Of a stretch of 64,000 nucleotides of DNA, positions 1-64,000 are shown in pieces. Numbering within the stretch: position 1 is the first letter of the stretch; each line of letters starts with the position of its first letter. The DNA is from Rubrobacter xylanophilus (GTDB taxonomy: Bacteria > Actinomycetota > Rubrobacteria > Rubrobacterales > Rubrobacteraceae). The notes below the pieces were generated by a model. The model ran no database searches, was not told the origin of the DNA, and saw only the letters and a list, made by a program, of their open reading frames with translations. The stretch spans positions 1 to 64,000 of the forward strand of contig NZ_AP019791.1 of the NCBI RefSeq assembly GCF_007164525.1. The letters run 5' to 3'. Position numbers and translations under genes: made by a program.

Positions 1-21
1 AGGGCTTCGGCAGAGGAACGG

Positions 22-306
22 GTGCGGAGCCTGCGGGCCAGGGTCGACGAGGTCGACCGGGAGCTGGTCCGGGCGCTCAACGAGCGGGCCCGGCTCGTGC
101 AGGAGATACTCTCCGTCAAGGCCGGGGCCGGGCTTCCCGTCTACGACCCGCGGAGGGAGGAGGAGATCCTGCGGCAGGTGGCGGAGGCGAACGACGGGCC
201 GCTCTACGACTCCTCGGTGCGCGAGATCTTCGAGCTCATCCTGCACAGGATACGAGATCTGGAGCTCCAGCAGAGCGGAGAGGAGGGACGTGGGGATGGG
301 GTCTGA
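22..306 (+). CDS. Chorismate mutase, AroQ type
   Basis: A 94-residue all-helical protein of the AroQ class, which converts chorismate to prephenate for phenylalanine and tyrosine synthesis. The N-terminal helix carries the family pattern ([20 protein letters not shown]), followed by a Lys in the SVKAG loop and the DPRREEEIL segment, so the expected Arg, Lys and Glu active-site residues are present. I chose the GTG at 22 because AGAGGAA lies just upstream. The frame is open to the first base of the window, however, so the gene may begin outside it. Its stop is followed after 13 nt by DAHP synthase, the first enzyme of the same pathway, so the two are probably one operon. Confidence 0.85.
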
Positions 307-319
307 GGGGGGTAACGGC

Positions 320-1084
320 ATGATCCGCCCGGACGCCTTCCGGGTCGTGGCCGGTCCGTGCACGGTGGAGAGCTACGAGCAGTTCTACGCCGGGGCGCGG
401 GCGGTGAAGGAGGCGGGCTTCGAGTACCTTCGGGGCGGGGCCTTCAAGCCCCGCACCTCCCCCTACTCCTTCCAGGGTCTCGGTGAGGAGGGGCTCAAGA
501 TCATCTCCGAGGTCGCCGGTAGGCTGGGGCTCGTGGCGGTCACCGAGGTGATGGACCCCCAGGACATCGAGCCGGTCATGGAGCACGCGCGGATCCTGCA
601 GATCGGGGCGCGCAACATGCAGAATTTCTCGCTGCTCAAGCGGGTTGGAGCGGCGCTGCGCGGGACGGATCACGGGGTCATCCTCAAGCGGGGGTTCGCC
701 GCGACGGTGGAGGAGTGGCTGCTCGCGGCGGAGTACATCACAAGCTCCGGGGGCGAGAACGTCGTTTTGTGCGAGCGGGGCATCCGCACCTTCGAGACCT
801 CCACCCGCTTCACGCTGGACCTCTCGGGGGTCGTCGTCGCCAAGCGCCTCTCGGAGCTCCCGGTGATCGTGGACCCCTCGCACGCGGCAGGCCGCCGGGA
901 CCTGGTGGTTCCCCTGAGCCGGGCGGCGGTGGCGGCCGGGGCGGACGGGCTGATGGTGGAGTCGCACCACCGGCCTCAGGAGGCGCTGTGCGACGGCGAG
1001 CAGGCGCTGCCCGCCGAGGAGCTCGGCTCTCTGGCGGAGACGCTGCGTCCCATCGCCGCGGCGGTGGGACGGAAGGTGATCTAG
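320..1084 (+). CDS. 3-deoxy-7-phosphoheptulonate (DAHP) synthase, type I beta
   Basis: The protein has about 254 residues and the compact DAHP/KDO8P synthase barrel. It condenses phosphoenolpyruvate with erythrose 4-phosphate, the first step of the shikimate pathway. Visible motifs are [48 protein letters not shown] and [10 protein letters not shown], which hold the substrate and metal ligands. It lacks the N-terminal ferredoxin-like regulatory domain found in some relatives, so the adjacent chorismate mutase could act as the regulatory partner (inference). In-frame starts also exist at 290 and 296, overlapping the upstream gene. I prefer ATG 320 because GAGGGGGG precedes it at good spacing. 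Confidence 0.92.
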
Positions 1085-1185
1085 AGGGGGGAGGCGTGGG
1101 CTACCGGCCCCGCTAAAATAGGGGTCGGTGAGTTGCTGGTGCTGACCGAGAGCTTTTGCCGAACCCTCCCGCCGGCGGTATTCCG

Positions 1186-2580
1186 GTGAGGGTGCTCGGC
1201 GGCAGGTTCGTCCTGGAGCGGGAGCTGGGCATCGGCGGGATGGCGACGGTCTATCTGGGGCGCGACGAGGTGCTGGACCGCCCGGTGGCCGTGAAGATCC
1301 TGCGTGGCGGGTTCGACGACCCGGAGACCGCCGGGCGCTTCCGGCGGGAGGGGCGGACGGCGGCGCGGCTGTCGCACCCGAACGTGGTGCAGGTCTACGA
1401 CGCCGGGGAGGGAGATCTGGAGGGCCGCCGGGTCTCCTACATCGTCATGGAGTACGTCCCGGGTGGGGACCTGGGGCGGCTCATCAGGGAGCGGGGGCCG
1501 CTGCCGGAGGGAGAGCTACGGCGCATCGGGGCGGCGGTGGCCGCGGGTCTCGCCCACGCCCACGGCCGCGGGGTGATCCACCGGGACGTGAAACCGCCGA
1601 ACGTGCTGCTGGACGAGCAGGGCACCCCCAAGCTTGCGGATTTCGGCATCGCCCGGGTGCTGGACGCGACGGTGCAGGCGACCCGCACGGGGGTCTACCT
1701 GGGAACCGCCGGGTACTCCTCCCCGGAGCAGCTGCGGGGAGAGAGGATCACGCCGAAGAGCGACGTCTACTCGCTGGGGGCGACGCTCTACTGCGCGGCG
1801 GTGGGGAGCCCGCCGTTCACCGGGCTTCCTCTGGAGGTCGCGAGCCAGCACATGACGAAAGAGCCCGAGCCGCCCAACCGGCGTGGGGCCTGCCTCGGGA
1901 GGGAGCTCGAGGCGGCGATCATGGCCTGCCTGGCCAAAGACCCCGCCGCGAGGCCGGAGGCCGCGGAGCTGCGGGAGATCCTGCTGGCGGCCGGAACGGA
2001 GCCCGCGGCGAGGCCGCCGAAAACGAAGGGGCGCCCCGCGAGGGAGGAGCGGACCGCGGTCCTGCCTTCCCGGCCTCCGCGCCGGAGGAGGCGGGCCCGG
2101 AGGCTCCTCGCCGCGCTGGCCGCCGGTCTCCTGCTCGCGGCCGGGGTCGCCGGCGGTTGGGGCTTACTCCACGAAAGACTTCCCGACCAGTGGTGGGGGA
2201 GCGGGGGACGGCAGCAGGGCGAGGATCTTTCCGGCGGGCGTCCCGCTCCTCCCGCCCGGGCTGCGGCGGAGGCCGTCTTCAACATGTATGTCGCCGCCGC
2301 CACGAACGACTTCGCGACCTCATGGAGCTACCTCTCCGAGAGCTATCAGGAGCGGGTCGGCTCCCTGCAGGAGTGGGAGAGCCGCTACGAGACCGTCAGT
2401 TACGTGCAGTTCGTGGAGGGACCGACGGTCGTGCGGGCTTCGGGGGACGAGGCCCGGGTGGCTTTCACCGTCCAGGAGACGCGGCCGGAGGGGGTGCGGA
2501 CGGTGAGCGGCGTCTGGGTGTGCGTGAACGAGAACGGAGAGTGGAAGCTGGACCGTCTGCTGGAGGAGGGCTCCGGCTGA
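1186..2580 (+). CDS. Membrane Ser/Thr protein kinase (PknB/Stk family), paralogue 1
   Basis: A Hanks-type kinase of about 464 residues. The catalytic domain covers residues 8-265, with glycine loop GIGGMATVYLG, lysine in VAVKIL, catalytic loop VIHRDVKPPNVLL and DFG in LADFGIA. An Arg-rich linker leads to one membrane segment at about 303-327. An extracellular domain of about 115 residues follows; it lacks PASTA repeats and looks like a small alpha/beta NTF2-like sensor. GTG 1186 aligns best with the start of the downstream paralogue; TTG 1156 is the alternative. A TAAAAT hexamer at 1114-1119 is a possible -10 box. The gene is followed directly by a second, closely related kinase gene. Confidence 0.9.
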   Translation: MRVLGGRFVLERELGIGGMATVYLGRDEVLDRPVAVKILRGGFDDPETAGRFRREGRTAARLSHPNVVQVYDAGEGDLEGRRVSYIVMEYVPGGDLGRLIRERGPLPEGELRRIGAAVAAGLAHAHGRGVIHRDVKPPNVLLDEQGTPKLADFGIARVLDATVQATRTGVYLGTAGYSSPEQLRGERITPKSDVYSLGATLYCAAVGSPPFTGLPLEVASQHMTKEPEPPNRRGACLGRELEAAIMACLAKDPAARPEAAELREILLAAGTEPAARPPKTKGRPAREERTAVLPSRPPRRRRRARRLLAALAAGLLLAAGVAGGWGLLHERLPDQWWGSGGRQQGEDLSGGRPAPPARAAAEAVFNMYVAAATNDFATSWSYLSESYQERVGSLQEWESRYETVSYVQFVEGPTVVRASGDEARVAFTVQETRPEGVRTVSGVWVCVNENGEWKLDRLLEEGSG

Positions 2581-2588
2581 CGCCGGCA

Positions 2589-2594
2589 TATAAT
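2589..2594 (+). promoter_or_regulatory. Probable -10 box of a leaderless kinase mRNA
   Basis: A perfect TATAAT hexamer ends 8 nt before the ATG at 2602, so transcription would start at or next to the start codon. No Shine-Dalgarno sequence lies between them. No convincing -35 box is visible. Confidence 0.6.
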
Positions 2595-2601
2595 CTTCCC
2601 C

Positions 2602-4005
2602 ATGCGCACGATGGTCCTCGCGGGCAGGTTCGTCCTGGAACGGGAGCTCGGCTCCGGGGGGATGGCGCGAGTCTATCTGGGCGTCGATCGCGTGCTGGGG
2701 CGTTCGGTGGCAGTGAAGGTGCTCAAGCACGGCTACGGTGGTACGGAGGTGGCCGGGCGCTTCCGGCGGGAGGGGCGGACGGCGGCGCGGCTGTCGCACC
2801 CGAACGTGGTGCAGGTCTACGACGCCGGGGAGGGGGATCTGGAGGGCCGCCGGGTCTCCTACATCATCATGGAGTATGCCCCGGGCGGGGATCTGCGCTC
2901 CCTGATCTCGCGCCGGGGACCGCTGCCGGAGGGAGAGCTACGGCGCATCGGGGCGGCGGTGGCCGCGGGTCTCGCCCACGCCCACGGCCGCGGGGTGATC
3001 CACCGGGACATAAAGCCCCACAACGTCCTGCTCGACGGGCGGGGTGAGCCGAAAGTCTCGGATTTCGGCATCGCGCGGGCGCTCGAGGCCACGCGGGTGA
3101 CGAGGACGGGTTCCTTTCTCGGGACCGCCCTCTACTCCTCTCCGGAGCAGTTGCGGGGGGAGCCGGCCGGGCCGCCGAGCGACGTATATTCGCTAGGGGT
3201 CACCCTCTACCAGCTGGCCACCGGCAGGTTGCCGTTCGAGGGGTCGCCGATGGAGGTGGCCCGGCGGCACCTCTCGGAGGTCCCTCGGCCGCCGAGGTCC
3301 ATCAACCCTGCCCTGAGCCGGGAGATCGAGGAGATCATCCTCTGGTGCCTCGCCAAGGACCCCGCCGCGCGTCCCGGCGCCGGGGAGGTAGGGGAGAGGC
3401 TCGCGGCGGTCTCCGGGGAGGAGGTGTCCACACCCCGGCCGGCTCCGGCCTCTCGCATCTCCCGGAGGAGGCTCGGCATGGTGGCGGCTGCTGCGGGCCT
3501 CTCCGTCGCGGCGCTCGGCGTGGGAGCCGCGGCGCTGCTCGTGGACGGGTCCGGCGGGGGAGGGGAACAGCCCGCCCCGAGGGAGGCCGGGAGCGGTGTG
3601 GCCCCTGCGGCAGGTGGGGAGCGGGGCGTTGCGGCCGCCGGGGAGAGGACGAGCCAGGAGGCCTCCAGGGAGAGGGACGGCGCCGGGGCCCCTGGTCCGG
3701 TGGAGACCGTCGAGCGGTTCTACGCGGCGGCCGCGGCGGGCCGGTACGGGCGGGCGGCCGGTCTGCTCAGCGCCGGGTACCGGAGGAGCACCTGGTCCTC
3801 GCCGGGGGTCTTCGAGGGCACCTTCGACACCCTGGAGCGGGTGGAGTTCACCAGCGGGCCTTCGGCGGAGGTCAGCGGGGGGAGGGCGACCGTAAGCTTC
3901 AGCACCGTCGCCTACCACACCGACGGGGTCGAGCGCCGCAGCGGGACCGCCACCCTGGTACGCGAGGGGGGCAGATGGAGGATCAGCGGCCTCAGCGTCG
4001 GATGA
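2602..4005 (+). CDS. Membrane Ser/Thr protein kinase (PknB/Stk family), paralogue 2
   Basis: A 467-residue paralogue of the preceding gene. Kinase motifs are [30 protein letters not shown] and SDFGIA. One transmembrane helix lies at about 289-314. A Gly/Ala/Glu-rich linker then leads to a C-terminal extracellular domain of about 100 residues that resembles the one in paralogue 1. Long stretches of DNA in the kinase domain are identical or nearly so in the two genes (near 1330-1440 and 1499-1587 against 2752-2865 and 2919-3010), although the rest has diverged. This suggests gene conversion after a tandem duplication. The last codons overlap the HtrA start as ATGA, so the protease is probably translationally coupled. 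Confidence 0.92.
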
Positions 4006-5225
4006 GGGTCGCGGATATAATCGGGGCCGCTGGAAGAGAGGCTCTCTCGAGGAAGGAGCGCGGCATTCTCAGGACCGCAGTCACCGCCTTCGTCTCGGCC
4101 GTGCTGGGTGGTGTGATCACCGCGGCCGCCATCTTCGCCGGCGTGATCGGGATCGGGGAAGGGAGCGGGGATGTCACCATCCGGGAGATCCCGGACGGGG
4201 GCAACATAGAGACCAGGTTCGGCCAGGGGCTCTCGGTGCAACAGATCTACGAGGAGTCCGGCCCCGGGGTGGTCAGCGTGGACGTGGCCTCGGGGGAGCT
4301 CGGCCCCGGCGGCGGTTCGGGCTTCGTGCTCGACGAGGAGGGGCACGTGGTGACCAACCAGCACGTCGTCGAGGGGGCGGGCGATGTCTCGGTGCGCTTC
4401 GCCAACGGGGTGCGCCGGCAGGCCGAGGTCGTCGGGGAGGACCCCTCCACCGACATCGCGCTCCTAAAAGTCGAGGCGCCGAAGAGCATGCTGCGTCCCC
4501 TCGCCCTCGGGGACTCCGACTCGGTGGAGGTGGGGGACCCGGTGGTCGCCATCGGCAACCCGCTCAACGTGGGGCTCAGCGTCACCACCGGGATCGTGAG
4601 CGGCCTCGACCGCCCCATAAAGGCCCCCAACAACTACACCATCGACGGGGCCATCCAGACCGACGCGGCCATAAGCTCCGGCAACTCCGGGGGGCCGCTT
4701 TTGGACGCGCGGGGGGCGGTCATAGGGGTCAACTCCCAGGTCGCCTCGGCCGGGGCGCAGGGGGTGGCCCAGGGGGTGGGCTTCGCCGTGCCCTCCAACA
4801 CCGTCAAGAACGTGGTGAAACAGCTCATAACCGAGGGGGAGGTGGAGCACGGCTACATCGGGGTGCGGATGTTCACGCTGGGGGTGGACGAGGTTGCGGC
4901 CTACACCGGGCTCTCCAAGGAGGAGCTCGCCGACCGCTACGACCTTCCGCCCGATGGCGCGATCGTCAGCGAGGTGGTCAGGGGCGGTCCGGCGTACCGG
5001 GCGGGGATCCGGGGCGGTCCCGAGAGGGAGGTGCGGGGCATCCCGGTGCCGATGGGCGACGTGATCACGGAGGTCGAGGGGAAGGAGGTCGTCTCTCCGG
5101 ACGACGTGATCGAGGTCGTGAACTCCTACCGGCCGGGGGAGACCATGAGGATGGAGGTCGTCACCCCGGGGGAGGAGCCCCGGGAGGTGCAACTCGTGGT
5201 GGCGCCCCAGCCGGACGAGGTCTAG
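4002..5225 (+). CDS. HtrA/DegP-family trypsin-like serine protease with PDZ domain
   Basis: A 407-residue protease made as a short cytoplasmic tail, one membrane anchor (about residues 24-50) and an external trypsin-like domain. The catalytic triad is visible as His121 (TNQHVV), Asp151 (STDIALL) and Ser229 (SGNSGGPL). A C-terminal PDZ domain follows ([25 protein letters not shown]). It degrades or refolds damaged envelope proteins. The start ATG overlaps the kinase stop (ATGA). A TATAAT at 4016-4021 lies inside the 5' coding end but has no in-frame start at leaderless spacing. The kinase-kinase-HtrA order suggests an envelope-stress role (inference). Confidence 0.93.
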
Positions 5226-5230
5226 CGGCG

Positions 5231-5440
5231 ATGGGGCGGGGCCGGGTGAAGTGGTTCTCGGGCGAGAAGGGGTTCGGCTTTATCGAGACGGAGGAGGGGG
5301 AGGAGGTCCTCGTCCACTACACGGAGATAGAGGGAGAGGGCTTCAGGACCCTCGAGGAGGGTGCGGAGGTGGAGTACGCGGCGCTGAGGACGGAGGACGG
5401 TAGGAGGCGCGCCTTCGGGGTGAGGTCGCTTCCGCGGTGA
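5231..5440 (+). CDS. Cold-shock domain protein (CspA-like)
   Basis: A 69-residue single OB-fold protein that binds single-stranded RNA or DNA. The N-terminal signature [16 protein letters not shown] holds RNP1. RNP2 appears as VLVHY, with Leu in place of the usual Phe. The C-terminal half is more divergent than in typical CspA. ATG 5231 lies 5 nt after the HtrA stop. The stop codon overlaps the next start as GTGA, so translation is probably coupled to rpiA. Confidence 0.88.
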
Positions 5441-6132
5441 GCCCGGACGGGATGGAGGAACTCAAGCGGGTGGCCGCCCGGGAGGCGGTCGACCGCTACG
5501 TCCGGAGTGGCATGGTGGTGGGCCTCGGGACCGGGACCACGGCATCCTGGGCGGTGCGCAGGATCGGGGAGCGGCTCGTGGAGGGGAGCCTGAGCGGGGT
5601 GCGAGGGGTGCCCACCTCCGAGTACACGGCGGCGCTGGCGAGGGAGTGCGGGGTGCCGCTGGTCTCGCTCTCGGAGTCCCGCCCGGAGCTGACCATCGAC
5701 GGGGCGGACGAGATAGCCCCGGACCTCAGCGTCATCAAGGGCCGCGGAGGGGCGCTGCTGCGGGAGAAGATCGTGGCGGCGGCCTCGCGGCGCGGGGTGG
5801 TGATCGTGGCCGACGGCTCCAAGCAAGTGTCGCTTCTGGGCAACGGGCCGCTGCCGGTGGAGGTGGAGCCCTTCGGCTGGGAGACGACGGCGGAGGCGCT
5901 CTCCGAGCTGGGGTGTGCTCCGGAACTGCGCCGGGTGAAGACCCAGCCGTTCGTGACGGACGGCGGGCACTACACGCTGGACTGCCGCTTTCCGGGTATC
6001 CCAGACCCGGCCGGGCTGGCCTGCAAGATAAAGCGGGTGCCCGGAGCTTTGGAGTGCGGGCTCTTCGTGGGGCTCGCCCGGGCGGCCGTCATCGCCACCC
6101 CAGAAGGAGTGGAGGTGCTGGAAGCCCCCTAG
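5437..6132 (+). CDS. rpiA: Ribose-5-phosphate isomerase A
   Basis: A 231-residue enzyme that interconverts ribose 5-phosphate and ribulose 5-phosphate in the pentose phosphate pathway. Motifs match the RpiA family: [12 protein letters not shown] near residue 30, [12 protein letters not shown] with the conserved acidic pair, [14 protein letters not shown] with the catalytic Lys, and VADGSK. The length is normal. The GTG start overlaps the cold-shock gene stop, and the 3' end overlaps the convergent small gene by 4 bp. Confidence 0.95.
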
Positions 6133-6395
6133 CTTCTCCCCACGCTGAAGCCGGCCCGGATGCCGACCGGCCGCGCCCCCTCCTGCTCCACGGCGAGCTT
6201 GTAGATCTCGTCGAGCTGCAGGTACACGGTGGCCCGCCCGTCCTGCATCCGGACGCGGAGGTGGCCGTCGCCCAGCTCGACGTCGTCCAGGTGTTCGGAC
6301 TCCACGGTGAAGGTGTCCCTGCGGTCCCAGATGGCCAGGTTGGCCTTCTCCCGCCTGGCCTGCTCGAGGGCTTCCTCCACGAGCTTTCTGTCCAT
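6129..6395 (-). CDS. Small uncharacterised protein
   Basis: An 88-residue soluble protein with an N-terminal charged helix (VEEALEQARREKANLAIW) followed by predicted beta strands. I do not recognise a family. The start is well supported: GGAGGT sits about 10 nt before ATG 6395, and a TAGAAT-type -10 box lies upstream (reverse complement of 6441-6446). It is divergent from the PAP2 phosphatase gene and convergent with rpiA. Confidence 0.65.
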   Translation of the reverse strand: MDRKLVEEALEQARREKANLAIWDRRDTFTVESEHLDDVELGDGHLRVRMQDGRATVYLQLDEIYKLAVEQEGARPVGIRAGFSVGRS

Positions 6396-6513
6396 GTGTC
6401 TCTCGACCTCCGTCTGAAAATCTTTTGCTGCCGCGCTCTCATTCTACTACCGGCGCTCGGGGAAGCCTCTCCCGCCGTGTAATACAATACGCCGCGGTTT
6501 TACGGGTTTGTTC

Positions 6514-7044
6514 GTGAAGGGACTTGCGCGCACACTGAGGGACGCGGACCGGGCGCTGTTCCGGATGATCTTCCGCATCAAATGGGCTCCGCTGACGGTG
6601 CTGATGCGGTGGTTCACCGTGGCGGGGACCGCCGGCGCGCTGTGGGGTTTTCTGGCGGCCTTGGCCTTCCTTCTGACCGGGATGCAGCCGGCGAGCCTGG
6701 TGATCCCCTGGGGGGCGGTCGCGGTCTCGTGGCTGGTGGCGGAGGGTGCGAAGTACCTGTTCAACCGGGCGCGGCCCTTTATCTGGGACACGGGGATAGC
6801 CCCGCTGGTGAAGACCCCCTCCTCGAGCTCGTTCCCGTCGGGGCATTCCGCGACGGCGGCGGCCGGGGCGATCACGCTCTCCGTCCTCTACCCCGCTTTC
6901 AGCCCGCTCTTCGTGGCGGCGGGGCTCATGGTGATCCTCTCGCGGGTGTATCTCGGGGTACACTTCCCGCTGGACGTGCTCGCGGGCTCGATGATCGGGG
7001 CGCTCTCAGCGGGGGCTTTCCTGCTCCTTTCTGCGGGGTGGTGA
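6514..7044 (+). CDS. PAP2-family membrane phosphatase
   Basis: A membrane protein of about 176 residues with four or five hydrophobic helices. It carries the three phosphatase motifs of the acid phosphatase/PAP2 superfamily: KYLFNRARP, FPSGHS and SRVYLGVHFPLD, which include the catalytic His pair. Likely substrates are lipid phosphates such as undecaprenyl pyrophosphate or phosphatidic acid; the sequence does not decide which. GTG 6514 or TTG 6508 is the start. A TACAAT box at 6483-6488 is a possible -10 element. Confidence 0.88.
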   Translation: MKGLARTLRDADRALFRMIFRIKWAPLTVLMRWFTVAGTAGALWGFLAALAFLLTGMQPASLVIPWGAVAVSWLVAEGAKYLFNRARPFIWDTGIAPLVKTPSSSSFPSGHSATAAAGAITLSVLYPAFSPLFVAAGLMVILSRVYLGVHFPLDVLAGSMIGALSAGAFLLLSAGW

Positions 7045-7095
7045 AGCGGCTTACCGGCTCTCCGCACGGGGGAAGTTAAAAAGAGTGGTGGAGGC

Positions 7096-7647
7096 ATGAA
7101 CGTCGGGCGTTACTACACGATAGGCGCGGTCGCGCCGGACCTGGGGGCGCTCGGGAACCTCGAGGGACGGCTCCGGGAGATCGGTGCGGGACCCGGAGCG
7201 CTGCTCGCAGTGGTCCGTCGCCGGGACGTAAGGCTCGTGAGGGCGACGCTGCCCGACGTAGCGGTGTGGGAGGTGAAGACAGGCCTCTCGCGCCGGCAGT
7301 GGTTCGAGTTCGCAAGCTTCTACCTGGCGGTCACCGCGGTGAGCGTGCTTATGGGGGCCGTGCACCTGCCCACCGGGCTCGCCGTGCAGGGGGTCATGAC
7401 GGTGCTGTGCGCGGCGGGGCTCATCCTCTACCACCGCAGGCCCCCGCTGCGGAGGCTCCTGCTGGAGATGGGGCTCCCGGGCGGGTTCGTCGAGGACTGG
7501 GAGGAGGAGTTCGCCTCCGGCTTCGCCCTCGCCCTGGCCGCGGTTCCCGAGGAGCTCTTCGAGGAGGTCCGCGAGGCCTTCGAGGCGGATCCGGCCCTGC
7601 GGGCGCCGCGCGCGGTGGACCGTCGTCCGGTGCTCTGGAACGGGTGA
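7096..7647 (+). CDS. Uncharacterised membrane protein
   Basis: A 183-residue protein. Residues 1-70 are soluble, two adjacent hydrophobic helices at about 75-115 form a hairpin, and an acidic C-terminal segment (EDWEEEFASGF) follows. The overall plan suggests a cytoplasmic protein anchored by a membrane hairpin. I do not recognise a family. GGTGGAGG precedes ATG 7096. The stop overlaps the next start as GTGA, so the two genes are coupled. Confidence 0.65.
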   Translation: MNVGRYYTIGAVAPDLGALGNLEGRLREIGAGPGALLAVVRRRDVRLVRATLPDVAVWEVKTGLSRRQWFEFASFYLAVTAVSVLMGAVHLPTGLAVQGVMTVLCAAGLILYHRRPPLRRLLLEMGLPGGFVEDWEEEFASGFALALAAVPEELFEEVREAFEADPALRAPRAVDRRPVLWNG

Positions 7648-8330
7648 TCGTCCGGGAGACCTCCGGAGGATTTCTGCTCGTGGAGCAGCACGAACACGGG
7701 CTGCTCTCCGGGGAGTTCGCCCGCCGCTGGCGCGAAGGGCCCCGGCCCTACGAGGCTGTCGTCTACGCCATCGCCAACCACGACGTCGGCTGGCGAGAGC
7801 TGGACCGGAGGCCGCTGTGGAACCAGAAGGCCGGAAGGCCCTACTCCTTCGTGGACTACCCGCTTGAGCCCAGGCTCGAGGCCTACCGGCGGGGGATCGA
7901 CCTCGTGGAGGCCGAAAGCCCGTACGCCGGGCTCCTGTGCAGCATGCACTACTGCCGGTTCGTCCGGGGGCTGGAGGAGGCCGCGGACTTCGTCGCCGCC
8001 GAGGAGCGGCGCCAGGAACGGCTGCACCGGGCCCTCTCCGGGGAGGAACTCGCCGGGATCTCTCGCAACTTCCTCCTCCTGCGGCTCTGCGACGAGCTCT
8101 CGCTGTTCGTCTGCCTGAACGAGCCGGGGCGCAACGAGCACCCCTGGTACCGGGAGGGGTTCCGCTTTCGCGGGGAGCGCCTCCGGCCGCTCTGGGAGGA
8201 CCGCCGGACCCTGAGGCTGGAGCCGAACCCCTTCCGGGAGCCATTCGAGCTGCGGCTGCCCTACCGGCTCGTGGACCGGGAGGGGCGTGAGGTCGGGGGC
8301 GGAGCGTTCGAACTTCGGGTAAGCTGTTAG
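7644..8330 (+). CDS. DUF3891-family protein
   Basis: A soluble protein of about 228 residues. It matches DUF3891 as I remember it: an early QHEHG motif, ANHDVGWRE, the SMHYCRFV segment and LRLCDELSLFVC. The repeated His and Asp residues in these motifs look like an HD-type metal site, but no activity is established. GTG 7644 overlaps the stop of the preceding membrane protein gene. Its job may therefore be linked to that protein (inference). Confidence 0.75.
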   Translation: MIVRETSGGFLLVEQHEHGLLSGEFARRWREGPRPYEAVVYAIANHDVGWRELDRRPLWNQKAGRPYSFVDYPLEPRLEAYRRGIDLVEAESPYAGLLCSMHYCRFVRGLEEAADFVAAEERRQERLHRALSGEELAGISRNFLLLRLCDELSLFVCLNEPGRNEHPWYREGFRFRGERLRPLWEDRRTLRLEPNPFREPFELRLPYRLVDREGREVGGGAFELRVSC

Positions 8331-8394
8331 CGGCTCCGGGCGGGGCCTTCGCCGGATTTTCGGAAGAGCAGGCATATATATGAGAGGTGAGGAT

Positions 8395-9456
8395 ATGCGC
8401 AAAGAGTCCTATGATTTCCTGAAGAGGCTTCTCTCCACGCCGGGTCCCAGCGGCCGTGAGGAGGCCGTCTCGCGGGTGTGGCGGGAGGAGGCGCTGAGGT
8501 TCGCCGCGGAGGTGCGAGGCGACAGGATGGGCAACTCCTTCGCCACGCTCAACCCCGGCGGCCGCCCGCGGGTGATGCTCAGCGGGCACATAGACGAGAT
8601 CGGGCTCATCGTCACCCACGTGGACGAGCAGGGGCTCATCCGGTTCAAGGGCGTCGGGGGCTGGGATCCGCAGGTGCTGGTGGGTCAGCGGGTGCGCATC
8701 CAGACCAGGGACGGCGAGGTTTTCGGGGTCATCGGCAAGAAGGCCGTTCACGTCATGGAGGCCGAGGAGCGCAAGAAGGTCTCCGAGATAAAGAGCCTGT
8801 GGATAGACGTCGGCGCGAAGGACGCCGAGGAGGCGCGGGGGATGGTGCGGGTGGGGGACGTGGCCGTTCTCGATCAGGAGCCGCTGGAGCTTCCGAACGG
8901 GCGCCTCGCATCCCGCGCGCTGGACAACAGGATGGGCGCCTTCGTGGTGCTGGAGGCGCTGCGGCTGCTCGCCGGGGAGGAACTCTACGCCGAGGTGGTG
9001 GCGGTCGCCACCGTGCAGGAAGAGGTGGGGGTCTACGGGGCCCGCGGCGCCGCCTTCGGGCTGGATCCGGACGTGGCCATCGCCGTCGACGTCACCCACG
9101 CCACCGACACCCCCGGCATCCCCAAGAACGAGCACGGGGAGCACCCGCTCGGCGGCGGCCCCGTCATAGCCCGGGCCTCCGTGCTGAGCCCGCTGGTTAC
9201 GGACGGGCTCATCGAGGCCGCCGAGCGCGAGGGCATCCCCTACACCCTGGAGGCCGACTCCTCCCGCACGGGCACGGACGCCGACGCCATCCACCTCTCG
9301 CGGGCGGGGATCGCCACCGGGCTCGTCTCCTGTCCCAACCGCTACATGCACTCGCCGAACGAGATGGTGGAGCTCGGGGATCTGGAGGGGTGTGCCCGAC
9401 TCATCGCGTCCTACGTGCGCTCGCTGGGCCCCGACGCGGACTACTTCGTCCGGTAG
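8395..9456 (+). CDS. M42-family metallo-aminopeptidase
   Basis: A cytosolic two-metal aminopeptidase of about 353 residues, of the FrvX/TET type. Metal ligands and catalytic residues are visible in MLSGHIDEIGL, RALDNRMGAF, ATVQEEVGVYGARGA and VDVTHATDTPG, with a final His in RYMHSPNEMVE. These enzymes usually form large dodecamers that trim peptides. AGGTGAGG sits just before ATG 8395. An in-frame ATG at 8380 would place that ribosome binding site inside the gene, so I reject it. A CATATA/TATATA stretch at 8373-8379 is a possible -10 region. Confidence 0.9.
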   Translation: MRKESYDFLKRLLSTPGPSGREEAVSRVWREEALRFAAEVRGDRMGNSFATLNPGGRPRVMLSGHIDEIGLIVTHVDEQGLIRFKGVGGWDPQVLVGQRVRIQTRDGEVFGVIGKKAVHVMEAEERKKVSEIKSLWIDVGAKDAEEARGMVRVGDVAVLDQEPLELPNGRLASRALDNRMGAFVVLEALRLLAGEELYAEVVAVATVQEEVGVYGARGAAFGLDPDVAIAVDVTHATDTPGIPKNEHGEHPLGGGPVIARASVLSPLVTDGLIEAAEREGIPYTLEADSSRTGTDADAIHLSRAGIATGLVSCPNRYMHSPNEMVELGDLEGCARLIASYVRSLGPDADYFVR

Positions 9457-9460
9457 GGCG

Positions 9461-10342
9461 GTGGATTCCGCCGGGCGCCGGGGCTCGGCGTGGGCCGAGC
9501 TCTCGCTCCTGCTCACGGCGTTCTTCTTCGGGACCAACTTCGTCGCGGTCAAACACGTAGTGGAGGAGGTCCCGCCGGTGCTGTTCGCCGCGGTGCGCTT
9601 CACCGCGGCCGGACTGCTGTTGTGGGCGGTGCTGCGCCTGCTGGAGCCAGCGAGCCGGCTCAAGCGGGCCGATCTTTTGCCGGTGGTGGGGCTCGGGCTG
9701 CTCGGGATCACCGCCACCCAGACCGTCTTCACCATCGGGGTGCACCACACCACGGCGGCGAACACCGCCGTGATCTACTCCACCGCCCCGGTGTGGGGGA
9801 TGCTGCTCGGGTTCGCCCTCGGGCTGGAGCGGCCCCGGGTCTCCGGGGTGGCGGGGGTGGTGATGTGTCTGGCGGGTGTCGCCGCCATAGAGAGCGGCGG
9901 TCTCCGGTTGGCCGGGACCAGCCTGCTCGGGGACGCCTTGATCTTGCTGGCCGCCGTGTTCTGGGGCTCCTACACGGTGCTCTCGCTCCCGCTGCTGCGC
10001 CGCTACACCCCGCTCGCGGTCGCCGCCTACCCGATGCTGCTCGGCGGGATCGCCGCCTTCCCGCTCGCCGCCCTTGATCTGCGGTTGGATCCCTCCTCCC
10101 TGGACGGCTCGGTGTGGTTCGCCGCCCTCTACTCGACGCTCTTCTCCTCGGCCTTCGGGTTCGTCGGCTGGCAGAAGGGGGTGGCCCGGGTGGGGGCGAA
10201 CCGGGTCCTCGTCTACCAGTACCTGGTCGCCCTGAGCGGGGTCGTGGCCGGGATGGTGGTGCTGGGGGAGGGTTTTGGGCTTCTGCAGGCGCTCGGGGCG
10301 GCGGTGATCCTGCTCGGCGTCTACCTGGCCCGCCGCAGGTAG
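9461..10342 (+). CDS. EamA/DMT-family transporter
   Basis: An integral membrane protein of about 293 residues with ten predicted helices formed by two repeats of a five-helix EamA unit. The first repeat starts at AELSLLLTAFFFGTNFVAVK and the second at LLGDALILLAAVFWGSYTVL. Family members export amino acids or other metabolites; the substrate here is unknown. GTG 9461 begins 5 nt after the stop of the aminopeptidase gene, so the two may be cotranscribed. Confidence 0.88.
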   Translation: MDSAGRRGSAWAELSLLLTAFFFGTNFVAVKHVVEEVPPVLFAAVRFTAAGLLLWAVLRLLEPASRLKRADLLPVVGLGLLGITATQTVFTIGVHHTTAANTAVIYSTAPVWGMLLGFALGLERPRVSGVAGVVMCLAGVAAIESGGLRLAGTSLLGDALILLAAVFWGSYTVLSLPLLRRYTPLAVAAYPMLLGGIAAFPLAALDLRLDPSSLDGSVWFAALYSTLFSSAFGFVGWQKGVARVGANRVLVYQYLVALSGVVAGMVVLGEGFGLLQALGAAVILLGVYLARRR

Positions 10343-10352
10343 ACACCCTCTG

Positions 10353-10381
10353 TTGCAGCGGCGGCGGGCTGCGGCTAACCT
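10353..10381 (+). promoter_or_regulatory. Probable promoter of the HIT gene
   Basis: TTGCAG (10353-10358) and TAACCT (10376-10381) are separated by exactly 17 nt. The -10 hexamer ends 8 nt before ATG 10389, which fits a leaderless transcript. Confidence 0.5.
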
Positions 10382-10388
10382 ACGGGGC

Positions 10389-10733
10389 ATGGCCGAGAAG
10401 ACGCTCTTCCAGAAGATAATGGACCGTGAGCTGCCGGGGGACATCATCTACGAAGACGACCGGTGCGTCGCCCTGCGGGACATCAACCCGCAGGCCCCGA
10501 CCCACGTCCTGATCGTGCCGCGCAAGCCCATCCCGTCGCTGGACGACCTCACCGAGGAGGACGCGCCCCTCGTGGGTCATCTGTTCGTGGTGGCCAAGAA
10601 GGTCGCCGAGAGGGAGGGGCTCGATCGCGGCTACCGCACGGTGTTCAACAACGGCCCCGACGCCAACCAGACGGTGGATCACCTCCACCTGCACCTCCTC
10701 GGTGGCCGCAGGATGGGCTGGCCCCCGGGGTAG
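10389..10733 (+). CDS. HIT-family nucleotide-binding protein
   Basis: A 114-residue histidine-triad protein of the Hint branch. These are purine nucleotide phosphoramidases. The active site VDHLHLHLLGG (His-x-His-x-His) lies near the C terminus, and the helix LFQKIMDRELPGDIIYEDD is typical. The length is normal. ATG 10389 is preferred over an in-frame codon at 10353, because the latter lies inside the proposed promoter. Confidence 0.93.
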   Translation: MAEKTLFQKIMDRELPGDIIYEDDRCVALRDINPQAPTHVLIVPRKPIPSLDDLTEEDAPLVGHLFVVAKKVAEREGLDRGYRTVFNNGPDANQTVDHLHLHLLGGRRMGWPPG

Positions 10734-10736
10734 ACC

Positions 10737-12392
10737 TCACCCGACCCCGGCTGCCGCCGCCCTCCCCGCGACCCGTCCGGAGAAGAGGCACCCGCCCAGG
10801 AAGGTGCCCTCGAGGGCCCGGTAGCCGTGCATCCCGCCGCCCCCGAAGCCGCTGGCCTCGCCCGCGGCGTACAGGCCGGCCATGGGCTCTCCGTTCCTTC
10901 CCAGCACCCTGGCGGAGAGGTCGGTCTCCAGCCCCCCGAGGGTCTTGCGGGTGAGGATGGAGAGCCTGACGGCCACCAGCGGACCCGCGGCGGGATCCAT
11001 CAGCCGGTGGGGTTTTGCCACCCGGATCAGGCGGTCTCCAACGAAGCGCCGGGCGGAGCGTATGGCGGCCAGCTGCGGGTCCTTGCCCAAACCGGAGGCG
11101 ACCTGCCGGTCGCGGGCTTCGATCACCTCCCGGAGCCTCGCCGGATCCACGAGCGGCCTGCCGGTGAGGGCGTTCATCTTCCGGGCGAGTTCCTCGGGGG
11201 CCCGCGCCTCGACGAACTCCGGGGAGCGCCGGGCGAACTCCTCCACCGGGGCCGGGGCGGCGGGCAGGGCCCGCCGGAGCACCGAGGGCCAGCTGCGACC
11301 CGTGAGGTCGGGGTTCTGCTCCGAACCGGAGAGGGCGAACTCCTTGCCGAGGATGCGCCGGTTGAGGACGAACCAGGAGTACCCGTGGCCGCTCCTGGCT
11401 ATGTACTCCAGGGCCCCGAGCGCGTCGGCCCCGGGGATGAGGGGGAAGGGCAGGGGTTCTCCGGTGGCGTCCAGCCACAGCGAGGAGGGGCCGGGCAGGA
11501 TGCGGATGCCGTGCCGGCTCCAGACGGGCGAGTGGTTCGCCACCCCCTCCGGGTAGTTCCACATCCGGTCCTCCCCGATGACGTTTCCACCGGCCTCGCG
11601 GACGATCCCGAGCATCAGACCGTCCACGTGGTCCGGGACGCCGGAGAGCATCTCGCGCGGCGGCTCGCCGTAGCGCGCCGGCCAGTTGCGCCGGACGAGC
11701 TCGTGGTTGGCCCCGATGCCGCCCGAGGCCACGACGACGGCCTGCGCGCGCAGCTCGAACTCCCCGACGACCCTGCGGGAGCTGGGCGCGCCCCGCTCCG
11801 CCGGGTCGGGCTCCAGCACCTCCCCGGCCACCCCGCAGAAGGCACCGTCCTCCCGGAGGAGCTCGGTCACCCGGTGGCGGAAGCGGAGCGAGACGAGCCC
11901 TCCTTCCTCCGCGGCCCGCACCCGGCGGACGAACGGCTCCAGCACCCCCGGCCCCGTGCCCCAGGCGATGTGGAAGCGGGGCACGCTGTTGCCGGGCCCG
12001 GAAGGCCCTCTGCAGCCGCGCTCGGCCCACTGGACGAGCGGGAACAGCCTCACGCCCAGCTCGTTCAGCCAGGAGCGTTTCTCCCCGGCGGCGAAGGCGA
12101 CGTAGGCCTCGGCCCACCGGCGCGGCCAGCGGTCCTCCTCCCGGTCGAAGCCCGCGGTGTTCATCCAGTCGGAGAGAGCCAGCTCGTAGGAGTCTTTAAC
12201 CCCGAGCCGCCGCTGCTCCGGGGTGTCCACGAGGAAGAGCCCGCCGAGCGACCAGAAGGCCTGCCCGCCGAGCGACCGCTCGGGCTCCTGCTCCACCACG
12301 ATGACCCGCCGTCCCGCGTCCGCCAGCTCCGCGGCGGCGGCCAGCCCCGCGAGCCCGGCTCCCACGACCACAACGTCCGCGTCGTAAGGCAT
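10737..12392 (-). CDS. FAD-binding dehydrogenase (fumarate reductase/KstD-like flavoprotein)
   Basis: A 551-residue flavoprotein with an N-terminal dinucleotide-binding fold (DVVVVGAGLAGLAAA, then VVEQE). The C-terminal closing FAD motif is LYAAGEASGFGGGGMHGYRA. It resembles the family of predicted FAD-binding dehydrogenases related to ketosteroid dehydrogenases and fumarate reductase flavoproteins. The substrate is unknown. TAGTAT (reverse complement of 12402-12407) lies 10 nt before the ATG, so the mRNA may be nearly leaderless. The 3' end lies 4 nt from the convergent HIT gene. Confidence 0.85.
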   Translation of the reverse strand: MPYDADVVVVGAGLAGLAAAAELADAGRRVIVVEQEPERSLGGQAFWSLGGLFLVDTPEQRRLGVKDSYELALSDWMNTAGFDREEDRWPRRWAEAYVAFAAGEKRSWLNELGVRLFPLVQWAERGCRGPSGPGNSVPRFHIAWGTGPGVLEPFVRRVRAAEEGGLVSLRFRHRVTELLREDGAFCGVAGEVLEPDPAERGAPSSRRVVGEFELRAQAVVVASGGIGANHELVRRNWPARYGEPPREMLSGVPDHVDGLMLGIVREAGGNVIGEDRMWNYPEGVANHSPVWSRHGIRILPGPSSLWLDATGEPLPFPLIPGADALGALEYIARSGHGYSWFVLNRRILGKEFALSGSEQNPDLTGRSWPSVLRRALPAAPAPVEEFARRSPEFVEARAPEELARKMNALTGRPLVDPARLREVIEARDRQVASGLGKDPQLAAIRSARRFVGDRLIRVAKPHRLMDPAAGPLVAVRLSILTRKTLGGLETDLSARVLGRNGEPMAGLYAAGEASGFGGGGMHGYRALEGTFLGGCLFSGRVAGRAAAAGVG

Positions 12393-12439
12393 CGTCCGAC
12401 CATACTACCCCCGGAGGGCCGGCGGGTGCCAGCTTCACC

Positions 12440-13015
12440 TCATCCCGCCGACCGGCGCAGGAGCGGGTAGGGGTTCATCGCGCCGCTCTCCGCCTGCGCG
12501 CGGCTCTCCCCGAAGAGCCTGAAGCCCTCGTACCAGCCCAGGTGCAGGTGCGGCGGGAAGTCCGCCACGCTTCCCACCTCCTCCCCGGCGGTTCTCCCCA
12601 CCTCTCCGATCTTCTGCCCGGCGCGCACCTCCTCGCCGATCTCCAGCGGCGAGGAGGTGCGCAGGTGGGCGTAGTAGAGACGGTCCCCCTCCCTGAGAGG
12701 GCCTGTGTCGTAGGCGGCCGCGATCGTGATGGTGTAGCCGCCTAGAGTGTTCCAGCCCTCTGCCACCACGGTGCCGCCGGTGATGGCGTAGACCGGCGTC
12801 CCCTCCGGCGCGAAGACGTCGGTGCCTTCGTGCGATCCCTGCGGCCGCGGCTCCCCCCAGTCGTTCGTGTAGGATCCCGTGTAGCGCTGCGGCAGCGGGA
12901 AGACGACGTCTCCAGGACCCTCCGGCTCGCCCGCGCACGCCCCGAGGAGGGCGGCGAGCACCAGCAGCGCGAGGAGCGCGCCGCTGCGCAGGGTCCGCTT
13001 CGCGCGGTAGTCCAC
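12440..13015 (-). CDS. M23-family (LytM-like) peptidase lipoprotein
   Basis: A 191-residue exported protein. The N terminus has a basic start, a hydrophobic core and a lipobox ending LLGAC, so it is probably a lipoprotein. The mature part has the M23 metallopeptidase pattern: HEGTDVFAPEGTPV gives the first His and Asp, and HLHLGWY gives the second His pair. Substrates are peptidoglycan cross-bridges, or it may be a regulatory non-catalytic LytM protein. GTG 13015 is the start. Confidence 0.87.
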   Translation of the reverse strand: MDYRAKRTLRSGALLALLVLAALLGACAGEPEGPGDVVFPLPQRYTGSYTNDWGEPRPQGSHEGTDVFAPEGTPVYAITGGTVVAEGWNTLGGYTITIAAAYDTGPLREGDRLYYAHLRTSSPLEIGEEVRAGQKIGEVGRTAGEEVGSVADFPPHLHLGWYEGFRLFGESRAQAESGAMNPYPLLRRSAG

Positions 13016-13038
13016 GGGTCCGAGTTTAGTAAAAGCCT

Positions 13039-14054
13039 CTATCCTCCCCAGGTCGCGCGCAGCACCCGCAGCCAGTTCTCGTGGGCGAGTTTTCTGAGCT
13101 CGGCCTCGCCGTAGCCGCGCTCGCGCAGGGCGGCGAGCAGCCGGGGCAGGCCCGAGGCATCCCCGAGCTCGCGGGGCACCTTCGCGCCGTCGAAGTCCGA
13201 GCCGAAGCCCAAAACGGTCTATGCCGAGCCTCTCGACCAGGTAGTCCAGTGACGTGCTATCTCCTCCAGCGGCGTATCCTCGTCGTCACACCCGTCCGGG
13301 CGCAGGAAACCGGCGGCGAAGTTGACCCCGACCATGCCGTCGGAGTCCCGGATCGCGTCGAGCCGCCGGCCGGTGAGGTTGCGCGAGGCGGGGCAGAGGG
13401 CGTGGGCGCCTGCGTGGGTCGCCACGAGCGGCGCCTCCGTGAGGCCAGCCACGTCCCAGAAATCCTTCTCGTTGAGGTGCGAGAGATCCACGAGCACGCC
13501 GAGCCGGTTGCACTCGCGCACCAGTTCTCGTCCTGCATCGGTGAGGCCGGGGCCGGTGTCGGGGGTGGAGGGGAAGCGGAAGGGAACCCCGTGCCCGTAG
13601 GCGTTGGGCCGGCTCCAGACCAGCCCCAGCGAGCGCAGCACCTCTCCGTAGAGTTCTTCGAGTGCGGACGGGTCGGGGCCGAGGTTCTCCGCCCCCTCGT
13701 AGTGCAGGCAGGCCTCTATCTCCCCCGCGCCCGCGCGGGCTGTTTCGGCGGCGGGTTCTTCGCCTGCTTCGTGCCGGGCGCCGGGAACGATGCCGGAGTG
13801 GAGAACCACCCGCCCTCGAGGAGGGCGCCGCCGGGCCCCTGGATCCTTCCTGTGCCGGTCGGAGGGCCGGCGCGCTCGCCCGGATGCTCTTCGAGCTCGC
13901 AGCGAGCTCCGGAGGCCGCCTGAAGGTGGTGCGAAACGCGGGGGAGATCTATGTGCCCTCTCTCGCCGTGTTCGAAGAAGCTTTCCCGCCGGTTCTCCCC
14001 GTGGAACCGCAGGAGGGTGTCGTTGTGTCCGTCGAAGATGGGGATGGTGCTCAT
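13039..14054 (-). pseudogene. Broken M19 (renal dipeptidase family) membrane dipeptidase gene
   Basis: The N terminus (MSTIPIFDGHNDTLLRFHG) has the M19 DGHND metal motif and ends its correct frame at GHIDLPR. The middle and C-terminal parts (EACLHYEGAEN, VLVDLSHLNEKDFWDVAG, THAGAH) follow in another frame of the same strand. The missing piece (FGGGFFACFVPGAGND, then ALARMLFELAASSGG) is encoded on the opposite strand between 13718 and 13948. Flipping that segment restores both junctions exactly. Further single-base frameshifts are needed inside the inverted piece, near 13249 (a base lost after HisCAC) and near 13207 (an extra G), after which the SDFDG metal motif and a normal C terminus can be read. 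The gene lies downstream of moeZ and is almost certainly inactive. Confidence 0.85.
13718..13948. other. Inverted 231-bp segment bounded by 12-bp inverted repeats
   Basis: ATCTCCCCCGCG at 13718-13729 and its exact reverse complement at 13937-13948 bound a segment whose dipeptidase coding sense is opposite to the flanks. With the segment flipped, the minus-strand reading becomes GHI-DLPRARAG-CFGGGFFA at one end and VVRNAGEI-EACLHYEGAEN at the other, both in frame across the repeat. This is seen directly in the sequence. Recombination between the repeats is the simplest explanation. Confidence 0.85.
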
Positions 14055-14062
14055 CGCCAAGA

Positions 14063-14096
14063 GCGGCGGGGGCGGCGTTTTCGCCGCCCCCGCCGC
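14063..14096 (-). terminator. Perfect 15-bp hairpin after moeZ
   Basis: A 15-bp perfect stem (GCGGCGGGGGCGGCG on the plus strand) encloses a 4-nt loop. It lies 18 nt downstream of the moeZ stop and just before the dipeptidase start. There is no run of T after it on the minus strand, so it may be an attenuator or a U-less terminator. Confidence 0.55.
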
Positions 14097-14114
14097 GGGC
14101 AAGAGCTTGATGCA

Positions 14115-15299
14115 CTAGTACTTCGGCACGCTCGGGTCTATCTCCTCGCTCCAGGCGGTGATGCCGCCCTTCACGTTGTAGACGTTCTGGAAGCCCGCGT
14201 CCCTGAGGAGCTTGACGGCTCTGGCGCTGCGGCCGCCGGTCTTGCAGTGGACGGCGATCTCATCGTTCTGGTTGAGCTCGTGCATCCGCTCGGGCAGCTC
14301 GTTCAGGGGGATCAGCGGGGCCCCGATGTTGGCCACCTGGTACTCGTGCGGTTCGCGCACGTCGAGCACCTTTATGTTCTCGCCCCGGTCCAGCCTCTCC
14401 TTGAGCTCCCGGACCGTTATCTCCGGGACCTCGTTCTGCTGCTCCTGCTGCTGCGCCTGCGGGATGCCGCAGAACTCCTCGTAGTCTATGAGCTCGTGGA
14501 TGGTACGGTTCTCGCCGCAGATGGGGCACTTCGGGTCCTTGCGCAGCTTCATCTCCCGGAAGCGCATGCCGAGCGCGTCATACAGCAGCAGCCTCCCGAT
14601 CAGGGGTTCCCCGATCCCGAGGATGAGCTTTACGGTCTCGGTAGCCTGGATGACCCCGATCGCACCGGGGAGTATCCCGAGGACCCCGCCCTCGGCGCAG
14701 CTCGGGACGAGGCCCGGGGGCGGCGGCTCGGGGTAGAGGCAGCGGTAGCACGGCCCTTCCTCGGCGTAGAACACGCTCGCCTGCCCCTCGAAGCGGAAGA
14801 TGGAGCCGTAGACGTTGGGCTTGCCCAGGAGCACGCACGCGTCGTTGACCAGGTAGCGGGTGGGGAAGTTGTCCGTCCCGTCGACGATGATGTCGAAGTC
14901 GCGGAAGATGTCCAGCGCGTTCTCCGAGCTTAGCGCCTCCCCGAAGGTCTCGACCTTCACGTTGGGGTTTATGTCCTCTATGGTCTCACGTGCGCTCTCC
15001 AGCTTGGGGCGCCCGACGTCGGAGGTGCCGTGGATGATCTGGCGCTGCAGGTTGGACTCGTCGACGACGTCGAAGTCGACGATCCCGATGGTGCCCACGC
15101 CCGCCGCTGCCAGGTACATGGCAAGCGGCGCCCCCAGGCCGCCGGCGCCGACGGTCAGCACCCGCGCCTGCTTGAGCTTCTTCTGCCCTTCGAGCGCCAC
15201 CTCGGGCATGATGAGGTGGCGGCTGTAGCGGGCTATCTCCTCGTTGGTGAGCTCGACCTGCCCGTTCGTCTCGCTGATGAGAGGCTTGCGCGTCTGCAT
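14115..15299 (-). CDS. moeZ: MoeZ-like adenylyltransferase/sulfurtransferase (E1-rhodanese fusion)
   Basis: A 394-residue two-domain enzyme. Residues 18-260 form a MoeB/ThiF E1-like domain with nucleotide motif GAGGLGAPLAMYLAAAGVG, the Arg-containing NLQRQIIH loop and two zinc Cys pairs (CYRCLYP and CPICGE). Residues 290-394 form a rhodanese domain with active-site Cys in VHCKTGGRS. In actinobacteria MoeZ adenylates and thiocarboxylates ubiquitin-like sulfur carriers such as CysO. It is the last intact gene of the cysM-mec-cysO-moeZ operon, which gives it an obvious partner here. Confidence 0.93.
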   Translation of the reverse strand: MQTRKPLISETNGQVELTNEEIARYSRHLIMPEVALEGQKKLKQARVLTVGAGGLGAPLAMYLAAAGVGTIGIVDFDVVDESNLQRQIIHGTSDVGRPKLESARETIEDINPNVKVETFGEALSSENALDIFRDFDIIVDGTDNFPTRYLVNDACVLLGKPNVYGSIFRFEGQASVFYAEEGPCYRCLYPEPPPPGLVPSCAEGGVLGILPGAIGVIQATETVKLILGIGEPLIGRLLLYDALGMRFREMKLRKDPKCPICGENRTIHELIDYEEFCGIPQAQQQEQQNEVPEITVRELKERLDRGENIKVLDVREPHEYQVANIGAPLIPLNELPERMHELNQNDEIAVHCKTGGRSARAVKLLRDAGFQNVYNVKGGITAWSEEIDPSVPKY

Positions 15300-15368
15300 G
15301 TCTTCCCGAAACTCCTGAACCTTGCTCTCTCTTGAAATGTGGTGCGGGCCACGGCCCGCCGGGGAGCC

Positions 15369-15662
15369 CTAGAGATCCCTAGGCCTACAGCAGCCCCCCG
15401 CGATGGACGGGATGATCGAGAGTTCGTCCCCGTCGGTGAGGGGAGTGTCCTGCCCGTCGAGGTAGCGGATGTCCTCGTCGCCCTTGTAGACGTTGACGAA
15501 CGAACGCAGCTTCCCGTCGCCGGTGTAGAGGTGCTGGCGCAGCTGGGGGTGCTTCTGCACGAGGTCCCCGAGGGCCTCCCCGGCGGTTGCCCCGGAGACC
15601 TCCACCTCGGCGTTGCCGCCGGCGTACTGCCTCAAGGGGGTTGGGATCTTTACCTTCGGCAT
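15369..15662 (-). CDS. cysO: CysO-like sulfur-carrier protein with C-terminal extension
   Basis: A 97-residue ubiquitin-fold protein of the MoaD/ThiS/CysO family. Its C terminus is activated as a thiocarboxylate and delivers sulfur to O-phosphoserine bound on CysM. The family ends in Gly-Gly. Here SIIPSIAGG is followed by seven more residues (CCRPRDL) before the stop, so proteolytic removal is needed before activation. The neighbouring Mec-type JAMM protease is the likely processing enzyme. The gene lies between mec and moeZ on the same strand, 18 nt after mec. Confidence 0.9.
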   Translation of the reverse strand: MPKVKIPTPLRQYAGGNAEVEVSGATAGEALGDLVQKHPQLRQHLYTGDGKLRSFVNVYKGDEDIRYLDGQDTPLTDGDELSIIPSIAGGCCRPRDL

Positions 15663-15680
15663 ATCACGCTCTCCTTCTTC

Positions 15681-16103
15681 TCACCCTACTATCTCTTCCT
15701 CGTCGTACCCGGAGCGGTCGTCCTTGAGCCTCCAGGAGCGCATCTCCCGGATCTCCTCGCCGCTCACCGAGACTATAACGTACGAGTAATACGGCCAGGC
15801 GTGCTGCCGGTCGTACTCGGAGGGCTCGGCCGGATGGTCCGGGTGGGAATGGTAGAAGCCCAGCACGTCCATGTCCCGCTCGGCCGCCCGCCGCTCGAAC
15901 TGCCGGATCTGCTCCGGCTCTATCAGGAAGCGCCGCGAGCGCTCCTCCTCGTGGACGTTCTCCGCCCGCCAGACGTCGACCACGATCTTCGTCCCGCCGC
16001 CGACGTCCATGCCCACGAGCGCCCCCGCGCACTCCTCGGGGTAGGCCTCCCGGGCGTGCTCGTGGATGTGCCTGACGTCCCCCCGTCCTATCTTGAGCGG
16101 CAA
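15681..16103 (-). CDS. mec: Mec-type JAMM metalloprotease
   Basis: A 140-residue JAB/MPN-domain zinc protease. The metal site is clear: an early Glu in YPEECAGAL and the JAMM signature HSHPDHPAEPSEYD. In mycobacteria, Mec releases cysteine from the CysO-cysteine adduct. A second role here, trimming the CysO precursor after Gly-Gly, is inferred from the CysO extension. TTG 16103 follows the cysM stop by one base, with GGGAGGAG just upstream, so translation is coupled. Confidence 0.92.
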   Translation of the reverse strand: MPLKIGRGDVRHIHEHAREAYPEECAGALVGMDVGGGTKIVVDVWRAENVHEEERSRRFLIEPEQIRQFERRAAERDMDVLGFYHSHPDHPAEPSEYDRQHAWPYYSYVIVSVSGEEIREMRSWRLKDDRSGYDEEEIVG

Positions 16104-16104
16104 A

Positions 16105-17022
16105 CTACTCCTCCCAGAAGCTCTCGGAGAGATACTTGTCCGCGCCGTCGCACAGGATGGTCACGATGGTACCAGACTCTATCTCCCTCGCCACCCGCAG
16201 CGCGGTGGCCACCGCCGCCCCGGCCGAGATCCCTATGAGGATCCCCTCCTCGCGCGCCACCCGCTTGACCATGGCGTAGGCCTCCTCCGTGGAGGCCCGC
16301 CGGTTCTCGTCGGCGATCCCCGGGTCGTAGATGGCGGGCACGATGGCGCTCTCCATGTGCTTCATGCCCTCTATCCCGTGGAAGGGCGAGTCGGGCTCGA
16401 AGGAGATGACCTTTATCTCGGGGTTGAACTCCTTGAGGCGCCGGGCGGTGCCCACGAAGGTCCCGCTGGTCCCGAGACCCGCGACGAAGTGTGTGATCTC
16501 ACCGCCGGTCTGCTCCCAGATCTCGGGCGCCGTGCTCTCGTAGTGCGCCCGGGGGTTGGCCGGATTGGAGTACTGGTCGGGGTAGAAGTACCTCTCGGGA
16601 TCCTCGGCGTAGAGCCTCCTGGCCTCCCGAATGGCCCCGTCGGAACCTTCCGCGGGGTCGGTGAGCACGATGTCCACCCCGTAGGCCCGCAGGATCTTCT
16701 TGCGCTCCTCGCTGGCGTTCTTGGGCATGCACAGCTTCACCCTGTAGCCCAGCGCCGCCCCGATCCAGGCGTAGGCTATCCCAGTGTTCCCGCTGGTGGC
16801 GTCCAGGATGGTCTTCTCCGGCGTGAGCGCCCCGCTCCGCTCCCCATCCCGGATCATCCACAGCGCCGGCCGGTCCTTGACCGACCCACCGGGGTTGTAC
16901 CACTCGGCCTTCCCGTAGATCCTGACCCCCGGCGCCTCCGAAGAGATCTTGGAGAGCTCCACCAGAGGCGTGTTCCCTACAAGCTCCGTTATGCCGGTTC
17001 CCGGCTTAATCCTAGTGATCAT
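16105..17022 (-). CDS. cysM: CysM, sulfur-carrier-dependent cysteine synthase
   Basis: A 305-residue PLP enzyme. The PLP lysine is Lys49 in WYNPGGSVKDR, and the phosphate loop appears as ATSGNTGIAYAW. With CysO thiocarboxylate next door, the likely acceptor is O-phospho-L-serine, as for mycobacterial CysM, rather than O-acetylserine. It is the first gene of cysM-mec-cysO-moeZ. TATAAT (reverse complement of 17032-17037) lies 10 nt before the ATG and no Shine-Dalgarno is visible, so the operon mRNA is probably leaderless or nearly so. Confidence 0.92.
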   Translation of the reverse strand: MITRIKPGTGITELVGNTPLVELSKISSEAPGVRIYGKAEWYNPGGSVKDRPALWMIRDGERSGALTPEKTILDATSGNTGIAYAWIGAALGYRVKLCMPKNASEERKKILRAYGVDIVLTDPAEGSDGAIREARRLYAEDPERYFYPDQYSNPANPRAHYESTAPEIWEQTGGEITHFVAGLGTSGTFVGTARRLKEFNPEIKVISFEPDSPFHGIEGMKHMESAIVPAIYDPGIADENRRASTEEAYAMVKRVAREEGILIGISAGAAVATALRVAREIESGTIVTILCDGADKYLSESFWEE

Positions 17023-17031
17023 GTCGGAATT

Positions 17032-17037
17032 ATTATA
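17032..17037 (-). promoter_or_regulatory. Probable -10 box of the cysM-mec-cysO-moeZ operon
   Basis: The minus strand reads TATAAT and ends 10 nt before ATG 17022. No clear -35 element is visible. Confidence 0.55.
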
Positions 17038-17088
17038 CAGATGCCCGCAAAGGTCGAGGGGGAGAGCGTGAGAAGACTTACAACGACA

Positions 17089-17124
17089 ATAGCCGGAAGG
17101 CGCCCCAGCTCTCCTTCCGGCTAT
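17089..17124 (-). terminator. Hairpin terminator after hemQ
   Basis: ATAGCCGGAAGG (17089-17100) pairs with CCTTCCGGCTAT (17113-17124) in a perfect 12-bp stem with a 12-nt loop. On the minus strand it lies about 67 nt beyond the hemQ stop and is followed by a T-rich stretch (TTGTCGTTGT). Confidence 0.7.
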
Positions 17125-17190
17125 CGGTGGTTGGTGCGTGTGAATAGTTTAACGAACCTCCCGCCGCCTTGCCAGGCCACATATGTTAAC

Positions 17191-17913
17191 TTATCCTAAG
17201 TTTTCGAGAATTTTTGCTAAGGGCTTTCGGCGGCAGGTGAAGATGGGGGTATCCAGCTCGGTGTAGGAGCTGGCCTCGCTCTCTCTGAGCTCCATCATGA
17301 GGTCCTGGAACTTCTGGGGGGATTCCGCTTCGAAGGAGAGGATGAACTCGTAGTCGTCTATCCCGAAGCAGTAGGCCGTATTGTTTTTTATGGGGTAGTG
17401 CTTGCGGCCTATCCTCATGTGTTCGTTCATCATCCGCTGGCGCTCTTCGAGCGGGAGGCGGTACCACTCGCGGGTCTTGACGAAGGGGTAGACGAAGAGG
17501 AATTCTCCCTCGCCGGGGATGATGTAGCGCTTGTTTTCGAAGCCCGGGGTATGTTCTCCGACGTAGATCGAGCGGCGGGCCAGGGCGAAGTAAGAGTAGG
17601 CCACGGAGAGGTATCTGCCGAGCCCGCTCCTCATGAGGGAGGCCTGCATGCTCTCGAAGGCGTCGAGGTCGTAGCCGATCCTCCAGAGCATGAAGTCTGC
17701 GTCGGCCCGCAGGCCCATCAGCGAGTAGGAGCGCAGGAGGAGGTTCTCGGAGCTCTCTTCGGCGGCCCTCAGGAACTCCTCCTTCCCTCTTTTGCGCTCC
17801 TCGTCGGGGAGCCTTCTCCAGAGGGGGTCCAGCTTGAAGAAGACGTAGTTTATGTACTGGGCCGGGAGCTGCTCCTCGGGTGCGGTCTGCTGCTGAGCTC
17901 TGGTCTCGGTCAT
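17191..17913 (-). CDS. hemQ: Coproheme decarboxylase HemQ (chlorite dismutase family)
   Basis: A 240-residue protein of the chlorite dismutase fold. HemQ converts coproheme to protoheme in the coproporphyrin-dependent pathway of Gram-positive bacteria. The active-site Tyr is likely in KTREWYRLP and the heme-ligand His in RIGRKHYP. The distal Arg of true chlorite dismutases is not evident. The length is typical of HemQ. It lies 3 nt after the aldo-keto reductase gene and is probably cotranscribed with it. Confidence 0.88.
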   Translation of the reverse strand: MTETRAQQQTAPEEQLPAQYINYVFFKLDPLWRRLPDEERKRGKEEFLRAAEESSENLLLRSYSLMGLRADADFMLWRIGYDLDAFESMQASLMRSGLGRYLSVAYSYFALARRSIYVGEHTPGFENKRYIIPGEGEFLFVYPFVKTREWYRLPLEERQRMMNEHMRIGRKHYPIKNNTAYCFGIDDYEFILSFEAESPQKFQDLMMELRESEASSYTELDTPIFTCRRKPLAKILENLG

Positions 17914-17916
17914 GCC

Positions 17917-18903
17917 CTACCTCCTCGCGGCGGTCTCCAGCCCGAAGTTGGCGGCGTAGAGCTCGGAGATCCTGTCGAGCTCCTCCCGGGTGAGGTCCGG
18001 GGTGTCCGGGGCGGCGGCGAACTCCTCCAGCTGCTCTTCGTCGTAGATGTTGGGCAGGGTCGAGACGACCTCGGGGGAGGCCAGGCAGAACTTGAGCGCG
18101 GCCTGCCCCAGGGTGCGTCCCTGCTCCTCCAGGAAGCGCAGCTGCTCCACCTTCTTGAGGCCTTCGAGCAGCCACTCCCTCGGGCGGTGGCGCCGGTGGT
18201 CGTTCTCGGCGAAGGTGGTGTTCTCGTCGTACTTGCCCTCCAGCATCCCCGAGGAGTGCGGGACCCGGACGACGAGGGAGGTCTCCGTCTCACGGGCCAC
18301 CTCGATGAGCTCCCGGCCGGGGTCCTGTTCCAGGATGTTGTAGATCATCTGCACCCCGTCCACGTTCCTCTCGCGCATGGCCCGGACGCCCTCTTCGAGC
18401 CAGCCGATCGCCGGCCCGAGGGCGACGCCGTAGGCCCGGATCTTTCCCTCCCGCTTGAACTCCTCCATGAGCTCGAAGAGCCGGTCGTTGTCGATGGCGT
18501 CCATCTTGGCGTTGTGCAGCTGCAGGAAGTCTATGTAGTCGGTCTTCAGGCGCCTGAGGCTCTGCTCGAGGGCGAAGCGGACGAAGTCCTCGGACCAGTT
18601 CTGCGGCCGCTCCTGCTGACCGCGCCGCTCGGTGTGGTTGTAGAAGTCGTAGCCGATCTTGGTGGAGATCACCACCTCGTCCCGCCTCCCCCGGAAGGCC
18701 TCGGCCAGGATCGTCTCGCCCCTGCCCGAGCCGTAGGTGTCCGCGGTGTCGTAGTAGTTGATCCCCAGCTCGTGCGCCCGCCTCAGGAGCGCCAGCGCCC
18801 GCGCATCATCCACCTCGCCCCACCATCCGGTGCTGACGGTCCATACCCCGAAACCAACCTCGGAGACCTCTACGTCCGTGCCAGCCAGCCTGCGGTATCT
18901 CAT
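17917..18903 (-). CDS. Aldo/keto reductase
   Basis: A 328-residue TIM-barrel NAD(P)H-dependent oxidoreductase. The catalytic Asp-Tyr pair is in [15 protein letters not shown], the Lys in ISTKIGYDF and the His in LQLHNAKMD, all in the usual order. The substrate cannot be told from the sequence. TAGAAT (reverse complement of 18958-18963) is a possible -10 box. The next gene, hemQ, follows after 3 nt. Confidence 0.9.
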
Positions 18904-19013
18904 CCGTCCTGTTACCCCCGCCGTAGCTCTCGCTCGTCACAAACTCTCTCCTACTACATTCTACCGGCGGGCGCTGTAGAAAAGTTCTCTCCCGAAGAAC
19001 CTCTGCACACCGA

Positions 19014-19046
19014 TGTTAAGAAGCTGTTACGAAAATATTGTGAAAA
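19014..19046 (+). repeat. Three 11-bp direct repeats, candidate response-regulator operator
   Basis: TGTTAAGAAGC, TGTTACGAAAA and TATTGTGAAAA follow one another without a gap. The last matches the second at 8 of 11 positions. The array ends 4 nt before the -35 box of the downstream gene. Such 11-bp spacing is typical of OmpR/PhoB-family operators. Confidence 0.5.
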
Positions 19047-19050
19047 CCTC

Positions 19051-19079
19051 TTGAACGGTCGTCCGGCTGCTGCTAGAGT
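19051..19079 (+). promoter_or_regulatory. Probable promoter of the RlpA-like gene
   Basis: TTGAAC (19051-19056) and TAGAGT (19074-19079) are 17 nt apart. This gives an untranslated leader of about 42 nt that contains the GGAGGGGGGA ribosome binding site. Confidence 0.6.
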
Positions 19080-19127
19080 GCCCGCCTAGCCTTGAAAAAC
19101 AGATAACCGATCCGGAGGGGGGATCTT

Positions 19128-20117
19128 TTGTCCGGTACGCGAAGCGCGTCCTTACGCACGCTTTTGCTCGGTGCTGGTTTTGCGGGTGCCTTGCTGGCGC
19201 TCCTGCTGGTGGCGGGCGGGGTGGCCCGGGCTCAGCAGATGACGGCTACGTGGTACGGTCCGGGCTTCGAGGGCTCGACGACCGCCAGCGGTGAGCCCTT
19301 CGACCCCAGCGACTACACAGCGGCGCACAAGACCCTGCCCTTCGGGACCAAGCTGATCGTCACCTACAACGGCAGGTCCGTGGTGGTGCGGGTGAACGAC
19401 CGCGGCCCTTACTCGGGGGGGCATGATCTGGACCTCTCGCAGGCCGCCGCCGAGTACCTCGGCCTGACCGCCGTCGGATCGGCGGTGGTGAACGTGGAGT
19501 TCGCTGATCCCTCCACCCCCACCGGGCCCTACAGCGGCGGGCAGCAACAACCGGCCCCCGCGCAACAGGAGCAGCCTGTCGCCGCGCAGCCGCAGCCGGG
19601 GCAGGCGGGCGGCTCGCCGGAGGCTGCCGCCCGGCAGGGCGTCGCGTCCCCGGAGCAGCCGGCCGCCTCCGAGCAGTATGCGGAGGAGGCCACCGAACAG
19701 TATGCGGAGGAGCAGTCGGCGGCTCCCGAGCAGTACGAGGAGGAGCGGCCGGCAGCCGACCCCGGACAGCGCGCGGGGGGGCAGTACGACGGTGAGGAAC
19801 CCTCCCCGGAGCCGGTTTCTGGCCTGAATCTGAAGGGCGCCCTGCAGGGCATCGCCGAGGATCCGGGCGCGGCGCGGAACTGGATAGAACTTGCCGAGGC
19901 CGCGGCACCCGTGCAGGCCGGGCTGCCGGACGAGATCGCCGGGGCGGAGACCGGTGCCGCTGAGACCTCTGACGGGAAGGTTTCCTCTTCCACCTCATCG
20001 ACCCTGGGCATCTCCGTGCTTCCTGACACCGGCGGTGCGTCCGCGGTCGTGCTCGCGGGCATCGGGGTCCTGACCCTGGCCGGGCTCGCCGTGGGCCGCG
20101 GGATCTTCCGCCGTTAA
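19128..20117 (+). CDS. RlpA-like double-psi beta-barrel protein with LPxTG sortase anchor
   Basis: A 329-residue secreted protein. A signal peptide covers about residues 1-36. A double-psi beta-barrel domain of the RlpA/3D type follows (TATWYGPGFEGSTTASGE, LPFGTKLIVTYNGRSVVVRV, NDRGPY, and Asp in HDLDLSQAA). These domains are lytic transglycosylases or peptidoglycan binders. A low-complexity region rich in Gln, Pro, Ala and Glu contains EQYAEE repeats. The C terminus is a complete cell-wall sorting signal: LPDTGG at 298-303, a hydrophobic helix and Arg-Arg. Covalent anchoring by a sortase is therefore expected. TTG 19128 is supported by GGAGGGGGGA upstream. Confidence 0.88.
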   Translation: MSGTRSASLRTLLLGAGFAGALLALLLVAGGVARAQQMTATWYGPGFEGSTTASGEPFDPSDYTAAHKTLPFGTKLIVTYNGRSVVVRVNDRGPYSGGHDLDLSQAAAEYLGLTAVGSAVVNVEFADPSTPTGPYSGGQQQPAPAQQEQPVAAQPQPGQAGGSPEAAARQGVASPEQPAASEQYAEEATEQYAEEQSAAPEQYEEERPAADPGQRAGGQYDGEEPSPEPVSGLNLKGALQGIAEDPGAARNWIELAEAAAPVQAGLPDEIAGAETGAAETSDGKVSSSTSSTLGISVLPDTGGASAVVLAGIGVLTLAGLAVGRGIFRR

Positions 20118-20182
20118 GCCCGCGGGCGGAGTCTTCGGGGGCGGGGCTCGGGCGTCCCGCTCCCTTTTCTCCTGCGCGGGCG

Positions 20183-20188
20183 TATAAT
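20183..20188 (+). promoter_or_regulatory. Probable -10 box of a leaderless comB mRNA
   Basis: A perfect TATAAT ends 7 nt before GTG 20195, and no ribosome binding site lies in between. A later in-frame ATG at 20234 lacks such support. Confidence 0.55.
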
Positions 20189-20194
20189 CGATCG

Positions 20195-21046
20195 GTGCCC
20201 GCACGGAGCATTACACACGACGGCAAAAGCCCCATGCTCGTCCGCTACGTGGGAGGGGTCCGGGGCGCCCGGTCGGCCGCCCGCGCCGGGGCCGTAGCGG
20301 TCGTCGTGGACGCCTTCCGGGCCAGCGCTACCCTGGCCGCCCTCGTTTACCGGGGCGCGGTGGTCGTGCCCGTCGCCTCCGTGGAGGAGGCGCTCGCGCT
20401 TCCGGCCGACCTGCGGGTCGGGGAGCGGGGAGGGGCCAGGGTGGCGGGCTTCGACCTCGGGAACTCCCCGACGGCCGTTCTGGAGTCCCGCGTGGAGCCG
20501 GGCAGCCGGGTGGTGATGAGCACCACCAACGGCACCCGCATCGTCGAAGCCGCGGCCGGGGCCGCGGCGGTCTACGCAGGTTCGTTCGTCAACGCCGGGG
20601 CGCTCGCCCGCGCCCTGATCTCGGAGTTCCCCGGGTCCGAGGTCGTCGTCGTGGGTTGCGGCTGGAGAGGACACCGATCCTCGGAGGACGAGGCGGCGGC
20701 GGGAGCCATCATCCACCGGCTGCGGAGTTTCGGGGCCGGGGCCGACCCCCGCGCCCGGGCGGTGGAGGAGGCCTATCTCGCGCGCCCGCTCGGCAGGCTC
20801 GCGAAAAACGCCGCCGCCCGCCGCCTCATCCGGCTCGGCTACGCCCGGGACGTGGAATTTTGCCTGAGGAAGGACGTCCTCCCCGCCGTTCCCCGGCTGC
20901 TGGACGGGGCCTTCGTGGAGGGCGGGACGCCCGCAAAAAATCTTCTTGACAGCCGGGAGGTCCGCATTTACTCTGAAGGCGGGCCGGCGGACCAAACGTT
21001 ACAAGCCGGTAGCGGGGTCCGCCAATCCGCCGCAGAAAGGAGGTGA
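20195..21046 (+). CDS. comB: ComB-like 2-phosphosulfolactate phosphatase
   Basis: A 283-residue protein of the ComB family. In methanogens ComB dephosphorylates 2-phosphosulfolactate on the way to coenzyme M. Motifs include VVVDAFRASATLAAL, NSPTAVLE, STTNGTRIV and AGSFVNAGALA, plus an acidic metal site in SSEDEAAAGAI. Bacterial homologues are common without a coenzyme M pathway, and no comA or comC is seen here, so the physiological substrate is open. The C-terminal coding end contains a strong promoter for the next small gene. Confidence 0.82.
   Translation: MPARSITHDGKSPMLVRYVGGVRGARSAARAGAVAVVVDAFRASATLAALVYRGAVVVPVASVEEALALPADLRVGERGGARVAGFDLGNSPTAVLESRVEPGSRVVMSTTNGTRIVEAAAGAAAVYAGSFVNAGALARALISEFPGSEVVVVGCGWRGHRSSEDEAAAGAIIHRLRSFGAGADPRARAVEEAYLARPLGRLAKNAAARRLIRLGYARDVEFCLRKDVLPAVPRLLDGAFVEGGTPAKNLLDSREVRIYSEGGPADQTLQAGSGVRQSAAERR
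20946..20974 (+). promoter_or_regulatory. Strong promoter inside the comB 3' end
   Basis: A consensus TTGACA (20946-20951) is followed at 17 nt by TACTCT (20969-20974), with TTTACT at 15 nt as an alternative. It would drive the 65-aa protein gene and the structured RNA downstream. Confidence 0.55.
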
Positions 21047-21055
21047 GCCGACGCA

Positions 21056-21253
21056 ATGACCACCATCACCCACGAGAGGACCCGGGAGTTCACGCGGGAG
21101 GAGGTGGATCGGGCCATCGACGTCATCGAGCGCCACCTCGAGAAGGAGGCCCGCACCCGCAACCTGCTGGACGAACAGGCGATCATGCGCCCGAAGGACC
21201 TGTGCAAGCAGCAGGGCCTCGACATGGTCGTCGAGCTGCGCAGCCTGATGTGA
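21056..21253 (+). CDS. Small uncharacterised charged protein
   Basis: A 65-residue, highly charged, mostly helical protein beginning MTTITHERTREFTREEVDR. It has an excellent ribosome binding site (AAGGAGGTGA, 10 nt before the ATG) and its own promoter, so it is likely well expressed. I recognise no family. It has no membrane segment or signal peptide. A strongly folded RNA and a terminator follow its stop. Confidence 0.7.
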   Translation: MTTITHERTREFTREEVDRAIDVIERHLEKEARTRNLLDEQAIMRPKDLCKQQGLDMVVELRSLM

Positions 21254-21271
21254 AGACGCGCGGCACGAGGC

Positions 21272-21354
21272 TTCAAGCCTGCGAAGGGGGATGCACAGTA
21301 AGCGGCATCCCGTAGGCCATACGGGCTGTCCATCCCCCTTCGGTAGGCTGTGAA
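21272..21354 (+). ncRNA. Compact structured RNA, about 83 nt, family unknown
   Basis: Nearly the whole stretch folds into one long interrupted hairpin. TTCA pairs with TGAA at the base, AGCCT with AGGCT, GAAGGGGGATG (21283-21293) with CATCCCCCTTC (21331-21341), ACAG (21295-21298) with CTGT (21326-21329), and CCCGTA (21309-21314) with TACGGG (21320-21325) around a GGCCA loop. An unpaired 10-nt bulge TAAGCGGCAT lies on one side only. It sits between the small protein gene and a terminator, so it could be a 3'UTR element or a processed small RNA. I do not recognise it as SRP, 6S, tmRNA or RNase P RNA. Confidence 0.5.
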
Positions 21355-21391
21355 CGAAGAGGGCCGGGGGATAATCCCCCGGCCCTCTTCG
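21355..21391. terminator. Bidirectional intrinsic terminator
   Basis: A perfect 16-bp stem (CGAAGAGGGCCGGGGG, loop ATAAT) lies between the plus-strand small gene and the minus-strand tRNA gene. It is followed by TTTG on the plus strand and TTCA on the minus strand. It can end transcripts from both sides. Confidence 0.85.
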
Positions 21392-21401
21392 TTTGCTGGA
21401 G

Positions 21402-21491
21402 CGGAGGAGGAGGGATTCGAACCCTCGATACCCCTGTTAGAGGTATAACACCTTAGCAGGGTGCCGCCTTCGGCCACTCGGCCACTCCTCC
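21402..21491 (-). tRNA. tRNA-Ser(GCT)
   Basis: A 90-nt class II tRNA. The acceptor stem GGAGGAG pairs with CTCCTCC, followed by discriminator G. The anticodon loop reads CTGCTAA with anticodon GCT for AGC/AGU codons. A long variable arm is typical of serine tRNAs. The T arm is GAGGGTTCGAATCCCTC. CCA is not encoded. Confidence 0.95.
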
Positions 21492-21509
21492 ACGGAGGGA
21501 AGGATTATA

Positions 21510-22508
21510 TCAGAAGGGTCGGCGGCCCGCGGTGGTTTCGTCGGCCGGTTCGCCCTCCAGAATCCGCTCGCCGGAGATCTCCTCCTTCATCCGGGCGAGG
21601 GTGGCGTTCAGGGAGGCGCCGAAGAGGATGGTGAGCGAGGAGATGTAGAGGTAGAGGAGGAGGACGATGGCGACCCCGATGGAGCCGTAGGTCTTGTTGT
21701 AGGAGCCGAAGTTGTTCACGTAGAAGCTGAAGGCGGCGCTCGCGACGACCCACAGCAGCACGGCCACCAGGCCGCCCGGCGTGATCCAGCGGAACGGCTG
21801 ATCCACGGCGGGGGCGAGGTAGTAGATGAGGGCCACCGTGACCACCAGAAAGAGCAGCGCCACCGGCCAGCGGGCCACGTTCCAGGTGGCCTGGAAGAGC
21901 TCGCCCAGGCCGAAGTAGCGGGCGATGGCCTCCCCGATCGGTGGTCCCAGGATCATCAGCAGGACGCCGAGGAAGACGAGGCCCGAGAGCCCGAGCGTCA
22001 TGCCGACCGCCAGCGCGCGGACCTTCCAGAAGGGGCGGGTCTCCTGTACCTCGTAGGCGGTGTTCAGGGCCTTTATGAGGGCGTTGAACGCCCCCGAGGC
22101 GGACCAAAGGGTCAGCAGGATACCGAAGGAGAGCAGGCCGGGGGCCGGGTGTTCGCCCCGGATTACGTCCCCCATATAGGTGGCGATGAGGGCGTAGACC
22201 TGCTCGGGAAGGACCTGCCGGAAGTAGGAGAGCACCTCCTCGGCCAGCTCGGGGCTGGAGAACGTGCCCATGAGCGAGACCAGGACGAGCATGAAGGGGA
22301 AGAGCGCCAGGATGAGGTAGTAGGCCAGCTGGGCGGCCATCCCGGCCGCGTCGTCCCGCTGCAGCTTCTCCACGGTCGCCCTGAGCGTGCGCAGGCTCAT
22401 CAGGGCCCTGAGGTCCTGCACGAAGTCCGCGAACGAGCCGTTCGCCGGACGATCGGCCGGCCCTCCTGGAAGGTTTCGCCCGATCTCTGTGTCCCCTCGC
22501 GGTGTCAT
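21510..22508 (-). CDS. YihY/BrkB-family inner-membrane protein
   Basis: A protein of about 332 residues with six predicted helices after an N-terminal soluble stretch. Family motifs are AAQLAYYLILALFPFMLVL, WSASGAFNALIKALNTAYEV and the Gly/Tyr-rich NNFGSYNKTYGSIG. These proteins were once called ribonuclease BN, but the assignment is not supported and the function is unknown. I chose ATG 22508, because longer readings would run into the divergent topoisomerase gene. TATAAA (reverse complement of 22536-22541) is a possible -10 box. Confidence 0.88.
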   Translation of the reverse strand: MTPRGDTEIGRNLPGGPADRPANGSFADFVQDLRALMSLRTLRATVEKLQRDDAAGMAAQLAYYLILALFPFMLVLVSLMGTFSSPELAEEVLSYFRQVLPEQVYALIATYMGDVIRGEHPAPGLLSFGILLTLWSASGAFNALIKALNTAYEVQETRPFWKVRALAVGMTLGLSGLVFLGVLLMILGPPIGEAIARYFGLGELFQATWNVARWPVALLFLVVTVALIYYLAPAVDQPFRWITPGGLVAVLLWVVASAAFSFYVNNFGSYNKTYGSIGVAIVLLLYLYISSLTILFGASLNATLARMKEEISGERILEGEPADETTAGRRPF

Positions 22509-22595
22509 ACGCAGTTTGTCTGAACCCTCGAACAGTTTATAGCCGGGATCGTACGCACCGAAACCCGAGCGGGTGTCGTTCTCTCCCTGCCGCCG

Positions 22596-22601
22596 TATAC
22601 T
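22596..22601 (+). promoter_or_regulatory. Probable -10 box of a leaderless topB mRNA
   Basis: TATACT ends 7 nt before ATG 22608, with no ribosome binding site between. Confidence 0.5.
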
Positions 22602-22607
22602 CGGCGC

Positions 22608-24779
22608 ATGAGGCTCATCGTCGCCGAGAAGCCCTCCGTGGGGAGGGACATAGCGAACGCCCTCGGCAGACACCGCAAGGGCAGGGGCGCACTCTTCGGG
22701 AGCGGCTGGACCGTCACCTGGGCGCTCGGGCACCTCGCCGAGCTCGCCCCGCCCGAGGCCTACGGCGCCGAGTACAAGAGGTGGCGCCTGGAGACGTTGC
22801 CGGTCCTGCCCGAGCGGTTCAGGGTCCGCGTCAACCCAAAGACCCGCGAGCAGTTCGAGCTCGTCGAGGGGCTGCTGCGCGACCCGTCGGTCACGGAGGT
22901 CGTAAACGCCTGCGACGCCGGGAGGGAGGGGGAGCTCATCTTCGCCTACCTCTACCAGCTCTCCGGCTGCAGAAAGCCGGTGAGGCGGCTCTGGGTCTCC
23001 TCGCTCACCCCCGAGGCGATCCGCGAGGGCTTCGCTACTTTACGCGACGGCCCTTCGATGAAGCCGCTCGAGGACGCCGCCCGCAGCCGCGCGGAGGCCG
23101 ACTGGATCGTGGGCATGAACGCCACCCGCGCCTACTCCGTCCGCTTCTCGCGCCCCGGCAGCGTCCTCTCCGTGGGGCGCGTCCAGACCCCCACCCTCAG
23201 GCTGCTCGTCGAGCGCGAGCGGGAGATAGAGAGCTTCAAACCCGAGAAATTCTTCACCGTCCACGCCCGTTTCGCGCGCGACGGGAAGACCTACGACGGC
23301 CTCTGGTTCAGGAAGAAGGAGAGCCGCCTCAAGGAGCGGGAGGCCGCCGAGCAGATAGCGGAGAAGGTCCGCGGCGGCAGCGGCGTCGTGAAGAAGGCCG
23401 AGAGGCGGCGGACCTCCGAGAGGCCGCCGCTCCTCTACGACCTCACCGAGCTCCAGCGCAACGCCAACGCGAGGTTCGGCTTCACCGCCGAGAGGACGCT
23501 CCGGGCCGCCCAGGCGCTCTACGAGGAGAGAAAGCTCATAACCTACCCCCGCACCTCGAGCCGCTACCTCTCGAAGGACATGGTCGGCACGCTCAAGAAG
23601 CGCGTCGAGGCGGCGGGGGGCCTGCCGGAGCTCGCGCCCTTCGCCGGGAGGCTGCTCGCGGCGGAGCGGCTCCCGGTCGGCAGGCGCATCGTGGACGACT
23701 CGAAGGTTACAGACCATCACGCCATCGTCCCGACGGACAGGCGACCCTCCGGCGACCTGCCGCCCGACGAGGCGAAGGTCTACGACCTGGTGGCGCGGCG
23801 TTTCCTCGCGGTCTTCTTCCCGGCGGCCCGCTTCGAGAACACCACCGTCGTGACGGAGGTGCGCGAGGAGACCTTCCTGAGCAGGGGGCGGGTGGTGCTC
23901 GAGGCCGGGTGGCGGGAGCTCTATCCGGGCGGCGTCGGCGGCGGGAAGGAGAAGGAGCCGCCCGTGCTGCCGCCCGTAGAGGTCGGCCAGGAGTGGCGGG
24001 TGGCGAAGGTGGGGGTCAAGGAGGGCGAGACAAAGCCGCCGCCGCGCTACACCGAGTCGGCGATCTTGGGGGCGATGGAGACCGCCGGCAAGCTCGTCGA
24101 GGACGAGGAGCTCAGGCAGCAGATGAAGGACTCCGGGCTCGGAACCCCCGCCACACGGGCGGCGATCATCGAGCGCCTCATAGAGGTCGGCTACGTCGAG
24201 CGGGAGAAGAAGGCGCTCGTCCCCACTGCCAAGGGGCGCGCCCTGATCTCCCTGCTCGCGGACAGCCCGCTCTCCTCGCCCGAGATGACCGCCCGCTGGG
24301 AGCGGCGCCTCGCCCGCATAGAGCGCGGCGAGGAGCGGCGCCCGGACTTCATGGCCGACATAAGCCGTTTCGCCGCCTCCGTCGTCGAGGGCGTGCGCCG
24401 CATGGAGGGCGGGAAGATAGCCGCCACGAACGGAGGCGGAGGGAAGGCCCTCGGCGCCTGCCCGAAGTGCGGATCCCCGGTGGTCGAGACGAAGAAGGCC
24501 TACGGGTGCTCCGCGTGGAGGAGGACCGGCTGCGACTTCGCCATCTGGAAGCGCGTCGCCGGAAAGCGCGTGAGCGAGGCGCAGGCCAGGCAGCTACTCG
24601 CGAAGGGCAGGACCGCGCGGCTCAAAGGCTTCAAGGGCAAGTCGGGCAAGTCCTTCTCCGCTGCACTAGTGCTCGACGAGGAGGGGCGGGTGCGGCTGGA
24701 GTTCGAAGAAGGGTTGGGCGGCCCTAGGGACCTGTGGTCTCACGATCACCTTTCCCGCCGTTCTCCACGATCGTTCTGA
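22608..24779 (+). CDS. topB: Type IA DNA topoisomerase (topoisomerase III)
   Basis: A 723-residue TopB-type enzyme that passes single DNA strands and resolves recombination or replication intermediates. The Toprim domain has Glu in LIVAEKPSVGRDIA and the acidic pair in DAGREGELIF. The catalytic Tyr is Tyr313 in ITYPRTSSRYLS. A C-terminal zinc-finger-like module has CPKCGSPVV and a CSAW pair before FAIWKR. The length is typical. Its last 56 bp overlap the convergent mscS gene. A leaderless start is likely. Confidence 0.95.
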   Translation: MRLIVAEKPSVGRDIANALGRHRKGRGALFGSGWTVTWALGHLAELAPPEAYGAEYKRWRLETLPVLPERFRVRVNPKTREQFELVEGLLRDPSVTEVVNACDAGREGELIFAYLYQLSGCRKPVRRLWVSSLTPEAIREGFATLRDGPSMKPLEDAARSRAEADWIVGMNATRAYSVRFSRPGSVLSVGRVQTPTLRLLVEREREIESFKPEKFFTVHARFARDGKTYDGLWFRKKESRLKEREAAEQIAEKVRGGSGVVKKAERRRTSERPPLLYDLTELQRNANARFGFTAERTLRAAQALYEERKLITYPRTSSRYLSKDMVGTLKKRVEAAGGLPELAPFAGRLLAAERLPVGRRIVDDSKVTDHHAIVPTDRRPSGDLPPDEAKVYDLVARRFLAVFFPAARFENTTVVTEVREETFLSRGRVVLEAGWRELYPGGVGGGKEKEPPVLPPVEVGQEWRVAKVGVKEGETKPPPRYTESAILGAMETAGKLVEDEELRQQMKDSGLGTPATRAAIIERLIEVGYVEREKKALVPTAKGRALISLLADSPLSSPEMTARWERRLARIERGEERRPDFMADISRFAASVVEGVRRMEGGKIAATNGGGGKALGACPKCGSPVVETKKAYGCSAWRRTGCDFAIWKRVAGKRVSEAQARQLLAKGRTARLKGFKGKSGKSFSAALVLDEEGRVRLEFEEGLGGPRDLWSHDHLSRRSPRSF

Positions 24780-25680
24780 CCCGTAGCTCCCCCGCAGCCT
24801 TCTCGTCCTCCTTGGGAATGTGGAGGGTCCGGATGGGGAAGGGTATGGTGATGCCGGCTTCGTCGAAGGCCAGCTTCACGTTCGCCGTCACCTCGGAGAC
24901 GATGCGAAACTGGTTTTGCATCGTCGGGTCCGACCAGAAGCGTAGGATCAGGTTCACCGAGCTCTCGCCGAGTTCGCCTACCAGGACGAGCGGCTGCGGC
25001 AACGAGCGAACGCCCTCCGTCTCGGCCAGTACGTGGCGGGCGATCTCCAGGGCCTTGCGGAGATCGTCGTCGTAGTGGATCCCGACCAGTACGTCGTAGC
25101 GACGATCGGGATAGGCCGTCTGGTTGGTGATGGCGTTAAGGTATACCTCCGCGTTCGGGATCGCGATCCGCTTGCCGTCGAAGGTGCGCAGGATGGTGTC
25201 GTGAATGCTTATGGTCTCTACCCTGCCGGCGTATCCGTTCACCTCGATCTCGTCCCCGATGCGGAATGGGGAGAAGAGTATGGTGAGTATGCCGGAGAAC
25301 ATGTTCTCCAGAGGGCTCTTGAGCGCAAAACCCAGGCCCACGGAGAGGAGTCCGAAGCCCGTGAAGAGCCTGCCTACCGAGGCGCCGGTCGCCACGCCCA
25401 AGAAGGCTACGATCCCCAAGGTCAGGACCGAGAAGAAGGCGAGCCGTACCACCAGGAGTCGTATCCGCAGTGCCATCGGTGCCCGGCCCACGGCCGCCTT
25501 GACCACGCGCCGAACCACCAGGGCGAGCACCAAAAAAGCTGCGAAGACGAGGAGCGCGGCCAGAAGGCGTGGCGCCTGCAGCGCAGCCTCCCGGGCGAAC
25601 GCATTGAAGGACTCCCGCAGCGCATCCACGACACCTGCGCCGTCCTGCAAAATGAACATGCTGTCGAAGACGGGCAGCAT
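24724..25680 (-). CDS. Small-conductance mechanosensitive channel, MscS family
   Basis: A protein of about 318 residues. Three or four membrane helices lie in the first 150 residues, including the pore helix with the Gly/Ala pattern RLFTGFGLLSVGLGFALKSP. The beta domain starts at FRIGDEIEVNGYAGRVE. The family motif IPNAEVY is present. It protects cells from osmotic downshock. ATG 25680 is preceded by AAAGG, and by TATACT (reverse complement of 25691-25696) 11 nt upstream. The frame stays open far upstream, but only as a shadow of the divergent flavoprotein gene. Its 3' end overlaps topB by 56 bp. Confidence 0.92.
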   Translation of the reverse strand: MLPVFDSMFILQDGAGVVDALRESFNAFAREAALQAPRLLAALLVFAAFLVLALVVRRVVKAAVGRAPMALRIRLLVVRLAFFSVLTLGIVAFLGVATGASVGRLFTGFGLLSVGLGFALKSPLENMFSGILTILFSPFRIGDEIEVNGYAGRVETISIHDTILRTFDGKRIAIPNAEVYLNAITNQTAYPDRRYDVLVGIHYDDDLRKALEIARHVLAETEGVRSLPQPLVLVGELGESSVNLILRFWSDPTMQNQFRIVSEVTANVKLAFDEAGITIPFPIRTLHIPKEDEKAAGELRVRTIVENGGKGDRETTGP

Positions 25681-25815
25681 CCTTTGGAAGAGTATAGAGC
25701 ATGCTGGTGGAGAGGTACGGCATGAGCGGCGTCGGAGGCAGGATGCAACGGCCGCGTGGACCTGGCCCGCATGCGGCTCGCCAATCGCGCACGATGCGTT
25801 AAACTCGTCCTCGCG

Positions 25816-27063
25816 ATGAAGGTGATCGTCGTCGGGGCCGGACTGGCCGGCCTCACTTGCGCGAAGGTGTTGCACGAGCACGGCGCCGAGGTGGAGGCCT
25901 TCGAGGCCGCCGACGGTGTCGGCGGCAGGGTGCGCACCGACGAGCGGGACGGCTTCCTGCTCGACAGGGGATTCCAGGTCTACTTCACCGCTTACCCGGC
26001 GGCGAGGCGGCATCTCGATCACGACGCGTTGGAGCTGCGCGCCTTCGACCCCGGCGCGATCATCCACCGGGGGTGGGGGCGCACCGTCCTCTCCGACCCG
26101 CTGCGGGATCCGGGTGGGCTGCCTTCCACCCTGTTCTCCCGGACCGCCACCCTCTCCGACAAAATTCGGGTGGCCACCCTGGCCCTGAAGTGCATGCTGC
26201 CGGGGAGTGCTCCCGAGGCGGCCGGGGAGACAGCTCTCGAGGACGAGAGCGTCCTCGACTTCCTCCGGGAGTGCGGCTTCTCCCGAGAGTTCGTGGAGTC
26301 CTTCTTCCGGCCCTTCTACGGCGGGATACTCCTCGACCGGAGCCTGGCGGCCTCCTGCAGCGTCTTCACGTTCACCTTCCGCATGATGGTCCGGGGAGAG
26401 GCGGTCGTGCCCGCGCGGGGGATGGGTGAGATCCCGCGCCAGCTCGCCTCCCGCCTGCCGGAAGGTAGGGTGCGGCTGGAGAGTCCGGTGGAGGGGTTGT
26501 TGAGGGAGCAGGGCCGGGTCAGGGGCATCAGAGGGCCGTGGGGGGAGCGCGAGGCCGACGCCGTGGCCGTCGCCACCGACGCCCCGGAGGCGAGGAAGCT
26601 CACCGGCGAGAAGGTGCCGGAGGACTCGGTGGGTGAGATCTGCCTGTACTACGAGACCAGCGGCGTGGGGAGCGGCAAGAAGATCCTGCTGAACGCCGAG
26701 GAGGGGTCCTTCATCAACAACGCCGTCGAGATCAGCGCCGTCTCCGAGCGCTACGCCCCGCCGGGCCGCCACCTGCTCTACGCCATAACCCTCGGCGGCT
26801 TCGACCTGCCGGACGAGGAGCTCTTGCGGCGTGGCGTCGAGGAGCTCTCCAGCTGGTACCCGCGGGCGGACTTCCGCCCACTCGGGCTCCGGCGCATCCC
26901 CTACGGCCAGTTCGCCCAGCCCCCCGGGATGCACGCGGCGCTGCCCCGCAACCGCACCGCGACTCCCGGTCTCTTCCTCGCCGGCGAGTATACGGTCGAC
27001 TCTTCGATAAACGGTGCGATCCTCTCGGGGGAGCGGGCGGCCCGGGAGGTGCTGGGCCGCTGA
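25816..27063 (+). CDS. FAD-dependent amine oxidase/phytoene desaturase-like oxidoreductase
   Basis: A flavoprotein of about 415 residues. The N terminus has the Rossmann motif VIVVGAGLAGLTCAKVLHEHG and the GGRVRT motif of the amine oxidase/protoporphyrinogen oxidase group. The C terminus has the FAD-closing LFLAGEYTVDSSINGAILSG. The substrate is unknown; carotenoid or sterol-like lipids are possible for this group. ATG 25816 follows a TAAACT box at 25800-25805. The stop overlaps the start of the ABC ATPase gene (TGATG), so the three genes may form an operon. Confidence 0.85.
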   Translation: MKVIVVGAGLAGLTCAKVLHEHGAEVEAFEAADGVGGRVRTDERDGFLLDRGFQVYFTAYPAARRHLDHDALELRAFDPGAIIHRGWGRTVLSDPLRDPGGLPSTLFSRTATLSDKIRVATLALKCMLPGSAPEAAGETALEDESVLDFLRECGFSREFVESFFRPFYGGILLDRSLAASCSVFTFTFRMMVRGEAVVPARGMGEIPRQLASRLPEGRVRLESPVEGLLREQGRVRGIRGPWGEREADAVAVATDAPEARKLTGEKVPEDSVGEICLYYETSGVGSGKKILLNAEEGSFINNAVEISAVSERYAPPGRHLLYAITLGGFDLPDEELLRRGVEELSSWYPRADFRPLGLRRIPYGQFAQPPGMHAALPRNRTATPGLFLAGEYTVDSSINGAILSGERAAREVLGR

Positions 27064-27800
27064 TGGGGAGGGCCGCCCTCGAGATAGAGAACCTCAGGAA
27101 GACCTACCCCGGGGGGCTTTTGGCCCTCGGCGGCGTCTCTCTGAGGGTGGAGGCCGGTACCTTCTTCGGCCTCCTCGGGCCCAACGGGGCGGGGAAGACC
27201 ACCCTCATCAACAGCGTGGTGGGTCTCGCCCGGCCCGACGGGGGGAGGGTGGAGGTCTTCGGGAAGGACGCCTTCCGCGAGTTCCGCGAGGCGCGACGGC
27301 TCATCGGGGTCTCGGCCCAGGAGATCAACCTCGACAAGTTCCTCACCGTCGAGGAGACGCTCCTCTACCACGCGGGCTACTACGGCGTTCCGAAGAAGAA
27401 GGCCCGCGACCGGGCGGAGGAGCTCCTGGAGCGCTTCGCCCTCACCGGAAAGCGCAGGGACCGGGTGAACACCCTCTCCGGCGGGATGAAGCGGCGGGTG
27501 ATGTTCGCCCGCGCCCTCATGCACGACCCGCGGTTGCTCTTCCTGGACGAGCCGACCGCCGGGGTGGACCTGGAGCTGCGCTATTCGCTCTGGGAGTACA
27601 TCCGGGAGCTAAATCGCGGCGGGCTCACCATCCTTCTCACCACCCACTACCTGGAGGAGGCCGAGGAGCTGTGCGAGGAGATAGCCCTGATCTCGGGCGG
27701 GCGCATAGCGGACCAGGGGACGACGGAGGAGCTGAAGCGAAAGTACGGCGCCTCCGACCTCGAGGAGGTCTACCTGAAGGTGGTGCACGATGCTCGCTGA
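27063..27800 (+). CDS. ABC transporter ATP-binding protein
   Basis: A 245-residue ABC ATPase with Walker A LLGPNGAGKTT, Q-loop VSAQEIN, signature LSGGMKRRVMFARAL, Walker B LLFLDEPTAGVD and switch His in LLTTHYLEE. It resembles ATPases that pair with ABC-2 type export permeases, such as drug or polysaccharide exporters. The start overlaps the upstream stop. The 3' end overlaps the permease gene by 11 bp, so the two subunits are translationally coupled. Confidence 0.94.
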   Translation: MGRAALEIENLRKTYPGGLLALGGVSLRVEAGTFFGLLGPNGAGKTTLINSVVGLARPDGGRVEVFGKDAFREFREARRLIGVSAQEINLDKFLTVEETLLYHAGYYGVPKKKARDRAEELLERFALTGKRRDRVNTLSGGMKRRVMFARALMHDPRLLFLDEPTAGVDLELRYSLWEYIRELNRGGLTILLTTHYLEEAEELCEEIALISGGRIADQGTTEELKRKYGASDLEEVYLKVVHDAR

Positions 27801-28554
27801 CCGGCCCTTCAGGACGCTGCTGAAGCGCGAGATCCTACGCTTCATGCGGGTCTGGATGCAGACGGTGGTCCCCACGCTCGGGACCTCGGTGCTGTACCTG
27901 GTGGTCTTTGGGCTGGCCCTCGGCAGCCGGATCCGGGAGGTCAGCGGAGTGCCCTACCTGGAGTACATCCTGCCCGGCATCGCCCTGATGAACCTGGTCA
28001 CCGGGGCGCACATGAACTCCTCCTGGTCGGTCTTCGACGCCAAGCGGGAGCGCTACATAGACGAGGTGCTCATAAGCCCGATGAGCGACCTGCAGATAGC
28101 CCTGGCCTACACCCTGGGCGGGACGCTGCGGGGTATGCTCATGGGCACGGGGGTGCTGCTGGTGGGGGTGCCGTTCGTCGGGCTGCATATCGAGCATCCG
28201 CTGCTGCTGGTCCTGATCGGGGCGCTCTCCGCCTTCATCTTCTCGGCGCTCGGGACGGCGGCGGGGGCGCTGGCGACCCGGATAGACCACATCTCGCTGC
28301 TGACGAACGTCGTGATACAGCCCCTGGCCTTCCTGGGCGGGGTCTTCTACTCGGTGGACATGCTGCCGCAGGCGCTGAAGGTGGCGACGATGCTGAACCC
28401 GATCTTCCACACGGTCGATGCCGCCCGCTACGCGACTCTGGGCATCTCGGATTTGAACCCCTACCCGACGGTGGGCATCGTCTTCCTCCTTGCGGCCCTC
28501 GCCCTGGGCGCGGCCTGGCTGGCGATCAGCAAGGGGCCGAACCTTCGCTACTAA
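27790..28554 (+). CDS. ABC-2 type transporter permease
   Basis: A 254-residue membrane protein with six predicted helices. The ABC-2 pattern is visible in the central PMSDLQIALAYTLGGTLRGM and in PLAFLGGVFYSVDMLPQ. It forms the membrane channel for the preceding ATPase. The substrate is unknown. The coupling to a flavoprotein gene upstream hints at lipid or pigment export (inference). Confidence 0.92.
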   Translation: MLADRPFRTLLKREILRFMRVWMQTVVPTLGTSVLYLVVFGLALGSRIREVSGVPYLEYILPGIALMNLVTGAHMNSSWSVFDAKRERYIDEVLISPMSDLQIALAYTLGGTLRGMLMGTGVLLVGVPFVGLHIEHPLLLVLIGALSAFIFSALGTAAGALATRIDHISLLTNVVIQPLAFLGGVFYSVDMLPQALKVATMLNPIFHTVDAARYATLGISDLNPYPTVGIVFLLAALALGAAWLAISKGPNLRY

Positions 28555-29719
28555 GCCCGACAACCCCGCCGCCTGGCGCTTCGTGCTGGGGGTGTTCGCC
28601 GCCTCCCGCCTCTTCTTCATGGTCGTCGGGGCGCTGGCCGTCTGGCTGCTTCCGCCCGCGGAACCTGCGGGCGACCCGCTGGAGCCGCCCGGCCTCCTGA
28701 GCTACTGGGCCCGCTGGGACGGGGCGTGGTACTCGGAGATCGCGACCGAAGGCTACGGAGAGCGCGCCCCACAGAGCACCGCCTTCTTCCCGCTGTACCC
28801 GCTGCTCCTGCGCGCCGGGATCTCCGCCGGTCTCGGGCCCGCGCTCTGGGGTGTCATCCTCTCCCTTGCCGCCACCCTCCTCGCCCTGTTCTTCGTGTAC
28901 CGGATCTCGGAGAGGCTCCACGGGGCACAGGCCGCCCGGGCCGCGACGCTGTGCCTGGCCTTCTTCCCCACGGCCTTCTTTCTGAACGCGGTGTATACCG
29001 AGGCGCTCTTCCTGGCGCTCTCCGCGGGGTCGGTCTGGGCGGCACTGGTCCGGCGCGACCTGCTGCTCGCCGGTCTGCTGGGTGCTCTGGCCGCCGCGAC
29101 CCGTAACCTGGGGGTTCTGCTGGTGCTGCCGCTCTTCTTCGAGTGGTGGCGCCACCGCCGGGAGCTCGGGCTCCCCTCCCTCGCCGGTGTGGCGCTCGTC
29201 CCGGCGGGGCTTCTGGCCTACATGGCCTTCCTCTGGACGCGTTTCGGAGATCCACTGCTCTTCTCCAGCCAGCAGGCCTACTGGGGGCGCGCACTCACCG
29301 CACCCACCGTCACCGCCAGGATGGCCTGGGAGGCCGCCGCCGAAGGCGCCGGATACCTCCTGCAGCCCTCCGTCCTGTTCCTCGACCCCTCACCCACCCC
29401 CTCGCTCGCGGCCTCGAACGCCCTGAACCTGGTCTTCCTCACCCTCCTGCTCGCCCTGCTCGGTTCGTCCCTCGTCCTGCTCCCACCCGCGCTCTCCACC
29501 TACACCCTCCTCGGAGCCGCCCTGCCCCTGCTCACCCCCTCGGCCTCCTTCCCCCTGATGAGCCTGCCGCGCTTCATGCTCGGGCTCTTCCCCCTCTTCC
29601 TGGTGCTCGGGGCGCTCCTCTCGCGCAGCCGAACCGCCCTGCTCCTCTGGCTCACCGCCGGCTCCGCCGCAGGCGCCGCCCTCACCGCCCTCTTCGTTAC
29701 CTGGCGCTGGGTAGCCTGA
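28490..29719 (+). CDS. PIG-V-like membrane mannosyltransferase family protein
   Basis: A polytopic protein of up to 409 residues with about ten helices. It resembles the bacterial branch of the GPI mannosyltransferase PIG-V family: YWARWDGAWYSEIATEGY after the first helix, STAFFPLYPLL, and FPTAFFLNAVYTEALFLAL. Such proteins use polyprenyl-linked sugars, with the active site on the outer face. The start is uncertain. TTG 28490 overlaps the permease gene by 65 nt, and the first family-like residues begin near 28560, so GTG 28583 is a reasonable alternative. Confidence 0.75.
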   Translation: MRPSPWARPGWRSARGRTFATKPDNPAAWRFVLGVFAASRLFFMVVGALAVWLLPPAEPAGDPLEPPGLLSYWARWDGAWYSEIATEGYGERAPQSTAFFPLYPLLLRAGISAGLGPALWGVILSLAATLLALFFVYRISERLHGAQAARAATLCLAFFPTAFFLNAVYTEALFLALSAGSVWAALVRRDLLLAGLLGALAAATRNLGVLLVLPLFFEWWRHRRELGLPSLAGVALVPAGLLAYMAFLWTRFGDPLLFSSQQAYWGRALTAPTVTARMAWEAAAEGAGYLLQPSVLFLDPSPTPSLAASNALNLVFLTLLLALLGSSLVLLPPALSTYTLLGAALPLLTPSASFPLMSLPRFMLGLFPLFLVLGALLSRSRTALLLWLTAGSAAGAALTALFVTWRWVA

Positions 29720-29765
29720 CGCCCTCTCCAAAGAGCCCCGTGAAACCAAGTCTACCTTTATCCTC

Positions 29766-29802
29766 TGTTTTGCAATAAAATACTGCTGCATAATACGCAA
29801 CA
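29766..29802. promoter_or_regulatory. Bipartite palindromic operator candidate, site A
   Basis: TGTTTTGCAATA, 13 nt, then TAATACGCAACA, lying 15 nt upstream of the choline oxidase start. The same 12-13-12 layout recurs at 35135-35171, and both copies are preceded by CCTC. TAAAAT at 29776-29781 and TAATAC at 29791-29796 could be -10 boxes inside it, as expected for a repressor site. Confidence 0.6.
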
Positions 29803-29816
29803 GGGGTCTGCTGTGG

Positions 29817-31364
29817 ATGGAGGAGCCGGTCTTGGACGGGAAACTGAGCTGTGATTATCTGGTTCTTGGGGGTGGGACGGCCGGGGCGGTGGTGGCTGCC
29901 CGGCTGGCCGAGGAGGCGGACGCCGAGGTGGTGCTGGTGGAGGCGGGGCCTTCCGACGAGGGGGACTGGCGGATACTAGAGCTCTGGAACTGGCCGAACC
30001 TGCTTGGCACGCGTTTCGACTACGACTACACGATAGAGCCGCAGGAGCGGGGCAACAGCCTCATCCGGCACAGCCGGGGGAAGGTGCTTGGGGGGTGCAG
30101 TTCGCACAACTCGGCCATCGCCTTCCGGGCTCCGGAGCATGACCTGAGGATCTGGGAGCGTTCTGGGGCTGCGGGATGGGGGCCGGAGGGGACCCGCCCC
30201 TACTACGAGCGGGTCTTCGGCCGGGTTCACGTGGAGACCATCCCTCCTGACAACACCTGCACCGCGGCCTTCGTGGAGGCTGCGAGGCAGGCGGGATTCC
30301 CGCTCCTGCGCTTCAACGAGGAGGAGTTGCGGGAGGGGGTGGGCTGGCTGCAGATAAACGCCCGGGCGGGCATTCGGCAGTCCAGCTCCGTGGCTTATCT
30401 GCACCCGCTCGGGCGGCTTTCGAACCTCACCGTCCTCACCGAGACCCGGGTCTTGCGGATCCTGCTCGACGACGGGGGGGAGGCCGTCGGGGCGGAGACC
30501 TCGCGCGGGGTCATCGAGGCCCGGAGCGAGGTCATCGTCTGTTGCGGGGCCTTCGACTCTCCGAAGCTGCTGATGCTCTCCGGGATCGGTCCCCGGGAGC
30601 ATCTGCGGGAGGTGGGCGTTCCGTGCCGGGTGGAGCTTCCCGGGGTGGGGGAGCATCTGCTCGACCATCCCGAGGGTGTGGTCATCTGGGAGGCCAGCCG
30701 CCCCATCCCGCCCATCTCCCGGCAGGGCTGGGAGGCGGCGCTCTTCGCCCGGATTGATCCGGACTCCGAGGTTCCGGACCTCATGTTCCACTTCGGGACC
30801 AGCGCCTTCGACATGAACACCTCGCAGCTCGGCTATCCCAGCGCCGAGCACGCCTTCAGCCTCACCCCGAACGTCATGCGGGCCAGGAGCGAGGGCTTTC
30901 TCCGGCTGCGTTCCGCCGATCCGTCGGCTCCTCCGGTCATAGACTTCCGCTACTTCACCGACCCCGACGGGTACGACGACTGGATCATGACCGAGGGCGT
31001 AAAGCTCGCCCGCGCCATCGTCGAGCAGCCGGCCTTGAGGCCCTGGGTGAAGCGGGAGCTCGCGCCGGGGCCCAACGTGCGGGGGGACGAGCAGATCTCC
31101 GAGTACGCCCGGCGCAGCGCCAACACCGTCTACCATCCCGCCGGCACCTGCCGCATGGGGGCGCCGGACGATCCGGCGGCGGTCGTGGACCCGCAGCTGC
31201 GGGTGAGGGGGGTGGGCCGGCTCCGCGTCGCGGACGCCTCCATCTTCCCCACCATGATCGGGACCAACCCCTGCATCACCTGCATGATGATCGGGGAGAA
31301 GTGCGCCGACCTCGTGCTCGGCGCCGACGCCGGAACCCTCGCCCCGCGGGAGCTGGTCCGTTGA
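29817..31364 (+). CDS. codA: Choline oxidase
   Basis: A 515-residue GMC-family flavoenzyme that oxidises choline to betaine aldehyde and on to glycine betaine, making hydrogen peroxide. It follows the Arthrobacter choline oxidase sequence closely as I remember it. The FAD fold is YLVLGGGTAGAVVAARL. The covalent flavin His is expected at His97 (LGGCSSHNS), the choline-binding Glu at Glu286 (DHPEGV), and catalytic His440 (NTVYHPAGT) and Asn484 (IGTNPCITC) are present. It is the first gene of the betaine island, overlaps the aldehyde dehydrogenase reading by coupling, and has operator site A upstream. Confidence 0.88.
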   Translation: MEEPVLDGKLSCDYLVLGGGTAGAVVAARLAEEADAEVVLVEAGPSDEGDWRILELWNWPNLLGTRFDYDYTIEPQERGNSLIRHSRGKVLGGCSSHNSAIAFRAPEHDLRIWERSGAAGWGPEGTRPYYERVFGRVHVETIPPDNTCTAAFVEAARQAGFPLLRFNEEELREGVGWLQINARAGIRQSSSVAYLHPLGRLSNLTVLTETRVLRILLDDGGEAVGAETSRGVIEARSEVIVCCGAFDSPKLLMLSGIGPREHLREVGVPCRVELPGVGEHLLDHPEGVVIWEASRPIPPISRQGWEAALFARIDPDSEVPDLMFHFGTSAFDMNTSQLGYPSAEHAFSLTPNVMRARSEGFLRLRSADPSAPPVIDFRYFTDPDGYDDWIMTEGVKLARAIVEQPALRPWVKRELAPGPNVRGDEQISEYARRSANTVYHPAGTCRMGAPDDPAAVVDPQLRVRGVGRLRVADASIFPTMIGTNPCITCMMIGEKCADLVLGADAGTLAPRELVR

Positions 31365-31384
31365 GCGGGGCAGCGGAGCACCGG

Positions 31385-32815
31385 ATGTACGTGGCGGGCC
31401 GCTGGACGGAATCCGTCTCCGGGGCCCGGATGGAGGCACGGAGCCCGGCCACCGGCGAGTTACTCGGGACGGTCCCGGAGGGGACCCGGGAGGACGTCCG
31501 GCGGGCCGTGGCCGCGGCCGGGGAGGCCGCCCCCGGATGGGGGGCGCTCCCGGCCTTCGAGCGGGCAGCGGCCATGGACCGGGTCGCCGGGCTCATAGAG
31601 GAGCGCCGGGAGGAGCTCTCCCGGACGCTCGTGATGGACCAGGGCAAGACCCTCGCCGAGGCCCGGGAGGAGGTCGAGGAGCTCGTCCTCTACTTCCGGA
31701 TGGCGGCCGCCGACGCCCCTCGGATCGAGGGAACCATGCCTCCTTCCGTGGATGCGGGCAAGCGGGTGCTCGTCTACAGGGTTCCACGGGGGGTGGTCGG
31801 TGTGATCTCACCGTGGAACTGGCCCTACACCATGCCCGCCGAGCTCATCGCCCCGGCCCTGGCCTGTGGCAACGCGGTGGTCTGGGTGCCCGCTCCGACG
31901 ACCTCCGTCTGCGCCGTCGCTCTGGCCGGTTGCCTGGCCGACACCGGGCTCCCCGCGGGCGTCTTCAACATGGTCACCGGCCCCGGACCGGTGGTGGGGG
32001 ACGAGCTCGCCGCCAACCCCGGAACCCATGCCGTGGGGTTTATCGGTTCCATAGAGACCGGCCGCAAGGTGGCCTCCCGGGCCGCCGGCAAGGCTTTGCT
32101 GCTGGAGATGGGTGGCAACGGTCCCGTGGTGATCCTGGAGGACGCCGACCTCGACGCCGCGGTGAGGGCCTCGATCTCCTCGGCCTTCATGTGCGCCGGC
32201 CAGAGCTGCACCGCCGGGGAGCTGTTCATGGTCCAGGAGGGGGTGCGCGACGCCTTTCTGGAGCGCCTGCTCGAGGAGATGGAGCGCTTCGTGCGCCTCG
32301 GCGATCCCTTCGCGCCGGAGACGACGATGGGCCCGCTGAACAACGAACCCACCGCTGAGAAGGTCGACCGCCACGTGAAGGACGCTCTCGGGCGTGGCGC
32401 CCGGCTCCTCGCCGGCGGCTCCCGGGCCCGCGGCTTCCCCACGGACCTCTACTACGAGCCCACGGTCCTCGACGGCGTCACCCCGGAGATGCTCATCTTT
32501 AAAGAGGAGACCTTCGGTCCGGTGGTTCCGGTCGTCGGGATCCGGGACGAGTCGGAGGCCCTCGCGGCGGTGAACGCCTCGCCCTACGGGCTGCTCTCCG
32601 CCGTGTTCACCGGGGATCTGGAACGGGGTCTACGCTTCGCCGAGGCGGTGAGGACCGGCTGGGTCAACGTGAACGCCTCCTCGAACCACTGGGAGAGCCA
32701 CCTCCCCTTCGGCGGCCGCTCCGGCTCCTCCTCCGGGCTGGGCCGGGTCGGAGGACGCTACCCGATGGAGGCGTTCACCGAACCGAAGACGGTGATCCTG
32801 GATCTCGGCCGCTGA
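31385..32815 (+). CDS. betB: Betaine aldehyde dehydrogenase-like NAD(P)-dependent aldehyde dehydrogenase
   Basis: An aldehyde dehydrogenase of about 476 residues. The active-site Glu is in LLLEMGGNGPVV and the Cys in CAGQSCTAGEL. The nucleotide-binding SPWNWPYTMP segment is present. It would complete oxidation of betaine aldehyde to glycine betaine next to choline oxidase; that substrate is inferred from the neighbour. ATG 31385 has GGAG 7-10 nt upstream. TTG 31361, overlapping the codA stop, is the alternative. Its 3' end overlaps the convergent pabC gene by 41 bp. Confidence 0.85.
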   Translation: MYVAGRWTESVSGARMEARSPATGELLGTVPEGTREDVRRAVAAAGEAAPGWGALPAFERAAAMDRVAGLIEERREELSRTLVMDQGKTLAEAREEVEELVLYFRMAAADAPRIEGTMPPSVDAGKRVLVYRVPRGVVGVISPWNWPYTMPAELIAPALACGNAVVWVPAPTTSVCAVALAGCLADTGLPAGVFNMVTGPGPVVGDELAANPGTHAVGFIGSIETGRKVASRAAGKALLLEMGGNGPVVILEDADLDAAVRASISSAFMCAGQSCTAGELFMVQEGVRDAFLERLLEEMERFVRLGDPFAPETTMGPLNNEPTAEKVDRHVKDALGRGARLLAGGSRARGFPTDLYYEPTVLDGVTPEMLIFKEETFGPVVPVVGIRDESEALAAVNASPYGLLSAVFTGDLERGLRFAEAVRTGWVNVNASSNHWESHLPFGGRSGSSSGLGRVGGRYPMEAFTEPKTVILDLGR

Positions 32816-33667
32816 GAAACCGCTCCCACTCCTTCCTCAGCCGCGCCACGAGCTCCCTCGCCTCGCCTCCCCCGACCGCTCGCCCGTCCACCCGGCGGAC
32901 CGGCATGATCCCCATCAGGGCGTTGGTGAGAAAGCACCCCTCTGCCGCCGCGAGCTCCCCGGGCTCCACGGGGCGCTCCTCGACCTCCAGCCCGAGCCGC
33001 CCGGCGAGCTCCAGCACGACCCCCCGGGCGACGCCGGGGAGCGCCCCGGCGTCTACCTCGGGCGTGATGAGGCCCCCGCCGCGGACGAGAAAGACGTTGG
33101 CGGCGGAGGCTCCGGCGAGCATATCCGCGGTGTTTAGCAGGATCGCCTCGTCAGCCCCCCGGACGGCGGCCTCCCGGCGGGCCAGGACGTTCTCCAGGTA
33201 GCTCAGGGACTTTATCCGCGCGAGCGGCGAGCGTTCGTTGCGCCGGATGCCGCACGTGATCGCCTCCATCCCCCGCCGGTAGAGCTCCTCAGGGTACGCG
33301 TACGGATGAGCCTGCACGACGACCGTGGCCCTCTCTCTTCCCGTGGGCAGCAGGCCGCGCACCTCCGGGACCCCCCGGCTCACCGTGAGGCGCACTGCTC
33401 CGTCCTGAAGCCCGTTCGCCTTCACGGTCCGGGCGACCGCCCCGGCCAGCTCCGTCTCCGGCGGAAGGTGCATGCCCAGAACCTCTGCCCCCCGGCGCAT
33501 CCGGGCGAGGTGTCTCGCCAGCAGCGGGACGCCCCCCTCGCGGCACAGCATGGTCTCGAAGAGCCCGTCCCCGAGCGCGTAGCCCCGGTCGCGTGGATCC
33601 AGGCCGGCCTCCCCGGGCGCAAGGAGCCGCCCGTCGATCCATACGAGGGACGACGTCGCCCCCCCGC

Positions 33668-33671
<4 letters not shown>
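32775..33671 (-). CDS. pabC: Aminodeoxychorismate lyase-like class IV PLP enzyme
   Basis: A fold-type IV PLP enzyme of about 298 residues. The PLP lysine is in RIKSLSYLEN, the early DRGYALGDGLFET motif is typical, and LLNTADMLAGASAANVF matches the family. Branched-chain or D-amino acid aminotransferases share the fold, but the coupling to pabB (GTG 33671 or 33674 overlapping its stop) supports 4-amino-4-deoxychorismate lyase. This makes p-aminobenzoate for folate. The pair is inserted, on the opposite strand, in an island of tetrahydrofolate-dependent enzymes. Confidence 0.82.
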
Positions 33672-35119
<1,448 letters not shown>

Positions 35120-35134
35120 CTTAGCATCAACCTC

Positions 35135-35171
35135 TGTTGCGCAATAATAAATTGTTTTGTAATATAGAACA
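35135..35171. promoter_or_regulatory. Bipartite palindromic operator candidate, site B
   Basis: TGTTGCGCAATA, 13 nt, then TAATATAGAACA, with the same layout and CCTC flank as site A. On the minus strand TATTAT (reverse complement of 35144-35149) within it could be the pabB -10 box. Confidence 0.6.
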
Positions 35172-35234
35172 AAGAATGGATGGGCGGTCGACGACGGAAT
35201 CTGGTGCTTGACCCTGAGAGAGACTTATGTTACT

Positions 35235-35272
35235 TGTTTCGTGTAAAAAAATACTGATCGCAATGCGCAACA
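35235..35272. promoter_or_regulatory. Operator candidate, site C
   Basis: TGTTTCGTGTAA and CAATGCGCAACA bound a 38-bp element with the shared core AAAATACTG. The right half, read in reverse (TGTTGCGCATTG), matches the left half of site B at 10 of 12 positions. It lies about 70 nt before the dimethylglycine oxidase start. Confidence 0.45.
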
Positions 35273-35340
35273 AGGTGGGGTTCGGCTTACCTTTTCGGTG
35301 AGGGGAAGGTCTCCGGGTGGTTGTGGGATGGAGGTGTGCC

Positions 35341-37779
35341 ATGGAGGACAGGGCGCGGGTGGTGATCATCGGGGCCGGCATCGTGGGGTGCAGTGCGGCC
35401 GAGCACCTCACGCGGCTGGGTTGGACGGACGTGGTCGTTCTGGAGCGGGGGCTGCTCTTCGAGGCCGGTGGTTCGACGAGCCATGCGCCGGGGCTGGTCT
35501 TCCAGACCAACCCCTCCAGGGCGATGACGCGGCTCGCCAGCTATGGCGTGGAGCGCTATTCGGAGCTCGAGCTGGACGGGAAGCCGTGTTTCTATCCGGT
35601 TGGCGGTCTGGAGGTGGCGGCGACCCCTGAGAGGTGGCGGGATCTCAAGCGCCGGCACGGGCTGGCGACCTCTTGGGGCATTGAGTCGCATCTGCTCTCA
35701 CCCCGGGAGTGTGTCGAGAAGAGCCCGCTTCTGGAGCCCGGCAACATCTACGGTGGTTTCTACGTGCCTTCGGATGGGATCGCCAAGGCGGTGCGCATCT
35801 CGGAGGCCATGGCCCGGCTGGCCGAGTCGCGGGGGGCCAGGTTCTACGGCGGGACGGAGGTCACCGGCATCGAGGTGAAGGACGGGCGCGTCCGGGCGGT
35901 CGAGACCTCGCGGGGGCGGATAGAGACCGAGGTCGTGCTCAGCTGCGCTGGGATGTGGGGGCCTCGCATCTGTCGGATGGCCGGGGCCTTCCCGCAGCTG
36001 CTCGTCCCCATGCAGCACCAGTACGCCGTGACCACCCCTGTGCCCGGGCTCGAGCCCGAGTCCGAGGAGTCGGACCACGTCATCCTCCGGCACCAGGACC
36101 ACTCGATGTACTTCCGGCAGCAGGGGGAGCGCTACGGCATCGGCTCCTACCGCCACCGGGTAATGCCCGTGGATCCCGACGACATCGGGCGTTCAGGGGA
36201 GGGGATGCCCTCCATCATGGAGTTCACCTCCGAGGACTTCCGAGGACCCTGGGAGGAGGCCCGGAGGATGCTGCCCGCGCTGCGGCAGACGGAGATAGAG
36301 CACGGCATAAACGGCCTCTTCTCCTTCACCCCCGACGGTGGGCCGCTCATCGGGCCATCTACGGCGGTGCGGGGCTTCTGGGTCGCCGAGGCCATCTGGG
36401 TGACGCACGCCGCCGGGGCGGCCCGGGCCGTGGCCGAGTGGATGGTGGAAGGGGCGCCGCAGGTGGATCTCGGCGGGCTTGACGTGAGCCGTTTCGACGA
36501 GTACGCCCGGAGCCCCTCCTACGTCATGGCCCGCAGCAGCCAGTCCTTCCGCGAAGTCTACGACATCATCCACCCCATGCAGCCCATGGAGGAGCCCAGG
36601 CCCCTCAGGACCAGCCCCTTCTACCCCCGCCAGCGGGAGCTCGGGGCCTACTTCCTGGAGGCCTCCGGCTGGGAGCGCCCGCAGTGGTACGCGGCCAACG
36701 AGCCTCTCGTCGCCGGCCGCGACATCCCCGAACGCGACGACTGGAGCGGGCGGTACTGGTCTCCCGTCGTCGGGGCGGAGCACCAGATCACGCGGGAGAC
36801 CGGGGGGCTCTTCGACCTCGCCTCCCTCAAGAAGGCCGAGGTCGGCGGCCCCGGGGCGCTCGCCTTCCTGCAGCGGATGACCACGGGGCAGATGGATCGT
36901 CCGGTGGGCAGCGTCACCTACACCCTGATGCTCGACCCCGGGGGAGGGGTCCGGAGCGACATAACCGTGGCCCGTATCTCCAGGGACCTCTTCCGGCTCG
37001 GGCTCAACGGACCGCAGGATGTCGCCTGGCTCCAGAGACATCTGCCCGAGGACGGGTCCGTTTGGCTGCGGGACATCTCCGGCGGGACCTGCTGCGTCGG
37101 GGTCTGGGGACCGGCGGCGCGGGAGCTCGTGCAGTCTCTGAGCCCCGACGACCTCTCCGACGAGGCCTTCGGCTTCTTCCAGGTCCGCCGGATACACGTC
37201 GGTGAGGTGCCCGTGCTCGCGATGCGGGTCTCCTACGTCGGCGAGCTCGGCTGGGAGCTCTACGCCTCCGCGGACATGGGGTTGCGGCTCTGGGACCTCC
37301 TCTACGGGGCTGGCAGGCCCCTCGGGGTCATCCCCGCCGGGCGCGGGGCCTTCGAAGGTCTGCGGCTCGAGAAGGGCTACCGGATGTGGGGCGTGGACGT
37401 GACCAACGAGCACGACCCCTACGAGGCCGGGCTCGGCTTCGCGGTCAAGCCGGAGAAGGGGGACTTCATCGGGCGGGACGCCGTGCTCCGGCGCCGGGAG
37501 GAGGGGCCGCGCAGGAAGCTCTGCTGCCTCCTGCCCGACGACCCGCGGGTGGTGGTGATGGGCAGCGAGCCCGTCTACGCGGAGGGCAGACCGGTCGGCT
37601 ACGTTACCAGCGCCGGTTACGGCTACTCGATCGGGCGGAGCATCGCCTACGCCTGGCTCCCGCCCGCCCTTGCCGAGGTCGGTCAGAGGGTCGAGATCGA
37701 GTACTTCGGCCGGCGCTACGGCGCCGCGGTGGCCGAGGAGCCGCTCTTCGACCCGGCGATGAAGCGGATGCGGGGCTAG
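35341..37779 (+). CDS. Dimethylglycine oxidase, THF-dependent bifunctional enzyme
   Basis: An 812-residue fusion of an N-terminal FAD oxidase (residues 1-420) and a C-terminal GcvT-like folate domain (about 430-812). It matches Arthrobacter dimethylglycine oxidase along its length, from VVIIGAGIVG to the C-terminal FDPAMKRMRG. The FAD is expected to be linked to His48 (GSTSHAPG). Active-site positions known from that enzyme are kept: His in MQHQYAVTT, Tyr in YGIGSYRHR and folate-site Asp in GVRSDITVAR. It converts dimethylglycine to sarcosine and channels the methyl carbon to 5,10-methylene-THF. GGAGGTG precedes ATG 35341. Sarcosine dehydrogenase is a less likely alternative. Confidence 0.9.
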   Translation: MEDRARVVIIGAGIVGCSAAEHLTRLGWTDVVVLERGLLFEAGGSTSHAPGLVFQTNPSRAMTRLASYGVERYSELELDGKPCFYPVGGLEVAATPERWRDLKRRHGLATSWGIESHLLSPRECVEKSPLLEPGNIYGGFYVPSDGIAKAVRISEAMARLAESRGARFYGGTEVTGIEVKDGRVRAVETSRGRIETEVVLSCAGMWGPRICRMAGAFPQLLVPMQHQYAVTTPVPGLEPESEESDHVILRHQDHSMYFRQQGERYGIGSYRHRVMPVDPDDIGRSGEGMPSIMEFTSEDFRGPWEEARRMLPALRQTEIEHGINGLFSFTPDGGPLIGPSTAVRGFWVAEAIWVTHAAGAARAVAEWMVEGAPQVDLGGLDVSRFDEYARSPSYVMARSSQSFREVYDIIHPMQPMEEPRPLRTSPFYPRQRELGAYFLEASGWERPQWYAANEPLVAGRDIPERDDWSGRYWSPVVGAEHQITRETGGLFDLASLKKAEVGGPGALAFLQRMTTGQMDRPVGSVTYTLMLDPGGGVRSDITVARISRDLFRLGLNGPQDVAWLQRHLPEDGSVWLRDISGGTCCVGVWGPAARELVQSLSPDDLSDEAFGFFQVRRIHVGEVPVLAMRVSYVGELGWELYASADMGLRLWDLLYGAGRPLGVIPAGRGAFEGLRLEKGYRMWGVDVTNEHDPYEAGLGFAVKPEKGDFIGRDAVLRRREEGPRRKLCCLLPDDPRVVVMGSEPVYAEGRPVGYVTSAGYGYSIGRSIAYAWLPPALAEVGQRVEIEYFGRRYGAAVAEEPLFDPAMKRMRG

Positions 37780-37789
37780 GGAGAGAGGC

Positions 37790-38746
37790 ATGATGGGCAT
37801 CCGATACGCGGGAGAACACCGGGCTTTGGCCTCCAGCATCCTCGACGCGATCGGCGACACGCCGCTCATAAAGCTCGAAGGCATCTACTGCAAGCTGGAG
37901 TACCTCAACCCCTCAGGCTCCATCAAGGCGCGCATCGCCAAATACATGATCGAGAAAGCAGAAAGAGAAGGGCTGCTTAAGCCCGGCGACACCATAGTCG
38001 AGGCCACAAGCGGCAACACCGGCAACGCCCTCTCCATGGTGGCGGCCGTCAAAGGCTACAGGATGGTGGTGGTGATGCCCGAGGGGCTCTCTGGAGAGCG
38101 GGTGGCCATAAGCCGCTCCTTCGGAGCGGAGATACTGCAGGTAGGGCACTTCCACGTGGATGCGGCGCTAAAGAAGGCGAAAGAGCTTGGGCAGAGGGAG
38201 GGCTACTACTGCCCCTCCCAGTTTGAGTCGGAGTGGAACGTGGAGGAGAACCGCACTTGGCTTGGGCCTGAGATACTCGAGCAGCTGGATGCGGGAGGGG
38301 TTGTACCGGATGCCCTGGTGATGGGTGTAGGGACTGGGGGGACGCTCATAGGGGTAGGGCAGGCCTTCAGGGAGAGAAACCCCAAAGCCAGGCTCTTTGC
38401 GGTGGAGCCGGACGAGTCGTGCACGATTCTGTGCGGGGAGGTAGGGCGGCATCAGATAGAAGGCATTTCGGATGGCTTTGTGCCGGGGATATACGAGCGG
38501 CACAAAGCCATTGTGGACGGGGTGATAGCGGTAAGTTCTGAGGAAGCGGTTAGGGAGATGCGGCGCCTGGCATGCCGCTACGGGTTGTTTGTAGGACCGT
38601 CGAGCGGGGCGAACCTGGTGGCGGCGCGGCGGGTGAGGGAGGAGCATCCGGAGCTAAAGAACATCGTCACGCTCTTCTGCGACGAGGGCGAGAAGTACAT
38701 CTCAGAGCATTTTTCGGTTCGTAGGAGGGGTGATGCTGCGAAGTAG
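37790..38746 (+). CDS. Cysteine synthase-like PLP enzyme of unknown role
   Basis: A 318-residue fold-type II PLP enzyme. The PLP lysine is Lys46 in YLNPSGSIKAR; the usual motif reads KDR or KYR, so the following residue is unusual. The phosphate loop is ATSGNTGNALS, and FCDEGEKYISEHF closes the family pattern. It could be an O-acetylserine or O-phosphoserine sulfhydrylase, or a specialised beta-replacement enzyme. A second such enzyme (CysM, 16105-17022) already serves cysteine synthesis. It lies 11 nt after dimethylglycine oxidase, so it is probably cotranscribed. Codon use appears less GC-biased than in the neighbours. Confidence 0.82.
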   Translation: MMGIRYAGEHRALASSILDAIGDTPLIKLEGIYCKLEYLNPSGSIKARIAKYMIEKAEREGLLKPGDTIVEATSGNTGNALSMVAAVKGYRMVVVMPEGLSGERVAISRSFGAEILQVGHFHVDAALKKAKELGQREGYYCPSQFESEWNVEENRTWLGPEILEQLDAGGVVPDALVMGVGTGGTLIGVGQAFRERNPKARLFAVEPDESCTILCGEVGRHQIEGISDGFVPGIYERHKAIVDGVIAVSSEEAVREMRRLACRYGLFVGPSSGANLVAARRVREEHPELKNIVTLFCDEGEKYISEHFSVRRRGDAAK

Positions 38747-38831
38747 CTAGCCTGCCGGGAAACCTCCGGGTTGCCGGCGAGAGACCGGGCGGTGTAGAGA
38801 CGGGAACGGAGAAAGGAGAGGGAAAAAAGAG

Positions 38832-40037
38832 ATGGCGGAGAACCCGAATCCGGGGATCCTGCTGTACACCAGGATCTTCAAGTCGCCGTACTTCTACGGC
38901 TCAGCGAAGTACGGAGTTCAGAAGTACAGCGTCTACAACCACCACTACCACCCGCGCCACTATCGCGATCCGGTCGAGGAGTACTGGCAGCTCATAGAGG
39001 GCGTGACCCTCTGGGATGTGGGCGGGGCCGAGCGGCAGGTCGAGATCACCGGTCCCGACGCCTTCGAGTTCACCAACATGCTCACCCCGCGCAACCTGCA
39101 CAGGTGCGCCGTCGGACAGTGCAAGTACGCGTTCATAACCAACGCCGAGGGCGGGATCATCAACGACCCGGTGCTGCTCAGGCTCGGCGAGAACCACTTC
39201 TGGCTCTCCCTGGCCGACAGCGACGTGCTGCTCTGGGCCCAAGGGCTGGCCTACAACTCAGGCTACGACGTGCAGATAAGGGAGCCCGACGTGGGGCCGC
39301 TCCAGATCCAGGGCCCCAAGAGCAAGGAGGTCATGGTCGATCTCTTCGGCGAGAGCATCCTGGAGATTCCCTATTACTTCATGGAGGAGCGCGAACTGGA
39401 CGGGATGCAGCTCGTCATCTCCCGGACCGGCTACTCCGGCGAGCTGGGCTACGAGCTCTACCTCAAGAACGCCAGCCGCGACGGCCTGAAGCTCTGGGAC
39501 GCCGTGATGCAGGCCGGCGAGCCGTACGGGCTCTCTCCCATAGGCCCCTGCCACATCCGCAGGATCGAGGGCGGCATCCTGGCCCTGGGCTGCGACATGT
39601 GGTACGACACCAATCCCTACGAGGTCGGCTACGGCTACAAGTGGATGGTGGAGCTGGAGCAGGAGCAGGACTTCATCGGTCGGGAGGCCCTGAGGAGGAT
39701 CAGCCGCGAGGGCGTATCCCGCAAGCTGGTGGGCGTGGAGATCGGGGGCTCCAACCTCGGCTCCTACAACGACGGCTCGATGCCGGATTACTTCCCGGTG
39801 TTCAACAAGTCCGGCGAGAGGATCGGCAAGGTCACCTCTGCCTGCTACTCACCGCGGCTGAAGAAGAACATCGGGTTCGCCATGGTGCCGGTGGAGTACT
39901 CCGAGTTCGGCACCGAGCTGGAGGTTCAGACCACCAGGGAGCGCACCTCGGCCGTCGTCTGCGACCGGGTGTTCTTCAAGCCGGAGCAGGCGGAGCAGGA
40001 CCTGACCGCCGCCGGATCCGGCAGCTCTTCTTCCTGA
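38832..40037 (+). CDS. DmdA/GcvT-family THF-dependent methyltransferase, candidate betaine demethylase
   Basis: A 401-residue GcvT-fold protein. Its N-terminal half resembles DMSP demethylase DmdA: YSVYNHHYHP, RQVEITGPDAFEF, the INDPV segment and LADSDVLLWAQG, and later SACYSPRLKKNIGFAMV. In place of the DmdA SGWSKQGGYE segment it has TGYSGELGYE, as in GcvT. DmdA and LigM move a methyl group to THF and give 5-methyl-THF. MetF and formate-THF ligase follow directly, the same partner set as in the LigM demethylation module. Given choline oxidase upstream and dimethylglycine oxidase next door, the likely substrate is glycine betaine (inference). ATG 38832 follows a purine-rich leader. Confidence 0.75.
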   Translation: MAENPNPGILLYTRIFKSPYFYGSAKYGVQKYSVYNHHYHPRHYRDPVEEYWQLIEGVTLWDVGGAERQVEITGPDAFEFTNMLTPRNLHRCAVGQCKYAFITNAEGGIINDPVLLRLGENHFWLSLADSDVLLWAQGLAYNSGYDVQIREPDVGPLQIQGPKSKEVMVDLFGESILEIPYYFMEERELDGMQLVISRTGYSGELGYELYLKNASRDGLKLWDAVMQAGEPYGLSPIGPCHIRRIEGGILALGCDMWYDTNPYEVGYGYKWMVELEQEQDFIGREALRRISREGVSRKLVGVEIGGSNLGSYNDGSMPDYFPVFNKSGERIGKVTSACYSPRLKKNIGFAMVPVEYSEFGTELEVQTTRERTSAVVCDRVFFKPEQAEQDLTAAGSGSSSS

Positions 40038-40108
40038 GGAGGAAGGTGAGGTCCCGGGCGGGGCAGCCGCCGGCGGCTGCCCCGCCCGCGCGTGGAGGGA
40101 GCATCGGT

Positions 40109-40981
40109 TTGAAGGAGCATGCCGTAGAGGAGCTCCCGCTGCCGGGATGTTTTCGCTACGAGATCATACCGCTTGAGGGGATAGAGGAGGGGGTTTGGGA
40201 GTGGGTCTACGAAGGGGAGAGAAGCCCCACGCTGACCATAACCGCCTCCCCTGCCAGGGGCATGGGGCCCACGGTGGAGCTCGTGCGCAGGCTCAGAGAG
40301 GGGGGATATGCGGGCAGGGCGCTCGTTCCGCACCTCTCTGCGCGGTTGATCCGGGACGAGAGGCACCTGGAGGAGATCGTGGCGCGCCTCAAGGAGGCGG
40401 AAGTTGAGGAAGTCTTTGTGGTTGGGGGGGATGCGAAGGAGCCTGCGGGGAAGTTTCGGGATGCGCTTGGGCTGCTTGAGGCACTGAAGGAGCTTGGGAG
40501 CCCCTTTGAACGGGTGGGGATAGCGGGCTATCCGGAGGGGCATCCGTTCATAGAGGAGAAGGCTTTGATGGAGGCTCTCATCGAGAAGAGCGCTCATGCG
40601 AGCTACGTGGTCAGCCAGGTCTGCTTCGATGCGGGCAGGGTTGTTAAGTGGGTGGGAAGGATAAGGGGTTTGGGGGTGAGGCTGCCCGTTGTGGTTGGGG
40701 TGGCGGCGCCCATAGAGGCGATGAGGCTGGCGAGGATAGCGACGAGGATAGGGGTAGGGGAGTCGGCGAGGTTTTTGAGGAAACAGCGGGGGTGGCTGCT
40801 GAGGCTGCTGTTGCCGGGGAAGAAGGCGGGGCTCTCCTACGATGCGAGCGGGTTTCTTGAGGCTCTTGTGAGGGAGGGAGGTGGAGAGGGGGTGAGCGGG
40901 ATACACCTCTACACCTTCAACGACCTCAAGAGCTCCGTGGGGTGGGTGCGGCGACAGGGAGCAGCCAGAGGAGGATTTTAG
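40109..40981 (+). CDS. metF: Methylenetetrahydrofolate reductase-like protein
   Basis: A TIM-barrel protein of about 290 residues of the MTHFR family. Recognisable parts are TLTITASPARGMGPTVEL, LVPHLSARLIRDERHL and EVFVVGGDAKEPAG, then GIAGYPEGHP and the C-terminal IHLYTFND. In this setting it would oxidise 5-methyl-THF to 5,10-methylene-THF in the catabolic direction. The start is TTG 40109, with GGAGGGAG 7 nt upstream; longer readings run into the preceding gene. The next gene begins 5 nt after its stop. Confidence 0.85.
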   Translation: MKEHAVEELPLPGCFRYEIIPLEGIEEGVWEWVYEGERSPTLTITASPARGMGPTVELVRRLREGGYAGRALVPHLSARLIRDERHLEEIVARLKEAEVEEVFVVGGDAKEPAGKFRDALGLLEALKELGSPFERVGIAGYPEGHPFIEEKALMEALIEKSAHASYVVSQVCFDAGRVVKWVGRIRGLGVRLPVVVGVAAPIEAMRLARIATRIGVGESARFLRKQRGWLLRLLLPGKKAGLSYDASGFLEALVREGGGEGVSGIHLYTFNDLKSSVGWVRRQGAARGGF

Positions 40982-40985
40982 AGAG

Positions 40986-42719
40986 ATGGGGAGCGGGAGC
41001 GTACCGTCCAACATAGAGATAGCGCGGGGGGCGAAGCTGTTGCCCATAGGAGAGGTTGCACGCTCTATGGGCATAGAGCGCGAGGAGCTCATAGAGCCCT
41101 ATGGGGAGGGAGTTGGGAAGATAAAGCTTGAGGCCATGGAGGAGCTTGGGGGAAGACCCCGGGCGCGCTACGTGCTGGTCTCGGCGATAACCCCGACGCC
41201 TCTTGGGGAGGGCAAGACCACGACCACCGTTGGTTTGGGGCAGGCCTTCTCGCACATCGGCAGGAGGGCGACCATAGCCATAAGGCAGGCTTCGATGGGG
41301 CCGGCCTTTGGGATAAAGGGTGGGGCTGCTGGTGGGGGCTACAGCCAGGTTGTACCGATGGAGCGGCTCAATCTGCACCTCACCGGGGATCTGCACGCCG
41401 TCACCGAGGCGCACAACATGCTCTCTGCGATGCTGGACAACCACCTCTACCAGGGCAACTCCTTGGGTATAGACCCCCACTCGATCAGCTGGCGGCGGGT
41501 GATGGACGTAAACGACCGCTCTTTGAGGAACATCGTCATAGGGCTTGGGGGGAGGGTGGACGGCATTCCGCGCCAGTCGGGCTTTGACATAACGGCGGCC
41601 TCTGAGGTGATGGCGATCCTTGCCCTTTGCACCTCGCTTGAGGACTTAAGAGAGCGCCTTGGGCGCATAGTGGTGGGGGTGGACAAAGAAGGCAGGCCCG
41701 TTAGCGCGGAGGATCTGAAAGCTGCGGGAGCGATGGCGGTGATTCTCAAGGAGGCCGTAAAGCCCAACCTCATGCAGACCCTTGAGGGGACCCCTGCCCT
41801 TGTGCACGCAGGTCCCTTTGGGAACATAGCCACCGGCAACTCCTCTGTGGTTGCCGACCTCATAGGCATCCACTGCGGCGACTACCTCATAACCGAGGCG
41901 GGCTTTGGGGCGGACATGGGAGCCGAGCGCTTCTTCAACATAAAGTGCCGCATCTCGGGGCTGAAGCCCGATGCTGCCGTAGTGGTCAGTACGGTACGGG
42001 CGCTGAAGGCCCACTCCGGGCGCTACCAGATAAAGGCTGGCGCGCCCCTTCCCGAAGAGCTCTTAAAAGAGAACCCCGAGGACGTTCTTTTGGGGGCAGA
42101 GAACCTCAAAAAGCAGCTGGAGAACATAAAGCTGCACGGGGTACCGGCCGTTGTGGCCATAAACGCCTTCCCCACCGACCACCCCTCGGAGCACAGAGCC
42201 ATAGAAGAGGTGGCACGAGAGGCAGGAGCGAGAGCCGCTGTTTGCCACCACTTCCTCAAAGGGGGCAAAGGGGCCGTGGAGCTCGCTGAAGCGCTGGAGG
42301 AGACCATAGAAGAAGAAGAGAGGAGCAGGGAGGGAAGTACTTCCTCCTTCCGCTTTCTCTACCCGCTTGATGCGCCCTTAAAGCAGAAGATAGAGACCAT
42401 AGCCACAGAAGTCTATGGGGCCCAAGGGGTGGAGTACGACCAGGAGGCGGCCAGGCAGCTTGAAGAGTACGAGAAGGCGGGCTTTGGGAGGCTACCCGTG
42501 TGCATAGCCAAGACCCACCTCTCCATCTCCTCCGATCCGGCGCTCAAGGGGGCGCCCAGAGGGTGGAAGCTACCGGTGAGGGAGGTGAGGGCCTCTGTTG
42601 GGGCGGGGTTCATCTACCCCATCTGCGGGCAGATGCGCACCATGCCGGGGCTTTCGGCCCATCCTGCGGCTGAGGGCATAGACCTTGACGAGGCGGGCAA
42701 CGTCGTGGGGCTCTTTTGA
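40986..42719 (+). CDS. fhs: Formate-tetrahydrofolate ligase
   Basis: A 577-residue enzyme with the nucleotide motif TPLGEGKTTTTVGL and family segments QASMGPAFGIKGGAAGGGYSQ (split by one residue from canonical) and ITEAGFGADMGAE. It interconverts formate plus THF plus ATP and 10-formyl-THF. In a demethylation pathway it can run in reverse, releasing formate and making ATP, as proposed for the LigM system. The length is slightly above the typical 556. It sits immediately after metF. Confidence 0.93.
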   Translation: MGSGSVPSNIEIARGAKLLPIGEVARSMGIEREELIEPYGEGVGKIKLEAMEELGGRPRARYVLVSAITPTPLGEGKTTTTVGLGQAFSHIGRRATIAIRQASMGPAFGIKGGAAGGGYSQVVPMERLNLHLTGDLHAVTEAHNMLSAMLDNHLYQGNSLGIDPHSISWRRVMDVNDRSLRNIVIGLGGRVDGIPRQSGFDITAASEVMAILALCTSLEDLRERLGRIVVGVDKEGRPVSAEDLKAAGAMAVILKEAVKPNLMQTLEGTPALVHAGPFGNIATGNSSVVADLIGIHCGDYLITEAGFGADMGAERFFNIKCRISGLKPDAAVVVSTVRALKAHSGRYQIKAGAPLPEELLKENPEDVLLGAENLKKQLENIKLHGVPAVVAINAFPTDHPSEHRAIEEVAREAGARAAVCHHFLKGGKGAVELAEALEETIEEEERSREGSTSSFRFLYPLDAPLKQKIETIATEVYGAQGVEYDQEAARQLEEYEKAGFGRLPVCIAKTHLSISSDPALKGAPRGWKLPVREVRASVGAGFIYPICGQMRTMPGLSAHPAAEGIDLDEAGNVVGLF

Positions 42720-42741
42720 GCGCGGTGGTTGTGGGCGCGGG

Positions 42742-42747
42742 TACAAT
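42742..42747 (+). promoter_or_regulatory. Possible internal -10 box before the GcvT-like gene
   Basis: A TACAAT hexamer lies about 45 nt before ATG 42792 in the 72-bp gap after fhs. No good -35 box is seen, so this is weak. Confidence 0.3.
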
Positions 42748-42791
42748 GTTTTCTGGCTGAGGGGCTATGAGGTCCGGGAAGGAGGCAGGCG

Positions 42792-44093
42792 ATGCCCGAG
42801 AGAAGGACGCCGCTGTATGACTTCCACCTGCGCGCTGCGCGCGGGATGGTGCGGGGCGGCGGCGACTACATGTTCCCCACCTCCTACACCTCTGCGGTAG
42901 AGGAGCATCTGGGCGTACGTCGCAACGTGGGGATGCAGGATCTCTCGAGCATGGGGGAGATCGACGTGAAGGGCCCTGGTGCCGAGCGGCTGCTGCGGCG
43001 GCTTCTGGTCAACGAGGTTCTGGACATGCAGCCGGGGCAGCTGAGGTACTCCACCATGTGCAACGAGGCGGGCGGCATCGTGGACGACGTTACCGTCTAC
43101 AAGTTCGGCGAGGAGCACTTCATGGTGGTCGCCAGCAGCGGTCCGCGCCTGAAGACCTACCGGTGGATCCGGGATCACGCTGCGGGCTCTAGCGCCTACG
43201 TGACGGACATGACGGCGGGCGTAGCCCTGATCTCCGTGCAGGGACCGCGTTCGCGCGGCTTTCTGCGGACGCTCGTCGAGGGGGCGGACCTCGATGGGCT
43301 GCGCTTTTTCCGGTTCTGCTCCTGCCGGATCGGGGAGGTGGAGATCCTGCTCTCCCGCTCCGGGTACACCGGGGAGCTTGGCTACGAGCTGTACGTTCCG
43401 GCAGACCAGGCGCGGCCGCTGTGGGATCTATTGCTGGAGCGGGGGAGGGAGTTCGAGCTCAAGCCCTACGGGGTGGAGGCGATGCAGTCTCTGAGGATCG
43501 AGAAGGCGTTGCCGCTCTACGGGCCGGACATAAGCGAGGAGCAGACCCCCTTCCACGTGGGGCTTGAGCGGTGGGTGCGCTTCGACAAACCCGAGTTCAT
43601 CGGGCGCGAGGCGCTGCTCAGAGTACAGGAGCGGGGGCTTGAGAGGCGCTGGGTCGGGCTGGTGCTCGAGAGCGAGGTGCCCGCCTCGCCCGGGGACGGG
43701 CTCTACAGCATCGCCGACGTGGCCACCTTCCGGGAGATCATAGAGACCGGGGCCGAGGCCGGCGAGTACGAGGACGCCCTTCTGCCCGGCGACCGGAGGG
43801 TGGGGGAGGTGACCTCCAGCGCCTACGGTCCCTCGGTAAAGAAGATGCTCGCCCTCGGCTACGTGGACACCGCCCATGCCTGGCCGGGCAGCAACCTCCT
43901 CGTCGAGATCGGGGGCCGGCCGACTCCCGCCCGGGTGGTGAGTACTCCCTTCTTCGACCCGGAGAACGCCCGGGTGCGCAGCACGCCGCTGGAGGACGAA
44001 GGGCGCACTGCCGAGCAGGCGCTGCACGAGGCCGAGACCCGCAGGAACCTCCCGCTGCGGCAGAGCGTCGACGGCGGGGGAGCCGGCTCGTGA
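42792..44093 (+). CDS. GcvT-like folate-binding protein paired with sarcosine oxidase
   Basis: A 433-residue GcvT-fold protein. The folate-site pattern AGGIVDDVTVYKF keeps the Asp pair of aminomethyltransferase T proteins, and LLSRSGYTGELGYELYV is the second family motif. Genes for the other glycine cleavage proteins are not nearby. Its stop overlaps the sarcosine oxidase start (GTGA). It may therefore take the one-carbon unit from sarcosine onto THF, as the C-terminal half of dimethylglycine oxidase does in a fused form (inference). GGAGG precedes the ATG. Confidence 0.82.
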   Translation: MPERRTPLYDFHLRAARGMVRGGGDYMFPTSYTSAVEEHLGVRRNVGMQDLSSMGEIDVKGPGAERLLRRLLVNEVLDMQPGQLRYSTMCNEAGGIVDDVTVYKFGEEHFMVVASSGPRLKTYRWIRDHAAGSSAYVTDMTAGVALISVQGPRSRGFLRTLVEGADLDGLRFFRFCSCRIGEVEILLSRSGYTGELGYELYVPADQARPLWDLLLERGREFELKPYGVEAMQSLRIEKALPLYGPDISEEQTPFHVGLERWVRFDKPEFIGREALLRVQERGLERRWVGLVLESEVPASPGDGLYSIADVATFREIIETGAEAGEYEDALLPGDRRVGEVTSSAYGPSVKKMLALGYVDTAHAWPGSNLLVEIGGRPTPARVVSTPFFDPENARVRSTPLEDEGRTAEQALHEAETRRNLPLRQSVDGGGAGS

Positions 44094-45340
44094 GCGTGAG
44101 CTACACCGGGCGCTATGATGCGATCGTGGTGGGGGTTGGCACGATGGGGAGCGCCACCGCCTACTACCTGGCAAGGAGGGGCAAGCGGGTCTTGGGGCTC
44201 GAGCAGTTTGGCATCCCCCACAACATGGGCTCCTACCACGGGCACACCAGGATCATCCGCCTCGCCTACTACGAGCACCCCTCCTACGTGCTGCTGCTCA
44301 GGCGGGCCTACGAGCTGTGGCGCGAGCTCGAGCGGGAGGCGGGTGAGAAGCTTTTGTACATCACCGGCTCCATAGACGCGGGACCCGAGGATTCGTGGGT
44401 GTTCCGGGGCTCGTGGGAATCCTGCAAGCTGCACGATCTGCCCCACGAGGTGCTCACCGGCGCGGAGCTCCACAGGCGCTATCCCGGCTACCACCTGCCC
44501 AAGGAGCACCTGGCCCTGTTGCAGCCGGAGGGAGGCTTTCTAAAGCCCGAGCGGTGCGTGGTCGCCTACGTGATGGCCGCGCAGAGGGAGGGGGCCGAGA
44601 TCCACGGCCACGAGAAAGTACTAGAGTGGGAGCCGCTCGGAGGTGGAGGGGTTAGGGTGCGCACCAGCAGGGGCACCTACGAAGCGGAGAAGCTCATCAT
44701 CACCGCCGGGGCTTGGGATGGGCAGCTGGTGGACGTCCTCGAGGGGCTTGCGGTGCCCGAGCGGCAGGTTCTGGCGTGGCTGCAGCCCACCCGCCCCGAG
44801 CGATTCCGGCCGGAGAGCTTTCCCGTGTTCAACGTGCTGGTTGAGGAGGGACGCTTCTACGGTTTTCCCGTCTTCGGGGTTCCGGGCTTCAAGTTCGGCA
44901 AGTACTTCCACCTCAACGAAAGCGGGGAGGCCGACGAGATAGACCGGGAGCCGCACGACTACGACGAGCGGCTTCTCAGGGAGTTCGCAGAGCGGTACTT
45001 CCCGGAGGGCTGCGGGCCCACGATGAGCCTGGCGGTGTGCATGTTCACCAACACCCCCGACCACCACTTCATCATCGACGCGCATCCGGAGCACGAGCAG
45101 GTCTACATAGCCTCGCCGTGCTCGGGGCACGGGTTCAAGTTCGCCAGCGTCATAGGGGAGATCATGGCCGACCTCGCCGAGACGGGCACCACCCGCCACG
45201 ACATAAGCCTCTTCGGATTGGAGCGCTTTCGGGGGCGCTCTCTCGGGCGGCCTGTCGCCGGGCGAGCCGGGGAGAACGGCGCCCGCGACGGCCGACCCGC
45301 GGCGTTCCGTCGCTTCAGGGAGATGAGGCCCTTCTGGTAG
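44090..45340 (+). CDS. Monomeric sarcosine oxidase
   Basis: A 416-residue flavoprotein of the MSOX/SolA family. The FAD fold is AIVVGVGTMGSATAYYLARRG, with the substrate-side Arg in HTRIIRLAY. The covalent flavin Cys is expected at Cys317 in LAVCMFTNTPDHHF, and the C-terminal Lys in SGHGFKFAS matches the oxygen-activating Lys. It oxidises sarcosine to glycine. The last 30-40 residues extend beyond the usual end. N-methyltryptophan or pipecolate oxidase are alternatives; the island favours sarcosine. The start overlaps the GcvT-like stop. Confidence 0.87.
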   Translation: MSVSYTGRYDAIVVGVGTMGSATAYYLARRGKRVLGLEQFGIPHNMGSYHGHTRIIRLAYYEHPSYVLLLRRAYELWRELEREAGEKLLYITGSIDAGPEDSWVFRGSWESCKLHDLPHEVLTGAELHRRYPGYHLPKEHLALLQPEGGFLKPERCVVAYVMAAQREGAEIHGHEKVLEWEPLGGGGVRVRTSRGTYEAEKLIITAGAWDGQLVDVLEGLAVPERQVLAWLQPTRPERFRPESFPVFNVLVEEGRFYGFPVFGVPGFKFGKYFHLNESGEADEIDREPHDYDERLLREFAERYFPEGCGPTMSLAVCMFTNTPDHHFIIDAHPEHEQVYIASPCSGHGFKFASVIGEIMADLAETGTTRHDISLFGLERFRGRSLGRPVAGRAGENGARDGRPAAFRRFREMRPFW

Positions 45341-45375
45341 CCGCTACTCCGGCGTCCGGGGGCGGGTGGGGAGTG

Positions 45376-45381
45376 TAGAAT
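45376..45381 (+). promoter_or_regulatory. Probable -10 box of a leaderless regulator mRNA
   Basis: TAGAAT ends 8 nt before ATG 45389. It overlaps an alternative in-frame ATG at 45380, which argues for the downstream start. Confidence 0.45.
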
Positions 45382-45388
45382 GTCATTG

Positions 45389-46162
45389 ATGGATGCTTTG
45401 AACCGCAGGAGCGGCTCCGTACAGTCCGTGGACCGGGCCATAACGGTGCTGGAGCTTCTGGCACGCAACGGCTGGTCGGGGGTGACGGAGGTCGCGAACA
45501 AGCTTGGCATACACAAGTCCACCGCCTACCGGCTCCTGACGACGCTGAGGGACCGGGGGCTCGTCGAGCAGGACGCTGCGACGGAGAAGTACCGGCTCGG
45601 GTTCGGGCTGGTGCTGCTGGCCCAGTCGGTGACCGCGGACCTGGACATCCTCGGCTGTGCCCGCCCGGTGTGCGAGCACCTGAGCGAGCGGACGGGGGAG
45701 ACCGTCACCGTCGCCGTGCTGGAGGGCGACGAAGCGGTCGTCGTCCACCAGCAGATCTCCGACGCTTCGGCGCTGAGCGTGGACTGGACCGGGCGGGCTA
45801 CGCCGCTGCACGCGACGGCAGCGGGCAAGATCTTCCTGCTCCACATGCCGGAAGAACAGCGGCGGCGCCTGCTGAAGGGCCCGCTGCCCCGCTATACGGA
45901 GAACACGATCGTGGAGCCGAAGCGCCTGCTGGAGCACGTTCAGGAGATCCAGGAGACCGGATACGCCTGCACGATCGAGGAGCTGGAGGAGGGGCTGAAC
46001 GCCGTCGGCGCCCCCATCTACGCTTCGGGCGGAGCGGTCGCGGGGGCGGTGACGATCTCCGGACCCGCCTTCCGGATGCCGCGGGAGTCGGTGCCGAAGC
46101 TGGGCGAGCTGGTCAAGGAGGCGGCGGCGGAGATCTCTCGCTGCCTGGGCTTCAAGGGCTGA
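45389..46162 (+). CDS. IclR-family transcriptional regulator
   Basis: A regulator of about 257 residues. The winged helix-turn-helix lies at about 10-70 (VDRAITVLELLA, ANKLGIHKSTAYRLLTTL). The IclR effector domain follows (HATAAGKIFLLHMPEE, YACTIEELEEGLNAVGAPI). It sits at the end of the betaine island and is the only regulator there. It is therefore the natural candidate to bind the bipartite palindromes at 29766 and 35135. Likely effectors are betaine, dimethylglycine or sarcosine (inference). Confidence 0.92.
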   Translation: MDALNRRSGSVQSVDRAITVLELLARNGWSGVTEVANKLGIHKSTAYRLLTTLRDRGLVEQDAATEKYRLGFGLVLLAQSVTADLDILGCARPVCEHLSERTGETVTVAVLEGDEAVVVHQQISDASALSVDWTGRATPLHATAAGKIFLLHMPEEQRRRLLKGPLPRYTENTIVEPKRLLEHVQEIQETGYACTIEELEEGLNAVGAPIYASGGAVAGAVTISGPAFRMPRESVPKLGELVKEAAAEISRCLGFKG

Positions 46163-46206
46163 AAGGGCTGTCCGCTTGCAAGTCTTTTTTGGCCCCGAGC
46201 GGGCTG

Positions 46207-47664
46207 CTATCCCGCCCCCGGCGAGGTGCGTCCGATCGAGCGTTCCGCGCGGAGCTTCTCCAGAGCCGCCCGCCGGGGCGTCAGATGTCGCTGCGGGGTT
46301 CCGAGGCGCTCCAGGAAAGAGACCGCCTCCTCGACCAACCGGATGCCCTCGCCGGAGGTTCCGGGCCAGACGTTGTGCTTCTCCTGCGGGTCTCGTTCGA
46401 GATCGTAGAGCTCGGGTTCGTCCTCCGGCCCCCCGAGGATGAGCGAGCGCTCTGGGGTGGTGACGGTGAGCGGCATATAGCTCGAGATGCGCCGGGGCCT
46501 GGAGTCCACGGCGGTGGTGAGCTCACCCTCGGCGAAGTACAGGGGCCAGGAACTTATGACGAAGCGCCTGTGCTCCTCCCGCTCACCGCGCAGCACGCCG
46601 AGGAAGGAATCTCCCTGCATGCTCTCTGGCCTCTCCACCCCTGCCAGCTCCAGCAGGGTGGGGGCGAGGTCTGGATGGGTGGTCATGGTCGTCCTGCGCC
46701 CGGGAGATACTCCGGGGACGCGGGCGATGAGCGGCACCCGGGTGAGCTCGGAGTAGAGGGGAGACCACCCCACGGTGAGCAGCCAGGATTCGGAGAGCCA
46801 GTCGGGCAGTACGGAGTCCTCGGAGACCACCGCGTCCGGGTCGTGCACCCACTCGGCCTTCCCGAAGTAGCCGTGCTCGCCGAAGTAGAAGCCGTGGTCG
46901 GAGAGGAAGAAGACGGCGGTGTTCTCCCGAAGCCCCAAAACGTCGAGCTTGGAGAGCAGCCGGCCGATCCACAGGTCGACCATGGTGACCTCGCCGCAGT
47001 AGGTGGCGTGGGCCACCCGGACGTCCTCCTCGGAGAGCCCGACCTCCTCCCACCTCCCGTAGGCCGGGTAGATCCTGCGCCCGTCGTAGTCCGGGCGGTA
47101 GAGCCGGGTGTAATACTCCGGTGCGTCCCAGGGCTCGTGCGGGTCCCAGGTGTCCACGTAGAGGAAGAAGCGCTCCCGGTGGTGCCGCTCGAGCCAGCGC
47201 TCGGCCTCGGTCATGGTGCGCGCCACCATCCTGTCGGACTCGTAGCGCCAGGTGGAACGGCAGTCGGAGCGCTCCTGCGGCCGAGTATCGTCGCCCTGTC
47301 CCCGGACCCAGATGAAGTCGTCGAACCCCCGGTCGTAGCCGTAGCCGTTCCGGACGAAGAAGGGGGTGTCGACGATCCCCATGGTGAGGTACCCGGCCCG
47401 GGAGAGCAGCCCGGGCAGCGTGGGCAGGTGCCCGGGCAGCGGTTCCCATCCCATGAAGGTGCAGGAGAAGGTCCCCGTGAGGATGTCCGCCCGGGCGGGC
47501 ATGGTGGGGAAGGAGGAGATCACGTGCCGCTCGAAGACCACCGCCGAGCGCGCGAAGGCATCCAGGTTGGGCGTCCGGATCCAGAGGTTTCCATAAGCCC
47601 CCAGGTGATCCCGCCGAAACGTGTCCGAAACTATGACGATGATGTTCGGGCGCTCCACCGCCAT
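46207..47664 (-). CDS. Sulfatase-fold hydrolase with Thr at the formylglycine position
   Basis: An alkaline-phosphatase-superfamily protein of about 485 residues. The N-terminal metal motif is IIVIVSDTFRRDHLGAYGN, and the second metal site is LSDHGFYFGEHG. True sulfatases carry C/S-x-P-x-R, with Cys or Ser matured to formylglycine. Here the aligned segment is SSFPTMPARADILTG, with Thr54 at the nucleophile position. It may be a phosphodiesterase or phosphonate hydrolase rather than a sulfatase. Longer readings exist, but ATG 47664 has TAGGAGA upstream. It converges on the IclR gene. Confidence 0.82.
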   Translation of the reverse strand: MAVERPNIIVIVSDTFRRDHLGAYGNLWIRTPNLDAFARSAVVFERHVISSFPTMPARADILTGTFSCTFMGWEPLPGHLPTLPGLLSRAGYLTMGIVDTPFFVRNGYGYDRGFDDFIWVRGQGDDTRPQERSDCRSTWRYESDRMVARTMTEAERWLERHHRERFFLYVDTWDPHEPWDAPEYYTRLYRPDYDGRRIYPAYGRWEEVGLSEEDVRVAHATYCGEVTMVDLWIGRLLSKLDVLGLRENTAVFFLSDHGFYFGEHGYFGKAEWVHDPDAVVSEDSVLPDWLSESWLLTVGWSPLYSELTRVPLIARVPGVSPGRRTTMTTHPDLAPTLLELAGVERPESMQGDSFLGVLRGEREEHRRFVISSWPLYFAEGELTTAVDSRPRRISSYMPLTVTTPERSLILGGPEDEPELYDLERDPQEKHNVWPGTSGEGIRLVEEAVSFLERLGTPQRHLTPRRAALEKLRAERSIGRTSPGAG

Positions 47665-48140
47665 TTCTCCTACCGCTCCTCCCTCTACTCGTAGGGGCTG
47701 CCTCGGCAACTCATTCAGACCTGGGGGCCCGGCGGCGCCCGATGCCCCTCCCGCACCAGCTGCGTGAACGCCCCAGAGGACCCTGCAGTTTTGTCTATTA
47801 AATAAATATACATTGTGTAAATATACCATTGGGGACCGCCGCGGCGCAACGTGGCTGGGATTCCTACGCCGGATGGTCCGGACCCAGCGGATCTTCGTTG
47901 CATGATGCGCAAGAGTATCTCATATCAAAACCACAAATATCACGGGGTACTTTCTTCGGCAAGGCGACTTGCAGGCGAAACTCGTTGCTGTATGGTGGAG
48001 TTTTCTTGGAGGTTGTGAGGATGAAAGAGGAGAGTGGTGGTTGCGTCATTAGAACCAGTTGTGTACTATAAGACAGAATCTCTGGTGGAAAGATGTAGAA
48101 CTGGGGTGAATAGGTGCGGGCTATCGCCGGTGGTGGTGGC
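47665..48140. other. AT-rich intergenic region with divergent promoters
   Basis: These 476 bp hold no convincing gene. The part from about 47785 to 48110 is much richer in A and T than the rest of the window. It contains an AT tract at 47798-47828 with TACA-TTG-TGTA symmetry, an imperfect palindrome TTGCATGATGCGCAA at about 47900-47914, and ACTATAAGAC near 48065, a possible -10 box for the rightward gene. Low GC and lack of coding suggest a regulatory region or a remnant of imported DNA. Confidence 0.45.
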
Positions 48141-48899
48141 GTGAGCGGCATCCTCTCGCGGGTTGAGGAGGAGGGGCTGCGGCTCGTGGAGGAGGCTGGG
48201 CGGTCGGGTGTGAGGCTGCGTTTGCTGGGTGGGGTGGCGGTCCGGCTGCGGGCCGGGGGGCGGCTGCATCCGGCGTTTCGGAGGGAGTATGCGGATCTGG
48301 ATTTCGTGGCGCCGCGGGGTTCCTCTGCGGAGGTGCAGCGGTTCTTCGAGGAGCAGGGGTACGCATCCCAGGTACGCTTCAACACGCTCTATGGCAGGGA
48401 GCGGCTGCTCTTCTTCGACGAGGGGAATGGCCGGCAGGTGGACGTGTTGGTGGGCGACTTCCGGATGTGTCACCGGATACCGCTCGGGGAGCGGCTGGAG
48501 CTGGAGCCGCTCACCGTCCCGCTGGCCGAGTTGCTGCTCACCAAGCTCCAGATAGTCGAGCTCAACGAGAAGGACGTGCGGGATGCGCTGGCGCTGCTCC
48601 ACGGCCACGAGGTGGCCGAGGAGGACGGCGACCGGATAAACGCCGCCCGCATCGCCGGGTTGTGTGCCGCCGACTGGGGTTTATGGCGGACCTTCACCGC
48701 CAACCTCGAGGCTCTTGGCGGGCATCTGGGGCGCTACGGGCTCTCCGGGGAAGACGAGGAACTGATACGGGGCAGGATCGGGGCGCTCGAGGAGCGGATA
48801 GAGCGGGAGCCCAAGCCGCTCGCCTGGCGGCTGCGGGCCAGGATCGGCGACAGAAAGCGATGGTATGAGCTACCGGAGGAGGTGGCGGGGGGGCCATGA
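48141..48899 (+). CDS. Nucleotidyltransferase-like protein
   Basis: A protein of about 252 residues with the nucleotidyltransferase fold pattern: LLGGVAVRLRAGG, then the acidic pair in YADLDFVAP, a third acidic site in RQVDVLVGDF, and LLLTKLQIVELNEKDVRDALALL. This last motif is common in AbiEii-like and minimal nucleotidyltransferase families. No antitoxin-like partner is seen. The start is uncertain: GTG 48141 or an upstream in-frame codon at 48114. Its stop overlaps the metallophosphoesterase start (ATGA), so the two are coupled. Confidence 0.7.
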   Translation: MSGILSRVEEEGLRLVEEAGRSGVRLRLLGGVAVRLRAGGRLHPAFRREYADLDFVAPRGSSAEVQRFFEEQGYASQVRFNTLYGRERLLFFDEGNGRQVDVLVGDFRMCHRIPLGERLELEPLTVPLAELLLTKLQIVELNEKDVRDALALLHGHEVAEEDGDRINAARIAGLCAADWGLWRTFTANLEALGGHLGRYGLSGEDEELIRGRIGALEERIEREPKPLAWRLRARIGDRKRWYELPEEVAGGP

Positions 48900-49861
48900 G
48901 ATTCTTCTCGCGCAGGCCGTCGGTGCGCGTCTTCTTCGCCACCGACATCCACGGGTCCGAGACCTGCTGGCGCAAGTTCCTCAACGCCGGCAAGCACTAC
49001 CAGGCCGACGTGCTCGTTCTGGGCGGCGACATGACCGGCAAGGCGCTCGTTCCGGTCGTCGAGGAGGGGGGGCGCTGGCGGGCGACCCTGCTCGAGAACC
49101 GCTACGAGTTCGAGGGGGAGGACGAGGTCGGGGAGTTCGAGGAGGCCGTGCGGCGGCGCGGGTACTACCCCTTCCGGACCACCCCCGAGGAGCTCGCCGG
49201 ACTCGAGGCCGACGAGAAGAGGCGTGAGGCTCTCTTCCACGAGAAGATGCTCGGCAGGATAGAGCGCTGGATGCGGATGGCCGACGAGCGGCTCGACGGG
49301 AGCGTCCGGTGCTTCGTGTGTCCCGGCAACGACGACCAGTTCGAGGTCGACGAGATCGTCCGCGCGGCGCGGCGGGTCGAGCTGGCCGAGGGGCGGGTCG
49401 TGGAGTTCGGGGACGGATACCAGATGATCTCCACCGGCTGGTCCAACCGGACCCCGTGGGACACCTACCGGGAGGAGGACGAGGAGGTTCTCGAGGAGCG
49501 GCTGCGCCGGATGGCGAAGGAGCTCGAGGCGCCCCCCGAGAAGACCGTCTACAACCTCCACTGTCCTCCCTACGGATCGGGCCTCGACGAGGCGCCCGAG
49601 ATAACGCCCGACATGCGCCCCAAGGACGCCGGGCGCTCCACCGTCCCGGTCGGCTCCAAGGCCGTCCGGAGGATCATAGAGGAGGGACAGCCCGCCCTCT
49701 CGCTGCATGGCCACATCCACGAGGCGCGGGGCAGCACCCGCATCGGGCGCACCCTGTGCATCAACCCCGGGAGCTCCTACGAGCAGGGGCAGCTGCTCGG
49801 GGCCGTGGTGGATCTCGACGGTGGCAAAAAGGTCAAGCGTTTCGTGCTCACCAGCGGATAA
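48896..49861 (+). CDS. Calcineurin-like metallophosphoesterase
   Basis: A 321-residue two-metal phosphoesterase. The motifs run in order: Asp17 and His19 in ATDIHG, GGDMTG, PGNDDQ (GNH-type loop with Asp), His in NLHCPP and HGHIH. Between the first two blocks lies an insertion of about 90 residues, rich in Glu and Arg. The substrate is unknown. The ATG overlaps the upstream stop, which links it to the nucleotidyltransferase-like protein. Confidence 0.87.
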   Translation: MRFFSRRPSVRVFFATDIHGSETCWRKFLNAGKHYQADVLVLGGDMTGKALVPVVEEGGRWRATLLENRYEFEGEDEVGEFEEAVRRRGYYPFRTTPEELAGLEADEKRREALFHEKMLGRIERWMRMADERLDGSVRCFVCPGNDDQFEVDEIVRAARRVELAEGRVVEFGDGYQMISTGWSNRTPWDTYREEDEEVLEERLRRMAKELEAPPEKTVYNLHCPPYGSGLDEAPEITPDMRPKDAGRSTVPVGSKAVRRIIEEGQPALSLHGHIHEARGSTRIGRTLCINPGSSYEQGQLLGAVVDLDGGKKVKRFVLTSG

Positions 49862-49871
49862 GGAGAGAGAG

Positions 49872-51485
49872 ATGGCTGGCGAACAGACTACCGGTAGTAG
49901 TGCCGGTGCCGGGGATCTCTTCCAGCGGCGGGCCACCGGGCTCTTGCGCGGCTGGTCGGTGAGGGATGCCTTCATCTACGCTGCGTTCTCGATAAACCTC
50001 ATCACGCTCGGGCTCTTCATCTTCTCCTACGGCCCCTTCATCCCGGAGGGATCGCTGGTGATGGCCGTGGTGCTCTCCGGGCTTTATCTGGTCTTCCAGG
50101 CCGTGACCTACGCTTCGCTCATAGCGGTCATGCCCCGGGCCGGCGGCGACTACGTGTGGCAGAGCCGGATTCTGGGCGGCGGCATCGGGTTCGTGCTGGC
50201 GGTGACGGGGTGGTGGTTCATCCTCTGGCACTGGGTGCCCATCTACGCCAACATCCTCAACGTGCAGGTTCTGGTGCCGCTCTCCCGGATCTTCGGCCTG
50301 GGAGGGGCGGCGGACTTCTTCAACGGGGCCACAGGGCTCTTCGTCGCCTCGCTCGCCGTGGCGCTCCTCGCCTCGCTGTACATCTCACTGGGGATGCGGA
50401 CCTACGCCAGGATCCAGAAGTTCTGCTTCTATGTGGGGGTGGTGGGGCTCGCCGTGATGCTCGTGCTGCTCCTCGTCCACTCCCGCTCCGATTTCGTCTC
50501 CGCCTTCAACGCGCAGGCCGGCGAGGTCTTCGGGGCCGGCGGCAACGCCTACCAGCAGACCATCGAGGCCGGGAGCGTCAGCCGGCCGGAGGTGTCCTTC
50601 TACCCCACGCTGCTTCTGATCCCCATGGTCGTCTTCTTCAACCTGTGGTCCAACTGGGGGGCGACCCTCTACGGCGAGGTGCGCGGGGCCTCGGACTTCC
50701 GGAAGAACATCTACGCCATGGGCGGGGCGCTGCTCGCCACCACCGTGGTTGCGGCGATCATGTTGCTGCTCTTCGCCAAGACCTTCGGGTGGGACTTCTA
50801 CTATGCGGCGAACAACGCCTACTGGTCCGGGGCCGAGAACGCCCCGATCCCCGACTGGCCCTACCCGGGGCTCTTCGCGGCCTTCTTCTTCGACAACCCT
50901 CTGCTGCAGGCGCTTCTCGTCGGGGTGCTTTCGCTGTGGTTCTTCGGGTGGTGCGGCACCGTCTTCCTCTCCTCCACCCGGGTGGTCTTCGCCACCGCCT
51001 TCGACCGGGTGCTCCCCGAGTGGGTCGCCAAGACCTCCAGAAACGGCGTTCCCTACGTGGCGCTGCTGCTCATGCTCATCCCCTCCATCCCCATCAGCTA
51101 CCTGTACGCCTTCGGGGAGAACTTCGCCACCTACACCCTGGACGCCACGCTGGTGATCGCGATGACCTTCTTCGGGTCGGCCGTCGCCGCGGCCGTGCTG
51201 CCCTGGCGCAAGCCCGAGATCTACAACGCCTCCCCGATAGCCCGCTACACCCTCTTCGGGATACCGCTCGTCACGGTCGCCGCGGTGGCCTTCGGTATCT
51301 TTCTGGCCTTCTGCCTCTACCAGTGGGTCTTCCGCGACGTCTACGGGGTGAACAACCCGCAGTCCATGATCTACATGCTGATCCTCTACGCGATAGCCGT
51401 GGTCATGTACGTGGGTTTCAGGCTCCTGCGGCGGGCGCAGGGGATAGACCTGAAGATGGTCTACGACGAGATCCCGGAGGACTAG
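49872..51485 (+). CDS. APC-superfamily amino acid permease
   Basis: A 537-residue membrane protein with about twelve helices. Family features include the unwound first helix near AFSINLITLGLFIFSYGP, PRAGGDYVWQSRILGG and FFFDNPLL before a second half with SSTRVVFATAFDRVLPEW. The substrate is probably an amino acid or amine. AGGAGAGAGAG precedes ATG 49872, 10 nt after the preceding gene. Confidence 0.9.
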   Translation: MAGEQTTGSSAGAGDLFQRRATGLLRGWSVRDAFIYAAFSINLITLGLFIFSYGPFIPEGSLVMAVVLSGLYLVFQAVTYASLIAVMPRAGGDYVWQSRILGGGIGFVLAVTGWWFILWHWVPIYANILNVQVLVPLSRIFGLGGAADFFNGATGLFVASLAVALLASLYISLGMRTYARIQKFCFYVGVVGLAVMLVLLLVHSRSDFVSAFNAQAGEVFGAGGNAYQQTIEAGSVSRPEVSFYPTLLLIPMVVFFNLWSNWGATLYGEVRGASDFRKNIYAMGGALLATTVVAAIMLLLFAKTFGWDFYYAANNAYWSGAENAPIPDWPYPGLFAAFFFDNPLLQALLVGVLSLWFFGWCGTVFLSSTRVVFATAFDRVLPEWVAKTSRNGVPYVALLLMLIPSIPISYLYAFGENFATYTLDATLVIAMTFFGSAVAAAVLPWRKPEIYNASPIARYTLFGIPLVTVAAVAFGIFLAFCLYQWVFRDVYGVNNPQSMIYMLILYAIAVVMYVGFRLLRRAQGIDLKMVYDEIPED

Positions 51486-51491
51486 GGGGCT

Positions 51492-52220
51492 TTAAACCCG
51501 CAACCGGCGGGCGTGGAGCTCGCGGTAGTACGGCAGGCAGTGTTCATAGGCCCCGCGCAGCTCTCGCGGCAGCGAGGCCTTCTCCCGCGGAAGCTCCTCT
51601 ATCCCCGTGCTCTCCTGGGCCTCGGTGTGCCACTCCTCCCACCGGCGCCACTCGGGCACCTGTCGTGGCTTCCAGGAGAGGGCCTCCGGGTCGAACGGTA
51701 TCCCGAGGGCCTCGCAGTAGGCCCGCACGGTGGCTCCGGCGTCCGAGGAGAGATCGTGGGCATCCACGATCACCGGTTCCTCCTGCCCCGCCTCCGTCGC
51801 CAGACGCCAGAGGCGGTGGAGCTGTTCGAAGCCCGTCTCCTCCAGCGTGAAGTCCGGCCACATCCTGTGCAGCGAGGCGAGCACCTGGCTCGGTTCGCGG
51901 ATGATGAACGTGTTGGTGAAGCGACAGACGAAGTCCTCGTCCATGACGGGGGATACGTGGTAGGCCATGTCCTTGATGAACACCGGACGGTCGCGGGGGG
52001 CGAGGATCTTCTCCAGGATCGCTGCGTAGCGGTGCTCCTCTCTGGACTTCTCGCCGGCGAACCTCTCGCTCCGGCGCTCCGGTCCGAAGTAGTAGGCGGC
52101 CGAGAAGGGCTCGTGGAAGACCTCGAAGTCTTCCCGCTCCACGAAGACCCGCTCGAAGGCCGTGGAGACCGAGCGGGGAACCGCCCAGAGGGCCAGCGGG
52201 CGTCTCTGCGTTGAGGCCAT
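51492..52220 (-). CDS. Sulfotransferase-like protein
   Basis: A 242-residue protein that resembles PAPS-dependent sulfotransferases: WAVPRSVSTAFERVF for the 5'-phosphosulfate loop near the N terminus, and TNTFIIREPSQVLASL for the 3'-phosphate site. The acceptor is unknown. It lies 4 nt after glyS on the same strand and is convergent with the APC permease. Confidence 0.78.
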   Translation of the reverse strand: MASTQRRPLALWAVPRSVSTAFERVFVEREDFEVFHEPFSAAYYFGPERRSERFAGEKSREEHRYAAILEKILAPRDRPVFIKDMAYHVSPVMDEDFVCRFTNTFIIREPSQVLASLHRMWPDFTLEETGFEQLHRLWRLATEAGQEEPVIVDAHDLSSDAGATVRAYCEALGIPFDPEALSWKPRQVPEWRRWEEWHTEAQESTGIEELPREKASLPRELRGAYEHCLPYYRELHARRLRV

Positions 52221-52224
52221 ATCT

Positions 52225-53622
52225 CTAGGCCGAGATGAGCTTCGCCAGCCGGTCGCGCACCGCCTCTATGGGGATACGCTCTTGCTCCATGGTGTCCCGG
52301 TCGCGGATCGTCACCTTCTTGTCCTCCAGGGTGTCGAAGTCCACGGTGATGCAGAAGGGGGTTCCTGCCTCGTCCTGGCGGCGGTAGCGGCGCCCGATGG
52401 AACCCGAGTCGTCGTAGAAGATCCTGTAGTCGCCCTTCAGGTCGTCGTAGAGCCGCCGGGCCACCGCCGAGACAGGCTCCTTCTTCGTGAGCGGGAAGAC
52501 CGCCGCCTTGGTGGGGGCCACCCGGGGGTGAAGCTTGAGCACGGTGCGCTTCTCGGGCTCACCCTTGGCGTTCGGGGCTTCCTCCTCGTGGTAGGCGTCG
52601 ACCAGCAGGGCCAGCAGGATCCTGTCCACCCCGGCGGCGGGCTCTATCACGTAGGGGATGTAGCTCTCGTTCTTCGCCTGGTCGAAGTACTCGAGCTTCT
52701 CGCCCGAGTACTCCGAGTGGCGCCGGAGGTCGTAGTCCGTGCGGTTGGCGATGCCCTCCAGCTCCGACCACCCGGCGAAGGGGAAGTTGTACTCGATGTC
52801 CACCGTGCGCTTGGAGTAGTGGGAGAGCTTCTCCTTCGGGTGCTCGTAGAGCCGCAGGTTCTCCGGGCGGATACCCAGCCGGGCATACCATTCGCGGCGC
52901 TCCTCGATCCAGTACTCGTGCCACTCCTCGTCGGTACCCGGCTCCACGAAGAACTCCATCTCCATCTGCTCGAACTCCCGGGTGCGGAAGATGAAGTTGC
53001 CCGGCGTGATCTCGTTCCTGAAAGATTTGCCGATCTGGGCTATCCCGAAGGGGACCTTCACCCGGCTGGTCTGCAGGACGTTCTTGAAGTTCACGAAGAT
53101 GCCCTGCGCGGTCTCCGGCCTGAGGTAGGCTATGTTCTCCGGGCTCTTGACCGGCCCGGTGTAGGTCTCGAACATCAGGTTGAACGGGCGCACGGGGGCG
53201 AAGTCCCGTCCGCCGTCCGCCGGGTCCTTTATGCGCTCGTCCTCCTCTATGAGGCGGGTCATCTCCTCGGGGCTCATCCCCTCGGCGTCTATGCCGGTGG
53301 CCTCCTCGATGAGGTGGTCGGCCCGGTAGCGGCGCCCGCTGGTGCGGCTCTCGACGAGCATGTCGTTGAAAGTCTCCACGTGCCCGGAGGCCTCCCACAC
53401 TCTGGGGTGCATGATGATCGCGGCGTCTATCCCGACGACGTCGTCGCGCATGTAGACCATGCTGCGCCACCACTCCTCCCGGATGTTGCGCTTCATCTCG
53501 ACGCCCAAAGGACCGTAGTCGTAAGAGGAGCGGATGCCGCCGTAGATCTCGGAGCTCTGGTAGACGAAGCCCCTTCTCTTGCAGAACGAGACTATCTTCT
53601 CCATCGAAACCGTTTGCGACAC
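52225..53622 (-). CDS. glyS: Glycyl-tRNA synthetase (alpha2 type)
   Basis: A 465-residue class II synthetase of the homodimeric type. Motif 2 ([24 protein letters not shown]) and motif 3 ([15 protein letters not shown]) are clear, along with [15 protein letters not shown]. The C-terminal anticodon-binding domain begins at [14 protein letters not shown]. The length is normal for this type. The adjacent sulfotransferase gene is probably cotranscribed. Confidence 0.95.
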
Positions 53623-53724
53623 GAAGCCCTCCGGACGCTCGGAAGCCGCTGCACCAACTTCAGGGTCCAGAGAGTATATCTCAGGGACCAGGGGGATTTG
53701 AACCGGCGGGTGGATGCTCTACGG

Positions 53725-53730
53725 TATAAT
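53725..53730 (+). promoter_or_regulatory. Probable -10 box of a leaderless DUF4126 mRNA
   Basis: A perfect TATAAT ends 8 nt before ATG 53738. Confidence 0.55.
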
Positions 53731-53737
53731 CCCGCGC

Positions 53738-54307
53738 ATGGAGATCCTCATCTCAGCGGGCGTCGCCGCCGGGCTGGCCGCCGCGGCGGGCATGAGGGCC
53801 TTTCTGCCGCTCGCGGTGGTGGCCCTTTTCGCCCAGCTCGGCTTTCTGGAGCTCTCCGGACCTGCTGAGGAGTACCTCGCCGGGTGGGGGATGGTTGGGG
53901 GTCTTGCCGCGCTCGCGGTGCTGGAGGTCGTTCTGGAGAAGGTACGGGGGCTCTACCGGGCGCTCAACGCCGTGCAGGTGCCCGTGCGGGCCGCTTCCGG
54001 GGCGGTGCTCTCCTACGCCGCCGCGGGGGCGGAGGCGCTGGGCTGGCTTGCGGTCGGGGCGGTCGTGGCGGGAGGAGTCGCGCTCCTGCGGGCCTGGCTG
54101 CGGCCGCCGGCGGCCGAGCCGGCGGCAGGGGTGAGTCCCTGGTTCATGAGCGCCGCCGAGGACGTGGTCTCCCTCGTCGGTGGGGGGCTGGCGATTTTCG
54201 TGCCGTTCGTCTCGTCGTTGCTGGTGGCCTTTCTGCTCCTCTTCTTCTACCGGGTGAGGCGGCGGAGGAGCAGGAAGTACGGGGGGTTGCGCATATTGGG
54301 CGACTAG
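53738..54307 (+). CDS. DUF4126-family membrane protein
   Basis: A protein of about 189 residues with four or five hydrophobic helices. The start GVAAGLAAAAGMRAFLPLAVVAL and the later AAEDVVSLVGGGLAIFVP match DUF4126 proteins as I remember them; their function is unknown. The C terminus is basic. ATG 53738 is supported by the TATAAT box, and an in-frame ATG at 53714 would lie upstream of it. Confidence 0.8.
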   Translation: MEILISAGVAAGLAAAAGMRAFLPLAVVALFAQLGFLELSGPAEEYLAGWGMVGGLAALAVLEVVLEKVRGLYRALNAVQVPVRAASGAVLSYAAAGAEALGWLAVGAVVAGGVALLRAWLRPPAAEPAAGVSPWFMSAAEDVVSLVGGGLAIFVPFVSSLLVAFLLLFFYRVRRRRSRKYGGLRILGD

Positions 54308-54332
54308 GTCCCCGGGAAGGGATGCTTTCTCC

Positions 54333-55286
54333 GTGGAAGAGCGGGAGATCACGATAGTCAAGGGGAAGAGGAGCACCCCCTTCTCGCGCGGCATCCTTGC
54401 GCAGACGCTCTCGCAGGCCGGGGCCAAGCCGGAACTGGCCCACAGGATAGCCAGCGAGGTGCGGGCCGAGCTGCTGGCCGAGCAGCGCTACACGGTCGAG
54501 GAAGAGGAGGTTCTCGCCCGGGTCCGCGACAAGCTCGTGAAGAAGGATGCGCTGGTCGTCGAGAGGCTGGACAAGTGGCGCATCCTGCGTGAGTCCACCG
54601 AGCCCATCGTGGTGCTCATCGGGGGGGCGACGGGGGTGGGCACCAGCACGCTGGCGGCCGACGTAGCCAGGCGGTTGAATATCCAGAGCGTCATCGGGAC
54701 GGACTCCATCCGCGAGGTTTTGCGGCACGCCATAAGCCCGGATCTCGTCCCCGCGCTGCACAAGAGCTCCTATGCCATAAAGCCGGAGGACATCAGGATC
54801 CCGGTGAAGGAGGAGAACACGACGCTCTACGGTTTCAGGATCCAGGCCTCCCAGGTGGCGGTGGGGGTCGAGGCCATAGTGGACCGGGGCTTGAAGGAGG
54901 GGACCAACCTGGTGATAGAGGGGGTCCATCTGGTCCCGGAGATCATCCTGGACCGCTACAGGGACCACCCGAACGTCTGCTCGCTGGTGGTCTACCTCTC
55001 GGATGAGGCGGCCCACCGCTCGCGCTTCTACATCCGGGCTTTGGGGACCGCCATGCGCCGTCCGGCCGAGGAGTACATCGCGCACTTCAGGGAGATCCGC
55101 CAGATCCACGACTATATAGTGGAGAGCGCCCGCAGGATGGGGGTGCACACGGTGGAGAACTTCTCCATCGAGAACTCCTCCGACGCGGCGGTCGAGATAG
55201 TCGCGAACCGGGTCTCCGGGATCGCCGAGAAGGCCGCCCGGCGTCCCTCTTCGCTGCTGCTGGACGCCAGCGCCCGCGGGGGCTGA
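54333..55286 (+). CDS. 2-phosphoglycerate kinase-like protein with ATP-cone domain
   Basis: A 317-residue protein. Residues 1-85 resemble an ATP-cone regulatory domain (ITIVKGKRSTPFSRGILAQ, IASEVRAELL). A P-loop kinase domain follows: VLIGGATGVGTSTLA, with Thr where the usual P-loop has Lys, then GTDSIREVLRHAISPDL. Archaeal 2-phosphoglycerate kinases, which make 2,3-bisphosphoglycerate, share this layout and, as I recall, the GVGTST form. What it does in an actinobacterium is not established; a role in a glycerate-derived solute is a guess. GTG 54333 is the start. Confidence 0.78.
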   Translation: MEEREITIVKGKRSTPFSRGILAQTLSQAGAKPELAHRIASEVRAELLAEQRYTVEEEEVLARVRDKLVKKDALVVERLDKWRILRESTEPIVVLIGGATGVGTSTLAADVARRLNIQSVIGTDSIREVLRHAISPDLVPALHKSSYAIKPEDIRIPVKEENTTLYGFRIQASQVAVGVEAIVDRGLKEGTNLVIEGVHLVPEIILDRYRDHPNVCSLVVYLSDEAAHRSRFYIRALGTAMRRPAEEYIAHFREIRQIHDYIVESARRMGVHTVENFSIENSSDAAVEIVANRVSGIAEKAARRPSSLLLDASARGG

Positions 55287-55340
55287 GCCTTCTTCGAGCC
55301 TTTTCCTGCGACCGGCGCTACAATATCCGGAGGTTTTCGC

Positions 55341-55694
55341 ATGGAGGTGTCAGAGGCTTTGCCTGACAAGCAGCGGGTGCGGAGCTTCATCCTCGGAGGG
55401 TTGGCCGGGCTGGCCGCCGGCATCCTCTTCGCTCCCCGGAGCGGTCGTGAGGTGCGGGGCTCCATAGCGGACAGGGTCTGGGAGGCCCGCGATCGGGGTC
55501 GCGAGCGGTATCTGGAGGCGCAGGAGCGGCTGCGCGAGCGGGTGGCGCGTGAGCGGGAGGAGGGTCCGGCCGGGGAGCCGGCTCCCCGGCCGGACCCGCG
55601 GGCCGAGGAGCTGCGCACCCGCGTGCGCGAGCTTCGGGAGCGACTGCGCGAGCGTTCCGACGGGCCGCGGGACGTGGGCGGGGGATCGGCGTGA
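55341..55694 (+). CDS. YtxH-like small membrane-associated protein
   Basis: A 117-residue protein. A Gly/Ala-rich hydrophobic segment (FILGGLAGLAAGILFAPRSG) with the YtxH-type APRSG motif is followed by an Arg/Glu-rich helical tail that may be a coiled coil. The function is unknown; general stress proteins share the domain. TACAAT at 55319-55324 and GGAGG near 55329 precede the ATG. The stop overlaps the next start (GTGA). Confidence 0.75.
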   Translation: MEVSEALPDKQRVRSFILGGLAGLAAGILFAPRSGREVRGSIADRVWEARDRGRERYLEAQERLRERVAREREEGPAGEPAPRPDPRAEELRTRVRELRERLRERSDGPRDVGGGSA

Positions 55695-56302
55695 GGCCCA
55701 CCTCCTTCGTCCCCACGATCCACGAGATAGCTCCGGAGGAGGCAGCGGAGATACCGGGTCTCGGGCCGGTGATCGGTTACTGGACGGAGGACGGGGCGGG
55801 TCCCCGGGAGTGGTTCGAGGAGGTGCTCGGACGCTGGGGGACGGCCGGGTTCGTCGTCCGGCGAGGGGAGGAGGTGCAGGGCTTCGTGGTGTACGGTCCA
55901 CGGGGATACCTGCCGCGCGCCGGACGCTACCCGTTCTCCGTGGAGGAAGACGCGGTCCTGCTCGCCTACGCGGCCGGCGATCAGCGGACTCGCCGGCGCC
56001 TGATCCTGAGGATGCTCAGGGATCTGCGGCAGCGCGGGGCGGGGCGGACGGAGGCCATAGCCAGCGATACCGGAGTTCGCTTCCACGTGCCCACCCGGCT
56101 GCTGGCCGAGAGCGGCTGGCACCTGGTGCGCCGCTGCTGGTGCCTTGGCGGATTCTACACGCTGGCGCGGGTGGATCTGGGCAGTACCGTGGAGGTGGCC
56201 GAACTGGCACGCCACCTGCTCGGACGGGTGAGGATTCCCGCGATCAAGGGGCCCTCTCCGGTGCCCGGGCTCTTCAGCCGGGCGGCAGGATCGCGGTCTT
56301 GA
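55691..56302 (+). CDS. GNAT-like uncharacterised protein
   Basis: A 203-residue protein that resembles a divergent GNAT acetyltransferase: FVVRRGEEVQGFVVYGPRGYLP could be the central strand and pantetheine site, but the acetyl-CoA Arg/Gln-Gly loop is not clear. I rate the family call as weak. It is translationally coupled to the YtxH-like gene and its 3' end overlaps the convergent gene by 29 bp. Confidence 0.55.
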   Translation: MRPTSFVPTIHEIAPEEAAEIPGLGPVIGYWTEDGAGPREWFEEVLGRWGTAGFVVRRGEEVQGFVVYGPRGYLPRAGRYPFSVEEDAVLLAYAAGDQRTRRRLILRMLRDLRQRGAGRTEAIASDTGVRFHVPTRLLAESGWHLVRRCWCLGGFYTLARVDLGSTVEVAELARHLLGRVRIPAIKGPSPVPGLFSRAAGSRS

Positions 56303-56771
56303 CCTCCGGGGGCTCTCCGTCCGCGGAAGCCATCACCTCCAGGATCTTCCGCGGCCGTTCCGGAGGAGCCTCGTCCGGTGGAGCGAAGGGCGAGAGGTCG
56401 AGTTCCACGCTGACGCGGGTGCTCTCCCCGGGGAGGAGGGAGCCCACCTCCTCCCGGTAGCTGCGGCGTTCCCGGATGGCGGTGTTCTCGGAGAAGACCG
56501 CCACCCGAACCTCCACGTTCTCGAGTTTCCCGTCGGAGGTGTTTCTGACGCCTATCTCGAGCTGTTGTTCCTCCCGCCCCTTCAGAGAAGCCAGCCGCTC
56601 CTTGTCGAGGATTATCCGGAGGTCCTTCGGCGGAGCCGGAGAGCTCCGGCGGGGTTCGAGGCTCTGTTCGCCGTAGGATCTCGCGCTCATATTGGCCAGC
56701 AGCAGGAACATGCCGGCCGCCGCGAGGAAGGAGAGAGCGGTCGCCAGGCCCCAGATCAACGCCCCTCTCAT
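56274..56771 (-). CDS. Membrane-anchored protein of the two-component operon
   Basis: A 165-residue protein with one N-terminal membrane helix (about residues 4-27) and an external beta-rich domain (LEIGVRNTSDGKLENVEVRV) that looks like an immunoglobulin-like or FxLYD-type fold. The function is unknown. The ATG at 56771 overlaps the stop of the lipoprotein gene (ATGA), which places it as the last gene of the regulator-kinase-lipoprotein operon. Confidence 0.7.
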   Translation of the reverse strand: MRGALIWGLATALSFLAAAGMFLLLANMSARSYGEQSLEPRRSSPAPPKDLRIILDKERLASLKGREEQQLEIGVRNTSDGKLENVEVRVAVFSENTAIRERRSYREEVGSLLPGESTRVSVELDLSPFAPPDEAPPERPRKILEVMASADGEPPEVKTAILPPG

Positions 56772-57934
56772 CGCTCCTTCTCCCCGGCGGGCAGTGGCAC
56801 TTCGTAGAGGTTGTAGAACTCTCGCAGCAGGGCTTCGGCCGGGACGTCCTCCACCCGCGGTCCGGAGAAGACCCCTCGGGCGACGATCGCCATGCTTTTG
56901 CCGTCGGGCCTCCAAGCCAGGTCTCCGGGACCGGACTTTATCTCCATTCCCTCGTTCTGCGTGGCCGCCCGCAGCTCTTTCGTTCCTAGGTCGAGCACAT
57001 ACAGGTTGGCGGGCGAATTGGGGTGCAGGCGGCCGAGGATGGCAAGGCGCGAGCCGTCGGGGGAGACCCGGATTCCGGAGGCTGCGAAGTCCCTGCCCAC
57101 GTCGGGATCCAGCTCCGGGCGGTTCGCTCCCGGAGGGATCCGGTAGAGCCCGTAGAGGCCGGGACTTTCCTGTTTCGGCGCCGCTTCGGACTTTGCCACG
57201 AAGTACACTCCCCTGCCGGTCCACTGCGGGGCTCCGAGTATCCGGAGCCCGTTCTCCAGCCGGGTCACCCTCTTGAGGATTCTGTTCTGCAGATCGAAGG
57301 CATAGATTTCCGAGGTGGATTCCTCTTCGGGTGGGACGCTCGCCAGCAGGGCGAGCCGTCCGTTGGGGGAGACGGAGACGTTGCTGATGCGGCCCGGCAC
57401 CTGCACCCCGGCGTAGGGTACGAGCCGCTTTCCCAGCCAGAGGGCCAGGGTGCTTCGTGAGGGACCGCGCCTGAGCGCGGCGATCATACCGCCCCTTCCG
57501 GGGAGTGGGCTGAAGGCCAGCGCACGTTCCGAGATCTTGCGCGCCTTCAGGTTGCCTCCCCCGGTGCCGATCAGGTAGAGGGTTTCGTCCTCGGGGGCCA
57601 GGGCCGCCAGCGTTCCGCCGGAGATCCACTCCACCCGCCGGGCCTCGATTTGCTCGGTCGATTCCCACATCGCTCGCCGAACCCCGAGATCTTTCTCGAT
57701 TACGTAGCCGTCCATGGTGAAGGCCATGCGGCTTCCGTCCGGGCTCCATGCCGGCGAACCCTTGTAGCCGGGACCGGAGCTCAGGGGTCGCACCCCGGGG
57801 CCGAGACCGAGATCCGGGCGCTCCCCGGCGGGTATGGGGAGCACGGAGATCTCACGCGCCGCCGGATGCGAGCACCCGGTCGCGAGGAAGGCCAGCAGGA
57901 GCACCGCGAGGCAGACCCCCGCCCTAACCAGCAT
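56768..57934 (-). CDS. LpqB-like beta-propeller lipoprotein
   Basis: A 388-residue protein. A signal peptide ends in lipobox LATGC at about residue 21. The rest is a beta-propeller of TolB/WD40-like repeats with recurring SPDGSRMAF-type motifs ([47 protein letters not shown]). In other actinobacteria LpqB follows mtrA and mtrB and affects MtrB signalling. The same gene order here supports the name, although the spore-germination domain of classic LpqB is not evident. It overlaps the kinase gene by 11 bp. Confidence 0.75.
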
Positions 57935-59636
57935 TCGGGGCCTCCGGACGCCGGGGGTTCTTGGGGAGTCGCACGGTGAAGGTCGAACCCTCTCCGAGCC
58001 GGCTCTCCACGGAGATCGTCCCCCCGTGCATCTCGACTATCTGCTTGCAGATGGCGAGACCCAGACCGCTGCCACCGGTGGACCGGGAACGGTCCTTCTC
58101 CACCCGGTAGAAGCGCTCGAAGAGGTGGGGGAGATCCTTCTCCGGTATCCCCACGCCGGTGTCCTTCACCCGGACGATGGCGTACTCTCCGCTCTCGGAG
58201 GCCGTGACGTCGACCCTCGAGCCTTCTTCGGAGTACTTCACGGCGTTGTCCAGCAGGTTCAGGAACACCTGGTAGAGCTTCTGGGCGTCGCAGGTGAGGT
58301 TGATGTGCGCCCCGTAGAGGTTTATCTCTATTCCGAAGCGCAGCGCCTTGGGCTCCACGGCCTCGACTGCGTCCTGCAGGATGCGGTCGAGGCTCGCCGG
58401 GGCGAGCTGCAGCGAGTACTGCCAGGAGTCCATCTGGGAGAGCGTCATCAGCTCCTCCACCATCGCGCGGATCCGGCCGAGCTCCCCCTCGGCGAGCTCC
58501 AGGGCTCTGTTCTCCAGCGGGTCGAGCCTCTCGCGGGCCCGCTGCAGCAGCCCCACGGCGCTCTGGATGGTGGTCAGCGGGGTCCTGAGTTCGTGCGAGA
58601 AGTCCGAGACGAAGGCGGATTTGGCCCGCTCCAGCGCCCGGTATTCGGTTATGTCCCTGACCGCGAGTATGACCCCGGTCTGCGAACGGCCGCCGCGGTC
58701 CATCCGCGCGGCATAGGCCCAGAAGGATTTCTCGCCGAGCTCCACCTCCCTGACGGAGAAGCCGGTCTCCGCGGCTTCCCGGACGACGCCGAGGATCTCC
58801 GCGGCCACGCCGACCTCCCGGAGCGTGCGGCCGCCATCCCCCGGCCGAACCCCGAGCATCCGGGCCGCGGCGGCGTTGGCCATGGTGATGCGGCCCTCGT
58901 GGTCGGTGGCGACCAGGGCCTCCAGCGAGGCCTCGAGTACGGCTTCGAGGTGTCTTTTCTGGTCCTGGATCTCTCCGATGTAGTGCTCTATCTCGCCGGC
59001 CATGTAGTTGAAGGCCCGCGCCATCTCCCCCAGCTCGTCGCGGCTGGTGACCGGGACCGGCGTGCTGTAGTCGCCGGAGGCGACCCTTATGGCGGCGTCG
59101 CGGGTTTCGGAGAGCGGGCGCGTGATCTGGCGGGTCAACAGCAGGCTGGCCATCCCGGCGAGCAGGACGCTGGTGCCGATGGCCCCGAGTATCCCCAGTC
59201 GCAGGTACGAGAGGCTCTGGTCCAGCTCGTCCTGCGGCACGTCGTAGACCATGACGCCCCTGGAGACCCCTCCCGCGTCGAGCAGCGGCCAGACGGTTAT
59301 GTAGGTGCCATCGGCGGGGGTGAGGACGCCCTTGCCCTGCGGGGAGGAGGACACCCGCTCGATGAGGCCCCGCTCGAGCCCGAGCCGCTCGTAGGTCTTG
59401 CGGGGGTCGAGCTGATTGCCCAGCCCGTCGCGGGCGGCCAGAGGTTCGCCCCCGGGACCCACGTAGAGCACCGCCAGCCCGGTTGGGTCGGAGACGGTCT
59501 GAACGAGCTCCCCGGCGTAGCTCTCCGGGGGCGGCAGGGTCTGGTCCTCGGGGCGCCGCAGGCCCTCTATGAACTCGGTCGCCCCGGCGTTGGCGGTCCG
59601 GGAGCGCTGGATGAGCAGGGTATTCTCGGCCTCCAC
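57924..59636 (-). CDS. Sensor histidine kinase, MtrB/PhoR/WalK-like
   Basis: A protein of 570 residues from GTG 59636. A periplasmic sensor region (1-140) leads to a membrane helix ([19 protein letters not shown]), then HAMP, PAS, HisKA with [15 protein letters not shown], and HATPase with [30 protein letters not shown] and GGSGLGLAI. The first membrane helix expected for this topology is encoded in frame upstream (about 59726-59637, RIFIALVGISSTASLVIGLV). The frame is open back to the regulator stop at 59802, yet has no ATG, GTG or TTG there. The true start is thus unresolved: a rare codon, a frameshift or an error. Confidence 0.85.
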
Positions 59637-59801
59637 GAGCCGCTGCTGGGCGAAGTAGAAGAGTACCAGCCCGATGACCAGGCTCGCCGTCGAGGAGATC
59701 CCGACGAGCGCGATGAAGATCCTCCCCTTGAACCCGGGGAGCCTCCAGGGAAGCCGCTTTGTGGCCTTGGTCTTTATCTGGCCATCACCCCCGAAAGGAG
59801 G

Positions 59802-60497
59802 TCAGCCCTCGATCCGGGCCGCCCGGTACCCGACGCTCGGGACGGTCTGGATGATCTCGGGGTGCGACGGGTCCCGTTCGATCTTGGACCTCAGGCGCGA
59901 GATGTGGACGTCTATGTAGCGGCTGGCCAGATACTGCGAGCCGGTGGAGACCGCCTCGGAGATCTGGGCCCGGGTGAAGGCCTGCCCGGGCCTCCTGAGG
60001 AGCAGCGCCAGGATCTTGAACTCCGTCGGCGTCAGATCCAGCGGCCGCCCGTCCCGGGTGACTGTGTAGGCGTTGGTGTCCAGCTCCAGAGGCCCCAGCC
60101 GGAGCACCCCGTCCCGACGCGTGCCCTCGGTGCGACCGAGCCGCCTGAGGATGGCCTTTATCCGCGCCAGAAGCTCCTTGGTGTCGAACGGTTTGGTGAT
60201 GTAGTCGTCCGCCCCGAGCTCAAGCCCCACCACCTTGTCCACCGACTGGCTCTTGGCCGTCAGGAGTATCACCGGAACGTCGCTGCGCTCCCGGATCTTC
60301 TTGAGCACCTCGAACCCGCTGAGCTTCGGCATCATGATGTCCAGAACCACGAGATCCGGCTCCTCCCGCCCCAGCATCTCGAGCGCCTCAATCCCATCCT
60401 CCGCGGCTAAAACCTCATACCCCTCGGAGACCAGCAAAATGCTCGTGACCTCCAACAGCGCCGCGTCGTCGTCGACCAGAAGTATCTTCTCCTTCAA
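59802..60497 (-). CDS. OmpR/PhoB-family response regulator, MtrA-like
   Basis: A 231-residue regulator. The receiver domain has the acidic DDD near residue 9, phospho-acceptor Asp53 (LVVLDIMMPK), Thr in LLTAKS and Lys in YITKPF. The C-terminal winged helix has LTPTEFKILALLLRRPG and VDVHISRLRSKIE. MtrA is the closest idea from the gene order. PhoP or WalR are alternatives. The start is TTG 60497 with GGGAGG close by. Its target may include the 11-bp repeats at 19014 (inference). Confidence 0.9.
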   Translation of the reverse strand: MKEKILLVDDDAALLEVTSILLVSEGYEVLAAEDGIEALEMLGREEPDLVVLDIMMPKLSGFEVLKKIRERSDVPVILLTAKSQSVDKVVGLELGADDYITKPFDTKELLARIKAILRRLGRTEGTRRDGVLRLGPLELDTNAYTVTRDGRPLDLTPTEFKILALLLRRPGQAFTRAQISEAVSTGSQYLASRYIDVHISRLRSKIERDPSHPEIIQTVPSVGYRAARIEG

Positions 60498-60560
60498 GCC
60501 TCCCGTAAAACCTCCAGAATAGCCTCGCTCCCGTAACCCCTTATCCTACTCGACACAACC

Positions 60561-60583
60561 GGATGTCGCATCCGTTGCGGATG
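60561..60583. repeat. Overlapping inverted repeats upstream of dnaK
   Basis: GGATG-TCG-CATCC (60561-60573) and CATCCG-TTG-CGGATG (60569-60583) share an arm, giving three GGATG/CATCC units in 23 bp. They lie just upstream of the dnaK -35 box and may be a regulator site. Confidence 0.5.
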
Positions 60584-60594
60584 TATGTGTAATG

Positions 60595-60623
60595 TTGAAT
60601 GTATAGCGCTTAGATTTTATACT
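60595..60623 (+). promoter_or_regulatory. Promoter of the dnaK operon
   Basis: TTGAAT (60595-60600) and TATACT (60618-60623) are exactly 17 nt apart. Near-identical elements CGCTTAGAT (60607-60615) and CGCTTTAGAT (60629-60638) lie 22 bp apart around the -10 box. No CIRCE (TTAGCACTC-N9-GAGTGCTAA) or HAIR (CTTGAGT-N7-ACTCAAG) operator is present. Confidence 0.7.
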
Positions 60624-60667
60624 AATAACGCTTTAGATCGTGCCGTCACAAACCCAAGGAGGGATTG

Positions 60668-62584
60668 ATGGGCAAGAGCATCGGGATAGACCTTGGGACG
60701 ACGAACAGTTGTGTTGCGGTTTTGGAGGGTGGAGATCCGGTTGTCATCCCCAATTCCGAGGGGGAGCGGACGACGCCCTCTGTTGTAGCGTTTGACAGGA
60801 AGAGCGGGGAGCGGCTTGTCGGCCAGCTTGCGCGGCGGCAGGCGGTGACCAATCCGGAGCGGACGGTCTATTCGATCAAGCGCTTCATGGGGCGCCGCTA
60901 CGACGACGTGAAGCAGGAGGCCGAGCGGGTCGGCTATCAGGTGGTGCCTGGGCCGCACGGGGACGTACGGGTGCGGCTCGGTGACAAGGACTACTCGCCG
61001 CCGGAGATCTCGGCGATGATCTTGCAGAAGCTCAAGCGGGATGCCGAGGACTACCTGGGCGAGGAAGTGACCGACGCGGTCATCACGGTGCCGGCGTACT
61101 TCGAGGATGCGCAGCGGCAGGCCACCAAGGACGCCGGTCGGATAGCCGGGCTCAACGTCAAGCGGATCATCAACGAGCCCACGGCTGCGGCGCTGGCCTA
61201 CGGTCTGGACAAGGAGAACGACCAGACCATCCTCGTCTTCGACCTGGGTGGCGGCACGTTCGACGTCTCCATCCTCGAGCTCGGCGACGGCGTCTTCGAG
61301 GTCAAGGCCACCAGCGGCAACAACCACCTGGGGGGCGACGACTTCGACGCCAAGGTCGTCGAGTGGATCGTGGAGGAGTTCAAGAAGGCGGAGGGCATAG
61401 ACCTCTCCAGGGACAAGATGGCCATGCAGCGGCTGGTGGAGGCTGCGGAGAAGGCCAAGAAGGAGCTCTCCTCCACGACCAGCACCAACATAAACCTGCC
61501 GTTCATCACGGCGGACGCCAACGGTCCGAAGCACCTGGACCTCACGCTCACCCGGGCCCAGTTCAACAAGCTCACCGCCGATCTCGTGGAGGCCACCGCG
61601 GGTCCGGTGCGCCAGGCGATGCAGGACGCCGGTCTCAAGCCCGGTGACGTGGACCAGGTGATCCTGGTCGGTGGCTCCACCCGCATACCGGCAGTGCAGG
61701 AGAAGGTCAAGGAGCTCACCGGCAAGGAGCCGCACAAGGGCATCAACCCTGACGAGGTCGTCGCCATCGGGGCGGCCATCCAGGCGGGGGTGCTCGCCGG
61801 CGAGGTCAAGGACGTGCTCCTGCTGGACGTCACGCCGCTCTCCTTGGGCATCGAGACCAAGGGCGGGGTGTTCACCAAGCTCATTGAGCGGAACACGACC
61901 ATCCCCACGCGCAAGAGCGAGATCTTCACCACCGCCGAGGACAACCAGCAGTCGGTGGAGATCAAGGTCTACCAGGGCGAGCGTGAGATCGCGGCGCACA
62001 ACAAGCTGATCGGCAACTTCCAGCTGGTGGGAATCCCGCCCGCCCCGCGGGGGATGCCCCAGATCGAGGTGACCTTCGACATCGACGCCAACGGCATCCT
62101 GAACGTGGGGGCGAAGGATCTCGGAACCGGCAAGGAGCAGAAGATCACGATAACCGCCTCCAGCGGCCTCTCCGACCAGGAGATCGAGCAGATGGTCCGC
62201 GATGCCGAGGCCCACGCCGAGGAGGACCGCAGGAAGCGGGAGGAGGCGGAGATCCGCAACAACGCGGACAACCTGGTCTACTCCGTCGAGCGCTCCCTGA
62301 AGGAGGTCGACGGCAAGGTGGACGCCTCCACGAAGGAGGAGATCGAGCAGGCCATCAGGGAAACCAAGGAGGCCCTCGCCGGCGACGACATAGAGGAGAT
62401 AAAGCGGAAGCAGGAGGCGCTGATGTCCGCCTCCCACAAGCTCTCGCAGGTCCTCTACCAGCAGGCCCAGGAGCAGCAGCAGCAGTCCGGCTCCTCGGGC
62501 GGAAACAGCTCCTCCGATGAGGACGTGGTGGAGGACGCCGAGATCGTCGATGAGGAGGACGAGGAGAAGCGCGACGATAGATGA
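60668..62584 (+). CDS. dnaK: Molecular chaperone DnaK (Hsp70)
   Basis: A 638-residue Hsp70. The ATPase domain has [39 protein letters not shown] and [12 protein letters not shown]. The substrate domain has [14 protein letters not shown] and [11 protein letters not shown]. The C terminus ends in an acidic tail after a Gln/Ser-rich linker. It binds unfolded proteins with DnaJ and GrpE, which follow. AAGGAGG precedes ATG 60668; a TTG 3 nt earlier is less likely. Confidence 0.98.
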
Positions 62585-62673
62585 GAGTTCTCCCGTGAGA
62601 TGGCTCCGGCTTCTTCGAAGGGGGCCGGAGCCATCCGGGATGAAGACCGTACCATGAGGAGGGCGATGGAGTC

Positions 62674-63291
62674 TTGAGCAACGAGGATCGCAAGGAGCGC
62701 GGACCGGAAGAGGAGCCGCAGGCCGAAGAGAAAGTGCAGGAGCCTCAGGGATCCCCCGGGGATCCCGCCTCGGTAGAGGAACCCGCACCGGCCGAGGTCG
62801 TCGGTGAAGAACCTCCTTCCCCGGAGGAGCCAGCCAGCGAAGATGAGCTCGCACAGCTCCGCGAGGAGCTGGAAACCATCCGCCGGGAACGTGACGAATA
62901 CCTCAATGCCCTGCGCCGCCTGAAGGCCGAGTTCGAGAACTCCCGCAAGCGGATGGAGCGCGAGACGCAGCGGATCCGCGAAGCCGCCGCCGAACGGCTC
63001 GTGGCCGAACTCCTCCCGGTCCTCGATAACCTGGACCGCGCCCTGGAGGCCGAAGGAGATATCCGGGAGGGCGTGAGGGCCACCCGGGACCAGCTCACCG
63101 ACGTCCTCGCCCGGGAGGGACTGACCCCGATCGCCTCCGACGGTCAGCACTTCGACCCCAGCGTCCACGAGGCCGTCATGAGCCAGCCCTCCGAAGAGCA
63201 CGAAGAAGGAACCATCATACAAACCTTCGAGCGGGGCTACATGTTCAACGGCCGGCCCATCCGGCCGGCAAAGGTTGTAGTTGCAACTTAG
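62674..63291 (+). CDS. grpE: Nucleotide exchange factor GrpE
   Basis: A 205-residue protein. The N terminus is acidic and disordered, a long coiled-coil helix covers about residues 50-95 ([19 protein letters not shown]), and the beta domain ends in [17 protein letters not shown]. It releases ADP from DnaK. TTG 62674 is the start, with AGGAGGG about 10 nt upstream. Confidence 0.95.
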
Positions 63292-63319
63292 GTTTACAGT
63301 GAATCTATAGTAAAGGTTT

Positions 63320-64000
63320 ATGAAGACGAAGGATCTCTACAAGATTCTCGGCGTGGACCGGGGGGCATCGCAGGAGGAGATCCGGCGCGCCTACCGGAAG
63401 CTGGCGCGCCGGTACCATCCGGATGCCAACCCCGGGGACAAGGAGGCCGAGGAGCGGTTCAAGGAGATCCAGCACGCCTACGAGGTTCTCTCGAACCCGG
63501 AGAAGCGTCGGGAGTACGATGAAGGACCGCGCACCTTCTTCGGGGGGGGTAGGCCGGGCGGCGGCTTTGGTGCCGGTGGGTTCTCGGACCTCTCGGATCT
63601 CTTCGAGGGGTTCGGCGGTCTCGGTGATATCTTCGGCCGCGCCGGGCGGCGGGAGACCGGCCCCCGCCGGGGCGAAGACGTTACGGTGAGCGTCAGCTTG
63701 AGGTTCAGTGATGCGTTGGAGGGGGTCACCACGCGGGTCAGCGTTCCGGTGGAGGCGGTATGCGAGCCCTGTCGGGGCACGGGGGCCGCTCCGGGGACCG
63801 CGCCCCGGCGGTGTCCGCAGTGTGAGGGGCGGGGCATGAGGAGCCGGGACCAGGGGCTGTTCGCCTTTTCCGAGCCGTGTCCGGCGTGTGGCGGGCGGGG
63901 GGTCGTCATAGACAGGCCGTGCTCGGCGTGTGGTGGTGGAGGCCGGGTACGGACGAACCGTCGGGTGACGGTGAGGATCCCTCCCGGTGCGCGGGACGGC
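63320..64000 (+). CDS. dnaJ: Chaperone DnaJ, 5' part, cut by the window end
   Basis: The first 227 codons of DnaJ. The J domain has KDLYKILGVDRGASQEEI and the HPD motif in RRYHPDANPGD. A Gly/Phe-rich region follows, then the zinc-binding region with all four CxxCxGxG-type repeats: CEPCRGTG, CPQCEGRG, CPACGGRG and CSACGGGG. The C-terminal peptide-binding domain continues past the window. ATG 63320 has AAAGG upstream, 28 nt after the grpE stop. Confidence 0.96.
   Translation, partial: MKTKDLYKILGVDRGASQEEIRRAYRKLARRYHPDANPGDKEAEERFKEIQHAYEVLSNPEKRREYDEGPRTFFGGGRPGGGFGAGGFSDLSDLFEGFGGLGDIFGRAGRRETGPRRGEDVTVSVSLRFSDALEGVTTRVSVPVEAVCEPCRGTGAAPGTAPRRCPQCEGRGMRSRDQGLFAFSEPCPACGGRGVVIDRPCSACGGGGRVRTNRRVTVRIPPGARDG

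What the first reader, a model, noticed from the sequence alone, without database searches (positions are those of the whole stretch)
29766..35272. Shared 12-13-12 palindromic operator upstream of codA and between pabB and dimethylglycine oxidase
Sites at 29766-29802 and 35135-35171 have the same length (37 bp), the same half-site spacing and the same CCTC flank: TGTTkyGCAATA, 13 nt, TAATAyrsAACA. A third, looser copy lies at 35235-35272. They sit 5.4 kb apart at the two promoter regions of the betaine island. The IclR regulator at the island's end is the obvious candidate binder.
Basis: partly seen in the sequence, partly recalled or inferred. Interest (0 to 1): 0.7.

Follow-up and report, generated by a model that had tools for sequence, protein, structure and literature searches.

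The report
Tandem IclR operators controlling betaine breakdown
The repeated DNA element is a conserved switch site, almost certainly bound by the IclR-type regulator next door, that controls choline and betaine breakdown genes together with a folate-vitamin gene in Rubrobacter, and the same site and protein recur across actinobacteria as far as Streptomyces.

Summary
The sites are real and specific: a profile finds exactly three copies in the 3.02-Mb genome, all in this locus. The "12-13-12 palindrome" is a misreading. Each 37/38-bp element is two abutting 19-bp palindromes (TGTTkCGyA-n-TrCGCAACA type), 18-19 bp apart, which is the published tandem layout of IclR-family operators. In about ten Rubrobacteraceae genera it lies at a fixed distance behind TTGACY-N17-extended -10, upstream of the dimethylglycine-oxidase gene. 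A fourth, weaker copy precedes the sulfatase gene (47895-47933, minus strand). Nearly every strong hit in the family precedes the DMGO operon or the sulfatase gene. A matrix trained only on Rubrobacteraceae finds the same 38-bp element in Streptomyces, Amycolatopsis, Nocardioides and others, beside orthologues of the same IclR. There it precedes iclR itself, betaine-aldehyde-type dehydrogenase, DMGO, a Rieske gene, BCCT, pabB and folP. Shuffled matrices find nothing; other spacings almost nothing. Best explanation: an IclR repressor, probably a tetramer, covers the -10/+1 region and is released by a pathway metabolite. The 35135 site probably governs pabB, tying folate supply to betaine demethylation. 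Binding and effector are untested. The mechanism class is known; I found no report of this regulon.

The parts
29766..29802 (+). Operator P1 before the GMC (choline dehydrogenase/oxidase-like)-ALDH operon: palindrome A 29766-29784, palindrome B 29784-29802 (TGCTGCATA-A-TACGCAACA)
   Evidence: E 3.2e-4; 42.3 bits with a matrix from other genera; orthologous site in G001
35135..35171 (-). Operator P2 in the pabB/DMGO intergenic region, best score in the minus (pabB) orientation: palindrome A 35135-35153, B 35153-35171 (TGTTTTGTA-A-TATAGAACA)
   Evidence: E 4.7e-3; 39.7 bits, minus strand; conserved in G001
35144..35172 (-). Proposed pabB promoter inside P2: TTGTTC (35172-35167) - 17 nt - TATTAT (35149-35144); TTGTTT-N17-TATTAT in G001
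   Evidence: read; inference, not found by the consensus scan
35235..35272 (+). Operator P3 before the DMGO-cysK-dmdA-metF-fhs-gcvT-soxA-iclR operon: palindrome A 35235-35253, B 35254-35272; the conserved copy across the family
   Evidence: E 1.6e-5; E 2.1e-4 with a profile lacking this genus; 49.5 bits
35208..35236 (+). DMGO promoter: TTGACC (35208-35213), 17 nt, extended -10 TATGt-TACTTG (35231-35236) overlapping the first half-site of P3
   Evidence: same element at the same distance in most genera examined
47895..47933 (-). Fourth, degenerate operator before the sulfatase gene; promoter-like TTGCCG-N17-TATTTG just upstream
   Evidence: 25.3-26.8 bits, above 2000 shuffles (max 23.2); orthologous site in G001 L210:2050 (28.5 bits); strong sites before sulfatase orthologues in many genera
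45380..46162 (+). IclR-family regulator, proposed binder (HTH_IclR + IclR_C)
29817..31364 (+). GMC oxidoreductase, choline dehydrogenase-like (start perhaps TTG 29832)
31301..32815 (+). Aldehyde dehydrogenase, betaine-aldehyde dehydrogenase-like (coding from about 31376)
33668..35119 (-). pabB, aminodeoxychorismate synthase component I, followed by pabC-like 32775-33674 (-)
   Evidence: TIGR00553 359.6 bits, cut-off 328.4
35341..37779 (+). Dimethylglycine oxidase/dehydrogenase-like (FAD + GcvT domains), first gene of the catabolic operon
46207..47829 (-). Sulfatase, regulon member in relatives; substrate unproven (choline-sulfatase model 108.6 bits, cut-off 433)

Best explanation
The elements are tandem operators of the IclR-family protein encoded at 45380-46162, and each consists of two abutting 19-bp palindromes (four half-sites, the outer palindrome often degenerate). 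Two IclR dimers, probably one tetramer, bind side by side over the -10 and start region of the promoters and block them (repression). A metabolite of the choline, betaine, dimethylglycine or sarcosine pathway releases the protein. This opens the GMC-ALDH operon (P1), the DMGO-to-iclR operon (P3), pabB-pabC (P2) and, more weakly, the sulfatase gene. Including pabB couples synthesis of p-aminobenzoate, hence tetrahydrofolate, to a pathway that loads methyl groups onto tetrahydrofolate. Shown by sequence: the elements, their architecture, specificity and conservation, and their linkage to this IclR clade and these genes. Inferred: binding, tetramer, repression, the inducer, and that P2 acts on pabB.
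For: Genome-wide specificity. Synteny of the operon with iclR in about ten genera. Fixed geometry TTGACY-N17-TAYnnG then operator. Family-wide hits almost only at the same genes. Sites directly upstream of iclR orthologues and a paralogue (G016 L051, G024 L036, G004 L058). Cross-phylum test: a Rubrobacteraceae-only matrix gives 105 sites over 24 bits in 78 other actinobacterial loci, 65 of them within 350 bp upstream of iclR (29), ALDH, DMGO or GMC, on 6.4% of the sequence. Column-shuffled and reversed matrices give 0 sites over 25 bits, and the main spacing gives 97 against at most 5 for any other. Recognition-helix residues H45, K46, T48 and R51 are invariant in 81 clade members. pabB or folP operators also occur in Streptomyces. 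The layout matches the published IclR group-1 GTT-11-AAC tandem class (PMC8222616).
Against: No binding data. P1 and P2 lack the conserved TTGAC promoter upstream and were seen only in the window's genus. The profile built without this genus misses P2 at E up to 10, although the matrix finds it. G013 has the operator and DMGO but no IclR orthologue; its assembly is 92% complete. About 40 of the 105 distant sites lie by genes I identified only in part.
Confidence: 0.83

Rival explanations
1. A different regulator binds the sites, for example the second IclR-type protein that sits by the sulfatase operator in one genus.
For: In G027 that gene (36% identical) diverges from the sulfatase with an operator between them, and it lies near the cluster in G035 and G033.
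Against: Its orthologues exist in only 6 of 36 family genomes and not in the window's genome. The 45380 orthologue is present in 22 of the 23 DMGO-bearing genomes. Across actinobacteria 28 of 78 loci carry the element directly upstream of a 45380-clade iclR.
Confidence: 0.06
2. The IclR protein activates rather than represses, like PcaU or PobR, with P1 and P2 as activator sites.
For: PcaU/PobR-type operators also add a direct half-site to a palindrome (PMC8222616). P1 has no recognisable -35/-10 upstream.
Against: At P3 and at most DMGO and sulfatase promoters the element starts inside the -10 and runs downstream, where an activator could not easily act.
Confidence: 0.12
3. P2 serves DMGO as an auxiliary operator (looping with P3, 100 bp apart) rather than pabB.
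For: It lies in the shared intergenic region, centred 100 bp upstream of P3.
Against: It scores best in the pabB orientation, covers a conserved TTGTTY-N17-TATTAT on the pabB strand, was not seen where pabB is not adjacent, and Streptomyces pabB and folP have operators of their own.
Confidence: 0.3
4. The resemblance is chance in AT-rich intergenic DNA.
For: Both intergenic regions are AT-rich against a 68% GC window.
Against: Shuffles, shuffled matrices and altered spacings fail to reproduce it, and it is conserved across genera and families.
Confidence: 0.005

Closest known systems
IclR-family group-1 operators, GTT-11-AAC subgroup, tandem sites 18-22 nt apart (Suvorova and Gelfand 2021, PMC8222616)
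   Same: Half-site sequence, palindrome type, odd-centred 19-bp palindromes and 18-19-nt centre spacing fit.
   Different: Main text of that paper mentions no betaine, choline, sarcosine, folate or Rubrobacter regulon; its supplementary tables could not be read.
TtgV-operator complex (Pseudomonas putida; PDB 2xrn/2xro)
   Same: IclR-family repressor, tetramer on tandem half-sites; the window protein matches it (E 5e-20).
   Different: Effectors are solvents (general knowledge); only moderate sequence similarity; TtgV details come from citing text, its paper was not readable here.
PcaU/PobR/HmgR three-repeat operators
   Same: Palindrome plus an extra half-site in direct orientation.
   Different: Here there are two abutting palindromes placed over the -10/start, not upstream for activation.
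Known regulators of choline/betaine/sarcosine catabolism: BetI (TetR), GbdR (AraC), SoxR of Bacillus (sigma54-dependent)
   Same: Same pathway (BetI and GbdR from general knowledge; Bacillus SoxR from the abstract of PMC4941409).
   Different: Different protein families; no IclR regulator of this pathway turned up in the paper searches.

Membership tests
IclR-family transcription factors (protein 45380-46162) | N-terminal IclR winged helix-turn-helix plus C-terminal IclR effector domain | tested here: met
   Pfam HTH_IclR 61.3 bits (cut-off 22), IclR_C 145 bits (cut-off 24); PDB IclR relatives
IclR group-1 tandem operators | GTTYCRYW3RYGRAAC-type palindrome with odd centre | tested here: met
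   Consensus TGTTgCgcAt.aCGCAAc / TGCGC.ATgCGCAACA over 105 sites; the window copies are degenerate versions
IclR group-1 tandem operators | Two palindromes with centres 18-22 nt apart | tested here: met
   18 nt (P1, P2) or 19 nt (P3); other spacings lose the signal
IclR group-1 tandem operators | Bound by the cognate IclR protein, dimers or tetramer | not testable with these tools
   needs gel shift or footprint
PcaU/PobR-type three-repeat operators | One palindrome plus one direct repeat, placed upstream of the promoter for activation | tested here: not met
   Position over -10 and downstream; a fourth half-site is visible in relatives
Choline oxidase CodA (gene at 29817) | Curated match to choline oxidase or choline dehydrogenase | tested here: inconclusive
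   Best hit choline dehydrogenase 371 bits, below the 605 cut-off
Choline sulfatase BetC (46207-47829) | Curated match to TIGR03417 | tested here: not met
   108.6 bits against cut-off 433; sulfatase superfamily only

The most novel reading that the evidence does not exclude
One IclR clade and one operator-plus-promoter module control choline and betaine breakdown across much of the Actinomycetota, and in both Rubrobacter and Streptomyces the regulon includes folate synthesis (pabB, folP), so one-carbon carrier supply is induced together with the methyl-group donor pathway.
Probability: 0.65. Interest if true: 0.6.

Novelty: new member of a known kind. Interest (0 to 1): 0.5.

Why it matters
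It gives a candidate regulator, operator code and regulon for betaine and choline breakdown in actinobacteria, where I found no described regulator. It also predicts that folate biosynthesis is switched on together with a methyl-donor catabolic pathway, a link that can be tested directly by expression measurements in Rubrobacter or Streptomyces.

Tried and rejected
The 12-13-12 single palindrome was rejected by re-parsing into half-sites and by relatives showing two full palindromes. A three-half-site PcaU-like reading was my first idea; it was replaced by tandem palindromes once L039, L049 and others showed the fourth half-site. The second IclR as general binder was rejected. Chance was rejected. 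Alignment A2 mis-gapped and was not used. The consensus promoter scan was uninformative: it needs T at position 6 of the -10, and its minus-strand 'terminator' at 29803-29783 is simply palindrome B of P1. Co-occurrence of operator and IclR in the family was not used as proof, because the operator is also tied to the presence of its target genes. Literature searches for an IclR regulator of betaine breakdown found none; supplementary tables and subscription papers could not be read, so a prior prediction (for example in RegPrecise) is not excluded.

Full report
OBSERVATION. The two 37-bp sites stand exactly where reported. The genome (3,022,875 bp, one contig) holds the degenerate pattern only at these two places, with none for the reversed control. 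Scanning half-sites shows that each element has a further unit in the supposed spacer: 29766+, 29784+, 29791- and 35135+, 35153+, 35160-. The right-hand pair forms a 19-bp palindrome in each (TGCTGCATA-A-TACGCAACA, TGTTTTGTA-A-TATAGAACA). The left 12-mer begins a second palindrome whose other arm is degenerate.

CONSERVED FORM. The IclR orthologue (59-92% identical) was found in 21 other Rubrobacteraceae genomes of those searched, and stretches of up to 20 kb around it were read. The order DMGO-(cysK)-dmdA-metF-fhs-gcvT-soxA-iclR is syntenic across much of the family. Upstream of DMGO, most genera examined carry TTGACY, 17 nt, an extended -10 (TRTGnTAY), then a 37- or 38-bp element that begins inside the -10. 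In G023 (Rubrobacter marinus by identity with L108) both palindromes are plain: CGTTTCTTATATAAGAACG followed by CGTTGCTTTATGCGCAACA. The window's 35235-35272 copy is this element; its TTGACC lies at 35208-35213 and its -10 at 35231-35236.

SPECIFICITY. A sequence-only profile of 14 sites (R1; E-values are circular for its own members) gives three hits in the whole genome at E up to 10. In 60 relatives it gives hits in 27. Of the family hits inspected, those with E below 0.5 lie before DMGO, before dmdA (one genome where DMGO lies elsewhere) or in the promoter region of the sulfatase orthologue; a few of the weakest hits were not inspected and one hit with E 0.68 (L085) had no known partner gene. 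The profile without any site of the window's genus (R2) still finds P3 (E 2e-4) and P1 (E 0.05) and nothing else in the genome. A matrix from 26 sites of other genera ranks P3, P1 and P2 first to third in the window. Fourth is 47895-47933 on the minus strand, 66 bp before the sulfatase start. The G001 orthologue of that fourth site is stronger, and both have a TTGCnG-N17-TATTTG promoter in the usual place.

BEYOND THE FAMILY. Relatives of the IclR in named genomes (43-52% identical; Streptomyces, Amycolatopsis, Nocardioides, Nonomuraea, Geodermatophilus, Arthrobacter and others) sit near DMGO (46 of 80 loci), GMC (33) or ALDH (33) genes. With the Rubrobacteraceae-only matrix, 105 sites above 24 bits appear in 52 of 78 loci. 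Of these, 65 lie within 350 bp upstream of iclR (29), ALDH (25), DMGO (12) or GMC (2; a site can count for two genes), in 6.4% of the sequence. Twelve column-shuffled matrices and the reversed one give none above 25 bits. Only the main spacing gives a large count, 97 against at most 5 for any other. TTGAC stands at about the same distance upstream in 38 of the 105. In an evenly drawn set of 198 phylum genomes, R2 hits outside the family fall before DMGO, ALDH, Rieske or iclR, with one before an MFS transporter; that search used strict filters and is not exhaustive.

FOLATE LINK. P2 (35135-35171) scores best in the pabB orientation and covers TTGTTY-N17-TATTAT, conserved in G001, 16 bp from the pabB start. 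pabB itself passes the curated cut-off. In Streptomyces justiciae (L180) the best-scoring site of all lies just before pabB, again behind TTGACA. In L172 and L185 sites lie before folP (DHPS above cut-off in L172). L180 also has sites before a betaine-type BCCT transporter, S-(hydroxymethyl)mycothiol dehydrogenase and a Rieske gene. The pathway hands methyl groups to tetrahydrofolate (GcvT-type domains, formate-THF ligase in the operon), so co-induction of folate synthesis makes physiological sense. That last step is inference.

WHO BINDS. The site type is the published IclR group-1 GTT-11-AAC tandem class, attributed there to tetramers (PMC8222616). The regulator is encoded in the controlled operon and, in many relatives, directly behind such a site. 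Recognition-helix residues H45, K46, T48 and R51 are invariant across 81 clade members. A second IclR found next to the sulfatase operator in one genus is missing from the window's genome and from 30 of 36 family genomes. W136 of the effector domain is invariant in the clade but absent from three of five paralogues, a lead for ligand sensing only.

MECHANISM. Because the element overlaps the -10 and start at P3 and its orthologues, repression by occlusion is the most likely mode, with release by a pathway metabolite. Binding, the oligomer, the inducer and the P1 promoter are not shown here.

NOVELTY. Mechanism and site class are known. I found no description of an IclR regulator of choline or betaine catabolism, nor of its link to pabB or folP, in the searched library. 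Supplementary tables and subscription papers were out of reach.

Noticed in passing
window 48038-48076 (+): TGGTTGCGTCATTAGAACCAGTTGTGTACTATAAGACAG, nearly identical in G001 (L210:2191), looks like a weak IclR-type tandem or a conserved promoter before the ORF at 48114.
   Followed up: partly
window 29817-29832: The GMC gene probably starts at TTG 29832: relative G001 has ACG in place of the ATG at 29817 while GGAGG is kept.
   Followed up: partly
window 45380-46162, residue W136: A tryptophan in the effector domain is invariant in 81 clade members and absent from three of five paralogues; possible quaternary-ammonium contact.
   Followed up: no
L058:8044 (G004:C14): A second copy of the IclR (51% identical) with its own tandem operator just upstream, suggesting autoregulation and duplication.
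   Followed up: no
L201 (G043:C15:67254): A profile hit (E 0.004) behind TTGACA precedes an MFS transporter gene in a distant actinobacterium.
   Followed up: partly
window 37790-38746: A CysK-like PLP enzyme sits inside the betaine operon between DMGO and the dmdA-like gene in several genera; its role in this pathway is unclear.
   Followed up: no
window 46207-47829: The sulfatase orthologue carries an operator in many genera, including genomes where it lies far from the DMGO cluster; its substrate (choline-O-sulfate?) is unproven.
   Followed up: partly
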